The position numbers and the translations under genes were made by a program. A stretch of 64,000 nucleotides of DNA from Gracilinema caldarium DSM 7334 (GTDB lineage: Bacteria; Spirochaetota; Spirochaetia; Treponematales; Breznakiellaceae): the NCBI RefSeq assembly GCF_000219725.1, contig NC_015732.1, forward strand, positions 1,612,001-1,676,000. The letters are read 5' to 3'. Positions 1 through 64,000 of the stretch are shown here, piece by piece; positions within the stretch are counted from its first letter, which is position 1; each line of letters begins with the position of its first letter. The notes below the pieces were generated by a model, which was given only the letters and a program-made list of their open reading frames with translations, ran no database searches and had not been told where the DNA came from.

Positions 1-542
1 AAAAAACCAAGGTGATCGAAGAGCTTTGTAATGGAACCTTTTTAACGATTATCTGTCCCTCCTGTGATACCCCTTTAAAGCCTGAATTTCCCCTTATCAT
101 TGAGTGGCCAAGCCATAAGACACGACTTCAGGTTCTACCTGAATTTGATCGTGGTGCCTTTTATACTAACAAGGTACAAGCTGCACCCCATACCGAGATT
201 GTCATAGGATACCCAGAAGCAGCGGATCGTATTATGGTACTTAGAGAAGGACTCGATCCAATCATTATCGAGGCACTAAAATATTACCTGCTCCTTAAAG
301 CTGATGAAATGAACCCTGAAGCCGAAGCTACTGCGTGGTTTGCAGGAAAAAACAGAGAAACCTTAGAATTCCATGTACATGGATTACGAAATGAGGAAGT
401 TGCTGTAAGTAACATTCCCTTTACGGTCTATACAAAAACTTCAGAGGAATATCATCGCAATCCTGACATAGAACCTTTTAAATCATTACGATTCGGACCT
501 TATGTTTCAGTACAAAACCTTTTGCGGCCTGAACTAGAATAA
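1..542 (+). CDS. CpXC-domain protein, C-terminal part (5' end outside window)
   Basis: The frame is open to the left edge, so the true start lies upstream; the GTG at 12 is probably internal. A Cys-Pro-Ser-Cys pair near the start, followed by a 'LKPEFP' stretch, matches the second half of the CpXC domain, a putative zinc-binding module common in Treponema and Firmicutes; the first CxC pair would be in the missing part. The rest is a soluble alpha/beta region with no membrane segment. Function is unknown for the family. It is convergent with the ComFB-like gene, with an 11-base gap and no obvious terminator. Confidence 0.7.
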   Translation, partial: KTKVIEELCNGTFLTIICPSCDTPLKPEFPLIIEWPSHKTRLQVLPEFDRGAFYTNKVQAAPHTEIVIGYPEAADRIMVLREGLDPIIIEALKYYLLLKADEMNPEAEATAWFAGKNRETLEFHVHGLRNEEVAVSNIPFTVYTKTSEEYHRNPDIEPFKSLRFGPYVSVQNLLRPELE

Positions 543-553
543 TGTACCATTAA

Positions 554-850
554 TTAATCATGGGACGGATGAGCCTTTACTTTTGCTATTGCGGAAGCTA
601 CAGCGTTTTTAACACTTTCAGCATAGGATGCTTCATCCATTGCATGGGCTGCATACATACTTCCCAATAATGAAACCCGGTACAAAGGCTTAACAGAATT
701 AAGTGCAAAGGTTGCCATATCAAGAACACAATCTTCACAAAGGCACAGCGGCTCAGGATAACTTAAAACTTGCTTTTCAAGCTCATCTATAACAAGCCGC
801 TCCGCTTCATTCACAAGCTGATCAAAATCGTAATTATCCTTAAAAGCCAT
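554..850 (-). CDS. ComFB-like late-competence-family protein
   Basis: 98 aa. The start at 850 is chosen because the sequence just upstream on the minus strand reads CGGAGGA at good spacing, and because a longer reading would run into dnaB. A central CLCEDC motif followed by 'DMATFALN' and 'PLYRVS' matches the ComFB family, whose best-known member is encoded in the Bacillus comF operon and whose function is unclear. It is the last gene of the rpsF-to-dnaB transcription unit, 16 bases after dnaB. Family assignment is fairly sure; no function can be given, and competence should not be assumed. Confidence 0.7.
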   Translation of the reverse strand: MAFKDNYDFDQLVNEAERLVIDELEKQVLSYPEPLCLCEDCVLDMATFALNSVKPLYRVSLLGSMYAAHAMDEASYAESVKNAVASAIAKVKAHPSHD

Positions 851-866
851 ATCTGTTTTCCTCCGT

Positions 867-2207
867 TTACACACTGGCTCGAGATAAATTCTCAAATTTA
901 GTGTAGGACGGAAGGAAAACAATTTCCACTGTTCCAACCGGTCCATTACGCTGTTTTGCAATAATTAATTCAGTGGTAATTGCCTTTGAACGTTCCGCAT
1001 CACTTTTCTTGTCCGACTCCCGTTCCCGGTGCAGAAACATGACCACATCGGCATCCTGTTCAATAGATCCCGATTCACGGATATCTGACAATGTGGGCCG
1101 TTTCCCTTCTGCATCGCGGCGAACTTGGGACAGGGCTACCACAGGAATATCCAATTCTCGGGCCAGACTTTTAAGGGATCGAGAAATTTCTGCAATCTGT
1201 TCATGCCGTGGCAATTGATAATTTTCTGAGGTAATGAGTGTAAGGTAGTCGATAAAAATGATCTCCACTTTCTGCTGAGCTCGAAGACGACGGGCCTGAG
1301 CCCGAAGGTCGAGCAGCTTCATGTTAGGCATGTCCACAATGTAGAGCGGTGCTTCGTAAATCCTGCCAGCGGCTTCCATCAAACTATGAAAATCGCTTGG
1401 TTTTAGTAATCCGGTTCGAATTTTTTCTGATTCTATCCGGGCTTCAGCAGAGATAAGCCGCTGCATGAGAGCCATGTCTGACATTTCCAGGGTAAAAAAG
1501 GCGGTTGGAATTTTTTCTTTAATAGCGGTGTGAGCAGCCATGGTTAACGCAAGGGCAGTCTTACCCACCGAAGGCCGGGCACCAATAATAATCAGTTCCG
1601 ATTTCTGGAAGCCGCTGGTCATTGCATCAAGCTCATGGAGTCCCGAAGGAACCCCGGTAAATGCATCCTTGGTATTATATAGTTTTTCAATGGCTTCAAT
1701 GGTTTTTGGAATAATTTCTTTGGCGCTTTTATAGGTTAAAGTCTGACGATTATCGGTCAGTTCAAAAATATATCGCTGAGCCTCTTCTACAATAAGCCGG
1801 GATTCGGTAGCTTCATCATAGGATTTGGCGGAAATTTCACTGGATATACGGAGCAGGGACCGTCGTACTGAATGGTCCTGAACAATTTGAGCATAGTAAT
1901 CGATATTAGCACTGGTGGGAACCACGTTTGTGAGGGATGCCACATAAGCCGGACCCCCAGCTGCATCAAGTTCTCCCGATTGTTTAAGCTCTTCTATAAC
2001 CGTAATAATATCGGCTTTTCGGCCCTGGTTAAATAAATTAAGAACAGCCTTATAGATTCGACGATTTGCATTAGAATAAAAATCATCGGGTCTTAAGTAT
2101 CGTATTGCAACAGAAATTGCATCCTCATCAAGTAAGAGTGCACCGAGCGTAGCCTGTTCAGCCTCATCATCGTGGGGCGGAATTTTATCCTTTAGTATGC
2201 TAGCCAT
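867..2207 (-). CDS. dnaB: Replicative DNA helicase DnaB
   Basis: 446 aa, the normal length. It unwinds DNA at the replication fork as a hexamer and recruits primase. The N-terminal helical domain (about residues 10-110, starting 'PPHDDEAEQATLGALL') is followed by the RecA-like domain with Walker A 'GARPSVGKTALAL' near residue 205 and Walker B 'IIFIDYLTLI'; the 'LSDIRESGSIEQDADVVMFL' segment is also typical. No intein or extra domain. It follows rplI, separated by a hairpin with a T-run (2226-2265), so its level may be set partly by read-through. Position downstream of rplI is the arrangement known from Bacillus. Confidence 0.97.
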   Translation of the reverse strand: MASILKDKIPPHDDEAEQATLGALLLDEDAISVAIRYLRPDDFYSNANRRIYKAVLNLFNQGRKADIITVIEELKQSGELDAAGGPAYVASLTNVVPTSANIDYYAQIVQDHSVRRSLLRISSEISAKSYDEATESRLIVEEAQRYIFELTDNRQTLTYKSAKEIIPKTIEAIEKLYNTKDAFTGVPSGLHELDAMTSGFQKSELIIIGARPSVGKTALALTMAAHTAIKEKIPTAFFTLEMSDMALMQRLISAEARIESEKIRTGLLKPSDFHSLMEAAGRIYEAPLYIVDMPNMKLLDLRAQARRLRAQQKVEIIFIDYLTLITSENYQLPRHEQIAEISRSLKSLARELDIPVVALSQVRRDAEGKRPTLSDIRESGSIEQDADVVMFLHRERESDKKSDAERSKAITTELIIAKQRNGPVGTVEIVFLPSYTKFENLSRASV

Positions 2208-2225
2208 AGGTACATCCTTTTTTAG

Positions 2226-2265
2226 AAAAAAAGTCCCCTATATGTCTTTAAAACACATAGGGGAC
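2226..2265 (-). terminator. Hairpin plus T-run between rplI and dnaB
   Basis: Read on the minus strand, GTCCCCTAT pairs perfectly with ATAGGGGAC (9 bp, plus 3 more pairs after one mismatch), and the stem is followed directly by seven T (complement of 2226-2232). This is a textbook intrinsic terminator. It lies between rplI and dnaB with only about 20 bases before the dnaB start, so it probably acts as a partial terminator or attenuator inside the operon. Confidence 0.8.
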
Positions 2266-2278
2266 CGGCTCAATTTAG

Positions 2279-2857
2279 TTATTCCGCTGATTTGGTTTCT
2301 TCGGGAACGGATTCGTTTGCAGAAATTTCTGCAGCAACCTCTTCTTTATGAGCAGGTCGACCATGTCGCTGATGTCCCTTATGAGGTTCATGCTTTTCTT
2401 CAGTCTTGGTTACCTGGGCTTGTATAACCACGGTTACTTCGGCAGTAGTGTTTTCATACAACCGAACATGAATCTTAAATTTACCCACACTCTTGATGTG
2501 GTTTCCGGGAACTTCAATGCGTTTCCGTTCAACCTGGAAGCCCTGCTTCATAAGCTCATCGGCAATAGTCTGGTTGGTAACCGCACCATAGAGCTTACCA
2601 TTTGCACCGGCAGGCATGGTGATGGTGATTTCAGTACCTTCAAGCCGTTCCTTAAGACTGGCCGCATCTTTTCGCTTTTCAGCCTTGCGGGCTTCAATTT
2701 CTTCCCGGCGAGCTTCAAAAATCTTTAGATTGCGTTCCGTATAGGGAACAGCAAGTCCACGGGGAAAGAGGTAGTTGCGGGCATAGCCCTTTGCAACATC
2801 CTTTACATCCCCTTCTTCGCCGAGAGGATTGACATCCTTGTTCAGAATGACCTTCAT
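2279..2857 (-). CDS. rplI: 50S ribosomal protein L9 with C-terminal extension
   Basis: 192 aa against about 150 in most bacteria. The N-terminal RNA-binding domain opens 'MKVILNKDVNPLGEEGD' and continues 'VAKGYARNYLFPRGLA', the L9 signature; the long connecting helix and C-terminal domain follow to about residue 150. The last roughly 40 residues are an added charged tail, first rich in His and Lys, then in Glu. RBS AAGGAG sits before the ATG at 2857. L9 binds 23S rRNA helix 76 and the stalk base and helps frame maintenance. It follows the DUF2232 gene in the same operon. Confidence 0.95.
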   Translation of the reverse strand: MKVILNKDVNPLGEEGDVKDVAKGYARNYLFPRGLAVPYTERNLKIFEARREEIEARKAEKRKDAASLKERLEGTEITITMPAGANGKLYGAVTNQTIADELMKQGFQVERKRIEVPGNHIKSVGKFKIHVRLYENTTAEVTVVIQAQVTKTEEKHEPHKGHQRHGRPAHKEEVAAEISANESVPEETKSAE

Positions 2858-2886
2858 ACTACAAGCTCCTTATATATATGGACTCA

Positions 2887-2907
2887 GAAACCGAACGCGC
2901 CGGTTTC
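2887..2907 (-). other. 7-bp perfect hairpin before rplI
   Basis: GAAACCG and CGGTTTC form a perfect 7-bp stem with a 7-base loop. It overlaps the last codons and stop of the DUF2232 gene and lies about 30 bases before the rplI start. There is no T-run, so it does not look like a terminator; it may be a processing or stability element in the rplI leader. Confidence 0.4.
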
Positions 2908-3904
2908 ACATCCCCGGAGTAGAGGATGGCCCAGTAAGATGGGGTCTCCGCAGGGAAACCCAATTCTCAGCAATACCTAACAGGGTAATCCCTGCCAGAA
3001 CTATTGCATTGATTCCAGGACTCAACAGTACCACAAGAAAGAGGGTACGAAGTAAAAATCGGCTCAGCCGCGAAAGATGTGGATGTGCTAACATATGCGA
3101 AATAATGCCCATCCCTTGTAATAAATAGAGCAACCATGCGATGAGTGCGCCGTTCCAGCCAATAATTTCCAGAACTTCAACTTTAAACATTATACCGGTT
3201 AAAATTGCCAGTAACATGGATGACAACATCCAAATCCAGTCAAAATCAACATGAAAAGCCCGTAGAGACCAACGCTTTGCGGCTTTTTGGCGGCTTAATG
3301 CGGCAGAAACACCAAAAAACACCACATGACTGATAAAAATTCCACCTCGCAGGGCTATTGCTTTCATAAGTGCCAATATAGTATTAGCGTTTATTGCATT
3401 TTCAATAACAGACTGGTGCACTACATCGCTCGAAGTGCTTTCTTTGATTAGTTTTGTCACCATTTCTGCCTGATCCATAAGAAGATTGTAGAACTCCCTA
3501 TCGTCACGAACAACAACATACAGAAGCAGAATGGAAAGGGTCCCTATAAAAGCTGCAACCAGAACCCGGTATGTTCCACGAAGAAAGGGAATAAATCTTT
3601 TAAATAGGTCTGGTATCAGCAACACCACAAAAAGTATGGTCAGAACAGATATATAGAGCGTATCGGCCAATAACAGTTTCCATACAGCTGGATCAGAACC
3701 GGCTGTAGCAAACGATATGACTCCATTAACGAACAGCATCAATAGTGCTGTTCCAAGGATTTCAAAAGGATTACCCCGCTGTCCCAGTAATCCTAATGGA
3801 ATGAGAAACAGCGGAGTTAAAAAGCCGCTCCGCACAAGAATAACCATTACCACAGCCGTAAAAGCCGGATAGAGAATTTGTACCATTTTTGTGCGGGGTG
3901 CCAT
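2906..3904 (-). CDS. DUF2232 (YybS-like) membrane protein
   Basis: 332 aa with about eight hydrophobic segments spread over the whole length and a hydrophilic stretch around residues 150-180. Its place between rpsR and rplI corresponds to that of yybS in the Bacillus rpsF-ssb-rpsR-yybS-yybT-rplI-dnaB region, and the overall look fits the DUF2232 family. No yybT (gdpP) homologue lies next to it here. It starts 14 bases after rpsR and is certainly in the operon. The assignment rests on context and topology rather than a sharp motif. An inner-membrane role is likely; function is unknown. Confidence 0.65.
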   Translation of the reverse strand: MAPRTKMVQILYPAFTAVVMVILVRSGFLTPLFLIPLGLLGQRGNPFEILGTALLMLFVNGVISFATAGSDPAVWKLLLADTLYISVLTILFVVLLIPDLFKRFIPFLRGTYRVLVAAFIGTLSILLLYVVVRDDREFYNLLMDQAEMVTKLIKESTSSDVVHQSVIENAINANTILALMKAIALRGGIFISHVVFFGVSAALSRQKAAKRWSLRAFHVDFDWIWMLSSMLLAILTGIMFKVEVLEIIGWNGALIAWLLYLLQGMGIISHMLAHPHLSRLSRFLLRTLFLVVLLSPGINAIVLAGITLLGIAENWVSLRRPHLTGPSSTPGM

Positions 3905-3918
3905 AAAGGATACCCTGA

Positions 3919-4254
3919 TTAATCAGCAACGAAGGGTAATAGTGCGATAATCCGGGCCCGTTTAATAGCCACTGCCAGCTCACGCTGGTGTTTTGCACAG
4001 GTGCCAGTAATTCGACGGGGAAGTATCTTTCCCCGTTCAGTGGTATACCTGCGCAGGGTATCGGCGTCTTTATAGTCAATCTTCTGTTTCTGAGTACAGA
4101 ATTTGCAAACCTTTTTCTTGAAATAAACCTTTCCCTTTGCTCCTCGGCCGCTTTTATCTTCTCCGTCCCGGCCAGTCATACCCATATCCATCTGAGCATC
4201 CATAGATCGGTCTCGTGCTGGCCGCTCATTCTGCATCATATTTTCATCAGACAT
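3919..4254 (-). CDS. rpsR: 30S ribosomal protein S18 with N-terminal extension
   Basis: 111 aa against about 75-80 usually. The core begins near residue 43 ('[21 protein letters not shown]') and carries '[22 protein letters not shown]', the S18 signature. The CxxC pair (KVCKFC) plus Cys and His later suggest the zinc-binding form. The first 40 or so residues are a Met-, Asp- and Arg-rich extension of low complexity. RBS AAGGAG precedes the ATG. S18 pairs with S6 on the 30S platform, and the S6 gene starts this operon. Confidence 0.95.
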
Positions 4255-4277
4255 GTATAATCTCCTTGTCTATAATC

Positions 4278-4742
4278 TTAAAATGGAATATCGTCGGCAA
4301 AACCATCATCCACAGGGCCATCGTTTGCTGATGGGCCTCTTCCCTGTGAAACTTCTGAGGGTCGCCGGGATGCAGTAAAACCACCATCCCCTTGAGTGGA
4401 TGAGCCAGAACTGCCCTGTCCCCCACCAAGAAGCTGTACATTGTTTGCCAGAATTTCCACTTTAGATCGATTTTGGCCATCCTGTTCCCAACGATCCTGA
4501 CGAAGCTCGCCATCTACTGCGACTTGTTTACCCTTTACGAGATATTGGTTCAGGGTTTCTCCAGATCTGCCCCAGAGTACTACATCAAAAAAATTTGGCT
4601 CATCGACCCATTGGTCGCCGTTTTTCCGACGCCGGTTAACAGCCACAGAAAACTTACAAACCGCCTGACCATTGGCAGTATATTTCAGTTCCGCGTCCCG
4701 GGTAAGCCGTCCGATCAGGATTACATGGTTAAGATCGGCCAT
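4278..4742 (-). CDS. ssb: Single-stranded DNA-binding protein
   Basis: 154 aa. An N-terminal OB fold (residues about 1-105) opens 'ADLNHVILIGRLTRDAELKY' and is followed by a Gly/Ser-rich linker and the conserved acidic tip ending DDIPF, which recruits replication and repair partners. RBS AAGGA lies 6 bases before the ATG. It sits between rpsF and rpsR as in most bacteria. Confidence 0.97.
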   Translation of the reverse strand: MADLNHVILIGRLTRDAELKYTANGQAVCKFSVAVNRRRKNGDQWVDEPNFFDVVLWGRSGETLNQYLVKGKQVAVDGELRQDRWEQDGQNRSKVEILANNVQLLGGGQGSSGSSTQGDGGFTASRRPSEVSQGRGPSANDGPVDDGFADDIPF

Positions 4743-4751
4743 AATGTTTCC

Positions 4752-5033
4752 TTATTCCTCTACTTTTACAAAGAGGTGACGAATAATGTTGTTATTCAGC
4801 TTAAAGGCCCGTTCCAGAGCAACAAGTTGCGCCGGATCCAGTTTAATGGTGTACAGGGTATAGCGACCCCGTGTTTTTTTGTTGATGGGATAGGCTAAAT
4901 CCCTATCTCCCATTTCTTCGGTTTTTTCGACCTGAGCTCCATGATGGGCAAGGTCTGCCAGAACGTGTTCACGTCCTGCTTTGTAAAGGTCTTCTTCCAG
5001 GGGGAAGATGACCGTCAGTTCATACTGACGCAT
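4752..5033 (-). CDS. rpsF: 30S ribosomal protein S6
   Basis: 93 aa, normal length. 'MRQYELTVIFPLEEDL' at the N-terminus and 'YPINKKTRGRYTLYTI' in the middle are S6 hallmarks. It ends 'IIRHLFVKVEE' without the glutamate tail of E. coli. First gene of the operon, with a strong RBS (AAGGAGGACCC before ATG). The leader contains a strong hairpin and a possible RBS-blocking fold (see 5040-5087), which fits the known autoregulation of rpsF leaders by the S6:S18 dimer in many bacteria. Confidence 0.96.
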   Translation of the reverse strand: MRQYELTVIFPLEEDLYKAGREHVLADLAHHGAQVEKTEEMGDRDLAYPINKKTRGRYTLYTIKLDPAQLVALERAFKLNNNIIRHLFVKVEE

Positions 5034-5059
5034 GGGTCCTCCTTACGGACTTATGATTG

Positions 5060-5079
5060 ATCCGTCAACACAGACGGAT
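5060..5079 (-). promoter_or_regulatory. Leader hairpin of the rpsF mRNA
   Basis: ATCCGTC and GACGGAT form a perfect 7-bp stem with a 6-base loop, in the short leader between the predicted start site (about 5087) and the rpsF RBS. The 3' arm can instead pair with TCCGT just downstream (ACGGA/TCCGT), and that downstream GTCC can pair with GGAC of the RBS region. The mutually exclusive pairings suggest a translational control element. S6:S18 autoregulation is the obvious candidate by family knowledge; whether this leader matches that motif was not tested. Confidence 0.5.
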
Positions 5080-5093
5080 AAAGAGGCTAGGCT

Positions 5094-5122
5094 AGTCTAT
5101 AGAATGCTTTTTTCCTTGTCAA
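5094..5122 (-). promoter_or_regulatory. Sigma-70-type promoter of the rpsF operon
   Basis: On the minus strand a perfect -35 TTGACA (5117-5122) is followed after exactly 17 bases by TAGACT (5094-5099), a 4 of 6 match to the -10 consensus. The expected start site near 5087 leaves a leader of about 50 bases before the rpsF ATG. Confidence 0.75.
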
Positions 5123-5130
5123 GTAAGGTT

Positions 5131-5157
5131 TAAGTAGGTTATTCTGTATGCCGATAC
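5131..5157 (+). promoter_or_regulatory. Sigma-28 (FliA)-type flagellar promoter
   Basis: TAAG (5131-5134), 15 bases, then GCCGATAC (5150-5157). The flagellar sigma-28 consensus is TAAA-N15-GCCGATAA, so 10 of 12 core positions match with ideal spacing. The same TAAG-N15-GCCGATAC arrangement stands in front of flgF (53540-53566). The start site would fall near 5164, just before the RBS of the gene at 5175. This rules out a GTG start at 5163. Confidence 0.7.
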
Positions 5158-5174
5158 CATAAGTGAGGATGAAC

Positions 5175-5615
5175 ATGTCAAAACGTATCCATATCGAAGA
5201 CACCTTGTTTTTTCTTCAAAGCCGAATTAAATTGCTTAGTGAAGGTCTTATGCTTAATTTAGAACCAGACCTTTTTTTGGAATCATACTTTCAAGAGCTT
5301 GATCATCTCCAATCAAGTCTTGCCTATTGCATTTCAGCCATCCAGGAGAACGAAAAATATATCGATTGGGAAGAACAGGTTCATAATTTACTTGATATCG
5401 AGGATGATCTGGAAACTTTGATTAATAATCTCATTCAGGGAAAAGGAACCCTTGGGGCTGCCTTTATACCCATTTCTGAGAAATTGGAACTCTATAAAGT
5501 AAGTTCAAAAGATCGAAAAACACAGTTAGAACGATTGCTTGCCTTGCGCCCTGCAGAACAAGACAGTGGTATGGTAGTTAGTCCTCAGGAATTGCGAGAA
5601 CTACTGCAAGATTAA
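5175..5615 (+). CDS. Helical protein of unknown function, probably motility-linked
   Basis: 146 aa. The ATG at 5175 follows GAGG at good spacing; the GTG at 5163 is rejected because the predicted start site is there. The protein is soluble, acidic and almost entirely helical by composition, with leucine-rich amphipathic stretches (about residues 10-60 and 80-125) and no signal peptide. No family was recognised. The sigma-28-type promoter immediately upstream suggests co-expression with late flagellar genes. Size and helical make-up would suit an export chaperone of the FlgN, FliT or FliS kind, but this is inference only. Confidence 0.7.
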   Translation: MSKRIHIEDTLFFLQSRIKLLSEGLMLNLEPDLFLESYFQELDHLQSSLAYCISAIQENEKYIDWEEQVHNLLDIEDDLETLINNLIQGKGTLGAAFIPISEKLELYKVSSKDRKTQLERLLALRPAEQDSGMVVSPQELRELLQD

Positions 5616-5647
5616 CAAGCTCTTTCGACGTTCCATGTCGCGAACTT

Positions 5648-5680
5648 GTTGAAACATTTCAGGTATTTCAACAATCTTTT
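5648..5680 (+). terminator. Weak intrinsic terminator
   Basis: GTTGAAA and TTTCAAC form a perfect 7-bp stem around an 11-base loop, followed by AATCTTTT. It sits 33 bases after the stop of the 146-aa protein. A+T-rich stem and short T-run, so efficiency is doubtful. Confidence 0.45.
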
Positions 5681-5701
5681 AAAATATGATACTATTTACT
5701 C

Positions 5702-6988
5702 ATGGAATATGTAGATTTTCTACTGGTAGGAACCGGTCCTACGGGTCTCGGTGCAGCCTTTGAATTGCTGGCGCATAAACCTTCTTCACGGATCATGCTT
5801 ATTGACAAAGCAAAGGTGTCTTCGGGGGGCCTCCGTAATGACTGCAAAATGAATTTTACTTATCCAATAGGTTTTCCTGTCGATTTCTGGCCCCGGGACT
5901 TGGCAGAACAGTACCTTGAACGGGTTACCGCAGTCTTAAAACCTGACATCATGGAACGTAAAAACGTAGGAGCCTATAGTAAGCGGGCACAGAAAATCGG
6001 TGTTGAACTTCTAGATGTCAAACAGGCGCACCTTGGCACCGATGGGGGGCTTCAGCTCATCAACAAACTGATAAAGGAACTGGAACATAAGGGGGTCAAC
6101 GTTTCTTTGGGAGAAACCATGCTCGATCTGGATCCAGTTAAAAGAATTGCAAAGACGGATCAACGGGAATTGCAGTATAAGGCAATTTTAATTGCTCCAG
6201 GACGGGGTGGCTTTGATTTTCTGCGAAAACTCATGACTAACATTGGAATTCCCTTTTCAGATAATTCTATAGATGTTGGGATACGGGTAGAAACGAGGGA
6301 AATTCATTACCCGATTGTTAAAGATTACTATGATCCAAAATTCCTTTTTCCGGAACGGGTACGGACCTTCTGTACCAACTCAAGAAGTGCCCATGTTGTG
6401 AAGGAACGGTACGAAACCGGTCATGGGGAAACCTATTACAGCGTAAATGGCCATGCTTGGTCTGCAGAACGGCCAGCTAATGGCTTAGTCAATTTTGCGA
6501 TACTCCGGAGTGTAGAATTTACCGAACCCCTTGCATCGGGACAAGATTTTGCAGAAATGCTTGGACTTCAGGCAATGTTGGCTGGAGGTGGGAAACCGCT
6601 CATGCAGCGGGTCGGAGACTTTAGAATGGGGAAACGTTCCACCAGAGATGGTTTTAATCATGATTTATTTGATTTTGAGCCAACCCTTAAAGATTGTACT
6701 CCTGGCGATATCAGCCTTGTTATGCCCGCCAAGTTCTTGCGTTCCATATGGAAAGCCTTAAAGTTATTAGACACCATTGTGCCGGGGGTCTTACATCCCA
6801 GTACGATTATGTATTATCCAGAAATTAAGCTCTATGCAAATAAGCCCCAATTCAAGGATAAGCGCTATTTTATGGCTATAGACGGTGTGTACCTCGCTGG
6901 TGACGGTGCAGGAACGAGTCGAGGAATTACCGCCGCATGGGCGAGTGGACTGCGGGTTGCCGATGGTATGCTGAAAGGAGAACCATAA
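5702..6988 (+). CDS. FAD-dependent dehydrogenase (COG2509 type)
   Basis: 428 aa, soluble. The N-terminus has a dinucleotide-binding fold 'DFLLVGTGPTGLGAAFELL', and the C-terminus the second FAD-contacting motif 'GVYLAGDGAGTSRGITAAWASG', as in the uncharacterised FAD-dependent dehydrogenases of COG2509. Middle segments ('MNFTYPIGFPVDFW', 'VGIRVETREIHYPI') also fit that group. Substrate unknown. rsmD follows within three bases, so the two are co-transcribed. Confidence 0.8.
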   Translation: MEYVDFLLVGTGPTGLGAAFELLAHKPSSRIMLIDKAKVSSGGLRNDCKMNFTYPIGFPVDFWPRDLAEQYLERVTAVLKPDIMERKNVGAYSKRAQKIGVELLDVKQAHLGTDGGLQLINKLIKELEHKGVNVSLGETMLDLDPVKRIAKTDQRELQYKAILIAPGRGGFDFLRKLMTNIGIPFSDNSIDVGIRVETREIHYPIVKDYYDPKFLFPERVRTFCTNSRSAHVVKERYETGHGETYYSVNGHAWSAERPANGLVNFAILRSVEFTEPLASGQDFAEMLGLQAMLAGGGKPLMQRVGDFRMGKRSTRDGFNHDLFDFEPTLKDCTPGDISLVMPAKFLRSIWKALKLLDTIVPGVLHPSTIMYYPEIKLYANKPQFKDKRYFMAIDGVYLAGDGAGTSRGITAAWASGLRVADGMLKGEP

Positions 6989-6990
6989 TC

Positions 6991-7524
6991 ATGAGAATTA
7001 CCGGCGGTCAGCTCTGTGGCAGGCGGGTCGAAGTACCGGATGGTGTCATTCGTCCTGCGATGGATCGAATGCGTGAATCGGTCTTTGCAATATTGGGGGA
7101 TTTAACAGGCAAATCATTTCTGGATATTTTTTCCGGCTCTGGCATCATTGCCCTCGAGGCTGCAAGCCGGGGAGCAAATCCGGTAGATGCGGTGGAAATG
7201 GATCCACTAAAACGGAAAACCCTGATAAAAAATGTATCTATTTCACCGGTGAAAATTAACTGTCATTTCATGTCCGCAGAATTATTTGTAAAACGGGCAA
7301 AAAAGCCCTTCGATTATATTTTCTGCGACCCCCCATTTCCGTACCGATTTAAACAACAATTGGCGGCTTCGATTTCACAATCGAAACTCGTAATCGACGG
7401 ATCAGTGGTTTTACTACATCGTCCACGGGAAGATCAGTTCCCGACTACTTTGGAACAATTACATCTCATTGACCGGCGTGAATATGGTAGATCTATCGTT
7501 GATTTTTACCGTTTTGAACAATAA
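6991..7524 (+). CDS. rsmD: 16S rRNA (guanine966-N2)-methyltransferase
   Basis: 177 aa. ATG at 6991 follows AAAGGAG; a longer frame beginning inside the previous gene is rejected. It starts 'MRITGGQLCGRRVEVPDG' and 'IRPAMDRMRESVFAIL', typical of RsmD; the SAM-binding motif is 'FLDIFSGSGIIALEAASRGA' and the catalytic motif 'FCDPPF' (NPPY/DPPF class). It methylates G966 of 16S rRNA in the assembled small subunit. Confidence 0.93.
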   Translation: MRITGGQLCGRRVEVPDGVIRPAMDRMRESVFAILGDLTGKSFLDIFSGSGIIALEAASRGANPVDAVEMDPLKRKTLIKNVSISPVKINCHFMSAELFVKRAKKPFDYIFCDPPFPYRFKQQLAASISQSKLVIDGSVVLLHRPREDQFPTTLEQLHLIDRREYGRSIVDFYRFEQ

Positions 7525-7559
7525 AAACTTATATTTTAGAGTTTTTTTATATAATTTAG

Positions 7560-7589
7560 TTGCAAATTCTCTTGTTTTTAGTTTATACT
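7560..7589 (+). promoter_or_regulatory. Sigma-70-type promoter for the TPR gene pair
   Basis: TTGCAA (7560-7565), 18 bases, TATACT (7584-7589). The region is strongly A+T-rich. Start site about 7596, RBS AAGGA and ATG at 7614. An A+T hairpin with seven T just after rsmD (about 7524-7550) may end the previous transcript. Confidence 0.55.
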
Positions 7590-7613
7590 TTATCTTATAC
7601 TTATTAAGGAAAA

Positions 7614-7949
7614 ATGTTGAATAAGGAAACCTTGTTTGGTCGTTTTGAAAATCAAGGATTTATAAAAACAACAACACGGCCAGAGTTAGATCCAGTCCAG
7701 AAGGTTCAATTAAACAGAAGGGGTAACGAATTATTCAACAAAGGTGATATAAAAGGAGCGGAGCGGATTTTTATTACCACCGGTTATTCCGATGGTCTCA
7801 TTCGTTTGGGCGACTGGTATCTGGCCCAGGGAAAACATCTCGAAGCCCTTAAAATGTATTGGCTTGCACCGGATAAAAAAAAAGCGGAACCTTTAATAGA
7901 AAAATTAGCCGCTTTGATACAAAAACTAGTAAAAGATGAGGAAAAATAG
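7614..7949 (+). CDS. Small TPR-like protein of unknown function
   Basis: 111 aa, soluble. The middle part ('RGNELFNKGDIKGAERIFITTGYSDGLIRLGDWYLAQGKHLEALKMY', positions about 34-80) has the alternating pattern of one to two degenerate tetratricopeptide repeats. RBS AAGGA stands before the ATG. It is immediately followed by the large TPR protein. Probably a scaffold or partner of that protein. No enzymatic motif. Confidence 0.75.
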   Translation: MLNKETLFGRFENQGFIKTTTRPELDPVQKVQLNRRGNELFNKGDIKGAERIFITTGYSDGLIRLGDWYLAQGKHLEALKMYWLAPDKKKAEPLIEKLAALIQKLVKDEEK

Positions 7950-7950
7950 T

Positions 7951-9105
7951 ATGGGTGACGATCAGAATTTTTTAAATCCAGAACTTGAACAAATGCCACT
8001 CTCCCAAGAAGGAGATAAAAAAGAGAAGGATGAATTTTCAGAAATTTCTGAGCTTTCAAAGAAGGGATATCAGCTTATTAAAGAAAATAAACTTGCCGAA
8101 GCGGTAGCTGCTTTTGAGGAAATCCTTGCAAAGGATCCAGATAACAACTATGCTCTGGTGGGCCTCGGTGATACCTCCCGGAAACGGGGCTCTTTCCGGG
8201 AGGCTGTTGAATACTATCGCCGTTGCCTTTCCCATCACCCTGGGAATAATTATGCCCTCTTTGGTCTTGCAGACTGCTATAAGGCTTTAAACCAGTACCA
8301 GAAGGCCATTGAGATTTGGGAACAGTATCTCCTGCATGATGATCGAAATATTACTGTCCTGACCCGGGTAGCCGATGCCTACCGCAAAGTCCGTGACTTC
8401 AGAAAATCCAAAGCAGTGTACCTGAGGGTCTTGGAAATGGAAGAGAATAACCCCTATGCCCTTATTGGCCTCGGACACTTGCACTACGATTTTAAAGAAT
8501 ATCGAGATGCCCTCTATTATTGGGAAAAAATGCTTTCGTTGCATAAGGATAATGTGGATATTCGGGTCCTGACCTCTATAGGCAACTGTCATCGTAAACT
8601 TAAAACATTTGCAGAAGGGGTCCCCTATTTTGAGCGGGCCCTCAAGATGGATCCCTATAACTTTTATGCCCTTTTTGGTCTTGCTGACTGTTTCCGTGGC
8701 ATGAATCAACAACACCGATCCTTGGAATACTGGAACAAAATTCTTGAACAGGACCCGCGAAACAAAGTGATTCTTACCCGTGCTGGTGATGCCTATCGCA
8801 ATATGGGTGAATTTGATAAGGCTGCAGAATACTATCATCGGGCACTGAATATTGAATTTGATATGTATGCCGTATTGGGACTTGCGGTGATATCTAAAAT
8901 GCAGGGAAAATATGATGATGCCATCGAATCTCTCCGCCGTCTTATCCAGCAGGATCCAAAAAATTATCGGTTGTACATTGAACTTGCTGATTGCTGGATA
9001 AAAAAAGGCGACAAGGAACGGGCTATCGAAGTCCTGGCAGAATTCCAGAAAACAGGCCAGCGCAACGCCAGTATTTCTGAATACTTAGAAAAACTACAGG
9101 CATAA
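7951..9105 (+). CDS. Multi-TPR protein
   Basis: 384 aa; the ATG at 7951 is preferred over that at 7936 because GAGGAAAA then lies at RBS distance. After a charged, acidic N-terminus of about 25 residues, the protein is a run of about ten tetratricopeptide repeats from residue 30 to the end, recognisable by recurring 'NNYALxGLGD' and 'AxxYYxRxL' patterns. No signal peptide or membrane segment, so a cytoplasmic protein-protein scaffold. The stop overlaps the rlmN start (TAATG), pointing to translational coupling. Confidence 0.85.
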   Translation: MGDDQNFLNPELEQMPLSQEGDKKEKDEFSEISELSKKGYQLIKENKLAEAVAAFEEILAKDPDNNYALVGLGDTSRKRGSFREAVEYYRRCLSHHPGNNYALFGLADCYKALNQYQKAIEIWEQYLLHDDRNITVLTRVADAYRKVRDFRKSKAVYLRVLEMEENNPYALIGLGHLHYDFKEYRDALYYWEKMLSLHKDNVDIRVLTSIGNCHRKLKTFAEGVPYFERALKMDPYNFYALFGLADCFRGMNQQHRSLEYWNKILEQDPRNKVILTRAGDAYRNMGEFDKAAEYYHRALNIEFDMYAVLGLAVISKMQGKYDDAIESLRRLIQQDPKNYRLYIELADCWIKKGDKERAIEVLAEFQKTGQRNASISEYLEKLQA

Positions 9106-10148
9106 TGGGTATTCAAAGTATCAGTGGGTATACCCTTGCAGAATTAACGGCACAATTAAAACCGCTCCCAGCTTTCCGGGCTAAACAGATATTTAAATGG
9201 CTTGCCCGTGGAATTACCTCTTTTGAGGCTATGACAGACCTTTCCCAGGAACTACGGAAAGAACTGGCAGAGCGATTCTTGGTAATTGAAACCACTATAA
9301 CCAATACCCTGATTGACACCGATGGAACTATCAAACTTCAGATAACCCTTCAGGACGGAACAAAAATTGAAGCGGTAGTCCTTGTAGATGGTGAAGGCCG
9401 AAAAACCGCCTGTATTTCTACCCAGGTAGGCTGTCCTATGGCCTGTGCATTTTGTAAAACCGGGAGCCTTGGCTTTTTAAGAAATCTCTCTGCTGCTGAA
9501 ATTTCTGAACAGCTCTATCATTGCCGCTCAGTCGCCGGCGACATTGCTAATATCGTTATCATGGGAATGGGAGAACCCCTCCTGAATCTGGAAAACCTGA
9601 GAAAAGCCATGGCTATCTGGTCTGATCCTGCCGGGCTTGGTATGTCCCGCCGAAGAATGACCATCTCTACGAGTGGTATTATTTCTGGAATCCTGGACCT
9701 GGCAGATCATGGACCGGAAGTCCGTCTTGCCATTTCCCTCACCACCGCGGATCCATTGTTACGGGAACTTCTCATGCCCGTCACAAAAGCAAATCCTCTA
9801 GCGGAACTTAAAGAAGCGCTACGATATTTTCAATCAAAACAGGATAAGCGAATCACCTTGGAAGCAGTTATGCTTGGGGGACTTAATACCCGAAAAGAAG
9901 ACGCCCTAGCCATCGCAGATTTTGCAAAGGGACTGGATGTTATCATAAATCTTATACCTTGGAATCCTGTAGAGGGTATGGGCATTCAGGGGAAAACTTT
10001 TCAGGAACCCACAGACCGGGAAATAGACTTCATGGTAAAGCTGCTGGAACAGAGGGGACTTACGGTTACCCGCCGTTACCGTAAAGGAAGGGGTGTTTCC
10101 GGAGCCTGTGGTCAATTGGGGTCAGTAGATTCCTTTAATATAGATTGA
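9105..10148 (+). CDS. rlmN: 23S rRNA / tRNA adenine-C2 methyltransferase RlmN
   Basis: 347 aa, normal length. Radical-SAM enzyme that methylates C2 of A2503 in 23S rRNA (and A37 of some tRNAs). The cluster motif is CPMACAFC, inside 'TQVGCPMACAFCKTG'; 'IVIMGMGEPLLNLENL' and the C-terminal 'RKGRGVSGACGQL' with the methyl-carrying Cys are all present. The start overlaps the stop of the TPR gene by one base. The last 27 bases overlap the end of the convergent DUF445 gene. Confidence 0.96.
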   Translation: MGIQSISGYTLAELTAQLKPLPAFRAKQIFKWLARGITSFEAMTDLSQELRKELAERFLVIETTITNTLIDTDGTIKLQITLQDGTKIEAVVLVDGEGRKTACISTQVGCPMACAFCKTGSLGFLRNLSAAEISEQLYHCRSVAGDIANIVIMGMGEPLLNLENLRKAMAIWSDPAGLGMSRRRMTISTSGIISGILDLADHGPEVRLAISLTTADPLLRELLMPVTKANPLAELKEALRYFQSKQDKRITLEAVMLGGLNTRKEDALAIADFAKGLDVIINLIPWNPVEGMGIQGKTFQEPTDREIDFMVKLLEQRGLTVTRRYRKGRGVSGACGQLGSVDSFNID

Positions 10149-11483
10149 TAGGATAATCTGCCCTGCCCCAATCAGAGCCCCAAGAATGGCACCAAAAACG
10201 TTTATCCATTTGAATTGACTTGCCATAACATCAAGGACAATCCGTTCCACATCTTCCATATCCAGAGAGTCAATCCGTTCAGAAACAATACTACGGATGT
10301 TTATAGCTCGAAGGGCATCGGCTATTTTTGTATTTGCCAGATTGATGAGTGCCCGGGCTATGCGTTCATCAATATGCGATTTCTCTACTGCATCAAGCTG
10401 AATAAGATCACCTATCCGGTACTGATCATGGTCTGCAAAAAACTGACCGATCGTATGTTGAATAGTTATTTCATCCAAGTGTACGATCCATGAACTGAGC
10501 TTTTGTATCATAACCTTTCGCTGAGTAACTGTATCCCAACCGGCAATTTTATGAATAAGGTCTCCCATATTTTGGTACAGCAGTGGAGCTATAAAACCAT
10601 AGACCATTCCTGAAAACCGATACAGGGTTTCCTGCTTTTGCCCCAAATCTAATAGGCTTTGTTGAATATACAGCACCAGGGAGCGACGGTTCTCTTGTGT
10701 ACTAAGCAGTATATCAATTTGAGAGATGAGATCATCTATGATGTCCCCCATCCGTTCTTCCAGGGTTTTATCGTACTGGGCCGCTGAGATAAAAAATCGC
10801 TGAAAGGTGTTTAACTTCTGGAGAGTCTTCTGCAGAAAGACCCTTCCTTGAATTTCAAGCTGCCTATGAATATCTGGCTGCCGCAAAAAGGCGATGATCC
10901 GGTCCTTGAGTTCTATATAATGGGCATCAAGGAAAGTAATGAGCCCTTGCGTAGCCCCAGGCATCGTTTGTTCAAGCTTTTGTAGGATAAATTCTTGTAA
11001 AAAGTTTTGAATCTCTTCTACTTCTTTTCCAGTAAGTTCTGCAAGGTTCCGTTGTTGCAGTTGTTCGAGTAGTCGGTCAACAAGAGATTCTATCGAATCG
11101 AGAATACGCGGATTATGAATCATTTTTACCAAAAACTGTATCACTTCCTTAGCGAGCTCGGAATTACCTTTTAATGGAGTATCCAAGATTTGAACCGTAG
11201 CTGAGGAAACACCCTGTTGAATGGCTATAACAACATCGGGCTTCGTGAGCCTTTGACGGATGATTTCTTCGGTCAGTAGTTCTTTCTCTACCATACGGCC
11301 AATATTATCTGCCAGCTTGTGTCGTTCCCTAGGAAGAATTCCTGGGGTAAAGGGAAGCTGAAATGGACCAATTTTAATGGGATACAGGGGACGGAAGAGC
11401 ATCTTTATAGCAATAGCATTGGTTATATAACCGATAATGGCTCCTAGAACCGGTGGGGCCAAGTACATGATGAGGTTGTTCAT
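10122..11483 (-). CDS. DUF445 family membrane protein
   Basis: 453 aa. A hydrophobic N-terminal segment ('MYLAPPVLGAIIGYITNAIA') leads into 'IKMLFRPLYPIKIGPFQLPFTPGILPRERHKLADNIG', the hallmark of DUF445 (YheB) proteins; the C-terminus has another membrane segment ('VFGAILGALIGAGQIIL'). The middle is a long helical region. Function unknown. Its first bases overlap the end of the lipoprotein gene, and its end overlaps convergent rlmN by 27 bases. Confidence 0.85.
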   Translation of the reverse strand: MNNLIMYLAPPVLGAIIGYITNAIAIKMLFRPLYPIKIGPFQLPFTPGILPRERHKLADNIGRMVEKELLTEEIIRQRLTKPDVVIAIQQGVSSATVQILDTPLKGNSELAKEVIQFLVKMIHNPRILDSIESLVDRLLEQLQQRNLAELTGKEVEEIQNFLQEFILQKLEQTMPGATQGLITFLDAHYIELKDRIIAFLRQPDIHRQLEIQGRVFLQKTLQKLNTFQRFFISAAQYDKTLEERMGDIIDDLISQIDILLSTQENRRSLVLYIQQSLLDLGQKQETLYRFSGMVYGFIAPLLYQNMGDLIHKIAGWDTVTQRKVMIQKLSSWIVHLDEITIQHTIGQFFADHDQYRIGDLIQLDAVEKSHIDERIARALINLANTKIADALRAINIRSIVSERIDSLDMEDVERIVLDVMASQFKWINVFGAILGALIGAGQIILSIYIKGIY

Positions 11484-11869
11484 TGTTGTCCCTGAAGTAG
11501 ATTTTTCAGAGCTGTTTGGGCCTGTGCTTGAGTTTGATACATTTTACCTGAGGATTCCCGTATCCAGCCTTTTTCTTCACCAGATACTAGTATCCATCGT
11601 TCAGTAGTGGATTCTCCATCTTGAAGTATCCTTCGTTCTAAAACGGGAAGAATGGTTCCCTTTCTCAAGACCCCTAAGGATACGCCTTTCCTGCCATAAT
11701 GATCTAAAAGTTGGGTATAACTATTGGTAATCACTACATAGCCGATGACAGATCGGGACAATAAAAAGGTAACTGGTGGATGAAGTTGTTGTTCAGGGTT
11801 TGCCAGAAAACAAGATAAAGAGCTTAATGAAACAGAGAGAACAATGAACACCCACACTATACGTTTCAT
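11480..11869 (-). CDS. Small lipoprotein with SH3-like region
   Basis: 129 aa. A classical lipoprotein signal, charged start then hydrophobic core, ends in a lipobox at 'LSSLSC' (Cys about residue 20). The mature part has a 'GVSLGVLRKGTILPVLERR' stretch and 'WILVSGEEKGWIRE', the pattern of bacterial SH3 domains that bind peptidoglycan or proteins. It overlaps the DUF445 start by 4 bases, so it is translationally coupled. Periplasmic anchoring is likely. Confidence 0.7.
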   Translation of the reverse strand: MKRIVWVFIVLSVSLSSLSCFLANPEQQLHPPVTFLLSRSVIGYVVITNSYTQLLDHYGRKGVSLGVLRKGTILPVLERRILQDGESTTERWILVSGEEKGWIRESSGKMYQTQAQAQTALKNLLQGQQ

Positions 11870-11872
11870 AGT

Positions 11873-12277
11873 TTACCTCTGAAGATATCTCTGTAATGAG
11901 GGGATAAGTTTCTTATCTGAATCAGCAAAATTAAGCTTTTCAATCTCTTCTAAGGTAGCCCAACGCCATTGGGTATGTTCAGTAAGAACATATTCCTGCT
12001 CTGGAATTACAACAATATATGCAAAAAGATGTCGTTTTTGCCGATGGTGTTCAAACTCAGCATGGGCAATACAAGCCCCTACGGTTACTGCAACACCAAA
12101 CTCTTCCTGATATTCCCGGATCAAGGCTTCTTCATCGGTTTCACCAACTTCAACCTTGCCACCGGGAAATTCCCAGCGTTCTCCCATGGAACCACCTGGG
12201 ATGCGTTGCGCTATGAAAAGGGCATTACCTTGTATACAAATACCCGCTACAGATCGGGGTTGTAATGGGGTATCCAC
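11873..12277 (-). CDS. MutT-type Nudix hydrolase
   Basis: 134 aa. The Nudix box is complete: 'GGKVEVGETDEEALIREY' followed by QEEFGV, with the metal-binding glutamates in place. 'GERWEFPGG' just before it and 'HTQWRWATLEEIEKLNFADSD' near the end are typical of 8-oxo-dGTP diphosphatases (MutT). It probably sanitises oxidised nucleotides; other nucleotide substrates cannot be excluded. It is downstream of a small membrane protein in the same direction. Confidence 0.88.
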   Translation of the reverse strand: MDTPLQPRSVAGICIQGNALFIAQRIPGGSMGERWEFPGGKVEVGETDEEALIREYQEEFGVAVTVGACIAHAEFEHHRQKRHLFAYIVVIPEQEYVLTEHTQWRWATLEEIEKLNFADSDKKLIPSLQRYLQR

Positions 12278-12286
12278 GATAACACC

Positions 12287-12694
12287 CTAGAAAAATAAAA
12301 CTGTGGGAAACAGGAAATGGGCTCCTGCAGCGATGATGGCACCGTAGCCAACCCATTTACGATTTGCAGAAAGAAAACTCTCAATTTTTTCTGTTTGTTC
12401 ATCAATCACAGTAGATCGGGACTTATAAAATTCAAATAAAAGGCTAAAACCAGCAATAAGTCCTGCAGCAGCAGGTAATAGATCCCCGATCACGGGAATA
12501 TCCCCACGAATCACTGAAAGTATTTTAAAGAAACCGACCACCATTGTGAGTACTCCCAACACGAGCCGGAAGGTTTCATCGAGAACATAGGAACGGATAC
12601 CGTCAAGAATAGATGATTTTGCTTCTGCATCGGTTATCAGCGCATAGCCTGCTAAGGCATTACAGATAATTGATAAAAAATAAAATTGTATCAT
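12287..12694 (-). CDS. Small membrane protein of unknown function
   Basis: 135 aa with about four hydrophobic segments (residues about 2-20, 43-60, 70-90 and 115-133). No motif recognised. It is preceded by a good promoter (12725-12753) and GAGG RBS, and heads the unit that continues with the Nudix gene, a lipoprotein and the DUF445 protein. Confidence 0.7.
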   Translation of the reverse strand: MIQFYFLSIICNALAGYALITDAEAKSSILDGIRSYVLDETFRLVLGVLTMVVGFFKILSVIRGDIPVIGDLLPAAAGLIAGFSLLFEFYKSRSTVIDEQTEKIESFLSANRKWVGYGAIIAAGAHFLFPTVLFF

Positions 12695-12724
12695 GCAGTA
12701 TCCTCGTCTCTAACTTCAAAATTT

Positions 12725-12753
12725 ACAATACTGAATATACTCTTTTGGGTCAA
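12725..12753 (-). promoter_or_regulatory. Sigma-70-type promoter
   Basis: Minus strand: TTGACC (12748-12753), spacer 17, TATTGT (12725-12730). Both hexamers are close to consensus. Drives the membrane protein gene starting at 12694. Confidence 0.65.
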
Positions 12754-12784
12754 TGGATTAAACTATAAAACCCATATTCGGAAT

Positions 12785-13324
12785 CTATTTTACAGGTATG
12801 GTAAATTTGAGCATCTCATCCTTACATTTAAATAGCATTACCAATTTTTCAGCCTCGAAGGGGACTGAAAACCGATATTCTTCACTTTGTTGTAACCCTA
12901 TTACCAATTTTTGTATTTCTATTGGAAATTGTTGCATTTCTGATTCCTTGAGATAGGGCGACACTGCTACTTCGAGGGGACCTGAATAGGCATCCTTTGT
13001 GATAGCCTGCTTCTTAAGAGCTACATAGGTCGCGCCCTGAAAGCGAAAGGCTTCCACTGTAAAAACATTCCCCAGCAGATTCTGATTGCTTTCCCTGTTA
13101 AGGAGATATGACATGACAAGAGCTGTAGTACTAAGCATAAGGATGGCAAGCAATAAAAAAGCCATGGATTTAGTTGCTACGAGTGAACGGAACAGACCAG
13201 GACGACAGGCGAATGCGCCGGAATGGAGCAACTGTACTTTTTCAGGGGCACGAGCAAGTCGCTGTTCCCGAGAATAGTAAAAGGTGACGTCTTCATGTCC
13301 AATACGTTTTTTTTCACCTTCCAT
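12785..13324 (-). CDS. Single-pass membrane protein of unknown function
   Basis: 179 aa. The start at 13324 is chosen because AAGG lies 7-10 bases upstream and because an earlier ATG (13375) would overlap the nnr gene. A basic cytoplasmic region of about 50 residues is followed by one membrane segment (about residues 55-77, 'MAFLLLAILMLSTTALVMSYL') and a periplasmic part rich in beta strands. It follows nnr directly and is probably co-transcribed. No family recognised. Confidence 0.65.
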   Translation of the reverse strand: MEGEKKRIGHEDVTFYYSREQRLARAPEKVQLLHSGAFACRPGLFRSLVATKSMAFLLLAILMLSTTALVMSYLLNRESNQNLLGNVFTVEAFRFQGATYVALKKQAITKDAYSGPLEVAVSPYLKESEMQQFPIEIQKLVIGLQQSEEYRFSVPFEAEKLVMLFKCKDEMLKFTIPVK

Positions 13325-13337
13325 AGGTTTTACCTTA

Positions 13338-15008
13338 CTACCGGGGTAGCCAGAGTTCTCCTGCGACAGTTCCAATCATTTCTGCCAGTGTCAGAGGGTC
13401 TTGAAAGCCCTTCGTATGGGCTAATCGGTGACCTGCTTCCAGGAGGATAGTAACAGCCCATTGAGAACACAGTACCGGGTCAATGGTGATCCTATTTCGT
13501 CTCATTCGGGCCATCAGAGCGCCGATAAGACCCGCCAACAGGTCTCCGCTGCCGCCCATGGCGAGCATACTTTCCATGCCATCAATCACAGAATAGGAAC
13601 CATCGGGGGCACTAATATAAATAACATGCCCCTTAAGAAGGATGACCGCGTTAATTTGTCGGGCAGCCCTTTGTAGGAGAGGAACTGGATTTGTAGCGAT
13701 CATCCTGCGAAGTTCATCATCAGAGGGTATGTTTGATTCGTAAGTATCATGAGGAAGAACATTAATAAGCCGTTCAAATTCAACCGGATGGGGTGTAAAT
13801 ACCGTAGGGCCTGTAAAGGTATATACAGCTGCATGAACTATTGCATCGGCGTCAAAAACAAGACCACAATGTTGCTGTATCTGATAGTGTATCGCTTTTT
13901 GTAGCTGAACTTCCTTTTCATTATTCCAGACAAGTCCTGGACCCATAACAATCGCATCGGGAGTAAGGGCCGACCTCATACCCTGTTCTTTTTGTTCGTT
14001 AAGCCATAGCTGGCACGTTACCAGGAGACCTCCTGCCTGAGCCATAAGTTGTTCTGCAAGCAACTGCTCTGTTACTAGCTGAACGAGCCCTGCCCCACCT
14101 GCCTGAGCACCTCTGCTGGCAAGCATGGCCGCTCCGCTTGTACCAAGGGCGCCTGCAAAAATTTGTACTACTCCTCGCTTATGTTTATAAGCATCTTTTT
14201 GTACCGAGAGAGCCTCCCTTGCATTTTGATCAGAAGCTAACGTAGAAAAGGTAATAAGCGTATTCTGCGCAATTTGGGTAAGGAGAGCTTCAGGGAAAAT
14301 ACCAGTAACGGGTATAATATGACCCGCCTTCATTCTAGCCTGAGGCTTATAGAGACAGGCTTTTACAGGTTCAATGGCAAGGGTAAGGTCCGCAGCTATC
14401 AGGGGATACTCTATTTCCCAGGAATCCGAAAGGCCTGATGGTATATCGATTGCAATAATACGCTGAGAGGTATTCATATTTCTGATCTTGTTGATAACAG
14501 CAATAAGCTCAGCTACTGCACCATGTACTGGGCCTGATAATCCTGTCCCCGTCAGCGCATCAATAATGAGATCAGCCTTTGAAAAAACAGTATACCTTTC
14601 CTTTTCTGATAAATCCTGCCACAAAAGACAAGGAATACCCATTTTTTGCAATATCTTGAACACCTGGGAACGGGGGGTAGGATTTGCTGTCGCGTTCATC
14701 TCGCTATCAGCTATCGGTTTAGCAAGTATTACTTTACACCGAAGAATATTGCAAAAACCCTTAAGAATAAGTGTTTTAAGAAGCACCATCCCATCGGCCG
14801 CATTATTGCCCGATCCAGCTACAAGAATGATTGATAAAGATCGAGTAGACGTTTTTACAGTCTCAGGAACAATTTGAGACCACACAGCGATAAGGGAATT
14901 GGCACATTCTCTGCCCGCAGCTTCAACAAGTACACTGGAAGACAGGCACCACTCTACCATTGCCCTTTCATCAATTTTATGAGCTTCATGACAAGAAACC
15001 AGAATCAT
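13338..15008 (-). CDS. nnr: Bifunctional NAD(P)HX epimerase / dehydratase
   Basis: 556 aa. It repairs hydrated NADH and NADPH. The N-terminal half (to about 235) is the epimerase domain, with 'GSGNNAADGMVLLK' and 'DALTGTGLSGPV' loops; the C-terminal half is the ADP-dependent dehydratase with 'VFTPHPVEFERL' and 'MGGSGDLLAGLIGAL', the ribokinase-like active-site motif. In the epimerase loop the usual GG is AA ('NNAADG'), a small deviation. The start overlaps the stop of the upstream lipoprotein by 4 bases. Confidence 0.92.
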   Translation of the reverse strand: MILVSCHEAHKIDERAMVEWCLSSSVLVEAAGRECANSLIAVWSQIVPETVKTSTRSLSIILVAGSGNNAADGMVLLKTLILKGFCNILRCKVILAKPIADSEMNATANPTPRSQVFKILQKMGIPCLLWQDLSEKERYTVFSKADLIIDALTGTGLSGPVHGAVAELIAVINKIRNMNTSQRIIAIDIPSGLSDSWEIEYPLIAADLTLAIEPVKACLYKPQARMKAGHIIPVTGIFPEALLTQIAQNTLITFSTLASDQNAREALSVQKDAYKHKRGVVQIFAGALGTSGAAMLASRGAQAGGAGLVQLVTEQLLAEQLMAQAGGLLVTCQLWLNEQKEQGMRSALTPDAIVMGPGLVWNNEKEVQLQKAIHYQIQQHCGLVFDADAIVHAAVYTFTGPTVFTPHPVEFERLINVLPHDTYESNIPSDDELRRMIATNPVPLLQRAARQINAVILLKGHVIYISAPDGSYSVIDGMESMLAMGGSGDLLAGLIGALMARMRRNRITIDPVLCSQWAVTILLEAGHRLAHTKGFQDPLTLAEMIGTVAGELWLPR

Positions 15009-16201
15009 TTACGTACATCTCCGGTAAATTTTTCAGTCCTCCACCAAACTACTTTGGCCTCATAATCAGTGGCAAGCAAAGCAGACAGAATTCCTTCCTC
15101 GGAAAGATAAAAGGTATTAAAGGCTACTTCATCGGGATCTACCTGAATAAACCCCCGTTTCTGGTCTTTGGACTCAAGGTCAAGCACGAGTAAATGGTAG
15201 CCATCAGTTTCAGGGATGGTAAGGAATACCTTACCTCTTCGACTAACTCCTAACACAGAATATACTAACTCTATCTTGTCTTTCTGGTCCGATTGAATCT
15301 GATCAAAAGGTGGAATTTCCACATTATTCAAATAACTTCCATTTTCCACATTCATAACCCAAAGTATAGAACGATCATAAATTATTCCCGACTTTGTCTT
15401 AGTAGATTCATCAAAGTTATCTTTATAATAATCAATTTTGATAATAAGTCGTCTACTGTCAGGAGCAGCGGTAATACTATCAAGGGATGAGTAGAGGGTT
15501 TCACCTTTTGGCATAGGTAAATCCTCATTTCGAATTAAAACTACATACAATACGGCCCCGTTTGCATCGAACCAATAGACATTCCAACCGGTCGGGATTC
15601 GGCATACCACCACAAGTTCATCATGTACTGAAGTAAAAAGGCTGTTGATAAAAGGAAATGGTGTGCCTCCAATCCCTTCCTGCCCTAGATATTCGATAAA
15701 GTTACCGTCACTGTCAAAATGGAGCACCGTAGAATCGAAGAGTACCCGCTTTTCTGCATCATAGGTTCGACGATCTGGTGGTAATCGATCTTCCACATAG
15801 AGGTGTTTTCGAGAATCGACTGCTACATTTCCATTCTGTATGAGGGGATAAGCGATAGCCCTTCTGGTAACAATTTCAGAGCTATCACTGTCTTTCTTAA
15901 GCGTAAAGGGAGGAGGATTCGTTTCCTGGTTATAAATCATGGATAGAAGGTCTCCGTAGGAGGTAAATTTAGAAACCTTTTGAGCTTTGCTGTCGGAAAT
16001 ATAAAATATACCATCCCGCATGGCAATTCGAGTTTTCAACATTGCCGGTGACTGATCTATTCCAAAAAGATCGATCTGATTTTCCAGTCTGCCTATATCT
16101 AGCCTGAAGAGATTCTGCCGGTCTACCGACTGGACTTCCTTATTGGAGCAAGAACTGAATGAAAGTAAACCTATAAGGGCAATAATGAGTATCCGTATCA
16201 T
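15005..16201 (-). CDS. Lipoprotein, probable beta-propeller
   Basis: 398 aa. A lipoprotein signal ends in the lipobox 'LSFSSC' (Cys near residue 18). The mature part is a long beta-rich chain with repeated motifs such as 'GIFYISDSKAQKVSKFTSYGDL', 'HLYVEDRL', 'VLHFDSDGNFIEYLGQ', the look of a six-bladed NHL- or 6-bladed-type propeller. Probably anchored at the inner or outer membrane and facing the periplasm. Overlaps nnr by 4 bases; divergent from secA. Confidence 0.75.
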   Translation of the reverse strand: MIRILIIALIGLLSFSSCSNKEVQSVDRQNLFRLDIGRLENQIDLFGIDQSPAMLKTRIAMRDGIFYISDSKAQKVSKFTSYGDLLSMIYNQETNPPPFTLKKDSDSSEIVTRRAIAYPLIQNGNVAVDSRKHLYVEDRLPPDRRTYDAEKRVLFDSTVLHFDSDGNFIEYLGQEGIGGTPFPFINSLFTSVHDELVVVCRIPTGWNVYWFDANGAVLYVVLIRNEDLPMPKGETLYSSLDSITAAPDSRRLIIKIDYYKDNFDESTKTKSGIIYDRSILWVMNVENGSYLNNVEIPPFDQIQSDQKDKIELVYSVLGVSRRGKVFLTIPETDGYHLLVLDLESKDQKRGFIQVDPDEVAFNTFYLSEEGILSALLATDYEAKVVWWRTEKFTGDVRK

Positions 16202-16268
16202 GATAAATTCACCATAGACGCCTGCAAGGCGCTTGTCAACCGTCGTTTATAGCGGTACATTCAAGACT

Positions 16269-19064
16269 ATGTTGGACAATGTAATTAAGGCTCTGTTCGG
16301 CTCACAGCACGAACGGGATTTAAAAGCCCTCTTACCGATTTTACACGCAGTAAATGAAAAAGAAGCCTGGGCGGCTTCTCTCCCGCCGGAAGAATTCCCT
16401 AAGATGACTGAACGATTCCGGGAACGGTATCGGAACGGTGAAAGCCTGGATTCCATGCTGCCCGAAGCCTTTGCACTGGCCCGGGAAGCAGCCCGCAGGA
16501 ACCTGGGGGAACGACCTTATGATGTGCAGGTCCTTGGATCCATCGTTCTGCACCAGGGCAAAATCGTAGAAATGAAAACCGGTGAAGGTAAAACCCTTAT
16601 GAGCGTGGCCGCTACGTACCTCAATGCCATTACCGGCAAGGGCGTCCATGTGGTTACGGTTAACGATTACCTGGCAAGCCGGGATGCCGCCTGGATGAGT
16701 CCGGTTTTTAATTACCTGGGTATGACCGTCGGTACCATCCTTTCAGATATGGATAATGACCGCCGCCGGGAAAATTATGCCTGCGATATAACCTATGGTA
16801 CCAATAATGAGTTTGGCTTTGATTATCTTCGCGATAATATGCGCTGGGATCTTGAAGGCCGGGTTCAGCGGGGCCACCATTTCTGTGTAGTAGACGAAAT
16901 CGACTCCATATTGATTGATGAAGCTCGGACTCCCCTTATCATTTCCGGTGCCGCCGAAGATGACACCTATAAGTTTTTTGAAGTAGATAAACTTCTGGAT
17001 ACCCTTGAAGAGGTTAAAAAGAAGGAAGACGGTGAATATCCCGATGAAGCTCAGGGCGAAGAAGTCATCGGTGATTATAAGATTAACGAAAAAAATAAAA
17101 ACATATCCTTCACTAATGCGGGTATGAATAAGATCGAAAAACTCCTTCAGAAACGGGGCTTAATTAAAGGTTCCCTCTTTGATGAGGAGAATTTCGAATA
17201 TATCCACTACTTTACCCAGGCACTGCGGGCCCACAAACTCTTTCATATTGATGTGGACTATGTGGTTCAGGATGGTCAGGTCCAGATTGTTGATGAATTT
17301 ACGGGCCGCATTTTGCATGGCCGTCGGTATTCCGATGGCCTCCACCAGGCCATTGAGGCTAAGGAACGGATAAAAATAGCCCAGCGCAACCGCACCCTTG
17401 CAACCATCACCTTCCAAAACTACTTCAGGTTGTATGAAAAAATATCCGGTATGACCGGTACGGCCGATACTGAAGCGGTTGAGTTCAATAAAATATACAA
17501 CCTCGATGTAGTTGTTATCCCTACTAACCTGCCGGTAGCCCGTATTGATGAAGACGATGTGGTCTACCTGAACGAAAAAGAAAAATTTGAGGCCCTCTGT
17601 GATGAAATAGAAGCGGCCCATAAGCGGGGACAACCGGTACTGGTCGGTACCGTTTCGATTGAAAAATCCGAAAAAGTATCGGCCCTGCTTACCCGCCGCG
17701 GTATCCGTCATGAAGTTTTGAATGCAAAAAACCATGCCCGTGAAGCGGTCATCATTGCTGAAGCCGGAGCTAAAGGCGCGGTAACCATTGCAACTAATAT
17801 GGCTGGCCGTGGAACCGATATTAAGCTCGGAGGCAACCCGGAACACCGGGCACGTAAACGGGCGGGAACCAATGCTACCCCAGAGCAGTATGCCAAAATT
17901 TACAAAGAAGAATATGAAAAATGGAAAAAGGACTATGAAGAAGTAAAAAGCCTTGGAGGCCTTTATGTTATTGGTACCGAACGGCATGAAAGCCGTCGTA
18001 TCGATAACCAGCTCCGGGGCCGTTCAGGACGCCAGGGAGACCCTGGTCGTTCCAAGTTCTTTATTTCCATGGATGATGACCTGATGCGCCTCTTTGGCGG
18101 GTCAAACATCAAAAACCTGATGTCAAAAATTGGCATGGAACCTGGTGAGCCCATCTATCATCCATGGCTCAATAAGAGCATAGAGCGGGCCCAGAAAAAG
18201 GTGGAAGAACGGAACTTCGAAATTCGTAAGCACCTGCTTGAATATGATGACGTCCTGAACCAGCAGAGAAAATTCATCTATGAACAGCGGGATGCCATAC
18301 TGGCGGATCAGCATCTGGTAGATCGGGTTAACAATGCAACCAATGACATGGTTCACGCAGCTCTAGAAGATTACCGGGCGACCTTCCGCCGTGATCCTGT
18401 TTTAGCTGTCAAAGAATTAGCCCGTTTCTTAAAAGAAAAATTTGCATACCAACTGCAACTAGAAAGCAATGCACCGGAAGCTCAGAAAGTAGAAGATCTG
18501 GAACAGCGGATTACAGAAGAGCTGAAACAGGAAATTGCGGAAAAAGAAGCCCTCGTCGGTGCGGAGAACCTCAATACCTTTATCAGGATGCAGTATCTCC
18601 AGGCCATCGACCGCAAATGGCTCGATCACCTAGAAAATATGGAAGCCCTTCGTGAAGCGGTATACCTCCGTAGTTATGGCCAAAAGAATCCTCTTACGGA
18701 ATATAAGATTGAAGGGTTCCAGATTTTTGAAACCATGATCGATGAAATTCGTCAGGAGATTGCCAGCAGGGTACATCTTGTTCGTGTTCAAAGTACGGAT
18801 AATCGGGAAGTACGAGCTAGACCTGTCGCCACAATCCACTCAGCCAGTCATGGAAGTGTAGGTTCTTTTGCTGGGGCGGCTGCAGGCGGTACCAGTGCAA
18901 GAAGTGGTACCACGCCAACGATGGGTTCTGCCCGTCCTGTGGGACCTTCGAGCCGTTCAGAACCGGAATCGGTAACGGTCGTCCGAGCCTATCCTAAGGT
19001 GGGCCGTAATGACCCCTGCCCCTGTGGCAGCGGTAAAAAGTACAAATACTGTCACGGCAAATAA
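16269..19064 (+). CDS. secA: Preprotein translocase ATPase SecA
   Basis: 931 aa. Motor of the Sec export pathway. The ATG at 16269 ('[19 protein letters not shown]') is chosen by comparison with the family; there is no clear RBS, and a TTG at 16233 would add 12 residues. Walker A 'MKTGEGKT' near residue 100, DEAD-like '[17 protein letters not shown]' near 206, '[13 protein letters not shown]' and '[17 protein letters not shown]' in the second motor domain, and a C-terminal zinc site [13 protein letters not shown] preceded by a Ser/Gly-rich linker. It is complete and normal. Single gene between a divergent lipoprotein and a hairpin at 19091-19127. Confidence 0.97.
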
Positions 19065-19090
19065 GGTGGCCTCTCAAACTACACCAATTC

Positions 19091-19127
19091 GGGCCTCTTA
19101 ACAACATCTTCGGTTTTTAAGAGACCC
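19091..19127. terminator. Hairpin after secA, possibly bidirectional
   Basis: GGGCCTCTTAA and TTAAGAGACCC pair over 11 positions with one mismatch (a G-T wobble on the minus strand), loop 15 bases. It lies between convergent secA and the SPOR-protein gene. No T-run follows directly on either strand, so it is not a strict intrinsic terminator. Its stem resembles those at 54551-54590 and 62695-62731. Confidence 0.55.
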
Positions 19128-19133
19128 GGCATA

Positions 19134-20453
19134 CTAACTCTCTTTTTTTACAAAAGCATCCTTAAAACCTGATTTTTTAAAATAAGACACTAAAGCGTGG
19201 CTTTCACCTTCATTCAACGGACCAATCAGTAAGCGATATATTGGTTTTTCAGTGGTTCCTCCTATATGAACGAGAAGTGGGTATTTTTTATTAAGTCCCT
19301 TTATCTGATTTTCTACTGCATCGGCTTTGGAAAAAGCACCAAGTTGTATATAATATTTACCCTTATCCAAATTTGTTACGGATGGAACACTGAAAGCAAT
19401 TTTAAAAGCTTGTTCTGTGGCTTTTGTTGGTGCTTGTACTGGCTCCTGGACAACCATAGGTTGTTCTAGTTTTTCTGCCATTGATATTGGAGCTGCTTCT
19501 ACAAAATTTGAAATTTCTGGTTTTTCTTCACCCTCTTCTACAACCGGTTCTGTTGGAACAAACACCGGTGGACGTTCCTCTGCGGGTTCAAGGCTGAGTT
19601 CAACCTTTTCAGCAAAGGGTGTTTTTAAAACAGGTGCTATATCTGTTGGTGAATCCTGTATATTCGGTTCTGTAATTACTTCTTCTGTATCTGATTTCAC
19701 AGGTGTTTCAACAGGGATAATTTCTGCTATTGAGGTTGAGTCTTGTGGAGTCTCTTTGGGTTCGATCACTGGTTGTTCAGATGCAAGCGGTTCAGATGGT
19801 TCGGTGCTTAACTCAACACTGGGAACTGTAGGTGCTTGTATAGGAACTATTTCAGCTTCGGCAATAGATTCTTTTTGCTGAAGTTCAGGTAGTTCTTGTA
19901 TTTTCTCAGTTTCTGGAGTCATTTCTGTCTCTGAAATTAGGGCAGGATTGTTTTGTTTTTCAGATACAGCGTCAATCTTAACAGCTGACTCCTGCACCGA
20001 CATTAGTGGTTGTTGAGACATTGCACCTTCTTCAGCTTTTGTTAATGCAAGAGTTGCAGCTGGGTCCCTATCTGGATCGCCTTCTTTTGATAGTTCGTCC
20101 CTATATCGTGAAAATGCAATAGGATCTGCAGGCATGTTTACTCGAATCCTTCCAACCATACCCTTTTCAAGCCCTAAAGCATTAGCTGCCTCTTTAGATA
20201 AAAGTCCTAAGAGTCCAGGATTGTCGATACCACCAACCACAATTGCCCGTAGGGTTTTACCATTTTCCAGATTTACCACATCAACCAAGGTATTACGCGG
20301 GAACGAATTGGTCGCAATGTAATAACCATTTTCGGGCAATTCTCCACCTGCAGCCATTGCTGCAGCTCCTTCCCAAATGGATGCTCCTAATAAACCAAGA
20401 GAGGCAATTCCAATAAAGAAAAGAACAATCAATTTTTTCAAATAATTCATCAT
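19134..20453 (-). CDS. SPOR-domain envelope protein
   Basis: 439 aa from the ATG at 20453 (RBS-like AGGTG upstream). An N-terminal signal or anchor ('LIVLFFIGIASLGLLGAS') precedes a small domain around residues 40-110 ('YYIATNSFPRNTLVDVVNLENGKTLRAIVVGG'), which resembles the double-psi barrel of RlpA. A long Pro/Glu/Ser-rich linker (about 130-355) follows, and then a C-terminal SPOR domain ('KYYIQLGAFSKADAVENQI', 'IYRLLIGPL'), which binds denuded septal peptidoglycan. The RlpA-like part keeps the fold but lytic activity is not shown. It follows a small exported protein. Confidence 0.8.
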   Translation of the reverse strand: MMNYLKKLIVLFFIGIASLGLLGASIWEGAAAMAAGGELPENGYYIATNSFPRNTLVDVVNLENGKTLRAIVVGGIDNPGLLGLLSKEAANALGLEKGMVGRIRVNMPADPIAFSRYRDELSKEGDPDRDPAATLALTKAEEGAMSQQPLMSVQESAVKIDAVSEKQNNPALISETEMTPETEKIQELPELQQKESIAEAEIVPIQAPTVPSVELSTEPSEPLASEQPVIEPKETPQDSTSIAEIIPVETPVKSDTEEVITEPNIQDSPTDIAPVLKTPFAEKVELSLEPAEERPPVFVPTEPVVEEGEEKPEISNFVEAAPISMAEKLEQPMVVQEPVQAPTKATEQAFKIAFSVPSVTNLDKGKYYIQLGAFSKADAVENQIKGLNKKYPLLVHIGGTTEKPIYRLLIGPLNEGESHALVSYFKKSGFKDAFVKKES

Positions 20454-20470
20454 ATTACACCTGCCTTGTA

Positions 20471-20944
20471 TCAATTATTATTTATAAAAAGTTGAGTCTG
20501 CTTCTTAGCAACTTCTTTATCCTGTTCTGGATTTTCTGTCTGAATAGAAGAGGTATACATATATTGTTTAATTAACTGATCCGTTTTAACAGAATAGAGG
20601 TAAAAGTGAACAACCTCAGGAGTAGCTCTCTTTTGAGAAGTCTTATTAGGTATAGCAGCATATGTTAATTGTGCCACTAAAACAGAATCGGCTCCACCTT
20701 GCCTAGCTAATTGTAGCGTTTCTTTTATATTGAATGATGACGTGTTTTCTATCGGAGTATTACTAACAATAATCCCCATATCAAAGAGAGCATCCAGCAC
20801 TCCAGATTCCCATGCTGATGAAGATTCAAATTTATATAGTTTCATATCAGGGGTTTGTTCAAGCAAGGAAACGAAAATTGTTTCAGCTTGCAAATCAAAA
20901 CCGATTATCGTTATAAAAATTAACAATATAAATATACGTTTCAT
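20471..20944 (-). CDS. Small exported protein of unknown function
   Basis: 157 aa with a cleavable signal peptide ('MKRIFILLIFITIIGFDLQAE'-type start, probable cleavage after residue 20). The mature part is an alpha/beta domain ('FESSSAWESGVLDALFDMGIIVSN', 'GGADSVLVAQLTYAA') that recalls lipoprotein-like envelope domains, but no family could be named. Its stop lies 17 bases before the SPOR-protein start, so they form one operon. Divergent from the LoaP gene. Confidence 0.65.
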   Translation of the reverse strand: MKRIFILLIFITIIGFDLQAETIFVSLLEQTPDMKLYKFESSSAWESGVLDALFDMGIIVSNTPIENTSSFNIKETLQLARQGGADSVLVAQLTYAAIPNKTSQKRATPEVVHFYLYSVKTDQLIKQYMYTSSIQTENPEQDKEVAKKQTQLFINNN

Positions 20945-20955
20945 TCTGTAAGTGC

Positions 20956-20989
20956 CCCTTATTTACAATATCGGAATAGTAAATAAGGG
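20956..20989. promoter_or_regulatory. 11-bp perfect inverted repeat upstream of the LoaP-like gene
   Basis: CCCTTATTTAC and GTAAATAAGGG are perfectly complementary around a 12-base loop; AGT and ACT outside extend it to 14 pairs with a two-base bulge. It lies in the intergenic region between the exported protein (minus) and the LoaP-like gene (plus). It could be an operator, or an RNA hairpin of the kind that LoaP antiterminators recognise. No T-run follows. Confidence 0.6.
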
Positions 20990-21054
20990 ACTGAAAGATA
21001 TTCTTATTCCATTGTGCTAGAACAAAGGCTATGATATGGTATAGGTACGATCAT

Positions 21055-21576
21055 ATGGAATATTACGCACTACAAGTTAAAACTGGTTCGGAAGAAAAAT
21101 ACATCAATCTATTTAAAATTAAACATCCCGAGGCGGATATACGCTTGCATTTTCTCCAGCGGCGATTACCCATACGTCGTGGTGGCAAGGTTCAACAGGA
21201 GCTGGCCCCCATCTTTCCTGGTTATATTTTTCTCGAAACTGGAACAAATTTACAATCTTCCCTTTATTGGGCCCTTCGTAAAACTGATGGTTTTTTCCGT
21301 TTTTTAAAAAGCAACCAGGATGTGAGGGCCCTCTCTGGACATGATCTTGAAATTGTGACTCATTTTCTTAAATATGGTTCAGTTGCAGAAAAGTCTAAAG
21401 TATATTTTGATGAGCAGGACCGCATTATTGTGCAGGAGGGACCACTAAAAGGACTCGAGGGAAATATCATAAAGGTCGATAAAAGAAAAGGGAGGGCGAA
21501 GATTCGGCTCGATCTGGACAATGCACCTTTTACGATTGACCTGGCCTTTGAGTTTATCACCAAGTCGTCAGATTAA
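21055..21576 (+). CDS. NusG-family antiterminator, LoaP/RfaH type
   Basis: 173 aa from ATG 21055 (AGG 7 bases upstream). The N-terminal NGN domain opens 'YYALQVKTGSEEKYINLF' and contains 'APIFPGYIFLE'; the C-terminal KOW domain is 'VQEGPLKGLEGNIIKVDKRK'. It is clearly a paralogue of NusG. Specialised NusG proteins of the LoaP and RfaH kinds stand at the head of long polysaccharide or antibiotic operons and suppress premature termination. Its place 35 bases before the glycan cluster fits that role. LoaP is more likely than general NusG because of context and the 'RRGGKVQQELAPIFPGY' segment. Confidence 0.82.
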   Translation: MEYYALQVKTGSEEKYINLFKIKHPEADIRLHFLQRRLPIRRGGKVQQELAPIFPGYIFLETGTNLQSSLYWALRKTDGFFRFLKSNQDVRALSGHDLEIVTHFLKYGSVAEKSKVYFDEQDRIIVQEGPLKGLEGNIIKVDKRKGRAKIRLDLDNAPFTIDLAFEFITKSSD

Positions 21577-21611
21577 GGTATACATACCCTTGAGCCTTTC
21601 GCAAAAGATGG

Positions 21612-23093
21612 ATGACATCCTTTAAATCAGCCCGTTTGTATATCATTGGCGCAGGTTTTGCCGGACAGACCCTGGCACGGGAAATTAAAGCCAAGGGAAT
21701 TTTTGGTGAGGTTGTAGCATTTCTCGATGATGACCCGGCCAAAATTGGCCACAGTATCGAAGGGATACCCGTTTTAGGCCCCATTAAGGATGTAGCCCGC
21801 CTCTTGCGAATGAATCCCGCTGATGAGGCTATCATCGCCATTCCCAGCGCAAGCCGGGAATACTTACGGGAACTCTATAACATTTTAAAAAAGGCTGGCT
21901 TTGAAAAGATCCGCATATTGCCGGGAATTTCCCAGATCATCGAAGGGGATGCCCACCTTATCCAGACCCGGTCCATCGATCCACAGGACCTTCTAGGGAG
22001 AACCCCAGTAGCTATAGGCTTGAAAGAGAGCCTTACCTATCTCAGGGGCAAACGGGTCCTCGTGACAGGAGCAGGAGGTTCTATCGGTAGTGAATTGTGC
22101 CGTCAGCTTCTATCCGGCGGCGCTCAACGTTTATATCTCTTCGGCCATGGAGAAAATTCTATCTATCAAATTGATCGTGAGCTCAGACTGCTCCAGGAAG
22201 AAGGGGTTGGTGAAAAGGCCACCATAGTACCAATCATCGGTGATCTAAAGGATGAAGCCTATGTGAATTACATCATCGGGAAACTCAAGGTTGATGTTAT
22301 TTTCCATGCCGCCGCTTATAAACATGTCCCCATGATGGAAGAAAATCCTGTAGCAGCAATTGAAAATAATGTATTCGGTACGGAAAACCTGGTAAAGGCT
22401 GCAGGTCACTACAAAGTTAAACGTTTTGTACTCATTTCGACCGATAAAGCGGTTGATCCTGTCTCAGTATATGGCGCTTCCAAAATGCTCTGTGAACAAT
22501 TGGTACTCTCCGCTTCCCAGGAAGGGGGAGCCCATTTTATGGTGGTTCGTTTTGGTAATGTACTGGGTTCCCGAGGCTCTATCATGCCCCTCTTCCAGAA
22601 ACAGATCGAAAAAGGCGGCCCTGTTACCGTTACCCACCCTGAGGCTCGGCGCTGGTTTATGACCATACCTGAAGCATGTTCCCTCGTACTGAAGGCAGGA
22701 GGGGTTGGCGAAAACGGTAAACTGTACCTCCTTGATATGGGAGAACCAATAAAGATCCGGGAATTGGCGGAGCAAATGATACGATTCTATGGATTTGAAC
22801 CGGATCGGGAAATAAAAATTGAGTATATCGGACTGAGGCCAGGGGAACGGCTTGATGAACGACTCTGGAGTGAAAACGAAATTCCTGTGGAAACTGAGTA
22901 TCCCCGGATTCGTCGTGTAGAACGAAAGGAAGCGCCCCTGCTCGACCTGCCGAAACTTCTGGAAAGTATCAGACCAATCTGCCGTTTCGATCCAGCAAAA
23001 GCAAATCTGTATCGCGACAAGGTTCTTTTAAGACGGCTCTTGCACGACTTTATTCCGACGGTTATCATTCCCGAACATGAACAAAACAATTGA
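21612..23093 (+). CDS. Nucleotide-sugar 4,6-dehydratase, soluble FlaA1/CapD type
   Basis: 493 aa. The first domain (residues 1-130) is a CoA-binding-like Rossmann fold ('YIIGAGFAGQTLAREI'), the second the SDR dehydratase ('VLVTGAGGSIGSELCRQLL', 'ADFHAAAYKHVPMMEENP'-like segment, 'STDKAVDPVSVYGASK'). It corresponds to the C-terminal two thirds of PglF/WbpM but lacks the four N-terminal membrane helices. The active-site YGASK keeps a Tyr where WbpM/PglF enzymes have Met. Product would be a UDP-4-keto-6-deoxy sugar for the aminotransferase next door, with which it overlaps by 17 bases. Confidence 0.85.
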   Translation: MTSFKSARLYIIGAGFAGQTLAREIKAKGIFGEVVAFLDDDPAKIGHSIEGIPVLGPIKDVARLLRMNPADEAIIAIPSASREYLRELYNILKKAGFEKIRILPGISQIIEGDAHLIQTRSIDPQDLLGRTPVAIGLKESLTYLRGKRVLVTGAGGSIGSELCRQLLSGGAQRLYLFGHGENSIYQIDRELRLLQEEGVGEKATIVPIIGDLKDEAYVNYIIGKLKVDVIFHAAAYKHVPMMEENPVAAIENNVFGTENLVKAAGHYKVKRFVLISTDKAVDPVSVYGASKMLCEQLVLSASQEGGAHFMVVRFGNVLGSRGSIMPLFQKQIEKGGPVTVTHPEARRWFMTIPEACSLVLKAGGVGENGKLYLLDMGEPIKIRELAEQMIRFYGFEPDREIKIEYIGLRPGERLDERLWSENEIPVETEYPRIRRVERKEAPLLDLPKLLESIRPICRFDPAKANLYRDKVLLRRLLHDFIPTVIIPEHEQNN

Positions 23094-24363
23094 ACCTATA
23101 CCCTTTGCCCGACCCTTTATCGGTGCAGAAGAAGAAGCAGCAGTTCTCAGGGTGCTCCGATCTGGTTGGCTTACCACTGGCTCTGAAGCGCTACAGTTTG
23201 AAAAAGAATTTGCGGATTTTTTTCGACGTAACACAACCACCAATCCTGCCCCTGCAATGTCAGCATACCAGGACCTCACTGCATTAGCCGTTAACTCAGC
23301 CACAAGCGGCCTGCATCTAGCCCTGGAAGCCTGCGGGGTCGGCCCCGGGGATATCGTCATCACATCGACCTACACCTTTACGGCCACTGCAGAAGTGGTT
23401 CGTTATCTTGGTGCCCATGTGGTATTTGTCGATGTGGCTCCTAATAGCTATCTCATGGATGTACAGGCTCTCGAGCAAACTTTTGAACGGCTTGCCCGGG
23501 GCCGCCCCGCCTACCCGCCCCGGCCCGGCACCAATGACCCGGAGGAAGGTTTTGGCCCCCGGGGTCAGGTTAAAGCAATTATCCCTGTTCATGTGGCAGG
23601 ACTCTCCTGCGATATGGATGCCATCATGAACCTGGCCCGGACCTATAATGCCAGGGTTATTGAAGATGCGGCCCATGCCTTTCCATCTCAACTTGCCGAT
23701 GGCCGTTGGGTTGGTTTATTAGGTGATATCGGGGTTTTTTCCTTTTACGCGACCAAAACCATTACCACCGGAGAAGGTGGCATGATTCTTACCAGGGATA
23801 AAACTATAGCCCGGAGGATTTCCATCATGAGATCCCATGGTATCGACCGGTCTATATGGAACCGGTATACGGATACCAGAGCCAGCTGGAAATATGCAGT
23901 CGTAGCCCCAGGATATAAATATAATTTGCCGGATGTGCTTGCCGCTCTTGGCCGGGTTCAGCTGAGCCGTGCAATGGAACTGCTTGAAATGCGCAGGGCT
24001 ATCGCTCACACCTATACTCAGGCTTTTCGCTCTACTCATGGATTACTGCTTCCGCCTACAGGGCCGGAAAATGCCTGGCATCTCTACCCCATCCGACTTG
24101 CAGGATCCTGGGGAAAAACAGTCCGGAACCAGTTTATTGAACATCTGCAAGCCCTTGGTATTGGTGTCTCGGTACATTTTATACCCCTTCATACCATGCC
24201 TTATTACCGTTCCCTCTATAATCTTGATGAACAGGATTTTCCCCAAGCCCTTGATATATTTTCCCGATCCATTTCCATACCGATATGGCCTGGAATGACC
24301 AGAGAACAGATTCAGCGAGTTGTTGATGGAGTAGTTGAAACAGTAAAAATATTAAAAGGATAA
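23077..24363 (+). CDS. DegT/DnrJ/EryC1/StrS-family sugar aminotransferase
   Basis: 428 aa. PLP-dependent enzyme that aminates keto sugars. 'LAVNSATSGLHLALEA' binds the cofactor phosphate, 'VIEDAAHAF' carries the Asp contacting the PLP ring, and 'GVFSFYATKTITTGEGGMI' holds the Schiff-base Lys. A Pro/Gly-rich insert near residues 140-170 ('RGRPAYPPRPGTNDPEEG') is longer than usual. With the upstream dehydratase it should make a UDP-4-amino-4,6-dideoxy-hexose. Confidence 0.88.
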   Translation: MNKTIEPIPFARPFIGAEEEAAVLRVLRSGWLTTGSEALQFEKEFADFFRRNTTTNPAPAMSAYQDLTALAVNSATSGLHLALEACGVGPGDIVITSTYTFTATAEVVRYLGAHVVFVDVAPNSYLMDVQALEQTFERLARGRPAYPPRPGTNDPEEGFGPRGQVKAIIPVHVAGLSCDMDAIMNLARTYNARVIEDAAHAFPSQLADGRWVGLLGDIGVFSFYATKTITTGEGGMILTRDKTIARRISIMRSHGIDRSIWNRYTDTRASWKYAVVAPGYKYNLPDVLAALGRVQLSRAMELLEMRRAIAHTYTQAFRSTHGLLLPPTGPENAWHLYPIRLAGSWGKTVRNQFIEHLQALGIGVSVHFIPLHTMPYYRSLYNLDEQDFPQALDIFSRSISIPIWPGMTREQIQRVVDGVVETVKILKG

Positions 24364-24367
24364 CTGG

Positions 24368-26452
24368 GTGGAACAAATACACAGAGTGGGGACAATAGAA
24401 GAACTCATCTTGCAGGGTATGCTCTATGGTTACATACTCCGTTCACCGGTTGCCTCGGGGACCCTGATTCGGATCAATACACCAAAACTATCTAGTTCTT
24501 ATACCCTGATTACCGCCCGTGATATCCCCGGTATACCATACCTTACTTTTAATGCTACTCGCCTTCCAATTTTTGCTTCATCAACAATAACCTATATTGG
24601 TGAACCGGTAGCATTACTAGTCGGGCCTGACCGCAATAAACTGGAAGACATACTCCGATCAACTGAAATTATTGCAGAAGAAGAAGTTCCCCAATTCGAC
24701 TGTTCAATCTTTACATCCGATCGGATTATAGCCAAAAAGAGCATACCAAATAAAGATATTGATACCTTTTTTAAGAGGAAAAGCCTCATTACAGAAGGAA
24801 CCTATAGTACAGCAATCCAAGAACACTGGTACCCAGAATGCCATGGAGCCCTTGCAAGCTATAGCTATGACAAGATGATTATTCGTACCGCTACCCAGTG
24901 GCCATATCATGTCCGTCAGGCTGTTGCAACCATGTTAGGGGTCTCGGAAAATGACATTATTGTTGAACCTACTGTATTAGGTACCCATCTGGATGGAAAA
25001 CTATGGTATCCATCCCTTATCGCTTGTTTTGCAGGCCTTGCAACATATATTTGTAAAAAACCAGTTAAGGTACTCCTAAGCCGCATTGAAGATTTTCAAT
25101 ATAGTCCCAAACGCCCCGCATCAAAGATTGTCCTCAGGACAGCAACAGGAAAAGAGGGTGAACTAATTGCTCTCGAAAGCCGTCCCATTGTAAATATGGG
25201 ATCAAATGGTCCTTTCGCTGAGGAATTTATAGGACGCCTGAGTCTTGGAACCATGGGCGCCTATCGTTGTCCTCATTATAAACTGGAGGCTTATGCGGTG
25301 CACAGCAATCTGCCTCCAGCGGGGCCCTTAGCAGGGTTCGGTTTTTCTCAGGCAAATTTTGCAATAGAAAGTCATATCTGGTCAATAACAGATCGCCTGC
25401 AAATCAATCCTTTGGAATGGCGGAAAAAAAATGCCCTTTGCAAGGGGGACACCCTTATTGCTGGTATTCCTATACGGGATGCTGTACCTTCTGAAGTACT
25501 GCTTGATTCGGTAGCCGCCATGAGTGATTTTAACCGCAAATGGTCAAGTTATGAATTACTCAGCAGATATCATCGCAGTTTACATAAATTCCCTATCGAA
25601 AAATCTTTACGAGGTATTGGAGTCAGCTTAGGTTATCAAGGAAATGGTCTTCTTTTTGAAGGTGCAGATAAGGGAAATTTCGGTATTGAAGTTACCCTTG
25701 AGAAAAGCGGTTCCCTTGTTATAAAAACTAGCGCTATCATATCTAGCGAAGAAACACAATCGATATGGGCAGCCATTGCAGAGGATATTCTTGGTATACC
25801 GGCTTCCACTATAGAATTTGCTCCTATCCGTACTGATCAGGTTCCCGATTCGGGACCTTCATGCTTATCGAGAAATACCACGATTATTACCAAATTGGTA
25901 CAGCGGGCTTGTGAAGCAATTCGTAAACAACGGTTTAGAGATCCCTTGCCAATAACAGTAAAACGACAATTTCGTCCTACCAAAGCAATGAAAGATGGAC
26001 TTCCCTTTACCATGTTAAGTTGGGGATCCGCTGTAGTGGAAGTAGAGATAGAACCGATTACATTGAGACCTCAAACTCGGGGGATCTGGCTTATCGTTGA
26101 TGGTGGGAAAATACTCTCAGAACAAAGAGCCCGTAGATCGATACAGCTCGCAAGTCTTCAGGCATTACAATGGGCATGCGGCGACAATCTATCCTATGAG
26201 AATGGCCTTATTCCACCGGAAGTTATGGAATTGCATTCCATCCAATTACAATATAATCCGCCTCCGGTTTCTGTGGAGTTCCTTTGGAATGACAGCGAGC
26301 ACCCTAAAGGCATTGGAGAACTTCCCTTTACACTCATACCAGGAGCTTTTGCTCAGGCAGTCTCACAGGCAATTGGAAAATCCATGCGTACATTACCCAT
26401 TCGTTCTTTGGATATTGAACAAGCTCTTCAAAGCAGAGAGGAACTTACATGA
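24368..26452 (+). CDS. Divergent xanthine-dehydrogenase-like molybdopterin subunit
   Basis: 694 aa, GTG start with AAAAGGA upstream, only 4 bases after the aminotransferase. The a/b hammerhead domain (residues about 15-110) and the molybdopterin-binding domain follow family order, including 'PDSGPSCLSRNT' and the catalytic Glu motif 'GIGELPFTL' near residue 648. However, the usual GGGFGGK loop reads 'LGTHLDGK' (about residue 200) and the RGFG motif reads 'LAGFGFSQ' (about 319), so an arginine that helps catalysis in xanthine oxidoreductases is missing. Substrate unknown; it may not be a purine enzyme. Confidence 0.8.
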   Translation: MEQIHRVGTIEELILQGMLYGYILRSPVASGTLIRINTPKLSSSYTLITARDIPGIPYLTFNATRLPIFASSTITYIGEPVALLVGPDRNKLEDILRSTEIIAEEEVPQFDCSIFTSDRIIAKKSIPNKDIDTFFKRKSLITEGTYSTAIQEHWYPECHGALASYSYDKMIIRTATQWPYHVRQAVATMLGVSENDIIVEPTVLGTHLDGKLWYPSLIACFAGLATYICKKPVKVLLSRIEDFQYSPKRPASKIVLRTATGKEGELIALESRPIVNMGSNGPFAEEFIGRLSLGTMGAYRCPHYKLEAYAVHSNLPPAGPLAGFGFSQANFAIESHIWSITDRLQINPLEWRKKNALCKGDTLIAGIPIRDAVPSEVLLDSVAAMSDFNRKWSSYELLSRYHRSLHKFPIEKSLRGIGVSLGYQGNGLLFEGADKGNFGIEVTLEKSGSLVIKTSAIISSEETQSIWAAIAEDILGIPASTIEFAPIRTDQVPDSGPSCLSRNTTIITKLVQRACEAIRKQRFRDPLPITVKRQFRPTKAMKDGLPFTMLSWGSAVVEVEIEPITLRPQTRGIWLIVDGGKILSEQRARRSIQLASLQALQWACGDNLSYENGLIPPEVMELHSIQLQYNPPPVSVEFLWNDSEHPKGIGELPFTLIPGAFAQAVSQAIGKSMRTLPIRSLDIEQALQSREELT

Positions 26453-26934
26453 CGATTCCTTTTATTTTGAATGGAGAAGATGTGGTAGCCCAATGTTCAG
26501 TTGATAAACGTCTTGTCGATATACTAAGGGACAATTTTAAATTAAGTGGTACCAGGGCAGATTGCCGAAGCGGCATTTGCGGAGCCTGCTCGGTTATCTT
26601 TAATGGGCGCATCGTTCCTGCATGTCTTATTCCTGCTTTTAAGGTAAAAGGGAGCGAAGTGATAACCATAGAAGGTTTTATGCAAACGATTGAATATCAA
26701 GATATTGTTACCGGTTTTCATCAATCGGGATGGAGTCCCTGTCAATTTTGTAATACATCGGTTATCCTGGGTATTGAGGCCCTGCTTTCACAGAATCTGC
26801 GCCCCGAACCAGAATATATTCAAATAGCCTTTTCCGATATTCAATGCCGTTGTATTGATCCTCATCAATTATTATTCACGATTAAAACGATTTCTGGGAT
26901 ACGTCAAAGAAGGATCTATGGAAGATCAATATAA
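26449..26934 (+). CDS. [2Fe-2S] subunit of the xanthine-dehydrogenase-like complex
   Basis: 161 aa; start overlaps the previous stop (ATGA). The N-terminal plant-ferredoxin-type cluster motif is CRSGICGAC with a further Cys 'VPACL'. The C-terminal helical domain carries the second cluster: 'SPCQFCNTS' in place of the usual QCGFCTPG, and 'IQCRCID' for CRC. All eight cluster cysteines are present, so electron transfer is plausible. It is the CoxS/XdhC-type small subunit. Confidence 0.85.
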   Translation: MTIPFILNGEDVVAQCSVDKRLVDILRDNFKLSGTRADCRSGICGACSVIFNGRIVPACLIPAFKVKGSEVITIEGFMQTIEYQDIVTGFHQSGWSPCQFCNTSVILGIEALLSQNLRPEPEYIQIAFSDIQCRCIDPHQLLFTIKTISGIRQRRIYGRSI

Positions 26935-27766
26935 TCTACCACATAATCAGGTATTTAGTCCCTATAATCTTGCAGAATTATTTCAATTTTGGAATCGATT
27001 CCCTGATGCGGTATTATGTTCTGGTGGTACTGACCTGCTAAGGCGGCAAAGAAACCGCATATTTGCATTACCCCAAAATCTCATTTCGCTAGATAAGGTA
27101 GAGGAATTACAAAAAATAAACCGCACAGAACGACATCTTGAAATTGGAGCTGCAATTTGTCTATCTGATATACCGAGAATAGGGAAAATTGTACCAGAAC
27201 CATTAGTTGCTATCATCAATTCCATCGGCAACCCACGCCTGAGAAATCTTGCAAGCATCGGAGGGGCCATTATGAGTAGTCATCGATATTCAGATATCCA
27301 TTCAATCTTGATAGCCCAGGATGCCACATATGAATTAAAATCCGCTTCCAATTCTCGGTGGATTTCTGCTAGCAAATTTGTTGTCTCTGGACCCCAGCTC
27401 TTACAAGAAGAGCAAGCCCTTATTAGTAGAATACGAATCCCCTTAACTCAATGGACCTATATGTTTCATAAAAAAATAGGAAATATTAATAGAGACGATC
27501 CAAATGGAGGCACATTTTTATTACTTTGCAGCATAGAAAAAGATATAATAACAGATCTCCGTATTATTTTTGTTGGTTCAATAATCCTTCGGTTTAAAGA
27601 TATGGAGACTCATCTTGTAGGACAAAGTATTCCCCTCGATGAAAAGATAGCTGATACTTTAATCTATGAATATTCATCATTTATTACTGAAAAAATTCTA
27701 GATAATAATTACCTACAACATTCAATTATTCGATCAATGAAAGCATCATTATACAATATTGTCTAA
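26918..27766 (+). CDS. FAD-binding subunit of the xanthine-dehydrogenase-like complex
   Basis: 282 aa; the ATG at 26918 follows GAAGGATCT and overlaps the previous stop by 17 bases. 'VLCSGGTDLLRRQRN' and 'IGNPRLRNLASIGGAIMSSHRYSDIHS' are the two FAD-contacting stretches of the CoxM/XdhB family, well conserved except for Ser in the TIGG motif. With the two upstream genes it would form an L-S-M complex. It is not followed by maturation or cofactor-insertion genes. Confidence 0.85.
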   Translation: MEDQYNLPHNQVFSPYNLAELFQFWNRFPDAVLCSGGTDLLRRQRNRIFALPQNLISLDKVEELQKINRTERHLEIGAAICLSDIPRIGKIVPEPLVAIINSIGNPRLRNLASIGGAIMSSHRYSDIHSILIAQDATYELKSASNSRWISASKFVVSGPQLLQEEQALISRIRIPLTQWTYMFHKKIGNINRDDPNGGTFLLLCSIEKDIITDLRIIFVGSIILRFKDMETHLVGQSIPLDEKIADTLIYEYSSFITEKILDNNYLQHSIIRSMKASLYNIV

Positions 27767-27796
27767 AAATACTATCATTTTAGGTGATAAATAGGC

Positions 27797-27848
27797 TTGA
27801 TTATGGGTACCACCTATGATATATTGTTCAATCGTTGAACATCATAGG
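27797..27848 (+). promoter_or_regulatory. Promoter overlapped by a large palindromic operator
   Basis: TTGATT (27797-27802), spacer 17, TATATT (27820-27825). Overlapping the -10 and start site is the perfect palindrome TGTTCAA-TCG-TTGAACA (27825-27841). Outside it CCTATGA (27813-27819) matches TCATAGG (27842-27848), with five extra bases on the left side, so the whole can form 14 pairs. The position is ideal for repression by the winged-helix regulator encoded at 27940. Confidence 0.65.
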
Positions 27849-27939
27849 GATAACCAATGTGTAGCGTGTTTCGGCCGCACATCATTTGGATATCTTATCA
27901 CGTTGTCTCATTTTTCTTAAGATCATCACTTATAGTCTG

Positions 27940-28536
27940 ATGATACAACAGCAGCTTTATTATCGATCCATGAATATTGAATATATTGATCCTGAACTAG
28001 CCATTCTTGAAACTATTTATGATTCTAGTCGGCAGACTAATGCTGTTAAGCAACGGGATATTGCCCAAAGTACTGGAACATCTCTAGGTATGACCAATGC
28101 AATTCTTAAAAGATTAACCCAAAAAGGCTGGATTACGATTAAAAAAATTAATAGTCGCAATATCCACTATGCTATTACTCCCGACGGAGTTAATGAAATT
28201 GCCCGTAGAAGCTATCGGTATTTTAAAAGAACCATTCGTAATATTGTTTTGTACCGAGATGGTTTAGACCTGGCAATTAACAAAGCAAAATGTCGGGGTT
28301 GTACAACCGTTGTTTTAATTGGCGTTAGTGATCTTGATTTTATTGTTGAGCATAGTTGTATGCGTCATGGTCTTACCTTTTTAAAGGTTATTGAATTAGA
28401 AACGGCTCAACCACTCTTATTGCACGATTATTTTATCATTTTTTCCGAATCCTATGAAAAACCATTAGATACTCATAATTCTAATCAGCTCTACCTTTTT
28501 TCATTACTTGCAAATCCAGGGGAGTCCTTTGAATAA
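27940..28536 (+). CDS. Winged-helix (MarR-like) regulator with extra C-terminal domain
   Basis: 198 aa from the ATG at 27940; an ATG at 27970 or a longer reading from 27886 cannot be excluded because no start has a good RBS. The N-terminal wHTH spans about residues 15-80 ('ILETIYDSSRQTNAVKQRDIAQSTGTSLGMTNAILKRL' in the helices, 'KGWITIKKINSRNIHYAIT' in the wing). The C-terminal domain (about 105-175) looks like a small alpha/beta fold ('CRGCTTVVLIGVSDLDFIVEHS') of unknown role. It lies behind the palindromic promoter and overlaps the AroB-like gene. Confidence 0.75.
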   Translation: MIQQQLYYRSMNIEYIDPELAILETIYDSSRQTNAVKQRDIAQSTGTSLGMTNAILKRLTQKGWITIKKINSRNIHYAITPDGVNEIARRSYRYFKRTIRNIVLYRDGLDLAINKAKCRGCTTVVLIGVSDLDFIVEHSCMRHGLTFLKVIELETAQPLLLHDYFIIFSESYEKPLDTHNSNQLYLFSLLANPGESFE

Positions 28537-29626
28537 TCAAATAGTACATACATTTATTTTTAACGATGTTACAAGTACTGTCATCTTAGGTTTTTCACTA
28601 CCAGATCTTGAACGGCTCTGTTTTGGTTTTTCCTTGTCCCAATGTCTTTTTATTTGTGATGCAAACACCCTACATATTGTAAATTCTATACGTGGAAGTG
28701 AAAAAGTTCAACGTTGCGTCCTTCCAAGTGGAGAAAAGGCAAAAAACTGGCAATCAATTGAACAAATCATCGAAAGCGCTGTTCGGGCAGGTATTGGTAG
28801 AGATGGTCTTTTTATAGGTGTTGGTGGTGGTGTAGTAACGGATTTAGCAGCCTTTGCGGCTGCCATTTACATGCGGGGAATTGGGATCCGCCTTATTTCA
28901 ACTACAGTCTTAGGTATGGTGGATGCTTCGGTCGGAGGAAAAACAGGTTTTGATTTTTTGGGAATTAAAAATCTTGTAGGCGCCTTTTATCCTGCGGAAG
29001 AAATTTATATGCCCCTTTCAGTTTTGTGTAGTTTACCCTGTACAGAATGGAAGTCCGGTTTTGCAGAAATTATAAAAACTGGTATTATTGCTGATACTTC
29101 TATCCTTACTATACTACACGACCACCTCATCGATTTTTACAATCAAGAGCAAAAAGAACGTTATTTAAACCAGGATTGGTTTCAAGAACTCCTTTATCGT
29201 TGTATTTCCTCAAAAGGAAAGATCGTAGAATCGGATCCAGAAGAACGAGGTACTCAACGGGCTCTGCTGAATCTTGGACATACCTATGGGCATGCGCTTG
29301 AAGCTGTTGCTGGACTTGGCAATGTTAGTCACGGTGAAGCCATCGCATGGGGATTGAGCAGAGCCTGTGATTTAGGAGCAAAATTAGGTATTACCCCAAC
29401 ACAACGTAAAGAACAAATAAACAGCATATTAAGACAGTTTGGATATTGTACAACACCCACTTATCCAACACCCAACTATAACCCTGAAGCAATAATGCAA
29501 GCAATGTATTCAGATAAAAAAAAGAAAGACGGACAGCTCCGTTTTATTATTCCGACAGAAGAAAGTGCAACAATACGATCTATCTCTTCTAATGAAATCG
29601 ATATAGTGGTTTCTACAATACTATAA
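28529..29626 (+). CDS. aroB: 3-dehydroquinate synthase (AroB-like)
   Basis: 365 aa; the TTG at 28529 follows AGGGGAG and overlaps the regulator's stop by 8 bases. 'GVGGGVVTDLAAFAAAIYMRGI' binds NAD, 'STTVLGMVDASVGGKTGFD' and 'LLNLGHTYGHALEA' with 'SHGEAIAWGL' supply the zinc and phosphate ligands. The sequence fits dehydroquinate synthase for the shikimate pathway. Location in a glycan cluster is odd; a related sugar-phosphate cyclase making a cyclitol for the glycan is a less likely alternative. Confidence 0.85.
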   Translation: MNNQIVHTFIFNDVTSTVILGFSLPDLERLCFGFSLSQCLFICDANTLHIVNSIRGSEKVQRCVLPSGEKAKNWQSIEQIIESAVRAGIGRDGLFIGVGGGVVTDLAAFAAAIYMRGIGIRLISTTVLGMVDASVGGKTGFDFLGIKNLVGAFYPAEEIYMPLSVLCSLPCTEWKSGFAEIIKTGIIADTSILTILHDHLIDFYNQEQKERYLNQDWFQELLYRCISSKGKIVESDPEERGTQRALLNLGHTYGHALEAVAGLGNVSHGEAIAWGLSRACDLGAKLGITPTQRKEQINSILRQFGYCTTPTYPTPNYNPEAIMQAMYSDKKKKDGQLRFIIPTEESATIRSISSNEIDIVVSTIL

Positions 29627-29648
29627 TGCAAGGAGTTAAACACATAAC

Positions 29649-31175
29649 ATGCAGAAACATTTACAAAATTCGTGGATCTTATTTTTAATTTTCACTCTAT
29701 TTATTTTTCTTGATAACCTTTTTGCAGAATCTACAGATGCTCCGTATTATATACATTCTATAACATATCAAATAACAGGTATTACGAAAGCCTATGCTCT
29801 ACAAAATGCTGCAGAATTAAAAGAAGGTGAGGTTATTGTTAACAATACGGCTCTTGAACAATATATTAAAGCTAAGACACAGCTATTACTTAACAATCGA
29901 GTTCTTGCAGAAGCCAATATACAATATACACTAGGTGATCCAGATACAGATGGGCGGATCCCAGTAGATCTCACGGTTATAACAACCGACACATGGAATA
30001 TTATTGCCCTACCCTATTTTAAATACGATTCTAGCAATGGTTTAGAAATCAGTGCAAAAGGCCGCGATTATAATTTTCTCGGCACCATGCAACCCTTAAA
30101 AATTGATATTGGATACACGATAGATCGCCAGCCATTGAATGATCGAGCCTTTGATAAGGGGGCTTTTTTTATTGATATAGATTCCAATTTTCCATTTAAA
30201 GCATGGAATCTAGACTGGAATTTCGATTTTGACCATTATTTTGGTTACACCGATAAATATGGTTTTGAGTATGAAAATAAAACGGGCTTAAGTCTTTCCT
30301 TGCCAATTCAATTTACCACATTAACCTTATCCGCGTATCAGGGTGTATCAATAAATGAGGAAAATGAGGATAAATATAAAGCAGAATACGGTGACCGGTA
30401 CCAAGATTACTGGTATCTCAGCAATTGGATGCGTCTCGACTGGTCTATACCAACCCCGATACAAATTGATGGATTTAGTAAAGTTTTATACATCCCCTCA
30501 TTACAAATAAAGCAAAACTATCGGCCCTTTGGTGAAATTGGCGAAGAAAGGGGGGGACCTATAGGAACTATAGAACAAACTATTAGTTTTGGCAGAGTTG
30601 ATTGGATTCGTAATTTCAGACGAGGTATTGATGTACATCTAACAAATACCAATGATTATAACTTTTATAAAACAACTTGGAATAAATCGATCCATGCAGA
30701 ATTAATAGGCCATTATCCATTAATTAACACCTTTGAGCTCTCTGGAAGAGTACAAGGATACTATTATTTTGATGAAGCAGATGATAAGGGTGGCTTACCT
30801 TTGCGTGGTATTCTAGATAGTGCCGTTACTACTGAATATGGTTTATATACAAATCTAGATCTACCAATTCGTGTGATATTGTTTATGCCTTCAGAATGGT
30901 TTAAATCAAAAAAATTACGTATTTTTGACATTGAACAACAATGGACACCTTTTATTGATATGGCTATGGTTAAAGATTCGATTCACGACCGAAGCTTTAC
31001 CTTCGATGACATGCTTATTACCAGTGGGATCGAAGTAGTTACCTTTCCACTCTTTATTCGCAGTTTTTATTTGCGGATAAGTGTGGGCTTTAATCTGAGA
31101 GAAGCAGTACGCCTAAAATCCTTACCTAATGGTGATAACCGTGAAATATTTATTGGTTTAGGACATCATTATTAA
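29649..31175 (+). CDS. Outer-membrane beta-barrel protein with one POTRA-like domain
   Basis: 508 aa. Signal peptide (cleavage about residue 27, after 'LFAES'), then a POTRA-like domain (about 30-120, 'ITYQITGITKAYALQNAAELKEGEVIVN'), then many alternating beta strands ending in an aromatic residue ('IFIGLGHHY'), as in Omp85/TamA-type barrels. Treponema has such surface proteins, but no orthologue could be named. RBS AAGGAG upstream. A seven-G tract (30550-30556) lies inside. Likely translocates or stabilises envelope components; its link to the glycan is inferred from position. Confidence 0.7.
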   Translation: MQKHLQNSWILFLIFTLFIFLDNLFAESTDAPYYIHSITYQITGITKAYALQNAAELKEGEVIVNNTALEQYIKAKTQLLLNNRVLAEANIQYTLGDPDTDGRIPVDLTVITTDTWNIIALPYFKYDSSNGLEISAKGRDYNFLGTMQPLKIDIGYTIDRQPLNDRAFDKGAFFIDIDSNFPFKAWNLDWNFDFDHYFGYTDKYGFEYENKTGLSLSLPIQFTTLTLSAYQGVSINEENEDKYKAEYGDRYQDYWYLSNWMRLDWSIPTPIQIDGFSKVLYIPSLQIKQNYRPFGEIGEERGGPIGTIEQTISFGRVDWIRNFRRGIDVHLTNTNDYNFYKTTWNKSIHAELIGHYPLINTFELSGRVQGYYYFDEADDKGGLPLRGILDSAVTTEYGLYTNLDLPIRVILFMPSEWFKSKKLRIFDIEQQWTPFIDMAMVKDSIHDRSFTFDDMLITSGIEVVTFPLFIRSFYLRISVGFNLREAVRLKSLPNGDNREIFIGLGHHY

Positions 31176-31211
31176 TTGTAAAATCTATTAACCTTTTTTG
31201 AGGAGTATAAA

Positions 31212-32552
31212 ATGGCAAAAATTGCAGTCATTGGCACTGGCTACGTAGGTCTCGTTTCCGGGGCCTGCCTAGCAGACTTTGGTAACCATGTTACCTGTGT
31301 AGATAATAATACAGAAAAAATCGAAGCCCTTAAAAAGGGTATTATACCAATATTTGAACCTGGTCTGGATGATGTGGTAGCGCGTACTGTAAAGGCTGGC
31401 CGCCTAGTTTTTACTACCGATCTGGCTTCAGCGGTTCAACACAATGATGTTGCATTTATCGCAGTAGGGACCCCTCCAGCAGATGATGGAAGTGCAGATC
31501 TTCGTTATGTTGAACAGGTAGCCCGTGAAATAGCTCGTGCTATGAATAAATACACTGTCGTGGTTGATAAAAGTACTGTCCCTGTTGGGACAGCTCGCAA
31601 AGTTATGGGATGGATTACTGAAGAACTGGGGAAAAGGGGTGGAGACGCAGCACACCTTAGCTTTGATGTGGTGTCTAATCCAGAATTCTTGCGGGAAGGT
31701 TCTGCGGTCCAGGATTTTACCCATCCAGACCGGGTAGTAATTGGCGCAGAAAGTGAACGGGCACGGGAAATAATGAAGGATGTGTATCGAGCCCTCTACC
31801 TTAATGAAACGCCATATATCGAAACTAATCTTGAAACCGCTGAAATGATTAAATATGCGAGTAACGCCTTCTTAGCAGTAAAAATCACCTTTATTAATGA
31901 GGTAGCTAACCTCTGCGAAAAGGTTGGTGCCAATGTACAGGATGTAGCTAAAGCTATGGGACGGGATGGCCGAATTGGCGCGAAGTTTTTACACCCAGGA
32001 CCTGGTTATGGTGGATCCTGCTTTCCCAAGGACACCCAGGCGATGGCCCGGATCGGACGTGATTATGGTGAACCTTTAAGTCTTGTGGAAACCACCATAA
32101 TGGCCAATGAACGGCAAAAACAGCGCATGGTACATAAAATAGAAATGGGCCTTGGTGGTCCAGGTTCGTTAAAAGGAAAAACTATTGCTATTTTGGGTCT
32201 TGCCTTTAAACCGAATACTGATGATATGCGAGAATCACCGGCCATTACCATCTGTGAAGGACTGGTACAACGGGGTGCTCAACTCCGGGCCTTTGATCCT
32301 GCGGCCATTAAGGAAGCTCAATGGCGGCTTGAGTCCATTAAAAACAGTATAGTGTATACCAATGATGAATATGAAGCTTTACAAGGATCTGATGCGCTCG
32401 TTATCCTAACCGAATGGAATCAGTTCCGTAATCTTGATTTAGACCGGGTTCGGAGCCTGCTTCGTGCGCCCTATTTTTTTGATCTTCGAAATGTCTATAA
32501 ACGTAAAGAAGTTGAAGAAAAAGGATTTATGTATGTTGCCGTTGGGAAATAA
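31212..32552 (+). CDS. ugd: UDP-glucose 6-dehydrogenase
   Basis: 446 aa. Makes UDP-glucuronate. 'KIAVIGTGYVGLVSGACLADFG' binds NAD, 'FVAVGTPP'-type motif reads 'FIAVGTPPADDG', and the catalytic Cys is in 'GPGYGGSCFPKD'. C-terminal UDP-binding domain 'LGLAFKPNTDDMRESPAI'. Complete. Gives the precursor for the UDP-glucuronate epimerase at 48106. GGAG RBS. Confidence 0.97.
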   Translation: MAKIAVIGTGYVGLVSGACLADFGNHVTCVDNNTEKIEALKKGIIPIFEPGLDDVVARTVKAGRLVFTTDLASAVQHNDVAFIAVGTPPADDGSADLRYVEQVAREIARAMNKYTVVVDKSTVPVGTARKVMGWITEELGKRGGDAAHLSFDVVSNPEFLREGSAVQDFTHPDRVVIGAESERAREIMKDVYRALYLNETPYIETNLETAEMIKYASNAFLAVKITFINEVANLCEKVGANVQDVAKAMGRDGRIGAKFLHPGPGYGGSCFPKDTQAMARIGRDYGEPLSLVETTIMANERQKQRMVHKIEMGLGGPGSLKGKTIAILGLAFKPNTDDMRESPAITICEGLVQRGAQLRAFDPAAIKEAQWRLESIKNSIVYTNDEYEALQGSDALVILTEWNQFRNLDLDRVRSLLRAPYFFDLRNVYKRKEVEEKGFMYVAVGK

Positions 32553-32594
32553 TAAACCACTCAACAATGAGTAACCTAAAAAAAGAGGCGTCTT

Positions 32595-34373
32595 TTGAGA
32601 AAAAGCATTCCTTTACATCATATTAACAACATCTTCAATTTATTAAATAAAAAAGATAGAAGAAAACTCATTATTGTAATGTTTGGTTCGATAGTAATGG
32701 GCATATTAGAAATAGTTGGGGTAAGTTCTATTATGCCCTTTATTTCTGTTGCATCAAATCCTGACATTATTCATACTAATCAGTACCTTCGTTGTATCTA
32801 TACATATTTGCATTTTACTTCTGAAAAACATTTTCTTATAGCTCTCGGTTTGTTAATGTTCTTTTTTATGGTTATAAGAAATGCATTTAGTGCAATCCTC
32901 ATGTATATTCAGGTTCGTTTTAGCCAGGGTTGTAGACATAATCTATCTTTAGATTTATTTCGCTATTATCTTGGCCAAAAATATGTTTTTTTTCTTGGTA
33001 AAAATAGTTATGAATTTTCCAAGAATATAAATTCTGAAATTGAACAAATTATAAATGGCACTATAATGCAAATGGTTAATCTATTAACCTATAGCATTCA
33101 AATGGTATTAATTGGGATATTTTTATTCATAATTAATCCTGTAAGTACACTTTTAATATTTATTTTCATTACTTTTGTCTATTCATTAATTTTTTTAAGC
33201 TCAAAACGAAAAGTAAATCAACTCGGAAAAGCCAGGTTTTATCTGAATACTGAACGCAATAGAATAGTAAACGAAGCATTTTGGGGTATAAAACAAGTTA
33301 AAATTTCCGGAAATGAGATAATATTCCTCAATGAATTTAAACCAATTTCAAAGAGACTCTCTTTAAATGTCGCATCAGAAGAAGTAATTGGAGTCCTACC
33401 AAAATATGTTTTAGAAATTGTTGGGGTATCTGCAATTATTTTTTATATCATGTATGTTATTCTTCAATCAGAAAGGGGATTCTCTGAGGCTATTACTTCA
33501 ATAAGTGTCTATGCATATGCTGGTTATCGACTGATGCCAACTATGCAACAATTCTTCCGTTCTTTAACGAAGATAAAATACAGTTCTCATGGTACTGAAT
33601 CAATTATTAAAGAGTTCGCTATTAAAGTACACGCGCAGCCATTGCCATTACCTCAATCTGATACATTGCCTTTCACAAAGAAGATTACCCTTTCTCATAT
33701 TATATTTACTTACCCTAATAAAAAACAACCTGCCATTAAAGATATTTCTTTAGAAATTAAAGCAAACTCGCTGGTTGGTTTTTGTGGACAAACAGGATCA
33801 GGAAAAACAACAATAGTAGATATTATTTTAGGTCTTCTCATACCCGACTCAGGGACACTAGCTATAGATGACGTTATTATTACTGATCATAATAGAAATT
33901 TATGGCAAAAAAATATTGGTTATGTTCCGCAGAATATTTTTTTATCCAATTCATCTATAAAATCTAACATAGCCTTTGGGATCCCGGAGAACCAGATAGA
34001 TATTGAAGCTGTCCAAAGAGCTGCAAAAATGGCTCAGATAGATCAATTTATAGAACAAGAACTTGAAGATAAATACGAAACAAAAATTGGTGAGCAAGGC
34101 ATCTGCCTCTCTGGTGGACAACGACAAAGGATCGGCATTGCACGGGCTTTATACAACAATCCATCAGTACTTGTAATGGATGAAGCGACCAGTGCGTTAG
34201 ATAATAAAACTGAAACCGATGTTATGAATGCGATTGATAACTTAGCAGGTAAAAAAACTATTATTTTAATTGCCCATCGTATTTCAACACTGAAGAATTG
34301 CGATGTTATTTTTGAATTATCTCATGGTAAATTAAATAGATTTGGAACGTACCATGAATTATTTGATAAATAA
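32595..34373 (+). CDS. ABC transporter, PglK-type lipid-linked glycan flippase
   Basis: 592 aa, TTG start with AAAGAGG upstream. Six membrane helices in the first 300 or so residues, then a nucleotide-binding domain: Walker A 'GQTGSGKTTI', signature 'LSGGQRQR', Walker B 'SVLVMDEATSAL', H-loop 'LIAHR'. A half-transporter that acts as a homodimer. The family includes PglK and other flippases of undecaprenyl-linked oligosaccharides, which fits the neighbourhood. Export of another lipid cannot be excluded. Confidence 0.85.
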   Translation: MRKSIPLHHINNIFNLLNKKDRRKLIIVMFGSIVMGILEIVGVSSIMPFISVASNPDIIHTNQYLRCIYTYLHFTSEKHFLIALGLLMFFFMVIRNAFSAILMYIQVRFSQGCRHNLSLDLFRYYLGQKYVFFLGKNSYEFSKNINSEIEQIINGTIMQMVNLLTYSIQMVLIGIFLFIINPVSTLLIFIFITFVYSLIFLSSKRKVNQLGKARFYLNTERNRIVNEAFWGIKQVKISGNEIIFLNEFKPISKRLSLNVASEEVIGVLPKYVLEIVGVSAIIFYIMYVILQSERGFSEAITSISVYAYAGYRLMPTMQQFFRSLTKIKYSSHGTESIIKEFAIKVHAQPLPLPQSDTLPFTKKITLSHIIFTYPNKKQPAIKDISLEIKANSLVGFCGQTGSGKTTIVDIILGLLIPDSGTLAIDDVIITDHNRNLWQKNIGYVPQNIFLSNSSIKSNIAFGIPENQIDIEAVQRAAKMAQIDQFIEQELEDKYETKIGEQGICLSGGQRQRIGIARALYNNPSVLVMDEATSALDNKTETDVMNAIDNLAGKKTIILIAHRISTLKNCDVIFELSHGKLNRFGTYHELFDK

Positions 34374-34399
34374 TAATACTATACTTAGTAGGAGTTTTT

Positions 34400-36025
34400 A
34401 TGAATATTAAAAAGGCAAAAATTATTTTTTTATTATTATGTTTTATTTCTTTACAATCTATACTATTTGCTCAAGAAGTATTAAAAAGCATACAAGAAGA
34501 ATATTATGATACTCTTGCGTTAAACGGTGTAATACAAAGGCCAACGTTAAATTACCGAACCCTTTCCGATTCTGTGTGGGATACAAGCAATGTGAGTAGC
34601 GATATTTGGTATAATAATAATCTCGGCAAAAAGCAACAAATCAATGATTATATAAGCTATCGTATATATGGACCTTCCCTTTATTCTTCCTATAACAGCG
34701 CTGTTCCTTTTGGTCAGAATGATAGTTTACTCTGGCAAGGGAAGGGTTTAAATACAAGCCTTTCTGGAGGAATACGAATAGAGGGGTATGGTTTTGAAAT
34801 CACCTTTAAGCCAGAAGTCGTATATAGCCAGAATTTACCCTTTGATACCTTACCTTCAAATACAGACAGTGAGTATGGTTATTTTTGGGGATATGGACCT
34901 AATGTAGGTATCGATAATCCACAACGATTCGGTGATTCTGCTTTCTTTGATTGGGGCTTTGGTGATAGTGAAATTAGATACACCCTTCATAATTGGACAG
35001 TTGGATTTGGCACTCAGAATATCTGGTTAGGACCAGCCTATCTTAATCCAATTTTACATTCTAATAATGCAGCCCCCTACCCCAAAGTAGACTTAGGACT
35101 ACGGAAATCACCATTTAATATACCAGTATGGAACTATTATCTTGGAGACATCGAAGCTAGAATATGGACGGGATATCTTACTGAATCCGATTATTTTGAT
35201 AACGATTCCAGTAACGACCATAACATGCTTCACGGTCTTTCTCTTGCGTTTTCTCCCTCATTTATTCCTGGTTTAACTTTAAGTGCAAACCGCACCTGCT
35301 TAGTTAAGTGGAAGTTGGAAAACCTACGATATATACTACCAGCAAAGGCAAATACCTATGTAGGTGTTGCCGATGCAGGTGAAGATCAGAAAGCCTCGTT
35401 AGCCTTTAGCTGGCTTTTTACTGAAGTCGGCTTAGAGCTATATGGAGAAATTGCGAAGGATGACTATTCAGGTGCAGGTTTTATTGTATATCCATTCCAT
35501 TCGATTGGATATACGGTAGGTTTACAAAAACTGCTTGATTTTTTCCCCTCTGAAAAGATTTATGGGAAATTAAATATTGAAATTAATAGTCTTGAGATGT
35601 CCCAGGATTTCCAGTTCCAATGGCCCTACTCATTTTATTTTCATCATCAAGTAACACAGGGCTATACGAATAGAGGTCAAATCTTAAGCAATGGGTATTC
35701 ACCGGGGGGTAACAGCCAATATGTTAGTTATAGTATTTTTTATCCTAAAGGGATGACTAAAGTATATATACACCGTTTTAATCCAGATAATAATTATATA
35801 TATAAAGATACAATTGGAACTGAAAATAAAGAAGATGCATCAATTAAATTTAATTCATGGAAAACATATTTTATTTATGGTTTTAATTCTAGTATTTATA
35901 TTGACAAAAACACTTTACTGAATATTGGTTTTGATATTGTAAATATTAATAATCTTTTATATTATTTTGATAATACTGATATTTCAAATTTTCATATTTA
36001 TTTTGGAATTAATTATTATTTATAA
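34400..36025 (+). CDS. Capsule-assembly Wzi-like outer-membrane protein
   Basis: 541 aa with signal peptide (cleavage around residue 25, 'LFAQE'). The rest is beta-rich, with 'FGTQNIWLGPAYLNPILHSNNAAPYPKVDLGL', typical of the Caps_assemb_Wzi family, barrel proteins and lectins that hold capsular polysaccharide at the surface. RBS TAGGAG. A six-G tract is at about 35705. The end is very A+T-rich, at the edge of the low-GC island. Overlap with the next gene is absent (4-base gap). Confidence 0.8.
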   Translation: MNIKKAKIIFLLLCFISLQSILFAQEVLKSIQEEYYDTLALNGVIQRPTLNYRTLSDSVWDTSNVSSDIWYNNNLGKKQQINDYISYRIYGPSLYSSYNSAVPFGQNDSLLWQGKGLNTSLSGGIRIEGYGFEITFKPEVVYSQNLPFDTLPSNTDSEYGYFWGYGPNVGIDNPQRFGDSAFFDWGFGDSEIRYTLHNWTVGFGTQNIWLGPAYLNPILHSNNAAPYPKVDLGLRKSPFNIPVWNYYLGDIEARIWTGYLTESDYFDNDSSNDHNMLHGLSLAFSPSFIPGLTLSANRTCLVKWKLENLRYILPAKANTYVGVADAGEDQKASLAFSWLFTEVGLELYGEIAKDDYSGAGFIVYPFHSIGYTVGLQKLLDFFPSEKIYGKLNIEINSLEMSQDFQFQWPYSFYFHHQVTQGYTNRGQILSNGYSPGGNSQYVSYSIFYPKGMTKVYIHRFNPDNNYIYKDTIGTENKEDASIKFNSWKTYFIYGFNSSIYIDKNTLLNIGFDIVNINNLLYYFDNTDISNFHIYFGINYYL

Positions 36026-36029
36026 CATT

Positions 36030-37070
36030 ATGATTAAGATATACAAAGATACCATTGTCTATATTGTTTGTCCTGCCTCTACTGCAACAGGTGGGCCAGA
36101 ATTATTACACCAACTAGCATACCATTTAATAAAACGTGGTATAAATACTTTCATGTATTATTACCCATGCTATACTAATAATCCTATTCATCCTGATTAC
36201 TTACAATATGCTGTACCTTTTACAAATCAAATCATTGACAATGGAAATAATTTATTAATATTTCCAGAATCGTATAAATACATTGCTGTTCCATTGTTAT
36301 ATAAACATATAAGAAAAGCAATGTGGTTTTTAAGTATTGACAATTATTATATTTCAAGATTAAAAAAATTGGATCTTATTACTAGAATAAAAAATAAAAT
36401 AAATTCTATTACTAAAAACGAATTATTTGATATTACATTATTAAGAAAAAGACATTTAAAAAAAATAAATATTCAGAATGATATAATAATTAAATATTCA
36501 GAATTTGTTTTAACGAATTCATTTAGAGGGTTAGATTATTTAACTTCTGTTTTACATAGAGATGTATTTTATCTATCTGAATATATTAACGATTCTTTTT
36601 TTAAAATAAGTGTTGATATAAGAAAAAAGGAAAATATAGTTGTTTATAATCCTAAGAAAGGATTAAAATTTACTAATTATTTAATTAAGAGGGCCAATGG
36701 TATTCAATTTATACCAATAATTAATATGAAAAGAGATGATGTTATTGAATTATTAAAAAGGGCTAAGGTTTATATTGATTTTGGCAATCATCCAGGTAAA
36801 GACAGACTACCAAGAGAAGCAGCTATCATGTATTGTTGTGTAATAACAGGTACTCGCGGCTCTGCCGGAAATTATAAAGATGTGCCTATACCAAGTTCAT
36901 TTAAATTTAATGATAAAAAAGAAAATATAAATCAAATTATCAATACAATAAAACATTGTTTTGATAATTATAATAATATTATTAATAAATATGAATATTA
37001 TAGAAATTTTGTTCGAAATGAAGAATATGAATTTATTCGATCCATTAATTTGATATTTAGAAAAGAGTAA
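36030..37070 (+). CDS. Putative glycosyltransferase
   Basis: 346 aa, ATG at 36030 (no clear RBS; an upstream in-frame ATG would overlap the Wzi-like gene). 'YIVCPASTATGGPELLHQLAYHL' at the N-terminus is the typical acceptor-side glycine-rich loop of GT4-like enzymes; the C-terminal half has 'LPREAAIMYCCVITGTRGSAGNY', which matches nucleotide-sugar-binding regions of GT-B enzymes. No donor specificity can be predicted. Extremely A+T-rich codon use. Confidence 0.6.
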   Translation: MIKIYKDTIVYIVCPASTATGGPELLHQLAYHLIKRGINTFMYYYPCYTNNPIHPDYLQYAVPFTNQIIDNGNNLLIFPESYKYIAVPLLYKHIRKAMWFLSIDNYYISRLKKLDLITRIKNKINSITKNELFDITLLRKRHLKKINIQNDIIIKYSEFVLTNSFRGLDYLTSVLHRDVFYLSEYINDSFFKISVDIRKKENIVVYNPKKGLKFTNYLIKRANGIQFIPIINMKRDDVIELLKRAKVYIDFGNHPGKDRLPREAAIMYCCVITGTRGSAGNYKDVPIPSSFKFNDKKENINQIINTIKHCFDNYNNIINKYEYYRNFVRNEEYEFIRSINLIFRKE

Positions 37071-37076
37071 TAAATA

Positions 37077-38057
37077 ATGAATAAAAAACCATTAATTTCA
37101 ATTATAATTCCTACATACAATCAAGAATATTTAATATCTGATGCTATCGAAAGTGTTTTAATGCAAGATTATGATAATTTTGAAATAATAATTGCTGATG
37201 ATTGTTCTACAGATAATACAAAAAAAATTGTCAATTCATTTACTGATCCACGCATCAAATATTATAAATATTCATCAAACTTAGGAAGAGTGAAAAATTA
37301 TCATAATGCTTTATATAACTTAACTAATGGTGAATGGGTTTTAAATTTAGATGGTGATGATTTTCTCACTGATAATACATATCTAAGTTCTGCAGTTAAT
37401 GCATTAAATTCTTTTAACGATGATAATATAGTATTGATAAGTAGTAACAGACATATTTGCAAACATAATTCTAAACATACAGATTATTTGTCATCAAATG
37501 CTATTAATACAAAACCATATTTATATTCTGGTAATGAATATATTTTATTATTACCAAAACCACCGTTTAGAATATATCATGTCACATCCTTATATAAAAA
37601 GGATTATGCTTTACAAATTGGCTTTTATAATCAAGACATTATTAGTACTGATTTAGACTCATTATATCGTTTAATAGTAAACAAATATATTATTAGAATA
37701 GAATGCAAAACAGCTGCTTGGCGAAGCCATGCAAATAATATTTCTACAAATAAGAATATTATTGACACTATTAATAATTACAACCTTATAGTTAATATTT
37801 ACAACTATATAAAAGTTAATATAAAGAAAAATTATAATTTCAATAGATGGCTTAATAAAAATATTAAAAAAAAATATTATAATGATATTTTAAGCTATTT
37901 AGAAAAGTTTGACCTAAAATCAATTATCATAGTTGATCGATATATTCATAAACATTTTCCAATTGCAAGATTATTAACTTTATTAAATATAAAACTTTAT
38001 TTTAAAATATTTTTTAGTATTATTATTACTTCGCTAAAACGTGTCACTAGGTTATAA
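37077..38057 (+). CDS. GT2-family glycosyltransferase
   Basis: 326 aa. 'LISIIIPTYNQEYLISDAIESVLMQDY' and 'IIIADDCSTDNT' are the GT-A nucleotide-binding motifs, 'VLNLDGDDFL' the DxD-type metal site. The C-terminal 80 residues are Asn/Lys/Ile-rich, with no predicted membrane anchor. Sits 6 bases after the preceding glycosyltransferase. Confidence 0.88.
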   Translation: MNKKPLISIIIPTYNQEYLISDAIESVLMQDYDNFEIIIADDCSTDNTKKIVNSFTDPRIKYYKYSSNLGRVKNYHNALYNLTNGEWVLNLDGDDFLTDNTYLSSAVNALNSFNDDNIVLISSNRHICKHNSKHTDYLSSNAINTKPYLYSGNEYILLLPKPPFRIYHVTSLYKKDYALQIGFYNQDIISTDLDSLYRLIVNKYIIRIECKTAAWRSHANNISTNKNIIDTINNYNLIVNIYNYIKVNIKKNYNFNRWLNKNIKKKYYNDILSYLEKFDLKSIIIVDRYIHKHFPIARLLTLLNIKLYFKIFFSIIITSLKRVTRL

Positions 38058-38345
38058 TAATTTATAGGACTCTCGACATATTTACATTTCATTATATCAT
38101 AAAATTATTAAATTAAGCTTTTTAATAAAATGTATAATCTATATCATTATTACAATTAAAGATCGGTCATGTCTTTTGTGTAAAAATAATCTTTCAGCTT
38201 TTTCAAGCCAGCGCCAGTATTTTTGATAAAGCAAAAGTATTCAGCTCGATAGGTTATTTAAATCTTTTATATATTTAGTTGTTGATAGATTAGGATACTT
38301 ATCTATATAAAATTTCCAAAGGCTAAAACAGTATAGGTATTTTAA
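38058..38345. other. 288-base A+T-rich intergenic gap with coding-like fragments
   Basis: No complete gene. On the minus strand two short frames read like fragments of one protein: 38333-38241 (30 codons, containing 'LWKFYIDKYPNLSTTKYIKD') and, in another frame, about 38240-38140 ('LYQKYWRWLEKAERLFLHK'). The second is not A+T-driven composition, because of its Trp, Arg and Glu content. Possibly the relic of a lost gene on the other strand. The first 100 bases hold only A/T runs. Confidence 0.35.
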
Positions 38346-39509
38346 ATGAATAAATTAAACATTGTTGGACTTTACCTCTATAAAGAGATACGAACTGGTG
38401 GACACAGACGATATATTGAACTAATGGAAGGTCTTGCTTCAAAAGGAAATAATGTAACGATAATTGTAAATAAAGATTTCACTTTTCCTTTTAAATATGT
38501 ACGTTTTATACCCATAGAGGTACAATATAAACAAGGGCAACGCTTTCCTGTTTCTCTTATTTTTAAAAAAGTTTTGCAACGTAATAAAAAAGCAATCTTA
38601 CAACAATGCGTTGATACAGATTGGATACTTATTTTTAGTGAAACTAATATTTTTGCGTCACATTATCTTAAAAAAATTTTGAATGCAAATATTCTTTATG
38701 GACATCGAAGCAATACTGTTCAAGAAGCTCTGCAATATATAAAAGAACATAATGGCAAACCTTTAAAACAAGTTAAATTTGTTTTAAATTTTATAAAATA
38801 CTCTTTTTATGAACATATAATTAGCAGTATTACAAATGCAATTGTATTTCAAAGTATATATGATAAAGAAGATTTTCTTTCAAGAAATAAATCAGCTCGA
38901 AATAAGTCTTTTGTTATTGGTGGACATATAGGTTTACCTAGATATACACAGGAATATCAAAATATCAATACCAGTACACATGTAGAAAAGTTGCTCTTTC
39001 TTGGCACTACTGGCCCACGAAAAGGTTTAAAATATTTACTAGAAGCATTAGTTATTTTATATAATAAAGGATTGCATAATCTATCTTTAAATGTAATTGG
39101 CCCTGGTGATTTAGAGCCTCATACTTCATATTTAAAAGAAAACAATCTTTTAAATATTGTGAAATTTTATGGTCGAATAGATAATCCTTTTCCATATTTG
39201 AAAGAAAATGACTTAATGGTAATACCCTCTCTTTTTGATAGTTATCCTAATACCGTTTTAGAATCTTTACATACTGGTATTCCTGTTATAGCTAGTTCTG
39301 TTGGCGGAATACCAGAAATGTTACAATATCCTGAACTTTTATTTCCACCAGCAGATTCGTATGCCATTGCAGATACAATATATAAAATCGTTACTGATAA
39401 TGAATATTATCGTTATATTCGCCGGCTTTGTGCTCAACGATTACCATTTTTCCATTTTGATTGGGAATTAAAATGGGAAGAAGTGATGAAATCTTATATA
39501 AAGGTGTAA
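38346..39509 (+). CDS. GT4-family glycosyltransferase
   Basis: 387 aa. 'LYKEIRTGGHRRYIELMEGLASKGNNVTIIV' is the N-terminal acceptor loop, 'LLFLGTTGPRKGLKYLLEAL' the donor-domain start and 'SLFDSYPNTVLESLHTGIPVIASSVGGIPEML' the E-x7-E motif of GT4. No signal peptide. It opens the second block of the cluster after a 288-base gap. Confidence 0.88.
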   Translation: MNKLNIVGLYLYKEIRTGGHRRYIELMEGLASKGNNVTIIVNKDFTFPFKYVRFIPIEVQYKQGQRFPVSLIFKKVLQRNKKAILQQCVDTDWILIFSETNIFASHYLKKILNANILYGHRSNTVQEALQYIKEHNGKPLKQVKFVLNFIKYSFYEHIISSITNAIVFQSIYDKEDFLSRNKSARNKSFVIGGHIGLPRYTQEYQNINTSTHVEKLLFLGTTGPRKGLKYLLEALVILYNKGLHNLSLNVIGPGDLEPHTSYLKENNLLNIVKFYGRIDNPFPYLKENDLMVIPSLFDSYPNTVLESLHTGIPVIASSVGGIPEMLQYPELLFPPADSYAIADTIYKIVTDNEYYRYIRRLCAQRLPFFHFDWELKWEEVMKSYIKV

Positions 39510-39515
39510 TTTTTT

Positions 39516-40133
39516 ATGGCAAGATGTAAACCTATTCAAAATCCTCGACAATTATTAGAAAACATGGTTATAATACGAGATATTTTAGTATCTAATAATA
39601 TAAGATGTTTTCTACATTTCGGAACATTATTAGGCGCTATTCGCGAAAAGAATTTTATACCCCATGACGATGATGCTGATTTGGGAGTGTTTATTAATGA
39701 TTTTGATAAAGTAATAGATCTTTTGCCTGTTTTTCTATCACATGGATTTGAATTTAATAGTCAACGATTTGGTCGATTATTACAATTTATTAGAAATGAT
39801 GAACAAGTAGATATCTTTTTTGTTACTCAAACATGGGGACTATTTGGAAAAAAATGGGCTATTGATGAAAGAACAACTGTTCCTTATAAATTTCTTAGTG
39901 ATTTTGAAATAACTAATTTTTTAGGTTATGATTTTTTAATACCTAAACAACCTGAAAGATTAATGAGAAATCTTTATGGAAGAACTTGGCAAATTCCTCT
40001 AAAAAATATACCATCTAGAACTAATCTTTCTTGGAGAATTAAAAAGCTACTATTACATCCAGATAAGATTATTTTTTATATATTTCGTTTCATAAATACC
40101 CAAAAAAGAAAATTATTTAAGAATGGTGGATAG
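39516..40133 (+). CDS. LicD-family phosphotransferase
   Basis: 205 aa. 'FLHFGTLLGAIREKNFIPHDDDADLGV' contains the LicD metal-binding Asp cluster (HDDDAD). LicD proteins transfer phosphocholine or other phospho-alcohols to glycans from CDP-activated donors. Substrate here is unknown. It is followed by a propeller gene with which it is nearly coupled. A+T-rich. Confidence 0.85.
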   Translation: MARCKPIQNPRQLLENMVIIRDILVSNNIRCFLHFGTLLGAIREKNFIPHDDDADLGVFINDFDKVIDLLPVFLSHGFEFNSQRFGRLLQFIRNDEQVDIFFVTQTWGLFGKKWAIDERTTVPYKFLSDFEITNFLGYDFLIPKQPERLMRNLYGRTWQIPLKNIPSRTNLSWRIKKLLLHPDKIIFYIFRFINTQKRKLFKNGG

Positions 40134-40137
40134 ATTT

Positions 40138-41115
40138 ATGAAATTTCATAAATATATTTCTTATTTTTTTAAATTTTATATTTTAACAAAAATTAATCTT
40201 TTATTTTCATTTTTAAGCTCACTAAATATTCCTCATGATATAGATCTTTTAGAATACAATAAACAAATTAAACTTTTAATTCCAACCCCTGAAGGATCTA
40301 AACAAGCAGTACATCCTGATATTATATATGATAGCGAAGCAAAGATACCTTTCATATTAGCCTTTACACCATATCCATTTTCTATTGATAAATATGAAAA
40401 CCCTTGTTTAGTTATATCTTATGATGGATTACATTTCTTTGAAGAACAAAAAGGTATAAATCCTATTGTCCCCCCCCCTTTTTATGATCATAATGATGAT
40501 CCAGATTTATATTATAAAAATGGTAAATGGTATATTCTTTATTTAGAAACTTTAAGACCTAATGCTCAAAATTTGGTATTATTAGAAAGCTTTGACAGAA
40601 TAACATGGACATCACGTATTATATATTCAGCCAATCTTAAAAACCCAAATGATTTTTTTATGCTTTCTCCTTCATTTATAGCTCAAAACGATACGATTAA
40701 TAAAATATTTTTTGTAAATCGTTCAGTATCACCTTATCGTATTGAATATGTTATGCAAACCTCTGGTGAAAATTTTGATTTTTATAAACGTTATCCTGTT
40801 AGTATAGATCTTAATGGTCTTGTCCCATGGCATATTGATATTATTTATGGAAATAACTCATATTACATGTTATTATGCACTGTAAAGAATAATAGAAATA
40901 ATAAAGAGTATTCCCTTTATATAGCAAAAAGTAATGATCTAATATCTTGGACGTTATCACCTAAAATGGTCCTACATAATTCATATAGAGCTTCCGGTTT
41001 TATAAAAAATAACGATATTTTTATTTATTATTCTCGACAACAAGGTCTTTTTAGACCATGGCATATTGGTATATGTCGTTTTAAGCTATCGGAATTTTTT
41101 AAGGAAAATTTATGA
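40138..41115 (+). CDS. Five-bladed propeller protein (GH43/GH130-like)
   Basis: 325 aa. The ATG at 40138 follows GGTGGA; an ATG at 40123 would overlap licD. The repeated 'YENPCLVISYDGLHFFE', 'DDPDLYYKNGKWYILYLE' and 'LLESFDRITWTSRIIY' motifs are those of five-bladed glycoside-hydrolase or phosphorylase propellers. The catalytic set could not be fixed, so activity is uncertain. A tract of nine C (40470-40478) within a very A+T-rich gene is a candidate for slipped-strand frameshifting; the frame is intact here. Confidence 0.7.
   Translation: MKFHKYISYFFKFYILTKINLLFSFLSSLNIPHDIDLLEYNKQIKLLIPTPEGSKQAVHPDIIYDSEAKIPFILAFTPYPFSIDKYENPCLVISYDGLHFFEEQKGINPIVPPPFYDHNDDPDLYYKNGKWYILYLETLRPNAQNLVLLESFDRITWTSRIIYSANLKNPNDFFMLSPSFIAQNDTINKIFFVNRSVSPYRIEYVMQTSGENFDFYKRYPVSIDLNGLVPWHIDIIYGNNSYYMLLCTVKNNRNNKEYSLYIAKSNDLISWTLSPKMVLHNSYRASGFIKNNDIFIYYSRQQGLFRPWHIGICRFKLSEFFKENL
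40470..40478 (+). repeat. Poly-C9 homopolymer inside the propeller gene
   Basis: Nine consecutive C encoding a Pro-Pro-Pro run, in a gene with few other G or C. It is the longest G/C homopolymer I noticed in the window. Tracts of this size cause phase variation in several surface-glycan and outer-membrane genes of pathogens, including Treponema. Confidence 0.8.
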
Positions 41116-42023
41116 ATATAGCAATTATTGTCAATTCCTTCCCATCTTTATCAGAAAAGTTTTTATTAAATCAATTTGCAGGTTTAATTAACGAAAATAT
41201 TAATATCGATATTTATGCTTCTGTTAAATCTAATGACACTCAAGTTCATGATTTATATTATAAATATAATTTTGATAAATATACTTATCAAGTAAATATC
41301 CCTAGATCTTTAAAAGAAAGGCTTAACAAATTACCAAAGATTTTATTGAAAAATATGTTTTATTCTTTAAAAAACACTTTACGTGCCTTTAATTTTATTA
41401 AATATCAACGCGCTGCAAAAAATCTAAAAACATTATATTTTCTTGATGCTTTTCAAGGTAAAAAATACGATATTATTCATTGCCAATTTGGTCAAAATGG
41501 ATTTATTGGTGCATTTCTTAAAGATTGTGGATTTACAAATCGACTTATTGTTACGTTCCATGGATCAGACATAACTGTTTTTCCTAAAAAAGATGGTAAA
41601 AATGTTTATAATTATATGTTCTCTCGAGTTGATGCTGTTACTGCTGGTACTAATTTTACAGCAAAATATATTAGTGAACATGGTTGTCCTAAAGAAAAAA
41701 TATATATAATTCCAGCAGGTGTTTTAATTAATAAACATCATAGTATTAATTTTAAATTAAAAGATGCAAATATTATTCTATCCGTAGGTCGACTTGAAGA
41801 AGTTAAAGGGTTTGAGTATGCTATTAATGCAATTGAGAATATTGTAAACGATTTTCCAAATATCAACTATTTTATTGTTGGTAATGGGTCAAGAAAAGAA
41901 TTATTAAAAAATCTTATTAAAAAACAATATTTAGATAAAAATGTATTTCTTCTTGGTGAAAAAAATGATACAGAAATAGAAGAACTATATAAATCTGCTT
42001 CTATTTTTATAGCCCCCAGTATA
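41112..42023 (+). pseudogene. GT4 glycosyltransferase, 5' fragment, interrupted by an IS element
   Basis: 304 codons up to the insertion. 'IVNSFPSLSEKFLLNQFAGLI' and 'IIHCQFGQNGFIGAFL' are the acceptor domain, 'ILSVGRLEEVKGFEYAINAI' the donor domain. The reading continues five codons into the IS before a stop at 42036. The 3' part resumes at 43679 in frame ('APSI' / 'RATNGSEEGQGL'), so the intact protein would have been about 403 aa. The start overlaps the end of the propeller gene (ATGA-type). Confidence 0.9.
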
Positions 42024-42090
42024 CTTAGGGCTTCCTGAAAAACAAACAACTCTTTACAAAAGAAGCAAATACAGAGATAATCTCAATAAG

Positions 42091-42134
42091 AAGTGCACGG
42101 AAGAAAGGGGTAAGGCCTTAAAAAGCGTGCACTT
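42091..42134 (+). repeat. Subterminal inverted repeat of the IS element
   Basis: AAGTGCACG (42091-42099) and CGTGCACTT (42126-42134) are perfect complements with a 26-base spacer, directly before the transposase RBS (GGGG) and ATG. In an mRNA reading in from outside, the hairpin could limit transposase translation, a known IS self-restraint; that role is inferred. Confidence 0.6.
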
Positions 42135-42149
42135 TACTATGGGGTAACG

Positions 42150-43613
42150 ATGTATAAGGAAAAGGAACAGGTACCTGAGTTTGAAGACTTTTATGTACCC
42201 TTCGGAGGACATTTACGAGAAGATAATCGATGGGTACGATTAGCCGCAATTATTCCATGGGAAGAGATAGAAGCTGAATATAAAAAATGTTTTTCAAAAC
42301 GAATTGGAAGAACAGCCAAGACCGTACGGCTCGCCTTGGGATCATTATTGATAAAAGAGAAATTACAATTAACAGATGAAGAAACGGTAGAAACAATACG
42401 AGAGAACCATTACCTGCAATATTTTTTAGGATATGAATCTTACAAAGATGAAAAACCCTTTGATCCAAGCATGATGGTTCATTTTCGAAAACGGCTTGGA
42501 CCTGATGCAATAGCACAGATAAATGAGTTGATAGCGAAACGGTATCAAGAACAGGTAGAAGCAGAATCTGAAAAAAAACAGAACAAAGAAAACCAAAAGG
42601 ATGACCATGATCATGGAAATCGAGGGCAACTCATTATAGATGCCACGTGCGTCCCCCAGGATATCCGGCATCCCCATGATGTCACTTTATTGGATGAAGC
42701 GCGAAGGAAAACAGAAAAGATAATTGATACGTTATATGAAGCGAGTGAGCTCACCATAAAACCACGAACCTATAGAAAACAGGCCCGTATCAAATATCTC
42801 AATTTTATACGAGGGCGACGAAGAACAAAAAAAGAAATACGCAGAGCGATTCGGACCCAACTCCAATACATACGACGTAATTTACGGACTATCAATGAAT
42901 TACAAAACAAGGTTCCCAGTACAACGTTGAGTGCAAAACAGCGACGTGATCTTATCGTGATACATGAGGTTTACCGGCAACAGGTACAGATGTATAAGGG
43001 AAAGACCCATTCGATATCGGGAAAAATCGTCAGTATCAGTCAACCCCATGTACGACCAATAGCCCGAGGTAAAGCAAAAGCGGCCTTTGAATTCGGAGCA
43101 AAACTATCAGCATCGATGACCGAACACGGGATGATTTTTATAGATCGATTACAATGGGAACCCTATAACGAACAAGAAGATTTGCCAACACAAATAGAAA
43201 AATATAAGAGGCGATGTGGTCGATATCCGGAATCGGTGCATGCCGATAAAATATATCGGACACGAGCAAACCGAGCCTATTGTGAAGCTCGAGGAATACG
43301 ATTGTCTGGACCACCCTTAGGCAGACCGATTAAAGAAACATTAGAGAATAAAAAGATAGTACGACAGCTACGAAAGATTCAAAGACTTGACGAAGCCATT
43401 CGACAAGCGATTGAAGGTGGCTTTGGATATATGAAACGAAAGTTTGGTCTTGGTACAATCTATGAAAAATTACGCGAAACTAGTGAAACAGCAATTATGG
43501 TATGTGTATTGCTGACCAACTGTGAAAAAATCCTGAGGGATCTTTTTATGCGCTTTTTATTTTTACTTGGTTTTAAACCTCATAAATCATATTTGAAAGT
43601 TTTAGTATACTAA
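42150..43613 (+). CDS. DDE transposase, IS1182/IS5 superfamily
   Basis: 487 aa, intact. The N-terminal DUF772-type domain ('LALGSLLIKEKLQLTDEETVETI', 'YLQYFLGYE', 'PSMMVHFRKRLG') is followed by a DDE domain: first Asp in 'IIDATCVPQD', second Asp in 'VHADKIYRTRANRAYCE', and Glu in 'EGGFGYMKRKFGLG'. A highly basic insert (about 195-260) is typical of the IS1182 kind. The frame is complete, so the element could still be active. Confidence 0.9.
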   Translation: MYKEKEQVPEFEDFYVPFGGHLREDNRWVRLAAIIPWEEIEAEYKKCFSKRIGRTAKTVRLALGSLLIKEKLQLTDEETVETIRENHYLQYFLGYESYKDEKPFDPSMMVHFRKRLGPDAIAQINELIAKRYQEQVEAESEKKQNKENQKDDHDHGNRGQLIIDATCVPQDIRHPHDVTLLDEARRKTEKIIDTLYEASELTIKPRTYRKQARIKYLNFIRGRRRTKKEIRRAIRTQLQYIRRNLRTINELQNKVPSTTLSAKQRRDLIVIHEVYRQQVQMYKGKTHSISGKIVSISQPHVRPIARGKAKAAFEFGAKLSASMTEHGMIFIDRLQWEPYNEQEDLPTQIEKYKRRCGRYPESVHADKIYRTRANRAYCEARGIRLSGPPLGRPIKETLENKKIVRQLRKIQRLDEAIRQAIEGGFGYMKRKFGLGTIYEKLRETSETAIMVCVLLTNCEKILRDLFMRFLFLLGFKPHKSYLKVLVY

Positions 43614-43678
43614 ATTAAACCCATTTTAACGTAAAAAAGTTTTGAAATATCATTTTTAGACATTTTCAGTAGGCCCTA

Positions 43679-43978
43679 CGTGCAACAAATGGAAGTGAAG
43701 AAGGACAGGGATTAGTAATTCAAGAAGCTCAATTATATGGAATTCCTGTTATTGCAACCACAACAGGTGGTATTCCAGAAGGAATTATTGACTCAGTTAC
43801 CGGCTTTTTGGTTCCAGAAAAGAACTCAAACGCTATTGCAGAAAAAGTAAGATTACTTTTAACTAACAAAGAACAAAGAGAGATTATGGGAAAAAATGGT
43901 TATAAATTTGTATCAGAAAAATACGATGTTAATATTTTATCAAAAAAAATAGTAGGTATTTATAAATGTCTTCTATAA
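43679..43978 (+). pseudogene. GT4 glycosyltransferase, 3' fragment
   Basis: Continues the gene broken at 42023: 'RATNGSEEGQGLVIQEAQLYGIPVIATTTGGIPEGI' is the donor-binding E-x7-E segment of GT4 enzymes, and the stop is at 43976-43978. No start codon of its own. Joined to the 5' fragment it gives one uninterrupted frame. The last 13 bases overlap the next glycosyltransferase. Confidence 0.88.
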
Positions 43979-45168
43979 CAGTATTTGATATCATAACTAC
44001 TGCACAAGGCGGGAAACGATTACTTGAACATCGTGTTCAAGTAATTAATCAGGATCCTTCATTTATTAATTACATTATATGTCCAAAAAATGATATATTT
44101 ACAGCAGATTTTTATTCAAAAAATATACCTTATATTCAATTTTCTATGACGAGGGGGTTAAACCCCATTTTCACTATTAAAGAAATCATAACTTTTTATA
44201 GATTATTAAAAAAATATAAACCTATAATTGTTCATGCTCATACTTCTAAAGCTGGCGCTGTTTCTCGTATAGCCTGTCGAATTTATAATATGCTTAATAA
44301 AAGTAAAATATATGTTTGTTATCAAGTTCATTCTTTTTATTTTAATACCATATATGGTTTAAAAAGCTATCTTTTTTTATTTATTGAGCGTTACTTATCA
44401 AAATATACTGATTCTTTATTATTTCAAAATAACACTGAATTACAACAAGCTAAAAAATTTAAAATGGACAAGCATGCATTGCTCATTAATATTGGTAATG
44501 GCATTAATTTAAATAATTTTCCTATTCCTAATTCACCAAAAAGTTTACCGACATGGAAAACTGACCATGATAAACCTGTATTAATAATATGTATAGCAAG
44601 AATAGAACCCAAAAAAAATCACAAAATGATTGTTGACACAGTATATTATTTAAAAAATATTCTTACCAAACAATATGGTGAAGTTATTACAAAACATGCT
44701 TTCAAAGTTATTTGTGTTGGTGAAATTGGTGAAACCGATGCAATTAACTATCGTGATAGTTTAGGGCTCCAACATTATATTAATTTTGTAGGTTTAAAAA
44801 ACCATCAAGAAATTATACATTTTTTACAGGAATGTCACATTTCTATATTAACAAGCACAGCAGAAGGAAAACCTAGAGCACTTATTGAATCTATGTGTAT
44901 GGGGCTTCCCTGTGTTGCAACTAACGTTGTAGGAACTGATGAAGTAATTGTGCATAATGAAACTGGTTATCTTATTCCATTACATGATTATCAAGCTTTT
45001 GCTGAAGCAATAAAATTACTAATGGAAAATTCAGAGCTTTATATTAAATTTTCCAAAGCTTCTATTCATCGCGCCATTAAAGAATTTGATGAAGCTATTG
45101 TCATCGACAAGTTAAAAACCATTTACCGCGACAGACCTACTAAAAGCAATCCAAATTTAAACTTCTAA
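43966..45168 (+). CDS. GT4-family glycosyltransferase
   Basis: 400 aa. 'ITVFDIITTAQGGKRLLEHRVQVI' starts the acceptor domain, 'IIVHAHTSKAGAVSRIACRIY' follows the CapM/PglA pattern, and 'LTSTAEGKPRALIESMCMGLPCVATNVVGTDEV' is the donor motif. It overlaps the broken upstream gene by 13 bases and convergently overlaps the next gene by 12 bases. The IS upstream may reduce its transcription. Confidence 0.88.
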   Translation: MSSITVFDIITTAQGGKRLLEHRVQVINQDPSFINYIICPKNDIFTADFYSKNIPYIQFSMTRGLNPIFTIKEIITFYRLLKKYKPIIVHAHTSKAGAVSRIACRIYNMLNKSKIYVCYQVHSFYFNTIYGLKSYLFLFIERYLSKYTDSLLFQNNTELQQAKKFKMDKHALLINIGNGINLNNFPIPNSPKSLPTWKTDHDKPVLIICIARIEPKKNHKMIVDTVYYLKNILTKQYGEVITKHAFKVICVGEIGETDAINYRDSLGLQHYINFVGLKNHQEIIHFLQECHISILTSTAEGKPRALIESMCMGLPCVATNVVGTDEVIVHNETGYLIPLHDYQAFAEAIKLLMENSELYIKFSKASIHRAIKEFDEAIVIDKLKTIYRDRPTKSNPNLNF

Positions 45169-46284
45169 AATCCTTTTATACAAACTCAACAATTCTCTTG
45201 CCGCTTTATCCCATGAAAAGATTCCACTTCGAACTCTTTCTAATCCTTTAGAAATTAATAAATTTCTAAACTTTTCATCATCAACAATTTTACCCATTGC
45301 TTCTGCAAAACCTTTTACATCATTTGGATCTTTCACTAATAATGCACAATCATCAACAACTTCTGGAATTGCAAAGACTGATGAGGTAACAACAGGACAT
45401 CCAGAAGCCATAGCTTCTATATTTGGTATCCCAAAACCTTCAGCCAAACTTGGAAAGATAAAGAGATCTGCCCCTGACATGAGCTCAGCAGAATCTTGTT
45501 CAGAAATGAACCCTGGGGTTATAAGTCTATCTTCTATTTGTAAAACCATAGCTTCTTTTTTTACAGTATCATTATCCCACCCTTTCCCTGCACATACCAG
45601 CTTATGTGGGCGCCCATTGTTTTGTTCAATAAAACGTTTAAAGGCCTTTAGCAAAACCCATGGATTTTTTCGTTCAGAAAAACGGCTAATATGATAAATA
45701 TAGGGTGATTTTATTCCATATTTTTCTAGAATAACACACTTATTAGTGTTCTTTGGATTGTACACATCACTAATACCATTATATGCAACAACAATTTTTT
45801 CGCTTGGAACTTTAAAATTATCAACTAAGTACTTTTTAGTTGTATTTGATACTGTAAAAATACTATCCATTTTTCTTGCAAAGCGAGGTACTAAATATCG
45901 TTCATGAAACATTTCTACTGGGCCAAAAAATTGCGGTATTAATAACTGTTCTACACCATGTATCGTTGCAACCTTTTTATTAGGTACACCGTATATTGGT
46001 GCATATATCGTAAGTGGCGTATAATGAACCAGATCAAAGGCTTCTTTTTTTAAAATTAATGAGCTTAATAGTGGATTTCTTGGTACAATAAGTTCTCGCA
46101 CTTTTTTATATATAGGATTTGAACTAGGTTTATAATGTATAAATGTTATATGAAATAGTTTTTCTTTAGTATTTATATCAACTATTCTTTGCATTATCTG
46201 ATCAAGGTGATGCCCAGATCCGCTATTCCAATTATCCAGTTGTTTGGTAAAAACTGCTATTTTAGGTATAGACGTCATCTTCAT
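45157..46284 (-). CDS. GT4-family glycosyltransferase on the opposite strand
   Basis: 375 aa. 'WNSGSGHHLDQIMQRIV' is the acceptor loop, 'YHISRFSERKNPWVLLKAFKRFI' the start of the donor domain, and 'SLAEGFGIPNIEAMASGCPVVTSSV' the E-x7-E motif. It is the only reversed gene in the cluster (21055-51374). An ATG at 46284 or 46278 is possible. It needs its own promoter, probably in the 31-base gap to the divergent gene or inside that gene. Confidence 0.85.
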   Translation of the reverse strand: MKMTSIPKIAVFTKQLDNWNSGSGHHLDQIMQRIVDINTKEKLFHITFIHYKPSSNPIYKKVRELIVPRNPLLSSLILKKEAFDLVHYTPLTIYAPIYGVPNKKVATIHGVEQLLIPQFFGPVEMFHERYLVPRFARKMDSIFTVSNTTKKYLVDNFKVPSEKIVVAYNGISDVYNPKNTNKCVILEKYGIKSPYIYHISRFSERKNPWVLLKAFKRFIEQNNGRPHKLVCAGKGWDNDTVKKEAMVLQIEDRLITPGFISEQDSAELMSGADLFIFPSLAEGFGIPNIEAMASGCPVVTSSVFAIPEVVDDCALLVKDPNDVKGFAEAMGKIVDDEKFRNLLISKGLERVRSGIFSWDKAARELLSLYKRILEV

Positions 46285-46315
46285 AATTACTATATTATAC
46301 TCTTAAAGCATAATT

Positions 46316-47395
46316 ATGAGCAATATAACAGTACTTACACTCGTAGATCGTATCGCAACATTTTATTCATTAAAGCCCTTTATTTTTTTTGGCGGTTCTA
46401 AGCGATTTACTTTTACTTCAGATCCTGTATTTTGTTTAAAAAAAGATAAAAACAATATACTCATTATGGTCCGTCAATTCATCAAACCAGACATCGTAGA
46501 TCTTGAATTGATGAAAAATCTTAGAAAAAAATATGAAGTTATCGCTTTTTTTCATGATGATGCAGGTGGTGGAATACCAAGATTAGAAGTTTTACCCTAC
46601 GTTAATTTATTTTATCAAAAAGCATTATTTAAAGATATCAATCTTTATAAAAAAAGACTATATGGTAAAGAATTATACTCTGATTATTACCACACAAAAT
46701 ATGCTGTACAAGATAAAGAACATAAAGAAAGAGCTATCGTTGAAGATGATGCCCAGTTAAATAAATTACGGCTTTCCTGGAATATTGGAATTGGCGATTA
46801 TCCAAGAGAACAATTCAGACAAAGGTTTGGAACAGCCTTAGCGAAGGTATTTGGACCATCAATATCAAAACATATCTATTCCCGAAAAAAGATTAACTAT
46901 AATCCTGTCGATTATAATAAAGGAATCTTTCAGGTTCATGCAAGATTAGGATTAACCGGACGACCTTCTATTGCCTACCAACGCTATTTAATCCTAAATA
47001 AGATTAAAAATGATCCTCGTTTTCTTATTGGAGAAGTATCACAAAAACAATATAATTACGAAACCAAGCATTCAAAAATGATATTATCCCCCTTTGGATG
47101 GGGAGAGTTATGTCTTCGAGATTTCGAAGCTGTTAGAGCCGGTTCAGTATTATTAAAGCCAGATATGGGACATCTATTAACTTGGCCTGATATCTTTATA
47201 CCCTTTGAAACCTATGTCCCCTTCTCTTGGGATGTCGATGATCTACTCGATAAAGTAGATGCCTATTTAGGAAATGACCAAGCAAGGAAACAGATTGCAT
47301 ATAATGCATGGGATGTCTATAGAGATCAAATGAATCAACTAGAAAACCGATTTGAATCTATTATTGGAGAGATTTGTTCATGCACTACTCAATAA
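46316..47395 (+). CDS. Putative glycosyltransferase (GT-B-like C-terminus)
   Basis: 359 aa. The N-terminal part has 'NILIMVRQFIKPDIVDLELM', the C-terminal part 'MILSPFGWGELCLRDFEAVRAGSVLLKPDMGHL' near residues 255-290, which resembles the donor site of CgeB/exostosin-like transferases. No clear DxD. Overlap of 16 bases with the CDP-alcohol enzyme gene suggests they are coupled and act together. Confidence 0.65.
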   Translation: MSNITVLTLVDRIATFYSLKPFIFFGGSKRFTFTSDPVFCLKKDKNNILIMVRQFIKPDIVDLELMKNLRKKYEVIAFFHDDAGGGIPRLEVLPYVNLFYQKALFKDINLYKKRLYGKELYSDYYHTKYAVQDKEHKERAIVEDDAQLNKLRLSWNIGIGDYPREQFRQRFGTALAKVFGPSISKHIYSRKKINYNPVDYNKGIFQVHARLGLTGRPSIAYQRYLILNKIKNDPRFLIGEVSQKQYNYETKHSKMILSPFGWGELCLRDFEAVRAGSVLLKPDMGHLLTWPDIFIPFETYVPFSWDVDDLLDKVDAYLGNDQARKQIAYNAWDVYRDQMNQLENRFESIIGEICSCTTQ

Positions 47396-48090
47396 AAGAT
47401 ATCATTGCATCACTTCCAGAAGAAAAAAAATATTCCGATTCATATTGGACTCGTTTTGTATTACGACCAGTCTCGTTTCCTATCAGCTGGTTTTTTCTTA
47501 AACTTAATTGCACACCTAATGGAGTATCTTGGATTGGAGTGTTTATTGCCGTATTAGGCGGCTTATTATTCGGTATCAATTATTTTATTCCAATTCAAAT
47601 AAACATATTATACTGGTTAGGTTTACTGTGCTTTTTCATTTTTTCTATATTTGATTGTGTTGATGGGAATATGGCACGAACCATTAATTTACCTAACCCA
47701 TGGGGCTCTTGGGTAGATGCAGTTGGCGGATATATTGCATATACAGTTGCTCTATTATCGCTTGGACTTGCAACAGGGGCTATGCATAGAGAATTAAGTG
47801 GCTTATATATCTTCCTTGGAGGTTTTTCAGCTGCTACCAATATGCTTATGCGGGCAACCGTTCAATCACACAGAGCTAATAAGGCAAAACTTTTTGGTAT
47901 AGAACAATCAGCATCACCGGAATCTGAAAAAAGGCTCTCTGAACATTTAGGTATTACGGGAATAATGTTTCCTTTATTTGGTATTGGTGTTTTATATCAT
48001 GTATTATCTTTTGTATTATTTTTTTACACTATAGTATATGGTATTGGATCAATATGGATTCTTTTTAAGTTATGTAGAAAACTACATTAA
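47380..48090 (+). CDS. CDP-alcohol phosphotransferase family protein, D4 missing
   Basis: 236 aa with about six membrane helices. ATG at 47380 inside the end of the previous gene. The family motif DxxDGxxARx8GxxxDxxxD is present as 'DCVDGNMAR' (Asp92, Asp95) and 'GSWVDAVGG' (Gly109, Asp113), but position 117 is Gly, not the fourth Asp, which is thought to be the catalytic base. Either another residue serves or the subfamily differs in reaction. Members use CDP-alcohols to make phospholipids or glycan phosphodiesters. Confidence 0.85.
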   Translation: MHYSIKDIIASLPEEKKYSDSYWTRFVLRPVSFPISWFFLKLNCTPNGVSWIGVFIAVLGGLLFGINYFIPIQINILYWLGLLCFFIFSIFDCVDGNMARTINLPNPWGSWVDAVGGYIAYTVALLSLGLATGAMHRELSGLYIFLGGFSAATNMLMRATVQSHRANKAKLFGIEQSASPESEKRLSEHLGITGIMFPLFGIGVLYHVLSFVLFFYTIVYGIGSIWILFKLCRKLH

Positions 48091-48105
48091 ATAGGGAAGA
48101 ATGGC

Positions 48106-49131
48106 ATGTCTACTTATCTCATTACTGGTGCAGCAGGTTTTATTGGTTTTCATCTTTCTAAACGATTGATAGAACAGGGTCATACTGTTATAGGGCTCGA
48201 TAATATTAATGATTATTATGACATTACATTAAAATATGCAAGAATAGCACAATTAGGAATTAAAAAAGATGAAGCAGAAAAATACAACCAACTCGTTAAA
48301 AGTACAAAATATCATACTTTTTCGTTTATCCGATTAAATCTCGAAGATTATAATAATCTTATAGATATTTTTAACCAATATAACTTCGATTGTGTAATTA
48401 ACTTAGCGGCGCAGGCCGGGGTTCGGTATAGTATCGATCATCCCTTTTCCTATGTTCAAAGCAACCTTGTAGGATTTTTATCAATTCTCGAAGCTTGTAG
48501 GCATTTTAAGATTCCCCATCTAATTTATGCTTCAAGTTCATCTGTTTATGGAATGAATTCAAAATATCCCTTCAGTGAAGATGATCCAGTTGACCATCCT
48601 GTAAGCCTCTATGCAGCTACGAAACGGGCAAATGAACTTATGGCCCATACCTATTCGCATCTCTATGGTTTTCGTACTACTGGACTTCGTTTTTTTACAG
48701 TTTATGGACCATGGGGCAGACCAGACATGGCCTATTTTAAATTTGCCAGGTCAATAATGGAAGAAAAGCCGATAGAGGTTTACAATAATGGTGATATGTA
48801 CCGAGATTTCACCTATATTGATGACATTATTGATGGAATTGTCTGCGTATCAAATAAAAACAAAGAAAATAATGAACTTTTTAAAATTTACAATATTGGT
48901 AATAACAATCCTGAAAAGCTTTCAAAATTAATTACAGTTTTAGAAGAATCTCTTGGGAAAAAGGCTCAAAAAATCTATTTGCCTATGCAACCTGGTGATG
49001 TATACCGAACCGCAGCAGATATTACCGCTTTGAGTCGAGATTGCAACTGGCAACCGCATACTTCTCTTAAAACAGGCATTAAAAGCTTTGCAAAATGGTT
49101 TTTATCATTCTATAATTACGTAAATTTATGA
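48106..49131 (+). CDS. UDP-glucuronate 4-epimerase
   Basis: 341 aa. 'YLITGAAGFIGFHLSKRLIEQGHTVIGLDNINDYYDITLK' is typical of UDP-GlcA epimerases (LpsL/CapI); the active site is 'SSSSVYG' and 'SLYAATKRANE'. It converts UDP-glucuronate, the Ugd product, into UDP-galacturonate. RBS AGGGAAGA. Confidence 0.9.
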   Translation: MSTYLITGAAGFIGFHLSKRLIEQGHTVIGLDNINDYYDITLKYARIAQLGIKKDEAEKYNQLVKSTKYHTFSFIRLNLEDYNNLIDIFNQYNFDCVINLAAQAGVRYSIDHPFSYVQSNLVGFLSILEACRHFKIPHLIYASSSSVYGMNSKYPFSEDDPVDHPVSLYAATKRANELMAHTYSHLYGFRTTGLRFFTVYGPWGRPDMAYFKFARSIMEEKPIEVYNNGDMYRDFTYIDDIIDGIVCVSNKNKENNELFKIYNIGNNNPEKLSKLITVLEESLGKKAQKIYLPMQPGDVYRTAADITALSRDCNWQPHTSLKTGIKSFAKWFLSFYNYVNL

Positions 49132-49143
49132 GGTATGTGAACG

Positions 49144-50586
49144 ATGAAGCTCGCAGATTTTGATATTTGGTACCGTTCTCGTTATAAACGTACTACATCG
49201 GGATATGCAACGTTTTTCTTTATTATTTCAGATCTTTTCGCACTTTTTCTCTCTTTTGGAACAGGTTTTTTTATTGTCAATCTTTATGATTTACATGCAA
49301 TTAATTTTAAATCTTTTGTAACCTATTGGCCCTATTTACCAACTTTTATATTAATTTTTTATGCTAACCAGCTCTACCCTGGTGTAACCCTCGCACCTGC
49401 AGAAGAATTACGTCGTTTCTTTATCGGTTCAATAATTGGCCATGGTGCAATTCTGTTAACCATGTATTTAGAGCATCAAACGATCAATTATATCATGATC
49501 GCTTTTATTATCAGCTGGTTTTTCTCTTACTGGTACTTGCTTATCTGTCGGTCTTTTACTAGATGGCTTGTTAGTAAAACATCATTCTGGGGTATTCCTG
49601 CAGTTATATATGGTTGTGGTGCCTCTGGAAAATTAGTAGCAGACCGACTGCTTGAAGTTCCATCAATTGGTTATGTCCCAGTATTATTTCTTGATGACGA
49701 TCCTTCAGTAGGTGAAACATATAAAAATATTCCCATTATACATGATACTAGCATAGGGCCAGAACTGGTAGAAAGATACAACATAAAAATGGCTATTGTT
49801 GCGATGCCCCGAGTTGATCGTCATCGTTTAGCTGATATTCTTAATGAATCGGTTTCTGCTTTTAGATATAATGTATTAATTCCTGACTTCTTTGGTCTTA
49901 CCAACATGTGGATGTCGGTACGAGACTTTGATGGCATACTCGGTCTTGCAACCAGTCAGCGACTTCTTATGCCTTGGAACCGACTGCGAAAACGAGTATT
50001 AGACCTTCTGTTAGTGCTTGTTGGTGGTATTTTACTTCTGCCATTATTTCTATTTATAGCACTTTTAATAAAAGTTTCATCACCAGGGCCAGTTCTGTAC
50101 GGTCATACCCGTATCGGTCGAAATGGAAAACCCTTTAAAGCTTATAAATTCCGTTCAATGGTAAAGGATGCTGATAAAAAACTTAAGGACCTTCTTGAAA
50201 GAGATCCTGAAGCTAGAAAAGAATGGGAAACGAGCTTTAAACTCAAAAATGATCCACGGATTACTCCAATAGGCAAGTTTTTACGGAAGACTAGCCTAGA
50301 TGAATTTCCACAGCTTATCAATGTGCTTAAAAATGAAATGAGCCTTATTGGGCCTCGGCCTATTGTTGAGGCTGAAATTGAAAAATATGGAAAACATTTC
50401 AAACGAGTTTTTGCAGTTAAACCGGGATTAACAGGTCTCTGGCAGGTTTCAGGACGATCGGATACAGATTATGATGAACGGGTTGCTTTTGATACCTATT
50501 ATATCCAGAGTTGGTCAATTTGGCTTGATTTATGGATCCTTTATAAAACTGTTGGTGTTGTTTTTAGAGGAAAGGGTGCGTATTAA
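49144..50586 (+). CDS. Undecaprenyl-phosphate sugar-1-phosphate transferase (WbaP type)
   Basis: 480 aa. Four or five membrane helices at the N-terminus (to about residue 135), a CoA-binding-like Rossmann domain in the middle ('AVIYGCGASGKLVADRLLE'), and a C-terminal catalytic domain with one re-entrant helix (about 285-305) followed by 'PVLYGHTRIGRNGKPFKAYKFRSM', 'TSLDEFPQLINVLKNEMSLIGPRP' and 'KPGLTGLWQVSGRS'. It starts the lipid-linked glycan. Sugar may be galactose or glucose. It stands at the end of the cluster, just before an exported protein. Confidence 0.93.
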   Translation: MKLADFDIWYRSRYKRTTSGYATFFFIISDLFALFLSFGTGFFIVNLYDLHAINFKSFVTYWPYLPTFILIFYANQLYPGVTLAPAEELRRFFIGSIIGHGAILLTMYLEHQTINYIMIAFIISWFFSYWYLLICRSFTRWLVSKTSFWGIPAVIYGCGASGKLVADRLLEVPSIGYVPVLFLDDDPSVGETYKNIPIIHDTSIGPELVERYNIKMAIVAMPRVDRHRLADILNESVSAFRYNVLIPDFFGLTNMWMSVRDFDGILGLATSQRLLMPWNRLRKRVLDLLLVLVGGILLLPLFLFIALLIKVSSPGPVLYGHTRIGRNGKPFKAYKFRSMVKDADKKLKDLLERDPEARKEWETSFKLKNDPRITPIGKFLRKTSLDEFPQLINVLKNEMSLIGPRPIVEAEIEKYGKHFKRVFAVKPGLTGLWQVSGRSDTDYDERVAFDTYYIQSWSIWLDLWILYKTVGVVFRGKGAY

Positions 50587-51374
50587 TGAATATAAAAAAA
50601 AGTAATATCGCAATTTTATTTTTTATTACCTTTGCTCCTTTTTTATTTTCACAGAATAGATCTCTTGCTGATCTATATCCTGAAAAAAGTAAAGATTCTT
50701 TAAATATTCTCTTTTCCGAACATGGCTTTATTCAGACACTGGAAAAATCAACACAAAAGCCAATGTTTGAGCCACTATTAGATACTCCATTATATTTTAA
50801 TAATATTATTCAACAAAGGAAACCAAGTTTTGTTATAGAATCGGCTCGTATAATTTCATTAAAAAATACGGTCTCTTTACAAAACATTTTTATTTCGCTA
50901 AGTAGAGTGCGTGATTTAGCTGGTAGAACTTATAAATCGAGTAGTCGTGGAAAAGAGGTTCCTCTCTTTGAAACCGCTACAAGAATAGAAAGTCCTAGAA
51001 AACCAACCCCCTTAGAAGATCCTCGCAATACAATTCATGATGTAATACCCTCAAAACAGGTGTTTTATATTTTGTTAAAAGATATCAATTTTGGAAACTC
51101 TTATTATAAAATTGAAATGCAAACCTATGATAAGGGTCTTATGTTTATTTTAACGAATGCAAAAACACTTTCCTATGGTATCATTCCAGTTATTGGTGAA
51201 GATCGATTTATTTCTGTTTTATACATAGAACCACTAAAGGAAGGCTTATTACTTTATAACCAAGCTGGAGCCCAAGTAAATTCTATCATCTCCTCCCAGG
51301 TGCACATGCCTTCGGCAATTCGTAAACGGCTCGATGTCTTTATTGATTGGTTGGTGGATGGTCTAGGCCAATAA
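50586..51374 (+). CDS. Exported protein, Treponema-type, unknown function
   Basis: 262 aa; ATG overlaps the WbaP stop by one base. Signal peptide with cleavage near residue 22 ('FLFSQ'). The mature part is mixed alpha/beta with a beta-rich centre; several Treponema-like secreted proteins of DUF6675 type look similar, but I cannot confirm the family. Its 3' end overlaps flgJ, convergent, by 35 bases. Position suggests cotranscription with WbaP, or a role in anchoring or export. Confidence 0.6.
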   Translation: MNIKKSNIAILFFITFAPFLFSQNRSLADLYPEKSKDSLNILFSEHGFIQTLEKSTQKPMFEPLLDTPLYFNNIIQQRKPSFVIESARIISLKNTVSLQNIFISLSRVRDLAGRTYKSSSRGKEVPLFETATRIESPRKPTPLEDPRNTIHDVIPSKQVFYILLKDINFGNSYYKIEMQTYDKGLMFILTNAKTLSYGIIPVIGEDRFISVLYIEPLKEGLLLYNQAGAQVNSIISSQVHMPSAIRKRLDVFIDWLVDGLGQ

Positions 51375-51801
51375 CCTTCCCGCGCTGGCCGGTCAGTTCC
51401 AGATAGGCCAGATCGGCTAAACCGAACCCGCTGTTTTTCGTAAGGTTGGTTGCGTATTGATCGTAGAGCATATCCTCATACATTTTGCCCGCAAAACCTT
51501 CATCCATCAATTCTGATTTCATGACGGTTTTGCGCATGCCCTCAAGAAGATTTTTAACTAAAAAGCCTTCCAAAGCCTGGCATTGTTCATAGAGCTTACT
51601 GGTTTTATCAATTTCAGCTTTTCCTGCATGTCTTATTTTTTCTGATGGGTTTTTCTCCGGCTTTGTTGCAGTATCCCCATTGGCATTTTTTGCCTTTTCC
51701 AGCAGGCTCGCGAAGGCATTCGATTCGACAGGAACCGTGCTATTCGATTCGCTTATGAGACTTTGCTGAACTAAAAGACTTCCTATCGCTCCTACATTCA
51801 T
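51340..51801 (-). CDS. flgJ: Flagellar rod-binding protein, FlgJ N-terminal type
   Basis: 153 aa. 'LYEQCQALEGFLVKNLLEGMRKTV' and 'GGFAGKMYEDMLYDQYATNLTKNSGFGLADL'-like segments (here 'EGFAGKMYEDMLYDQYA') are the FlgJ rod-cap domain; the muramidase domain of enterobacterial FlgJ is absent, as in other spirochaetes. It is the last gene of the flgF-flgG-flgJ unit, with a 65-base gap after flgG. Confidence 0.85.
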   Translation of the reverse strand: MNVGAIGSLLVQQSLISESNSTVPVESNAFASLLEKAKNANGDTATKPEKNPSEKIRHAGKAEIDKTSKLYEQCQALEGFLVKNLLEGMRKTVMKSELMDEGFAGKMYEDMLYDQYATNLTKNSGFGLADLAYLELTGQRGKVIGLDHPPTNQ

Positions 51802-51866
51802 CGTATTTCTCCCTGCCTGCTCTATTAAATTATGGTTCTACACTTATTAATTTTACCGTTTTAATC

Positions 51867-52661
51867 CTACCGCTTTAAACCTGTAGCAATCCCAAGCATA
51901 TTGTCGCTGGTCTGGATGGTCTTTGAGTTAAACTCATAAGCCCGCTGAGCGACAATCAGGTTTACCATTTCCCGCACCACTGAAACATTGGACATTTCAA
52001 GGAACTTGTGTACGATTTTTCCCATGCCATCGAATCCTGGACGGCCAGCAATGGGATTTCCAGAAGCGTTGGTCACCTTGAAGAGGTTTTCGCCAACGGC
52101 GGTAAGTCCCACCGGGTTGGGAAAACGGTACAGCTCCATCTGTCCCACCTGGATGGGGTCATCCTGGCCGGGAACCTTCACGGTGATACGACCATCCTGG
52201 GAGACGCTTAGGGTTTCCGGTATAAAGCCTTCGGGCAGCACCACATCGGGCAAAACATGGTATCCATTAGAGGTTACCAGGCGGCCATCACTGTCTATTT
52301 TAAATGCACCGTCCCGGGTATAGGCATAACTGCCGTCATACATTTGAATGCGGAAAAAACCGTCGCCCTGAATTGCAAAATCTGAAACGTTTTCTGTATT
52401 CTGCAGGGCTCCCTGGGTGAACATCCGTTGGGTTGCGGATACCTTGACACCATGGCCCATCTGAACACCGACGGGGGTTACCGTCTCTTCCGTAGCAGGG
52501 GTGCCAGCAGTTTTTATCGTCTGGTATAAGAGATCCTCAAAATCGGCCCGCATTTTCTTAAAACCAGAGGTGTTCACGTTAGCCAGATTGTTGGAAATGG
52601 TATCAATATTTGCCTGCTGACCAATCATACCGGACGCACCGGTCCATAGACTTCTAACCAT
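51867..52661 (-). CDS. flgG: Flagellar distal rod protein FlgG
   Basis: 264 aa. 'SLWTGASGMIGQQANIDTIS' followed by 'NNLANVNTSGFKKMRADFEDLLYQT' is the FlgG N-terminus, and 'EMSNVSVVREMVNLIVAQRAYEFNSKTIQ' the C-terminus; both halves form the coiled D0 rod structure. Length is typical. RBS AGGGGGAA before the ATG. It forms the distal rod of the periplasmic flagellum. Confidence 0.95.
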   Translation of the reverse strand: MVRSLWTGASGMIGQQANIDTISNNLANVNTSGFKKMRADFEDLLYQTIKTAGTPATEETVTPVGVQMGHGVKVSATQRMFTQGALQNTENVSDFAIQGDGFFRIQMYDGSYAYTRDGAFKIDSDGRLVTSNGYHVLPDVVLPEGFIPETLSVSQDGRITVKVPGQDDPIQVGQMELYRFPNPVGLTAVGENLFKVTNASGNPIAGRPGFDGMGKIVHKFLEMSNVSVVREMVNLIVAQRAYEFNSKTIQTSDNMLGIATGLKR

Positions 52662-52670
52662 TTATTCCCC

Positions 52671-53519
52671 CTACACTCGCACCACTTCGTTTATCAATTT
52701 CCCGAGCATGGCGTCTTCTGCCTGGACAACCTTCTGGTTTGCCTCATAGGCCCGGTTTACTTCGATCATCTGTACCATTTCGGTAACTGGATTTACATTG
52801 CTGGCTTCTACAAATCCCTGTTCTACCTTAGGCCGCTGTCCTGCTTCTATAATGCGAGCAGGTCCTGAAAAATCTGTTTCCCTGTACAGGCTGGATCCCT
52901 GTTTTTGCAAATACCGGTCATTTTCAAAATTGACAATTTTAAGCGTGTCCAGCAGCACCGTATTCTGCCAGGTATTGGTTTCTTTTGAAGCAAACACTTC
53001 CGGATCATCAGGATAATCCGCATTTACCCAGATCCGGCCATCCTTATCTACCTTAAAATTGTTAGCCTTAACCCGTATGGGGCCATTTTCGCCCAGAACT
53101 GGATAACCTTCCTTTGTTTCCAGATACCCCTCTTTCCCCAGCTGGAAGGACCCGTTTCTCGTATACCGTTCCCCATAGGGGGTAGCTACGCTGAAAAAGC
53201 CCTTCCCGTCCAAGGCAAGGTCAAAGTCATTCTCGGTTTCCTTCATGGCCCCCTGCTCAAAGCTGGTAAAGAGTTCATTTAATTCCACACCGGTACCTAT
53301 TTTACCAATAATGGGGGCTACGTCCGCAGAACCAAAGGGATGTTGATACACGCCGTCATCGTTAAGACGCCGCATCAGCAGTTCCGGGAATGCCTTATGA
53401 ACCGCAATGTCCTTTTTATAGCCATCCACATCCACATTGGCCAGATTATTCGATACCGCATCGAGCCTGTATTGCTGTGCGGTCATGCCGCTGGCGCCGG
53501 TATACCAACCTCTAATCAC
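52671..53519 (-). CDS. flgF: Flagellar proximal-rod protein FlgF (FlgG-like)
   Basis: 282 aa. The start is GTG at 53519 behind GGAGG, and agrees with the predicted sigma-28 start site; a longer reading from TTG 53549 is rejected. 'VIRGWYTGASGMTAQQYR', 'SNNLANVDVDGYKKDI' and C-terminal 'EASNVNPVTEMVQMIEVNRAYEANQK' place it among rod proteins. Two FlgG-like genes in tandem is the Treponema arrangement (called flgG-1/flgG-2 in T. pallidum). Confidence 0.9.
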   Translation of the reverse strand: MIRGWYTGASGMTAQQYRLDAVSNNLANVDVDGYKKDIAVHKAFPELLMRRLNDDGVYQHPFGSADVAPIIGKIGTGVELNELFTSFEQGAMKETENDFDLALDGKGFFSVATPYGERYTRNGSFQLGKEGYLETKEGYPVLGENGPIRVKANNFKVDKDGRIWVNADYPDDPEVFASKETNTWQNTVLLDTLKIVNFENDRYLQKQGSSLYRETDFSGPARIIEAGQRPKVEQGFVEASNVNPVTEMVQMIEVNRAYEANQKVVQAEDAMLGKLINEVVRV

Positions 53520-53539
53520 GTCCGTTGCCTCCGTTTCTA

Positions 53540-53566
53540 GTATCGGCAAAGGTGCAGGGATCCTTA
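53540..53566 (-). promoter_or_regulatory. Sigma-28 (FliA)-type promoter of flgF-flgG-flgJ
   Basis: Minus strand: TAAG (53563-53566), 15 bases, GCCGATAC (53540-53547). Against the consensus TAAA-N15-GCCGATAA, 10 of 12 bases match with ideal spacing. The start site near 53533 lies about 14 bases before the GTG, with the GGAGG RBS within the short leader. The element matches the one at 5131-5157 in both core and spacing. Confidence 0.75.
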
Positions 53567-53615
53567 AGATTGGAAAGCCTATTTATGCTTGCAAAAAAAA
53601 GAGCAACCCTATAGT

Positions 53616-54551
53616 ATGGCGGCTAGTATGGCAGCATCATTGAAAAACCAGCATATTCCGGGACGACAAGAACAGGGGAAGGGAATCACGGCCATCTTTT
53701 TCTGTGCCCTCCTCTGGAGTACCAGTGGCTTGCTCATCAAACTGATTCCCTGGCATCCCTTAGTCATATCCGGAAGTCGAAGTTTTATCGCATTTCTTTT
53801 TATCCTTGTAGTTCGCTTTATTCAAAAACCAACACATTTTGGAAAAAGACGAAAGTTATATACCGTTCTTGGAGCCCTGTCTTACGGCGCAACAATGATC
53901 CTCTTTGTACTGGCCAATAAGCTCACCAGTTCTGCCAATGTGATATTACTCCAGTATATAGCCCCGGTGTGGGCTGCCCTGCTGGGATGGCTGTTCATAA
54001 AAGAAAAGCCACGGAAAGAACACTGGCTTGCCCTGGGGGCTGTTGCGGTGGGCCTGATGATATTTTTTAAAGACAGCATTGTATCCGGACAGGGAACCCC
54101 TGTGATTCAAGGTGATATCAAGCCCCTTCTAGGAAATATCATAGCGGTAATCTCTGGAATTACCTTTGCCCTCTACTCGGTTTTTATGAGGCTCGAAAAG
54201 GATGGGAGACCTGAAGATACCATCCTGATTGCCCATCTGGGGACAGCCATCTTCTGTTTACCCTTTTTTATACTGCATCCGCCGACCCTGAGTGCGATTA
54301 CCCTTGGTTCGGTCTTTGGGCTCGGGGTGTTTCAGATAGGGCTGGCATCCCTCCTTTTTGCCTATGGAATTCGCCGGGTAACAGCGGTCCAGTCCATGCT
54401 GACCGCTGTGATAGAACCGGTTATGAATCCTGTTTGGGTATTCCTAGCAACTGGCGAACATCCAGGACCGGCGACCCTAGCGGGCGGAACGGTTATTCTT
54501 ACCGCCGTCGTCCTTTCATCAATATGGAGTAATCGGAAAGCTAAAACATAA
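53616..54551 (+). CDS. DMT-family exporter (EamA domains)
   Basis: 311 aa from ATG 53616 (a later ATG at 53628 or a TTG at 53589 is possible; no good RBS). About ten membrane helices in two EamA repeats (about residues 25-165 and 180-305). Typical motifs 'ALLWSTSGLLIKL' and 'YIAPVWAALLGWLFIKEKP' are present. Such proteins export amino acids or metabolites; substrate is unknown. Divergent from the flagellar operon. Confidence 0.85.
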   Translation: MAASMAASLKNQHIPGRQEQGKGITAIFFCALLWSTSGLLIKLIPWHPLVISGSRSFIAFLFILVVRFIQKPTHFGKRRKLYTVLGALSYGATMILFVLANKLTSSANVILLQYIAPVWAALLGWLFIKEKPRKEHWLALGAVAVGLMIFFKDSIVSGQGTPVIQGDIKPLLGNIIAVISGITFALYSVFMRLEKDGRPEDTILIAHLGTAIFCLPFFILHPPTLSAITLGSVFGLGVFQIGLASLLFAYGIRRVTAVQSMLTAVIEPVMNPVWVFLATGEHPGPATLAGGTVILTAVVLSSIWSNRKAKT

Positions 54552-54590
54552 GGGGACCTCTTTTTAAAACTTCAGTTTTTAGAGACGCCC
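54551..54590 (+). terminator. Hairpin after the DMT exporter gene
   Basis: GGGGAC-CTCT..AAAAC, loop TTCA, then GTTTT..AGAG-ACGCCC pair with a four-base bulge. The upstream gene ends at 54551. The stem resembles those at 19091 and 62695, both in spacing and in the GGG..CTCT..AAAA layout. Confidence 0.6.
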
Positions 54591-54656
54591 ATACTATTGT
54601 GACTTTTATGCTGTTTATATTGATACAAAGGGCGTTCTCGGGTCTTCTTACGAGTA

Positions 54657-54686
54657 CGGCGGGGCTTGCATTCTGCCGCTTTTTTT
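54657..54686 (+). promoter_or_regulatory. Terminator-like hairpin in the metA leader
   Basis: CGGCGGG (54657-54663) pairs with TTCTGCCG (54671-54678) over 7 positions including two G-T wobbles, followed at 54680 by seven T. It lies about 40 bases before the metA ATG and after the previous gene's hairpin, so it could attenuate metA. A smaller hairpin (CTCG..CGAG) is just upstream. No known methionine or SAM riboswitch was recognised. Confidence 0.45.
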
Positions 54687-54724
54687 GTCAATATTTATAT
54701 GACTGTTTTACTCAGGAGTTAACC

Positions 54725-55639
54725 ATGCCGATTAAGATCCCCGCAGCCCTGCCTGCCTATGAAACGCTCAAACAGGAAAATGTCTTTGTTATGACCGAAG
54801 CTCGGGCGGAACATCAGGATATACGGCCCCTGCAGATTGCTATAGTAAACCTGATGCCCACCACGATCGATACGGAAATACAACTACTCCGGCTTTTAGG
54901 AAATACTCCCATTCAGGTTGATGTAACCCTGCTCCGTATGGGGAGCCATGAGTCCCGCAATGCGCCGCCGGGACATCTGGAACGGTTTTATGTTACTTTC
55001 GAGCAGGTGATGCATAACCGGTATGATGGGCTTATTATTACCGGTGCTCCTGTGGAAACCTTACCCTTTGAGGAAGTGGATTACTGGGATGAACTCGTAT
55101 CGGTAATTGATTACAGCCACGATCATGTGTGGTCAACCCTCCATATCTGCTGGGGTGCCCAGGCAGGTTTGTACCGACGTTATGGTATAGAAAAACAACA
55201 ACTACCGGAAAAGCTTTTTGGTATCTTTCCCCATAAGGTTCATAATCCGCGAAATATGCTGTTTCGTGGTTTTGATGATGAATTCCTTGCTCCTCAGTCA
55301 CGGCATACGGAAAGTATTCAGGAGACTATCCGCAAGCATCCGGCTTTATCGGTAGAATCGGAGAGTGATGATGCGGGGATTTTTATCGTTACTGCCCGGG
55401 AGGGGAGGGAAATTTATGTAACCGGTCACCTGGAATACGATCCCCTTACCCTGGATAAGGAATACCGGCGGGATGTCGCCAAGGGACTACCCATCAGGGT
55501 ACCCCGAAATTACTATCCCGATGATGATCCTGCCCGCCCACCGGTAGTCCGCTGGCGGGCCCATGCACACCTGTTTTTCTCGAACTGGATAAACTATGTA
55601 TATCAGGAGACCCCCTATGATTTGGCAACTCTGGAATGA
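54725..55639 (+). CDS. metA: Homoserine O-acyltransferase MetA, probably acetyl-CoA type
   Basis: 304 aa; ATG at 54725 with AGGAG upstream. It acylates homoserine in methionine biosynthesis. Catalytic Cys142 ('HICWGAQAGLY'), His235 and Glu237 ('VTGHLE') are all in place. Residue 111 is Glu ('TGAPVETLPFEE'); in this family Glu111 goes with acetyl-CoA and Gly111 with succinyl-CoA, so homoserine O-acetyltransferase activity is likely despite the MetA name. The end overlaps the convergent hrpB gene by 25 bases. Confidence 0.93.
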   Translation: MPIKIPAALPAYETLKQENVFVMTEARAEHQDIRPLQIAIVNLMPTTIDTEIQLLRLLGNTPIQVDVTLLRMGSHESRNAPPGHLERFYVTFEQVMHNRYDGLIITGAPVETLPFEEVDYWDELVSVIDYSHDHVWSTLHICWGAQAGLYRRYGIEKQQLPEKLFGIFPHKVHNPRNMLFRGFDDEFLAPQSRHTESIQETIRKHPALSVESESDDAGIFIVTAREGREIYVTGHLEYDPLTLDKEYRRDVAKGLPIRVPRNYYPDDDPARPPVVRWRAHAHLFFSNWINYVYQETPYDLATLE

Positions 55640-58356
55640 ACCTGGGTGTGCGCCGGGGCATGGCTTGGGTCTTCAGGCCAGTCATGTTTGGGATAGCGGC
55701 CTCGCATCTCCTTTCGTACTTCGGCGTAGGAACCGGTCCAAAAATGGCCTAAATCTCGGGTTATCTGGATAGGACGGCCCGCTGGAGAAAGCAATTCAAA
55801 GGTAAGCGGTATACCCATAATAAGGGGAGATTCTGATAAACCGTAGACTTCCTGAATTTTAAGGGATACTATCGGTTCCCCCGAGTGATAATCGATCCAG
55901 CGGGCCGTCCCTGCAGGACTGATAAAGAGGGGTGGAACGGACTCATCCAGATGGTGGAGCGCTGTCCAGCCAAGTCGTTCTGTAAGGGCATGGTAGAGGG
56001 AACTTGCGGTGATAATAGGACCTGAGCCGTTTGATTTCCCATTCCATATAAAGGGTCCAAGCCATTCATCTGCCTCGGCAATGAGACTTTCATCGGTCCA
56101 CTGGCGGCTCCGCTGTGGTCCATCTTCACCGCTTTGATGCTGAATCCAAAAACGAATTCTGTCGAGCAGCTGGCGGGCTGTGGCTTTCTGCCGTGGACCA
56201 TGATGAGGCTGTTGCCCCCTGAGCTGTTGACTTCCTGTATAGGCTTCGGCCTCTTCGTCCCAGGGAAGAATATCCAAGCCCTCCCGTTTGAGGAGAGCAG
56301 GTAGAGCTCCTTTTAGCTCGGCAGGATCACATTTTCTAATTTCTTCCCGGATCACCAGACGCCCTGCCATTGTGGTTTCCCGTGCTTTTGGGACGAGCCC
56401 GTTCCAGATAATGCTGAGTTCTTTTGAAACATGGGGTGCAAGCAGTTCCATGGCCAGAGGCTCTGGAAGAGGCGCGGCCAGATAGATGACACCGTTGCGA
56501 TCTCCCGCATCCATATCGGGGGCTACAACCCATTCGCTATGGATGAGCCTTCCCCGTAGGCTAGCTTCTCGGCCTGACATAAAACGATAGACACCGCTCT
56601 CCTGTCGTTTACCAATCCTATCAGGGAAAGCCCGTGCGAGGAGTTCACCAGCCTCTTCCATCATCGCTTGAGTACAATGAAAAAATTGTCCACTGGTATC
56701 TTTGTTAAAGCTCTGATTTTTAGTACCCGATGGCATGCTTTGTGTAGTCTCAGTTTCCTGTGTTGTATGGTGCTCGTGGCGGCCGAGTCGGTTCAGTATA
56801 TCCTCTGCCAGGTCAATAACAAATCTGAATCGGACCCGCTGAGAGGCATCAGAAAAAGCTTCCAGCCTGAGCCGGATATCCGCTTCGTTTTCTATGCCCG
56901 AAGGATCCCGTTCAGAAAGCAGGGCCGCCAGGACAGCTCCTAGAACGGGGTTTCCCCCTTCCAGACCTGCCAGAGCAAGCATGGCAAGCCGAGGGTGCAG
57001 CGCCAGATAGGCTATCTGTTTGCCCCTTTGGGTGGGCTTGCCTTGCCTGTCAAGGGCTCCCAGATCTATGAGCAGTTGTTTCGCCCCATCCCAGGCCGGG
57101 CGGGGCGGCATTTCAAGCCAGGGAAGGTTCTCCGGTTCAGCGGCTCCCCAGAGGGCGCATTCCAGAACCAGCGAAGCCAGGTCGAGCCTGCGGATTTCCG
57201 GTTCTGCAAAGGCAGGCCGTTCATCCTGGGGAGCCCAGAGGCGGATGCAGCGGCCCGGACCAAGCCGCCCCGCCCGGCCCCGCCGCTGGTCGACCGATTG
57301 GGTGCTGGCCAGATCCAGGCTTAAACGGTCCATACCAGTCCTCAGATGGTATCGTTGAAGCCGTACCAGGCCTGTGTCTACCACAATGGATACGTCCGGT
57401 ACGGTAAGGCTTGTTTCGGCAATGTTAGTCGACAAAATGATCCGCCCCTTTCCAGGCCCAGCTCCCTGGAGAACCCGCCGCTGTTCAGCTAATGGTAGGC
57501 TCCCATGAAGGGGGAGCACTTCCCACTCAGGCCCAACATCACCAAGCACCTCTACCACAGATCGAATTTCACCTTTACCCGGAAGAAAGACAAGGATGGC
57601 CGGCTTATGTTGGCTGTCCAAGCCCTTTGCAGCGTCCCTTTGGTGGCTGACATAGGATGAACCCCTGGATCCGCCCTGGGTGGTCATTTCATCAATAAGA
57701 TTATGAAGGGTTCTTGCACAGCATTGGACCGTCGACTCGCCTATTTTTAGGGATTGGTACTCGGTTTCGATGGGGAACAGGTTCCCGGGACACTCCAGTA
57801 TGGGGACCCGATCTGGCCCTTCTCTGCCCTCGCTTTCATTGATCCGTTCTGCTATGGCGCCACAGTCCAGCGTTGCTGACATGACCAGAATCTTAAGATC
57901 CGACTTAATCCGGCACAGATCCAGCACGAGAGCAAAGGAAAGGTCCGTAAAAAGGGATCGTTCATGAAATTCATCAAAAATAATGGTGGAGACCCCAGGC
58001 AGTTCAGGATTGCTCTGGAGGCGACGGACTAAAAGCCCTTCGGTGAGCACTTCTATTCTGGTGGCTGCCGATACACGACGTTCCATACGGACCGCATAGC
58101 CCACAGTTTGACCAACCGGTTCTTCCAGGAGTTCGGCCATGCGGTTTGCGATGCCTATGGCGGCGATACGCCGGGGTTCCAGCATGACGATTGAACCGGG
58201 TTGTTCCAAGAGGGCTAAAGGAACCAGGGTAGATTTACCGCTTCCGGGCTCAGATCGAAGGATGAGCCGCCTCTTTTCTTGGAGGGTTCTGACAATGTCG
58301 GGAAGCCATGGAACCAGCGGTAGGGCGGTTTGTGAGAGTCGTTCCTGTATCGTCAT
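55615..58356 (-). CDS. hrpB: ATP-dependent helicase HrpB
   Basis: 913 aa from ATG 58356 (a TTG four codons upstream is possible). Walker A 'RSEPGSGKSTLVPLALL', DEAH-type box reads 'IIFDEFHERSLFTDL', motif VI 'QRRGRAGRLGPGRCIRLW'. The C-terminal HrpB_C region follows to the end. DEAH-box family; role in bacteria unclear. An inserted low-complexity segment lies near residues 525-570 ('RHEHHTTQETETTQ'). Confidence 0.92.
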   Translation of the reverse strand: MTIQERLSQTALPLVPWLPDIVRTLQEKRRLILRSEPGSGKSTLVPLALLEQPGSIVMLEPRRIAAIGIANRMAELLEEPVGQTVGYAVRMERRVSAATRIEVLTEGLLVRRLQSNPELPGVSTIIFDEFHERSLFTDLSFALVLDLCRIKSDLKILVMSATLDCGAIAERINESEGREGPDRVPILECPGNLFPIETEYQSLKIGESTVQCCARTLHNLIDEMTTQGGSRGSSYVSHQRDAAKGLDSQHKPAILVFLPGKGEIRSVVEVLGDVGPEWEVLPLHGSLPLAEQRRVLQGAGPGKGRIILSTNIAETSLTVPDVSIVVDTGLVRLQRYHLRTGMDRLSLDLASTQSVDQRRGRAGRLGPGRCIRLWAPQDERPAFAEPEIRRLDLASLVLECALWGAAEPENLPWLEMPPRPAWDGAKQLLIDLGALDRQGKPTQRGKQIAYLALHPRLAMLALAGLEGGNPVLGAVLAALLSERDPSGIENEADIRLRLEAFSDASQRVRFRFVIDLAEDILNRLGRHEHHTTQETETTQSMPSGTKNQSFNKDTSGQFFHCTQAMMEEAGELLARAFPDRIGKRQESGVYRFMSGREASLRGRLIHSEWVVAPDMDAGDRNGVIYLAAPLPEPLAMELLAPHVSKELSIIWNGLVPKARETTMAGRLVIREEIRKCDPAELKGALPALLKREGLDILPWDEEAEAYTGSQQLRGQQPHHGPRQKATARQLLDRIRFWIQHQSGEDGPQRSRQWTDESLIAEADEWLGPFIWNGKSNGSGPIITASSLYHALTERLGWTALHHLDESVPPLFISPAGTARWIDYHSGEPIVSLKIQEVYGLSESPLIMGIPLTFELLSPAGRPIQITRDLGHFWTGSYAEVRKEMRGRYPKHDWPEDPSHAPAHTQVHSRVAKS

Positions 58357-58371
58357 GAAGCAACCCAAGGA

Positions 58372-59265
58372 CTAAAAGGGAAACCGTTCCCGCAGGGTAA
58401 GTCCTCCGGTCTGTTCTACGCGGAGTTCATACCGATCTCCTGTATTAACCCGTTTATGCAGGGCACTGCCATACAAGGACCGGACGATACCTGCAGGACG
58501 GGCACTGGTATCGGAACTAATCAGCTGAACCAGTTCCTTAAGCCGTTCCCGGTATACCTCGGGAGCAATGCCGTAAATATCCTCATCAGCTCGGTGGAAC
58601 ATATAGGGAATTCCTTTGCTGTCTATGCCTCCTAGGCTGATTCCGTTTATTTGGGGAACCTGGTCACTGAACACCCGGTAGGGGATGGCAATATTAACCC
58701 TGCGGCCTGCGGCAATTTCAGAATAATCAAAATTGAGGACTATCGCATCAATATAAATATCCCGACCGTCGATGCTGATGGTTCTGGTTTCGGCGATGCT
58801 ATTCTGATTTTCTGGATCGAAATAGGTAATTTCAAAGGTGGTCCGGTCATTCTGGGTAGATAGCACCCTGATTTCTGCAATCTTAAGGCTCCGCTCCAGA
58901 TTGCGTAGGACGGTCTGCAATTCTTTAATCCGGCTTGCGGCTTCTATGGAAGCTTCCACTTTTCGGATCGTTTCACCTATAGCAACGACCGAAACGGAAA
59001 GTACCGCTGCAATAAGCAACACCGGCAGATTAGCGGCCAGGCTTGCAAAGAGACGCCCTAAAGCTTCGGTGCACACAAACAATTTCTGAGCCGGTCCAAA
59101 CTTGGTCCCTGCAGCCAGGGCAAGGAGCCGTTCCCGATGCAAAGCCCGGGCTAAAACAAATACCAGCAGCAGTATCAGAAGGCTCCCATCAATAATATAC
59201 CCTATAGGAGTAGAAACAAGAAACAAAATCGCGGAGGATACTTTTTTAACCAATTCTAGGGCCAT
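58372..59265 (-). CDS. Membrane protein of unknown function, paralogue of its neighbour
   Basis: 297 aa. Two or three N-terminal membrane helices (about residues 10-40 and 78-102), a coiled coil (about 105-140, 'KVEASIEAASRIKELQTVLRNLERSL'), and a C-terminal beta-rich domain ending 'RLERFPF'-like 'LRERFPF'. The C-terminal half shares layout with the next gene ('TISIDGRDIYIDAIVLNFDY', 'YGSALHKRVNTGDRYELRVEQTGGL' against 'SWNGSELYIDSLVVSL', 'FGNAVHDIKQLRQFEIGTVYSLVVHTDGGI'). Function unknown. Confidence 0.75.
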   Translation of the reverse strand: MALELVKKVSSAILFLVSTPIGYIIDGSLLILLLVFVLARALHRERLLALAAGTKFGPAQKLFVCTEALGRLFASLAANLPVLLIAAVLSVSVVAIGETIRKVEASIEAASRIKELQTVLRNLERSLKIAEIRVLSTQNDRTTFEITYFDPENQNSIAETRTISIDGRDIYIDAIVLNFDYSEIAAGRRVNIAIPYRVFSDQVPQINGISLGGIDSKGIPYMFHRADEDIYGIAPEVYRERLKELVQLISSDTSARPAGIVRSLYGSALHKRVNTGDRYELRVEQTGGLTLRERFPF

Positions 59266-59273
59266 ACATCACC

Positions 59274-59987
59274 TCATTCGTTAAGGATTTCTATTCCACC
59301 GTCGGTATGAACCACCAGGGAATACACGGTGCCTATTTCAAATTGCCGCAATTGTTTGATATCGTGGACAGCGTTGCCAAAATAATTGAGGAGTTTGCCC
59401 CCAGGGTTCGTTGCTGTCCTGGAACCATAGAGCCCTTCGGCAGTTTTTAATTTAATGAACAACTCTTTTAACAGCTGCCGTTTCTGAACATCCAGCTGAG
59501 CTGAATCATAGATCCCGGGCATATCATTAAAATCGTAGTAATACAGCAGGTTGGTGCCGCCCCGGGGAGCTACCGCATTGGTAAAGGCCCGCACCGGGAA
59601 TACCAGGGCTCCCGTCTTAAGGGAAACCACAAGGGAATCGATATAGAGTTCACTGCCATTCCAGGAGCGTTCAAAAGACGCAATTTCTTTCCCGTCGGCA
59701 TTATAGAATTTAAAACGGGCCGAAATTTCCATATCGCTTCTTGAAAGAACCATGAAGCGGAGGGGCACGGTGGTCATTTTGACAGCCTCTATTGAGGTTT
59801 CCAGGTCCTGAATTATTTTCTGCTGCCGCTGCAAAAAAAGGCCGGCAGCAACAGCAAAGGCTATCAGGCAAAGAATAAGGAGGGCTATGATGGTTTTAAG
59901 TATACTTAAGGCACCCCTCTTCCGCGTTTTCCGGAACTTCCACCGGGTCTGGTCGGTTTTCACATCCTGTTGTACATTAGTTTTCAA
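59274..59987 (-). CDS. Membrane protein of unknown function, single-pass paralogue
   Basis: 237 aa. A basic N-terminus, one membrane helix (about residues 30-52), a short coiled coil, then the same kind of beta-rich periplasmic domain as the neighbour. The start overlaps ligA by 11 bases, and the stop lies 8 bases before the paralogue. The pair seems to be a tandem duplication that then diverged in membrane topology. Confidence 0.75.
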   Translation of the reverse strand: MKTNVQQDVKTDQTRWKFRKTRKRGALSILKTIIALLILCLIAFAVAAGLFLQRQQKIIQDLETSIEAVKMTTVPLRFMVLSRSDMEISARFKFYNADGKEIASFERSWNGSELYIDSLVVSLKTGALVFPVRAFTNAVAPRGGTNLLYYYDFNDMPGIYDSAQLDVQKRQLLKELFIKLKTAEGLYGSRTATNPGGKLLNYFGNAVHDIKQLRQFEIGTVYSLVVHTDGGIEILNE

Positions 59988-61974
59988 AAAGATCCCCCTG
60001 AAGCGCCTTTCCTGATTCGGTTTTGAGCTTCTTGGTTTGTATACTGGCCCCTTTGAAAAAAGCCGCTTGCGCCGGATTTTGAAGCATTTCTAGAAATTGT
60101 TCCTCATTGATGACTGGAATTCCCAATTCTTGGGCTTTCTGGTTCTTGCTCGATCCCGAACCGGGATCATTGGTAACCAGGAATGAGAGATCCTTTACAA
60201 CTGAACTTTTAGCCTGAGCCCCTAGGGCCTTGATTTTTTCTTCTGCTTCGGACCGTTTCATGGTCCGCAATTCTCCGGTAAAACAAAAGGAATAGCCCTT
60301 AAGCACCTGGGATTCCTCTAAAGGTGGTGAGGCAATGCTAATAATGCCTGTAGCAAGGACTGCATCCATATCGTCTCGGGTTTCAGTTAAGCCCTCTACA
60401 ATGGTTCGGGCGGTTATTTCTCCGAGGCCATAAATCTGGGACAGGTCTTCCACTGTGGCGGAGCGGAGCTTTTCCATGGTATTGTATCCTGCCGATATAA
60501 CCCGTTCCATGATAAGCTCTCCAACGCCATCAAAATCAAAACCGGCAATAAAGGTCGTCAGGGACAAGGTCCGGGGAGTCATGAGGTGCCGGATAACCTT
60601 TTTAGCAGAAAGGTCTCCCATTCGATCCATGGCAGAAAGTTCCGCTTCGGTGAGGCTATAGAGATCAGCAATGCGGGTAAGGCGGCCCGACTCATAGAGA
60701 CGCTGGAGTAGCTTATCCCCGAATTCCCGTATATCAAGAACGGAGATCCATTTTTCAATCCGGTGATGAATCCGTTTTGGGCATTGAAGATTGGGACAAT
60801 AGAGCCGAGTTCCTCCATCGACCAGATGGGTGCCGCAGGTACTGCAGATTTCAGGCAGGGTGATCTCTTGCAGGGTATTTGGATCAATCTGATTCAGGGC
60901 ACTCATAGCAAGGCCCTCAATTTTTGGGATGATTTCACCCCGTTTTACTACCCGTACAGGACTTCCAATTTTCAGTCCCAGGGCCCGGATCATGTCGGGA
61001 TTGTTCAGGTTTGCCCGTTGAACAGTGGTTCCCGCAAGTCGTACTGGATCCACAATGCCAATAGGGGTATAGGTTGAACCGGATTCACTCCATTCAACAG
61101 CCCGTAAAATGCTAACCGCTTCTTCCAGATCAAATTTAAAAGCAATCTGCCGCTCAGGCCGTGCCCGTCGTAAATCGGCCATATCGGTCTTTTGGTCCTT
61201 AACAACTAACCCATCGATATCATAGGGGAGCTTGTCCCGCTGGGCAGCCACTTCTTCCCGGAAGCGAATGATTGCTTCGATATCCGTAAACACCTGCGCT
61301 GGGGTTACCATAAAGCCCCGCGCTTCAAGCCAGCGGATCTTTTCAAGTTCATCGGAAAAAAGGGTATCATTGGATGGGTCTGACACATCATAACAGACAA
61401 GTTCCAGATCCTCACAGCCAAGGCCATCTTTCCGCCGCATAATACCATTGGCGGCATTACGACAGTTAGCTTTGTCCTTGTATTTTGCTTGCCAGATAGC
61501 CCTTGGCATGAGAACTTCTCCCCGTACACCTCCGGAAAAAGGAATATCCAGTTTGAAGAGCACACCCTTCATCCGGCGGGCATTGGCTGTTATTTCATCA
61601 CCGATGACTCCATCGCCTCGACTTACGGCTCGGACTAAATAGCCCTCTTCATATTGAAGCTCAAGGCTTGCACCATCAAGCTTGTATTGGACGACATAGG
61701 ATGAGGCGGCGATTTTTAAGGCCCAAGTCCGGAATTCTGCTGGATTGGCAGCTTTCTCCTGACTGCCCATAGGAATAAGGTGGGCTGCCTTCGGGAAACC
61801 ATCTACTGAATCCCGCCCTACCTGGGTAAAAATGGGGTTCGATGGGTCTAGACTGCGAAGTTCGTCCCAGAGGGCATCGAATTCGGCATCGGAAATTTCC
61901 GCTTCACCGTTGTAATAAGAAGCCTGGTACCGGCGAATGAGCCGCTCCAGGGTAGCAATCTGGTCCTGTTTCAT
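59977..61974 (-). CDS. ligA: NAD+-dependent DNA ligase
   Basis: 665 aa, normal length. Adenylation Lys98 in 'VQYKLDGASLEL', OB fold, four-Cys zinc site ('CSTCGTHLV', 'CPNLQCPKR' about residues 383-403), helix-hairpin-helix repeats and a C-terminal BRCT domain ('LKGYSFCFTGELRTMKRSEA'). Start and trmB stop share one base (TGATG). Confidence 0.96.
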   Translation of the reverse strand: MKQDQIATLERLIRRYQASYYNGEAEISDAEFDALWDELRSLDPSNPIFTQVGRDSVDGFPKAAHLIPMGSQEKAANPAEFRTWALKIAASSYVVQYKLDGASLELQYEEGYLVRAVSRGDGVIGDEITANARRMKGVLFKLDIPFSGGVRGEVLMPRAIWQAKYKDKANCRNAANGIMRRKDGLGCEDLELVCYDVSDPSNDTLFSDELEKIRWLEARGFMVTPAQVFTDIEAIIRFREEVAAQRDKLPYDIDGLVVKDQKTDMADLRRARPERQIAFKFDLEEAVSILRAVEWSESGSTYTPIGIVDPVRLAGTTVQRANLNNPDMIRALGLKIGSPVRVVKRGEIIPKIEGLAMSALNQIDPNTLQEITLPEICSTCGTHLVDGGTRLYCPNLQCPKRIHHRIEKWISVLDIREFGDKLLQRLYESGRLTRIADLYSLTEAELSAMDRMGDLSAKKVIRHLMTPRTLSLTTFIAGFDFDGVGELIMERVISAGYNTMEKLRSATVEDLSQIYGLGEITARTIVEGLTETRDDMDAVLATGIISIASPPLEESQVLKGYSFCFTGELRTMKRSEAEEKIKALGAQAKSSVVKDLSFLVTNDPGSGSSKNQKAQELGIPVINEEQFLEMLQNPAQAAFFKGASIQTKKLKTESGKALQGDLFEN

Positions 61975-62669
61975 CAGGTTTGGCTCCGTACCATATAAAT
62001 TTCAGAGACCTTATGGGCCTTGTCCAGCCCTTTTTTCTCAAATTTCGTGAGGGGCCGCCATTTCTGCTGGGGAGCAAAGCCATCATAGGGATTTTCCAAG
62101 CCCGGGGTTGCAGAAAGCTCAGCCAAAGCCCACCTTCCATAATCGACCCAATCGGTGGCCATATAAAAATAAGCCCCCGGCTTCATACGGGACACCAAGA
62201 GGTCCGTAAAGGGCCGTTTGATAAGCCGCCGCTTGTGGTGCCGCTTTTTTGGCCAGGGGTCGGGAAAGAATACATGGAAAGCATCGACCGATTCGGGGGC
62301 CAACATATCCTGCAAAACTTCTACCGCATCATGTTCAACAATTCGGATATTCGTAAGCCCCCGCTGTTCAATTTCCCATAGGAGTTTCCCGACCCCTGGC
62401 CGATGCACTTCAATACCAAGATAATTTATATGAGGATTCTGCTCTGCTAACTGAGCCGTAGCAGAGCCCATACCAAAGCCAATTTCTATCACCACCGGAT
62501 TGGGGTTTTTAAATAGGGTATTCAGGTCAAGGAGTCTTTTCTCATAGGGTATGCAGTACAGGGGTGAGAGCTTTTCATAGCTCCGCCGCTGGGCATCACT
62601 CATTCTTCCTGCTCGAAGTACAAAACTGCGAATGGGGCCGTGGGCAGTTTCTTTAAGCTGTTCTTCCAT
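61974..62669 (-). CDS. trmB: tRNA (guanine46-N7)-methyltransferase
   Basis: 231 aa. '[20 protein letters not shown]' is the SAM-binding loop, '[16 protein letters not shown]' and '[20 protein letters not shown]' the TrmB signature; C-terminal '[19 protein letters not shown]' binds tRNA. Overlaps ligA by one base. A terminator-like hairpin (62695-62731) lies just upstream, separating it from the lipoprotein gene. Confidence 0.95.
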
Positions 62670-62694
62670 CAGAGATCTCCATTTATAAAATTAA

Positions 62695-62731
62695 GGGCAC
62701 CTTTAAAAAACCACTCTTTTTAGAAGTCCCC
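62695..62731 (-). terminator. Hairpin between the lipoprotein gene and trmB
   Basis: Minus strand: GGGGACTTCTAAAAA pairs with TTTTTTAAAGGTGCCC with a few mismatches; TTAATTTT follows. It lies two bases after the lipoprotein stop. Similar in layout to the hairpin at 54551. Confidence 0.6.
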
Positions 62732-62732
62732 T

Positions 62733-63401
62733 TCAGGGTTTTATTGACACTGTTTTTGTTATAGCCCCCACCTGTGCATCGGGATCTTCAGCCCAGAGAG
62801 CAATGTCGGTGGTTGCCGTTGAAAGCCCCAACCCCTTTAGATTACCTGAAAGGCTAGAAAGCGGTATGGAACGTGTCATGGTTCCCTCCATGTCATAACA
62901 CAGGAGGGTGTTTTTTGGATAAAAAGATATAACAGTAAAAGCATCTCCATTAATTATAAGCCGAGGGAATGGATACCTACTTTGCAGAGGTGCATCAAGG
63001 CCGATTGTTCTTTCAGCTCGTTCCCCGCCCAGATCGGTCAGGATAAGCCGGTAGAGGCCCCGGGGCAATGGTTGTCCATCAACCATAGTAAGGCGATGAC
63101 TCCCTACCCAAAGTTGACCATCCTTGTTTACCGTAATCCACTCGGTAGATTTCAAAGTCCAGTATAACTGCTGTTCATCATTGATAATATAGAGACTATC
63201 CAGGTCTTCCTTACCATCCTCATCCTGGGCAAGAACAAAGAGGCTGAGCTGTTCCCTAATACCATCTGCATCCTCATTATAGATGAGCTTTAAAATATAG
63301 TTTTGAATTTGTGGAGCAGACCGGGAACAGGAAAGCAGGTTCAAATTGATGAATACAAAGGACAGCAAGACTATCGTTATACCCGGATGGTTTCGGTGCA
63401 T
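62733..63401 (-). CDS. Lipoprotein of unknown function
   Basis: 222 aa from ATG 63401; the much longer open frame (to 63626) would run through the divergent photolyase gene and put the signal in the middle. The signal peptide ends in lipobox 'LLSC' (Cys about residue 24). The mature part is beta-rich ('SLYIINDEQQLYWTLK', 'GQLWVGSHRLTMVDG'), perhaps a small beta-sandwich. No family recognised. Confidence 0.7.
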   Translation of the reverse strand: MHRNHPGITIVLLSFVFINLNLLSCSRSAPQIQNYILKLIYNEDADGIREQLSLFVLAQDEDGKEDLDSLYIINDEQQLYWTLKSTEWITVNKDGQLWVGSHRLTMVDGQPLPRGLYRLILTDLGGERAERTIGLDAPLQSRYPFPRLIINGDAFTVISFYPKNTLLCYDMEGTMTRSIPLSSLSGNLKGLGLSTATTDIALWAEDPDAQVGAITKTVSIKP

Positions 63402-63455
63402 AGTCTTATAATATCGACCTTGTCTTTTCCCTGCAAGGGTATATATTCTATAAGC

Positions 63456-64000
63456 ATGCATAGAGCTCGGATCCACGAGTGCAACCGAAAAGAAGAACAG
63501 CCTGGCAGATATATCCTTTATTGGATGCAGGCTTCCATCAGGGGGCGAAGCAACTTGGCCCTCGATTACGCCGTAGAGGCTGCAAATCGCCGAGGGTTGC
63601 CCCTTATAACGGTCTTCTGCATCCAAGATAACTACCTTTCAGCTTCTCAAATTCACTACAAGTATCTTTTTGCGGGCCTCACCGAGGCACAGCAGAATTT
63701 AACAGAAAAAGGGATTGCCCTGTACCTTTATAAGGGGGATCCTATACAAATACTACCACTTCTGGCCCAGCATGCAGCCCTGGTAGTTCTTGATACGGGG
63801 TATCTGCGCCATCAGCGCATCTGGAGAACCAACCTAGGGTCAAGGCTTCCTTGTAGAACAATCTGGGTCGAATCCAATATTATCATACCCGTAGAAACCG
63901 CAAGTATTAAGGAAGAATGGTCAGCCTTTACCCTGCGCCGTAAAATCATCCCCCTTCTCGATGATTTTCTCGACCGCGCAACCGATGAAATCCCTCGATA
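63456..64000 (+). CDS. DNA photolyase, N-terminal part (runs off window)
   Basis: Open from ATG 63456 to the edge (181 codons). 'YWMQASIRGRSNLALDYAVEAAN' and 'LPLITVFCIQDNY' match class II cyclobutane pyrimidine dimer photolyases, whose N-terminal Rossmann domain begins just so; 'AALVVLDTGYLRH' continues the domain. The FAD-binding half is outside the window. The RBS is unclear. Confidence 0.85.
   Translation, partial: MHRARIHECNRKEEQPGRYILYWMQASIRGRSNLALDYAVEAANRRGLPLITVFCIQDNYLSASQIHYKYLFAGLTEAQQNLTEKGIALYLYKGDPIQILPLLAQHAALVVLDTGYLRHQRIWRTNLGSRLPCRTIWVESNIIIPVETASIKEEWSAFTLRRKIIPLLDDFLDRATDEIPR

Follow-up and report, generated by a model that had tools for sequence, protein, structure and literature searches.

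Results

The 146-codon gene and its upstream region

The window analysed here is a 64,000-base stretch of the Gracilinema caldarium DSM 7334 genome (positions 1612001-1676000 of one 3,239,340-base contig). It carries a gene for a 146-aa protein with a FliA-type (sigma-28) promoter element upstream and a FliM/FliY-like peptide at the end of the product. The features are given below in window positions.

5119-5123, + strand: additional -35-like TCAAG within GTCAAGTAAGG, at a wrong distance here (sequence reading)
5130-5134, + strand: -35 box TTAAG of the FliA-type promoter (matrix match), a box as in the TCAAG/TTAAA of the genome's own flagellins
5150-5157, + strand: -10 box GCCGATAC; NCCGATA is kept in most orthologues of the organism's own family
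5167-5171, + strand: ribosome-binding site GAGGA, position approximate (sequence reading)
5175-5615, + strand: gene for the 146-aa protein, a member of an undescribed Spirochaetia family
5193-5546, + strand: four-helix bundle predicted by AlphaFold2, codons 7-124, with helices at 7-25, 31-58, 65-87 and 91-124
5547-5576, + strand: predicted flexible linker, codons 125-134, with low pLDDT and variable length and sequence
5577-5606, + strand: VSPQELRELL, codons 135-144, a peptide like the EIDALL peptide of FliM/FliY and the most conserved part of the family
53540-53567, - strand: second FliA-type site with identical boxes and spacer, before flgF/flgG, serving as an internal positive control

An earlier note on this DNA had described TAAG-N15-GCCGATAC directly ahead of the ribosome-binding site, with a match to the FliA consensus in 10 of 12 positions. 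Both statements hold. TAAG lies at 5131-5134 and is followed by a spacer of 15 bases, GAGGA and the ATG at 5175, and the match of 10 in 12 is obtained against TAAA-N15-GCCGATAA. Comparison with the orthologues favoured the ATG at 5175 over a GTG at 5163, placing the start codon 17 bases from the -10 box.

A scoring matrix was trained on 14 flagellin promoters from this genome and its relatives, with the 146-aa gene left out. When both strands of the 64-kb window were scanned, the site at 5130-5157 (+) tied for the top score with the site at 53567-53540 (-), where TTAAG-N15-GCCGATAC recurs. The earlier statement that the further copies of GCCGATAC checked in the window never have TAAG or TAAA 15 bases upstream was therefore wrong. 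The operon behind the second site (51340-53519) encodes two rod proteins of the FlgE/F/G type (flgF/flgG) and a rod-binding protein, so that this copy strengthens the proposed link to motility. In enterics, FliA does not usually control rod genes. A further FliA-like site, TTCAG-N15-TCCGATAT at 20968-20995 (-), lies about 24 bases upstream of a gene for a 157-aa exported protein, which is followed by a gene for a 446-aa exported protein with a SPOR-domain-like C-terminal part; both are possible further FliA targets.

FliA and its regulon in the genome

The genome encodes FliA, which matched TIGR02479 with 293.7 bits, above the cut-off of 189.6. The flagellin promoters of related genomes read T[CTA]AAG-N14/15-[TG]CCGATA, the same element as that before the 146-aa gene. 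In T. denticola, the sigma-28 promoter of flaB2 has been mapped, with TTAA and CCGATAA as its boxes (PMC9481697), and the flagellin promoter of the genome with locus L132, which we infer to be T. denticola-like, agrees with it in sequence and distance. The promoter before the 146-aa gene resembles the mapped one in its TTAA(G) and CCGATAA boxes, in a spacer within the range of 14-15 and in belonging to a FliA-bearing treponeme. The two differ in that the flaB2 start is mapped, whereas the promoter of the 146-aa gene is predicted from sequence and leaves a short leader.

A genome-wide search was made with two patterns only, and the resulting regulon list is incomplete. The first pattern gave 11 matches and the second 14, compared with 8 for the reversed control in each case. 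The bare DNA pattern is thus near chance frequency in the genome and proves nothing alone, which would favour a chance match at the 146-aa gene. Support for the promoter comes instead from placement before gene starts and from conservation. The 25 matches represent 22 distinct places, six of which are placed as promoters: those of flgN (PF05130), fliD (PF02465/PF07195), flaB, flgF, the 146-aa gene and a gene for a 231-aa exported protein. Nearly all remaining matches lie within longer reading frames, and the fliD site overlaps a short antisense frame only. The promoter-placed copies ahead of flagellar genes, together with a conservation in orthologues far above that in shuffled sequences and other genes, make a chance match scarcely credible. 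The site ahead of the 231-aa protein is TCAAG-N15-ACCGATA (L150, G000:C1:183783-183809, -); a family match was sought for this protein and none was found, and it is a candidate new FliA target.

Conservation and replacement of the promoter

In 23 of 29 orthologues, CCGATA was found no more than 60 bases from the start; dinucleotide shuffles gave an expectation of 0.9 and a maximum of 5. A matrix score of at least 12 was reached by 18 of 28 orthologues in the organism's own family (f1) and by 13 of 18 in the T. denticola/T. pallidum family (f3). The corresponding fractions were 0/8 in f4, which has weaker GCCGA sites, and 3/14 in f5. As a control, the same genomes were scored ahead of other genes, where 5 of 89 upstream regions reached this value. 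Three of these five precede rsmD. In another (L032, G014), the FliA-like site precedes the gene for a LysM-like exported protein (1934-2881, -) instead of the orthologue, which comes next in the same direction. In L012 and L021, GTCAAGTAAG, the counterpart of the GTCAAGTAAGG box, acts as the -35 box with a spacer of 14, according to sequence reading. The element is also visible by eye in several families in the rest of the class, for example as TCAAG-N15-TCCGATAG in L186 and L191.

In f5, a sigma70-like TTTACN-N16-18-TACANT was found in 9 of the 14 genomes (L104, L107, L108, L110, L111 and L113-L116), and the other five retain a CCGAT-type box. No other family of the order showed this sigma70-like promoter. 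The gene thus appears to have swapped sigma factors within the order, with sigma70-type control replacing the sigma28 type. In the syphilis-type genome G045, no FliA element could be recognised upstream of the orthologue. The idea that orthologues in other treponemes would share the promoter thus stood for most of f1 and f3, was borne out in part in f4 (with weak sites), in f5 and in the rest of the class, and failed for G045 and the nine f5 genomes.

The link to motility through a FliA-type promoter, proposed in the earlier note, is strongly supported by the motif shared with the flagellins, the copies before flgN, fliD, flaB and flgF, the presence of FliA, and the conservation in the majority of orthologues in two families. 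The 146-aa gene very probably belongs to the FliA (sigma-28) regulon.

Gene neighbourhood

In most families of the class, the 146-aa gene adjoins and diverges from rpsF-ssb. Downstream, rsmD and two TPR genes are often found in f1; coaX follows in convergent orientation in f4 and in most of the f5 genomes read; and in other families the neighbour is, by eye, pyruvate kinase or a GAF-domain regulator. In the organism's own genome, a gene for a Rossmann-type flavoprotein (window 5702-6988, +) lies between the 146-aa gene and rsmD. This arrangement is seen in Gracilinema and a few relatives, while most f1 genomes have rsmD directly next.

The order with rsmD, conserved in many genomes, is what might be expected if the protein served RNA or DNA metabolism together with its neighbours (rsmD, the TPR proteins and rlmN) and the promoter were incidental. 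Two-hybrid data from T. pallidum point the same way, having placed TP0064, TP0066, TP0067 and TP0068 in DNA metabolism and cell division (PMC2386257, Table 2). However, several other families change the downstream neighbour or have it convergent and yet keep the tail, the rpsF side and often the promoter, and we consider a metabolic role very improbable. Because the downstream neighbour varies or is convergent, the promoter appears to serve the 146-aa gene and not a fixed operon.

Distribution of the family

On sequence comparison, the protein family spans Spirochaetia. Orthologues were found in 43 of 59 relatives and in 97 of the 214 genomes of the order. FliA is present in 208 of these 214 genomes and is therefore almost universal, so that the order provides no test of co-occurrence. 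Of 197 genomes of the phylum, 27 were found to carry the gene. All 27 have FliA, and one of them (G304) shows a broken, doubtful match. None of the 31 FliA-less spirochaete genomes has the gene. The FliA-negative genomes among those listed belong to two families, whose sizes would fit Borrelia and Sphaerochaeta; they represent few independent events, and the phylum test is one-sided. Strict co-occurrence with FliA was rejected. Many FliA-bearing genomes have no copy of the gene. No homologue was detectable in g44 of f3, a large genus of FliA-bearing treponemes, suggesting that the 146-aa protein is not a core part.

TP0064 of T. pallidum is very probably the orthologue, judging from position and gene order: a match lies at 71.3 kb of the 1.14-Mb treponeme genome G045, with shared gene order. 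It differs from the gene studied here in the missing upstream element and in its published assignment to DNA metabolism and cell division. In a literature search, with subscription journals mostly outside it, the two-hybrid study was the one paper found to name TP0064, and no paper tied the protein to the EIDALL motif, to FliA or to motility.

Predicted fold of the protein

Searches of Pfam, NCBIfam and PHROGs with the 146-aa protein gave no significant match, nor did a sequence search of the PDB. AlphaFold2 models built with 29 and 30 orthologues had mean pLDDT values of 86 and 85. Past the four-helix bundle and the linker, they contain a predicted C-terminal helix (137-145). The structural neighbours listed were only generic helical bundles. 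The best Foldseek E value was 0.3, and the best VIA-align Z score was 13.5 (STAT and syntaxin bundles), which falls among the values quoted for common helical bundles.

The earlier note had suggested an export chaperone or assembly factor and had named FlgN, FliT and FliS for structural comparison. Such a bundle would hold a late substrate, and its C-terminal helix would regulate the hand-over to the export gate. The size of the protein, the modelled bundle with a separate C-terminal helix, and a FliA-type control shared with the genome's own flgN and fliD all agree with this, as does a FliT-FliJ fusion in the Foldseek list, though at an E value of 1.6. Neither Foldseek nor VIA-align, however, convincingly listed a flagellar chaperone. 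Pfam models for FlgN, FliS, FliT and CheZ were absent among the first 25 of the 29 families listed for 30 members at E values up to 1. The organism's FlgN is encoded elsewhere, by an unrelated gene that has a FliA-type site of its own, and no similarity was found between this FlgN and the 146-aa protein. No export-substrate gene adjoins the 146-aa gene in any locus read, where the neighbours are rpsF/ssb, rsmD, coaX and others. The most conserved part of the protein is, moreover, a FliM-like peptide, a tail that differs from the chaperones. The suggestion thus found no support, and we regard a chaperone function as unlikely.

CheZ also has a helical body followed by a linker and a potentially CheY-binding helix at the C-terminus, and the predicted 146-aa protein shares this layout. 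It is shorter than CheZ, however, and a CheZ-like phosphatase was rejected. The protein's own DxxxQ (DWEEQ) is not conserved: several f1 members have H, E or L in place of the Q, and other families do not keep the motif either.

A FliM/FliY-like C-terminal tail

The strongest clue to function, missed in the earlier note, is the FliM-like tail. Nearly all of 70 orthologues follow the consensus [VL]SxxE[LI]xxLL, and all 70 carry the core [VL][SG]xxE[LIMY]xxL[LFV]. E139 and L143 are invariant, and V135, S136 and L144 are kept in 94-97%. Together with L140, these are the best-conserved columns of the protein besides M1, D9 and L72. A related ending, E-x-x-x-L-[LMF], is retained by members from the other families of the class and, weakly, by those from f16, outside it. 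The genome's own FliM starts with MTEVLSQEEIDQLL (LSQEEIDQLL) and its FliY with MSDGALSQDEIDALL (LSQDEIDALL). The tail of the 146-aa protein is VVSPQELRELL, and that of the syphilis-type orthologue (G045) is VVSQDEIDELL, an almost perfect FliM-type peptide.

The tail resembles the EIDALL peptide of FliM/FliY in the pattern [VL]S-x-x-E-[IL]-x-x-L-L, in a Ser just ahead of a short predicted helix, and in a flexible linker to the body of the protein. It differs in that the motif is C-terminal, S or N mostly takes the place of the D in EIDALL, and the body is a helical bundle without CheC/SpoA domains. With this peptide at the C-terminus of a helical bundle and no Pfam domain, the 146-aa protein is not FliM or FliY. 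The EIDALL peptide of FliM/FliY binds CheY-P (PMC9126983; PMC6946799), and FlhG meets FliM via the FliM N-terminus (PMC12826062).

The likeness could instead be convergence in a FliA-regulated protein whose tail has a partner unrelated to CheY or FlhG, as a short amphipathic motif arises readily, the D is not kept and the tail is C-terminal. When [VIL]S..E[ILM]..L[LF] was searched among 491 reading frames, however, 60 occurrences were at the C-termini of orthologues and one at the N-terminus of FliM, with no others found, and the promoter puts the gene in the cellular system of FliM. We therefore judge convergence to be distinctly unlikely.

Discussion

We propose that FliA RNA polymerase would start transcription at TTAAG-N15-GCCGATAC. 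A FliA-driven start implies that the protein would be made together with the filament parts, late in the assembly of the flagellum. The product would be a small cytoplasmic four-helix bundle carrying a FliM/FliY-type peptide on a flexible C-terminal linker, and this tail may bind a reader of the motor-switch peptide, with CheY-P as the first candidate and FlhG as the second. As a docking or competitor protein, it could then adjust how the motor switches or how the C-ring assembles as soon as flagella are under construction. The reading that we hold to be somewhat better than even is thus a protein made late in flagellar assembly, with a FliM-like tail for docking CheY-P or FlhG; the binding by the tail, the partner and the effect on motility are all inferred. 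Counting against this reading are the C-terminal position of the tail, the D mostly not being kept, the missing FliA element in G045, the weak f4 sites, the sigma70-like promoters of f5, the absence of a homologue in g44 and the two-hybrid reading. A more specific version, plausible at a little under even, is that the proteins of this family, very probably TP0064 too, would be soluble mimics of FliM, made under FliA control, whose EIDALL-type tail competes with the motor switch for CheY-P or recruits FlhG, and would thereby couple the assembly state to chemotactic switching or flagellar number.

For treponemes, the analysis provides a FliA motif that can be put to use, together with a small regulon, and within the order it reveals an apparent sigma28-to-sigma70 switch in the control of a single gene. 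It also assigns to the flagellar system a conserved hypothetical protein, of which TP0064 in the syphilis spirochaete is very probably an example and which seems to be a component of spirochaete swimming control not described before. To our knowledge, how motor switching is coordinated at both ends of the spirochaete cell is an open question. If the proposal is true, a soluble protein that carries the docking peptide of the motor switch would give a direct handle on this coordination between the motors at the two ends.
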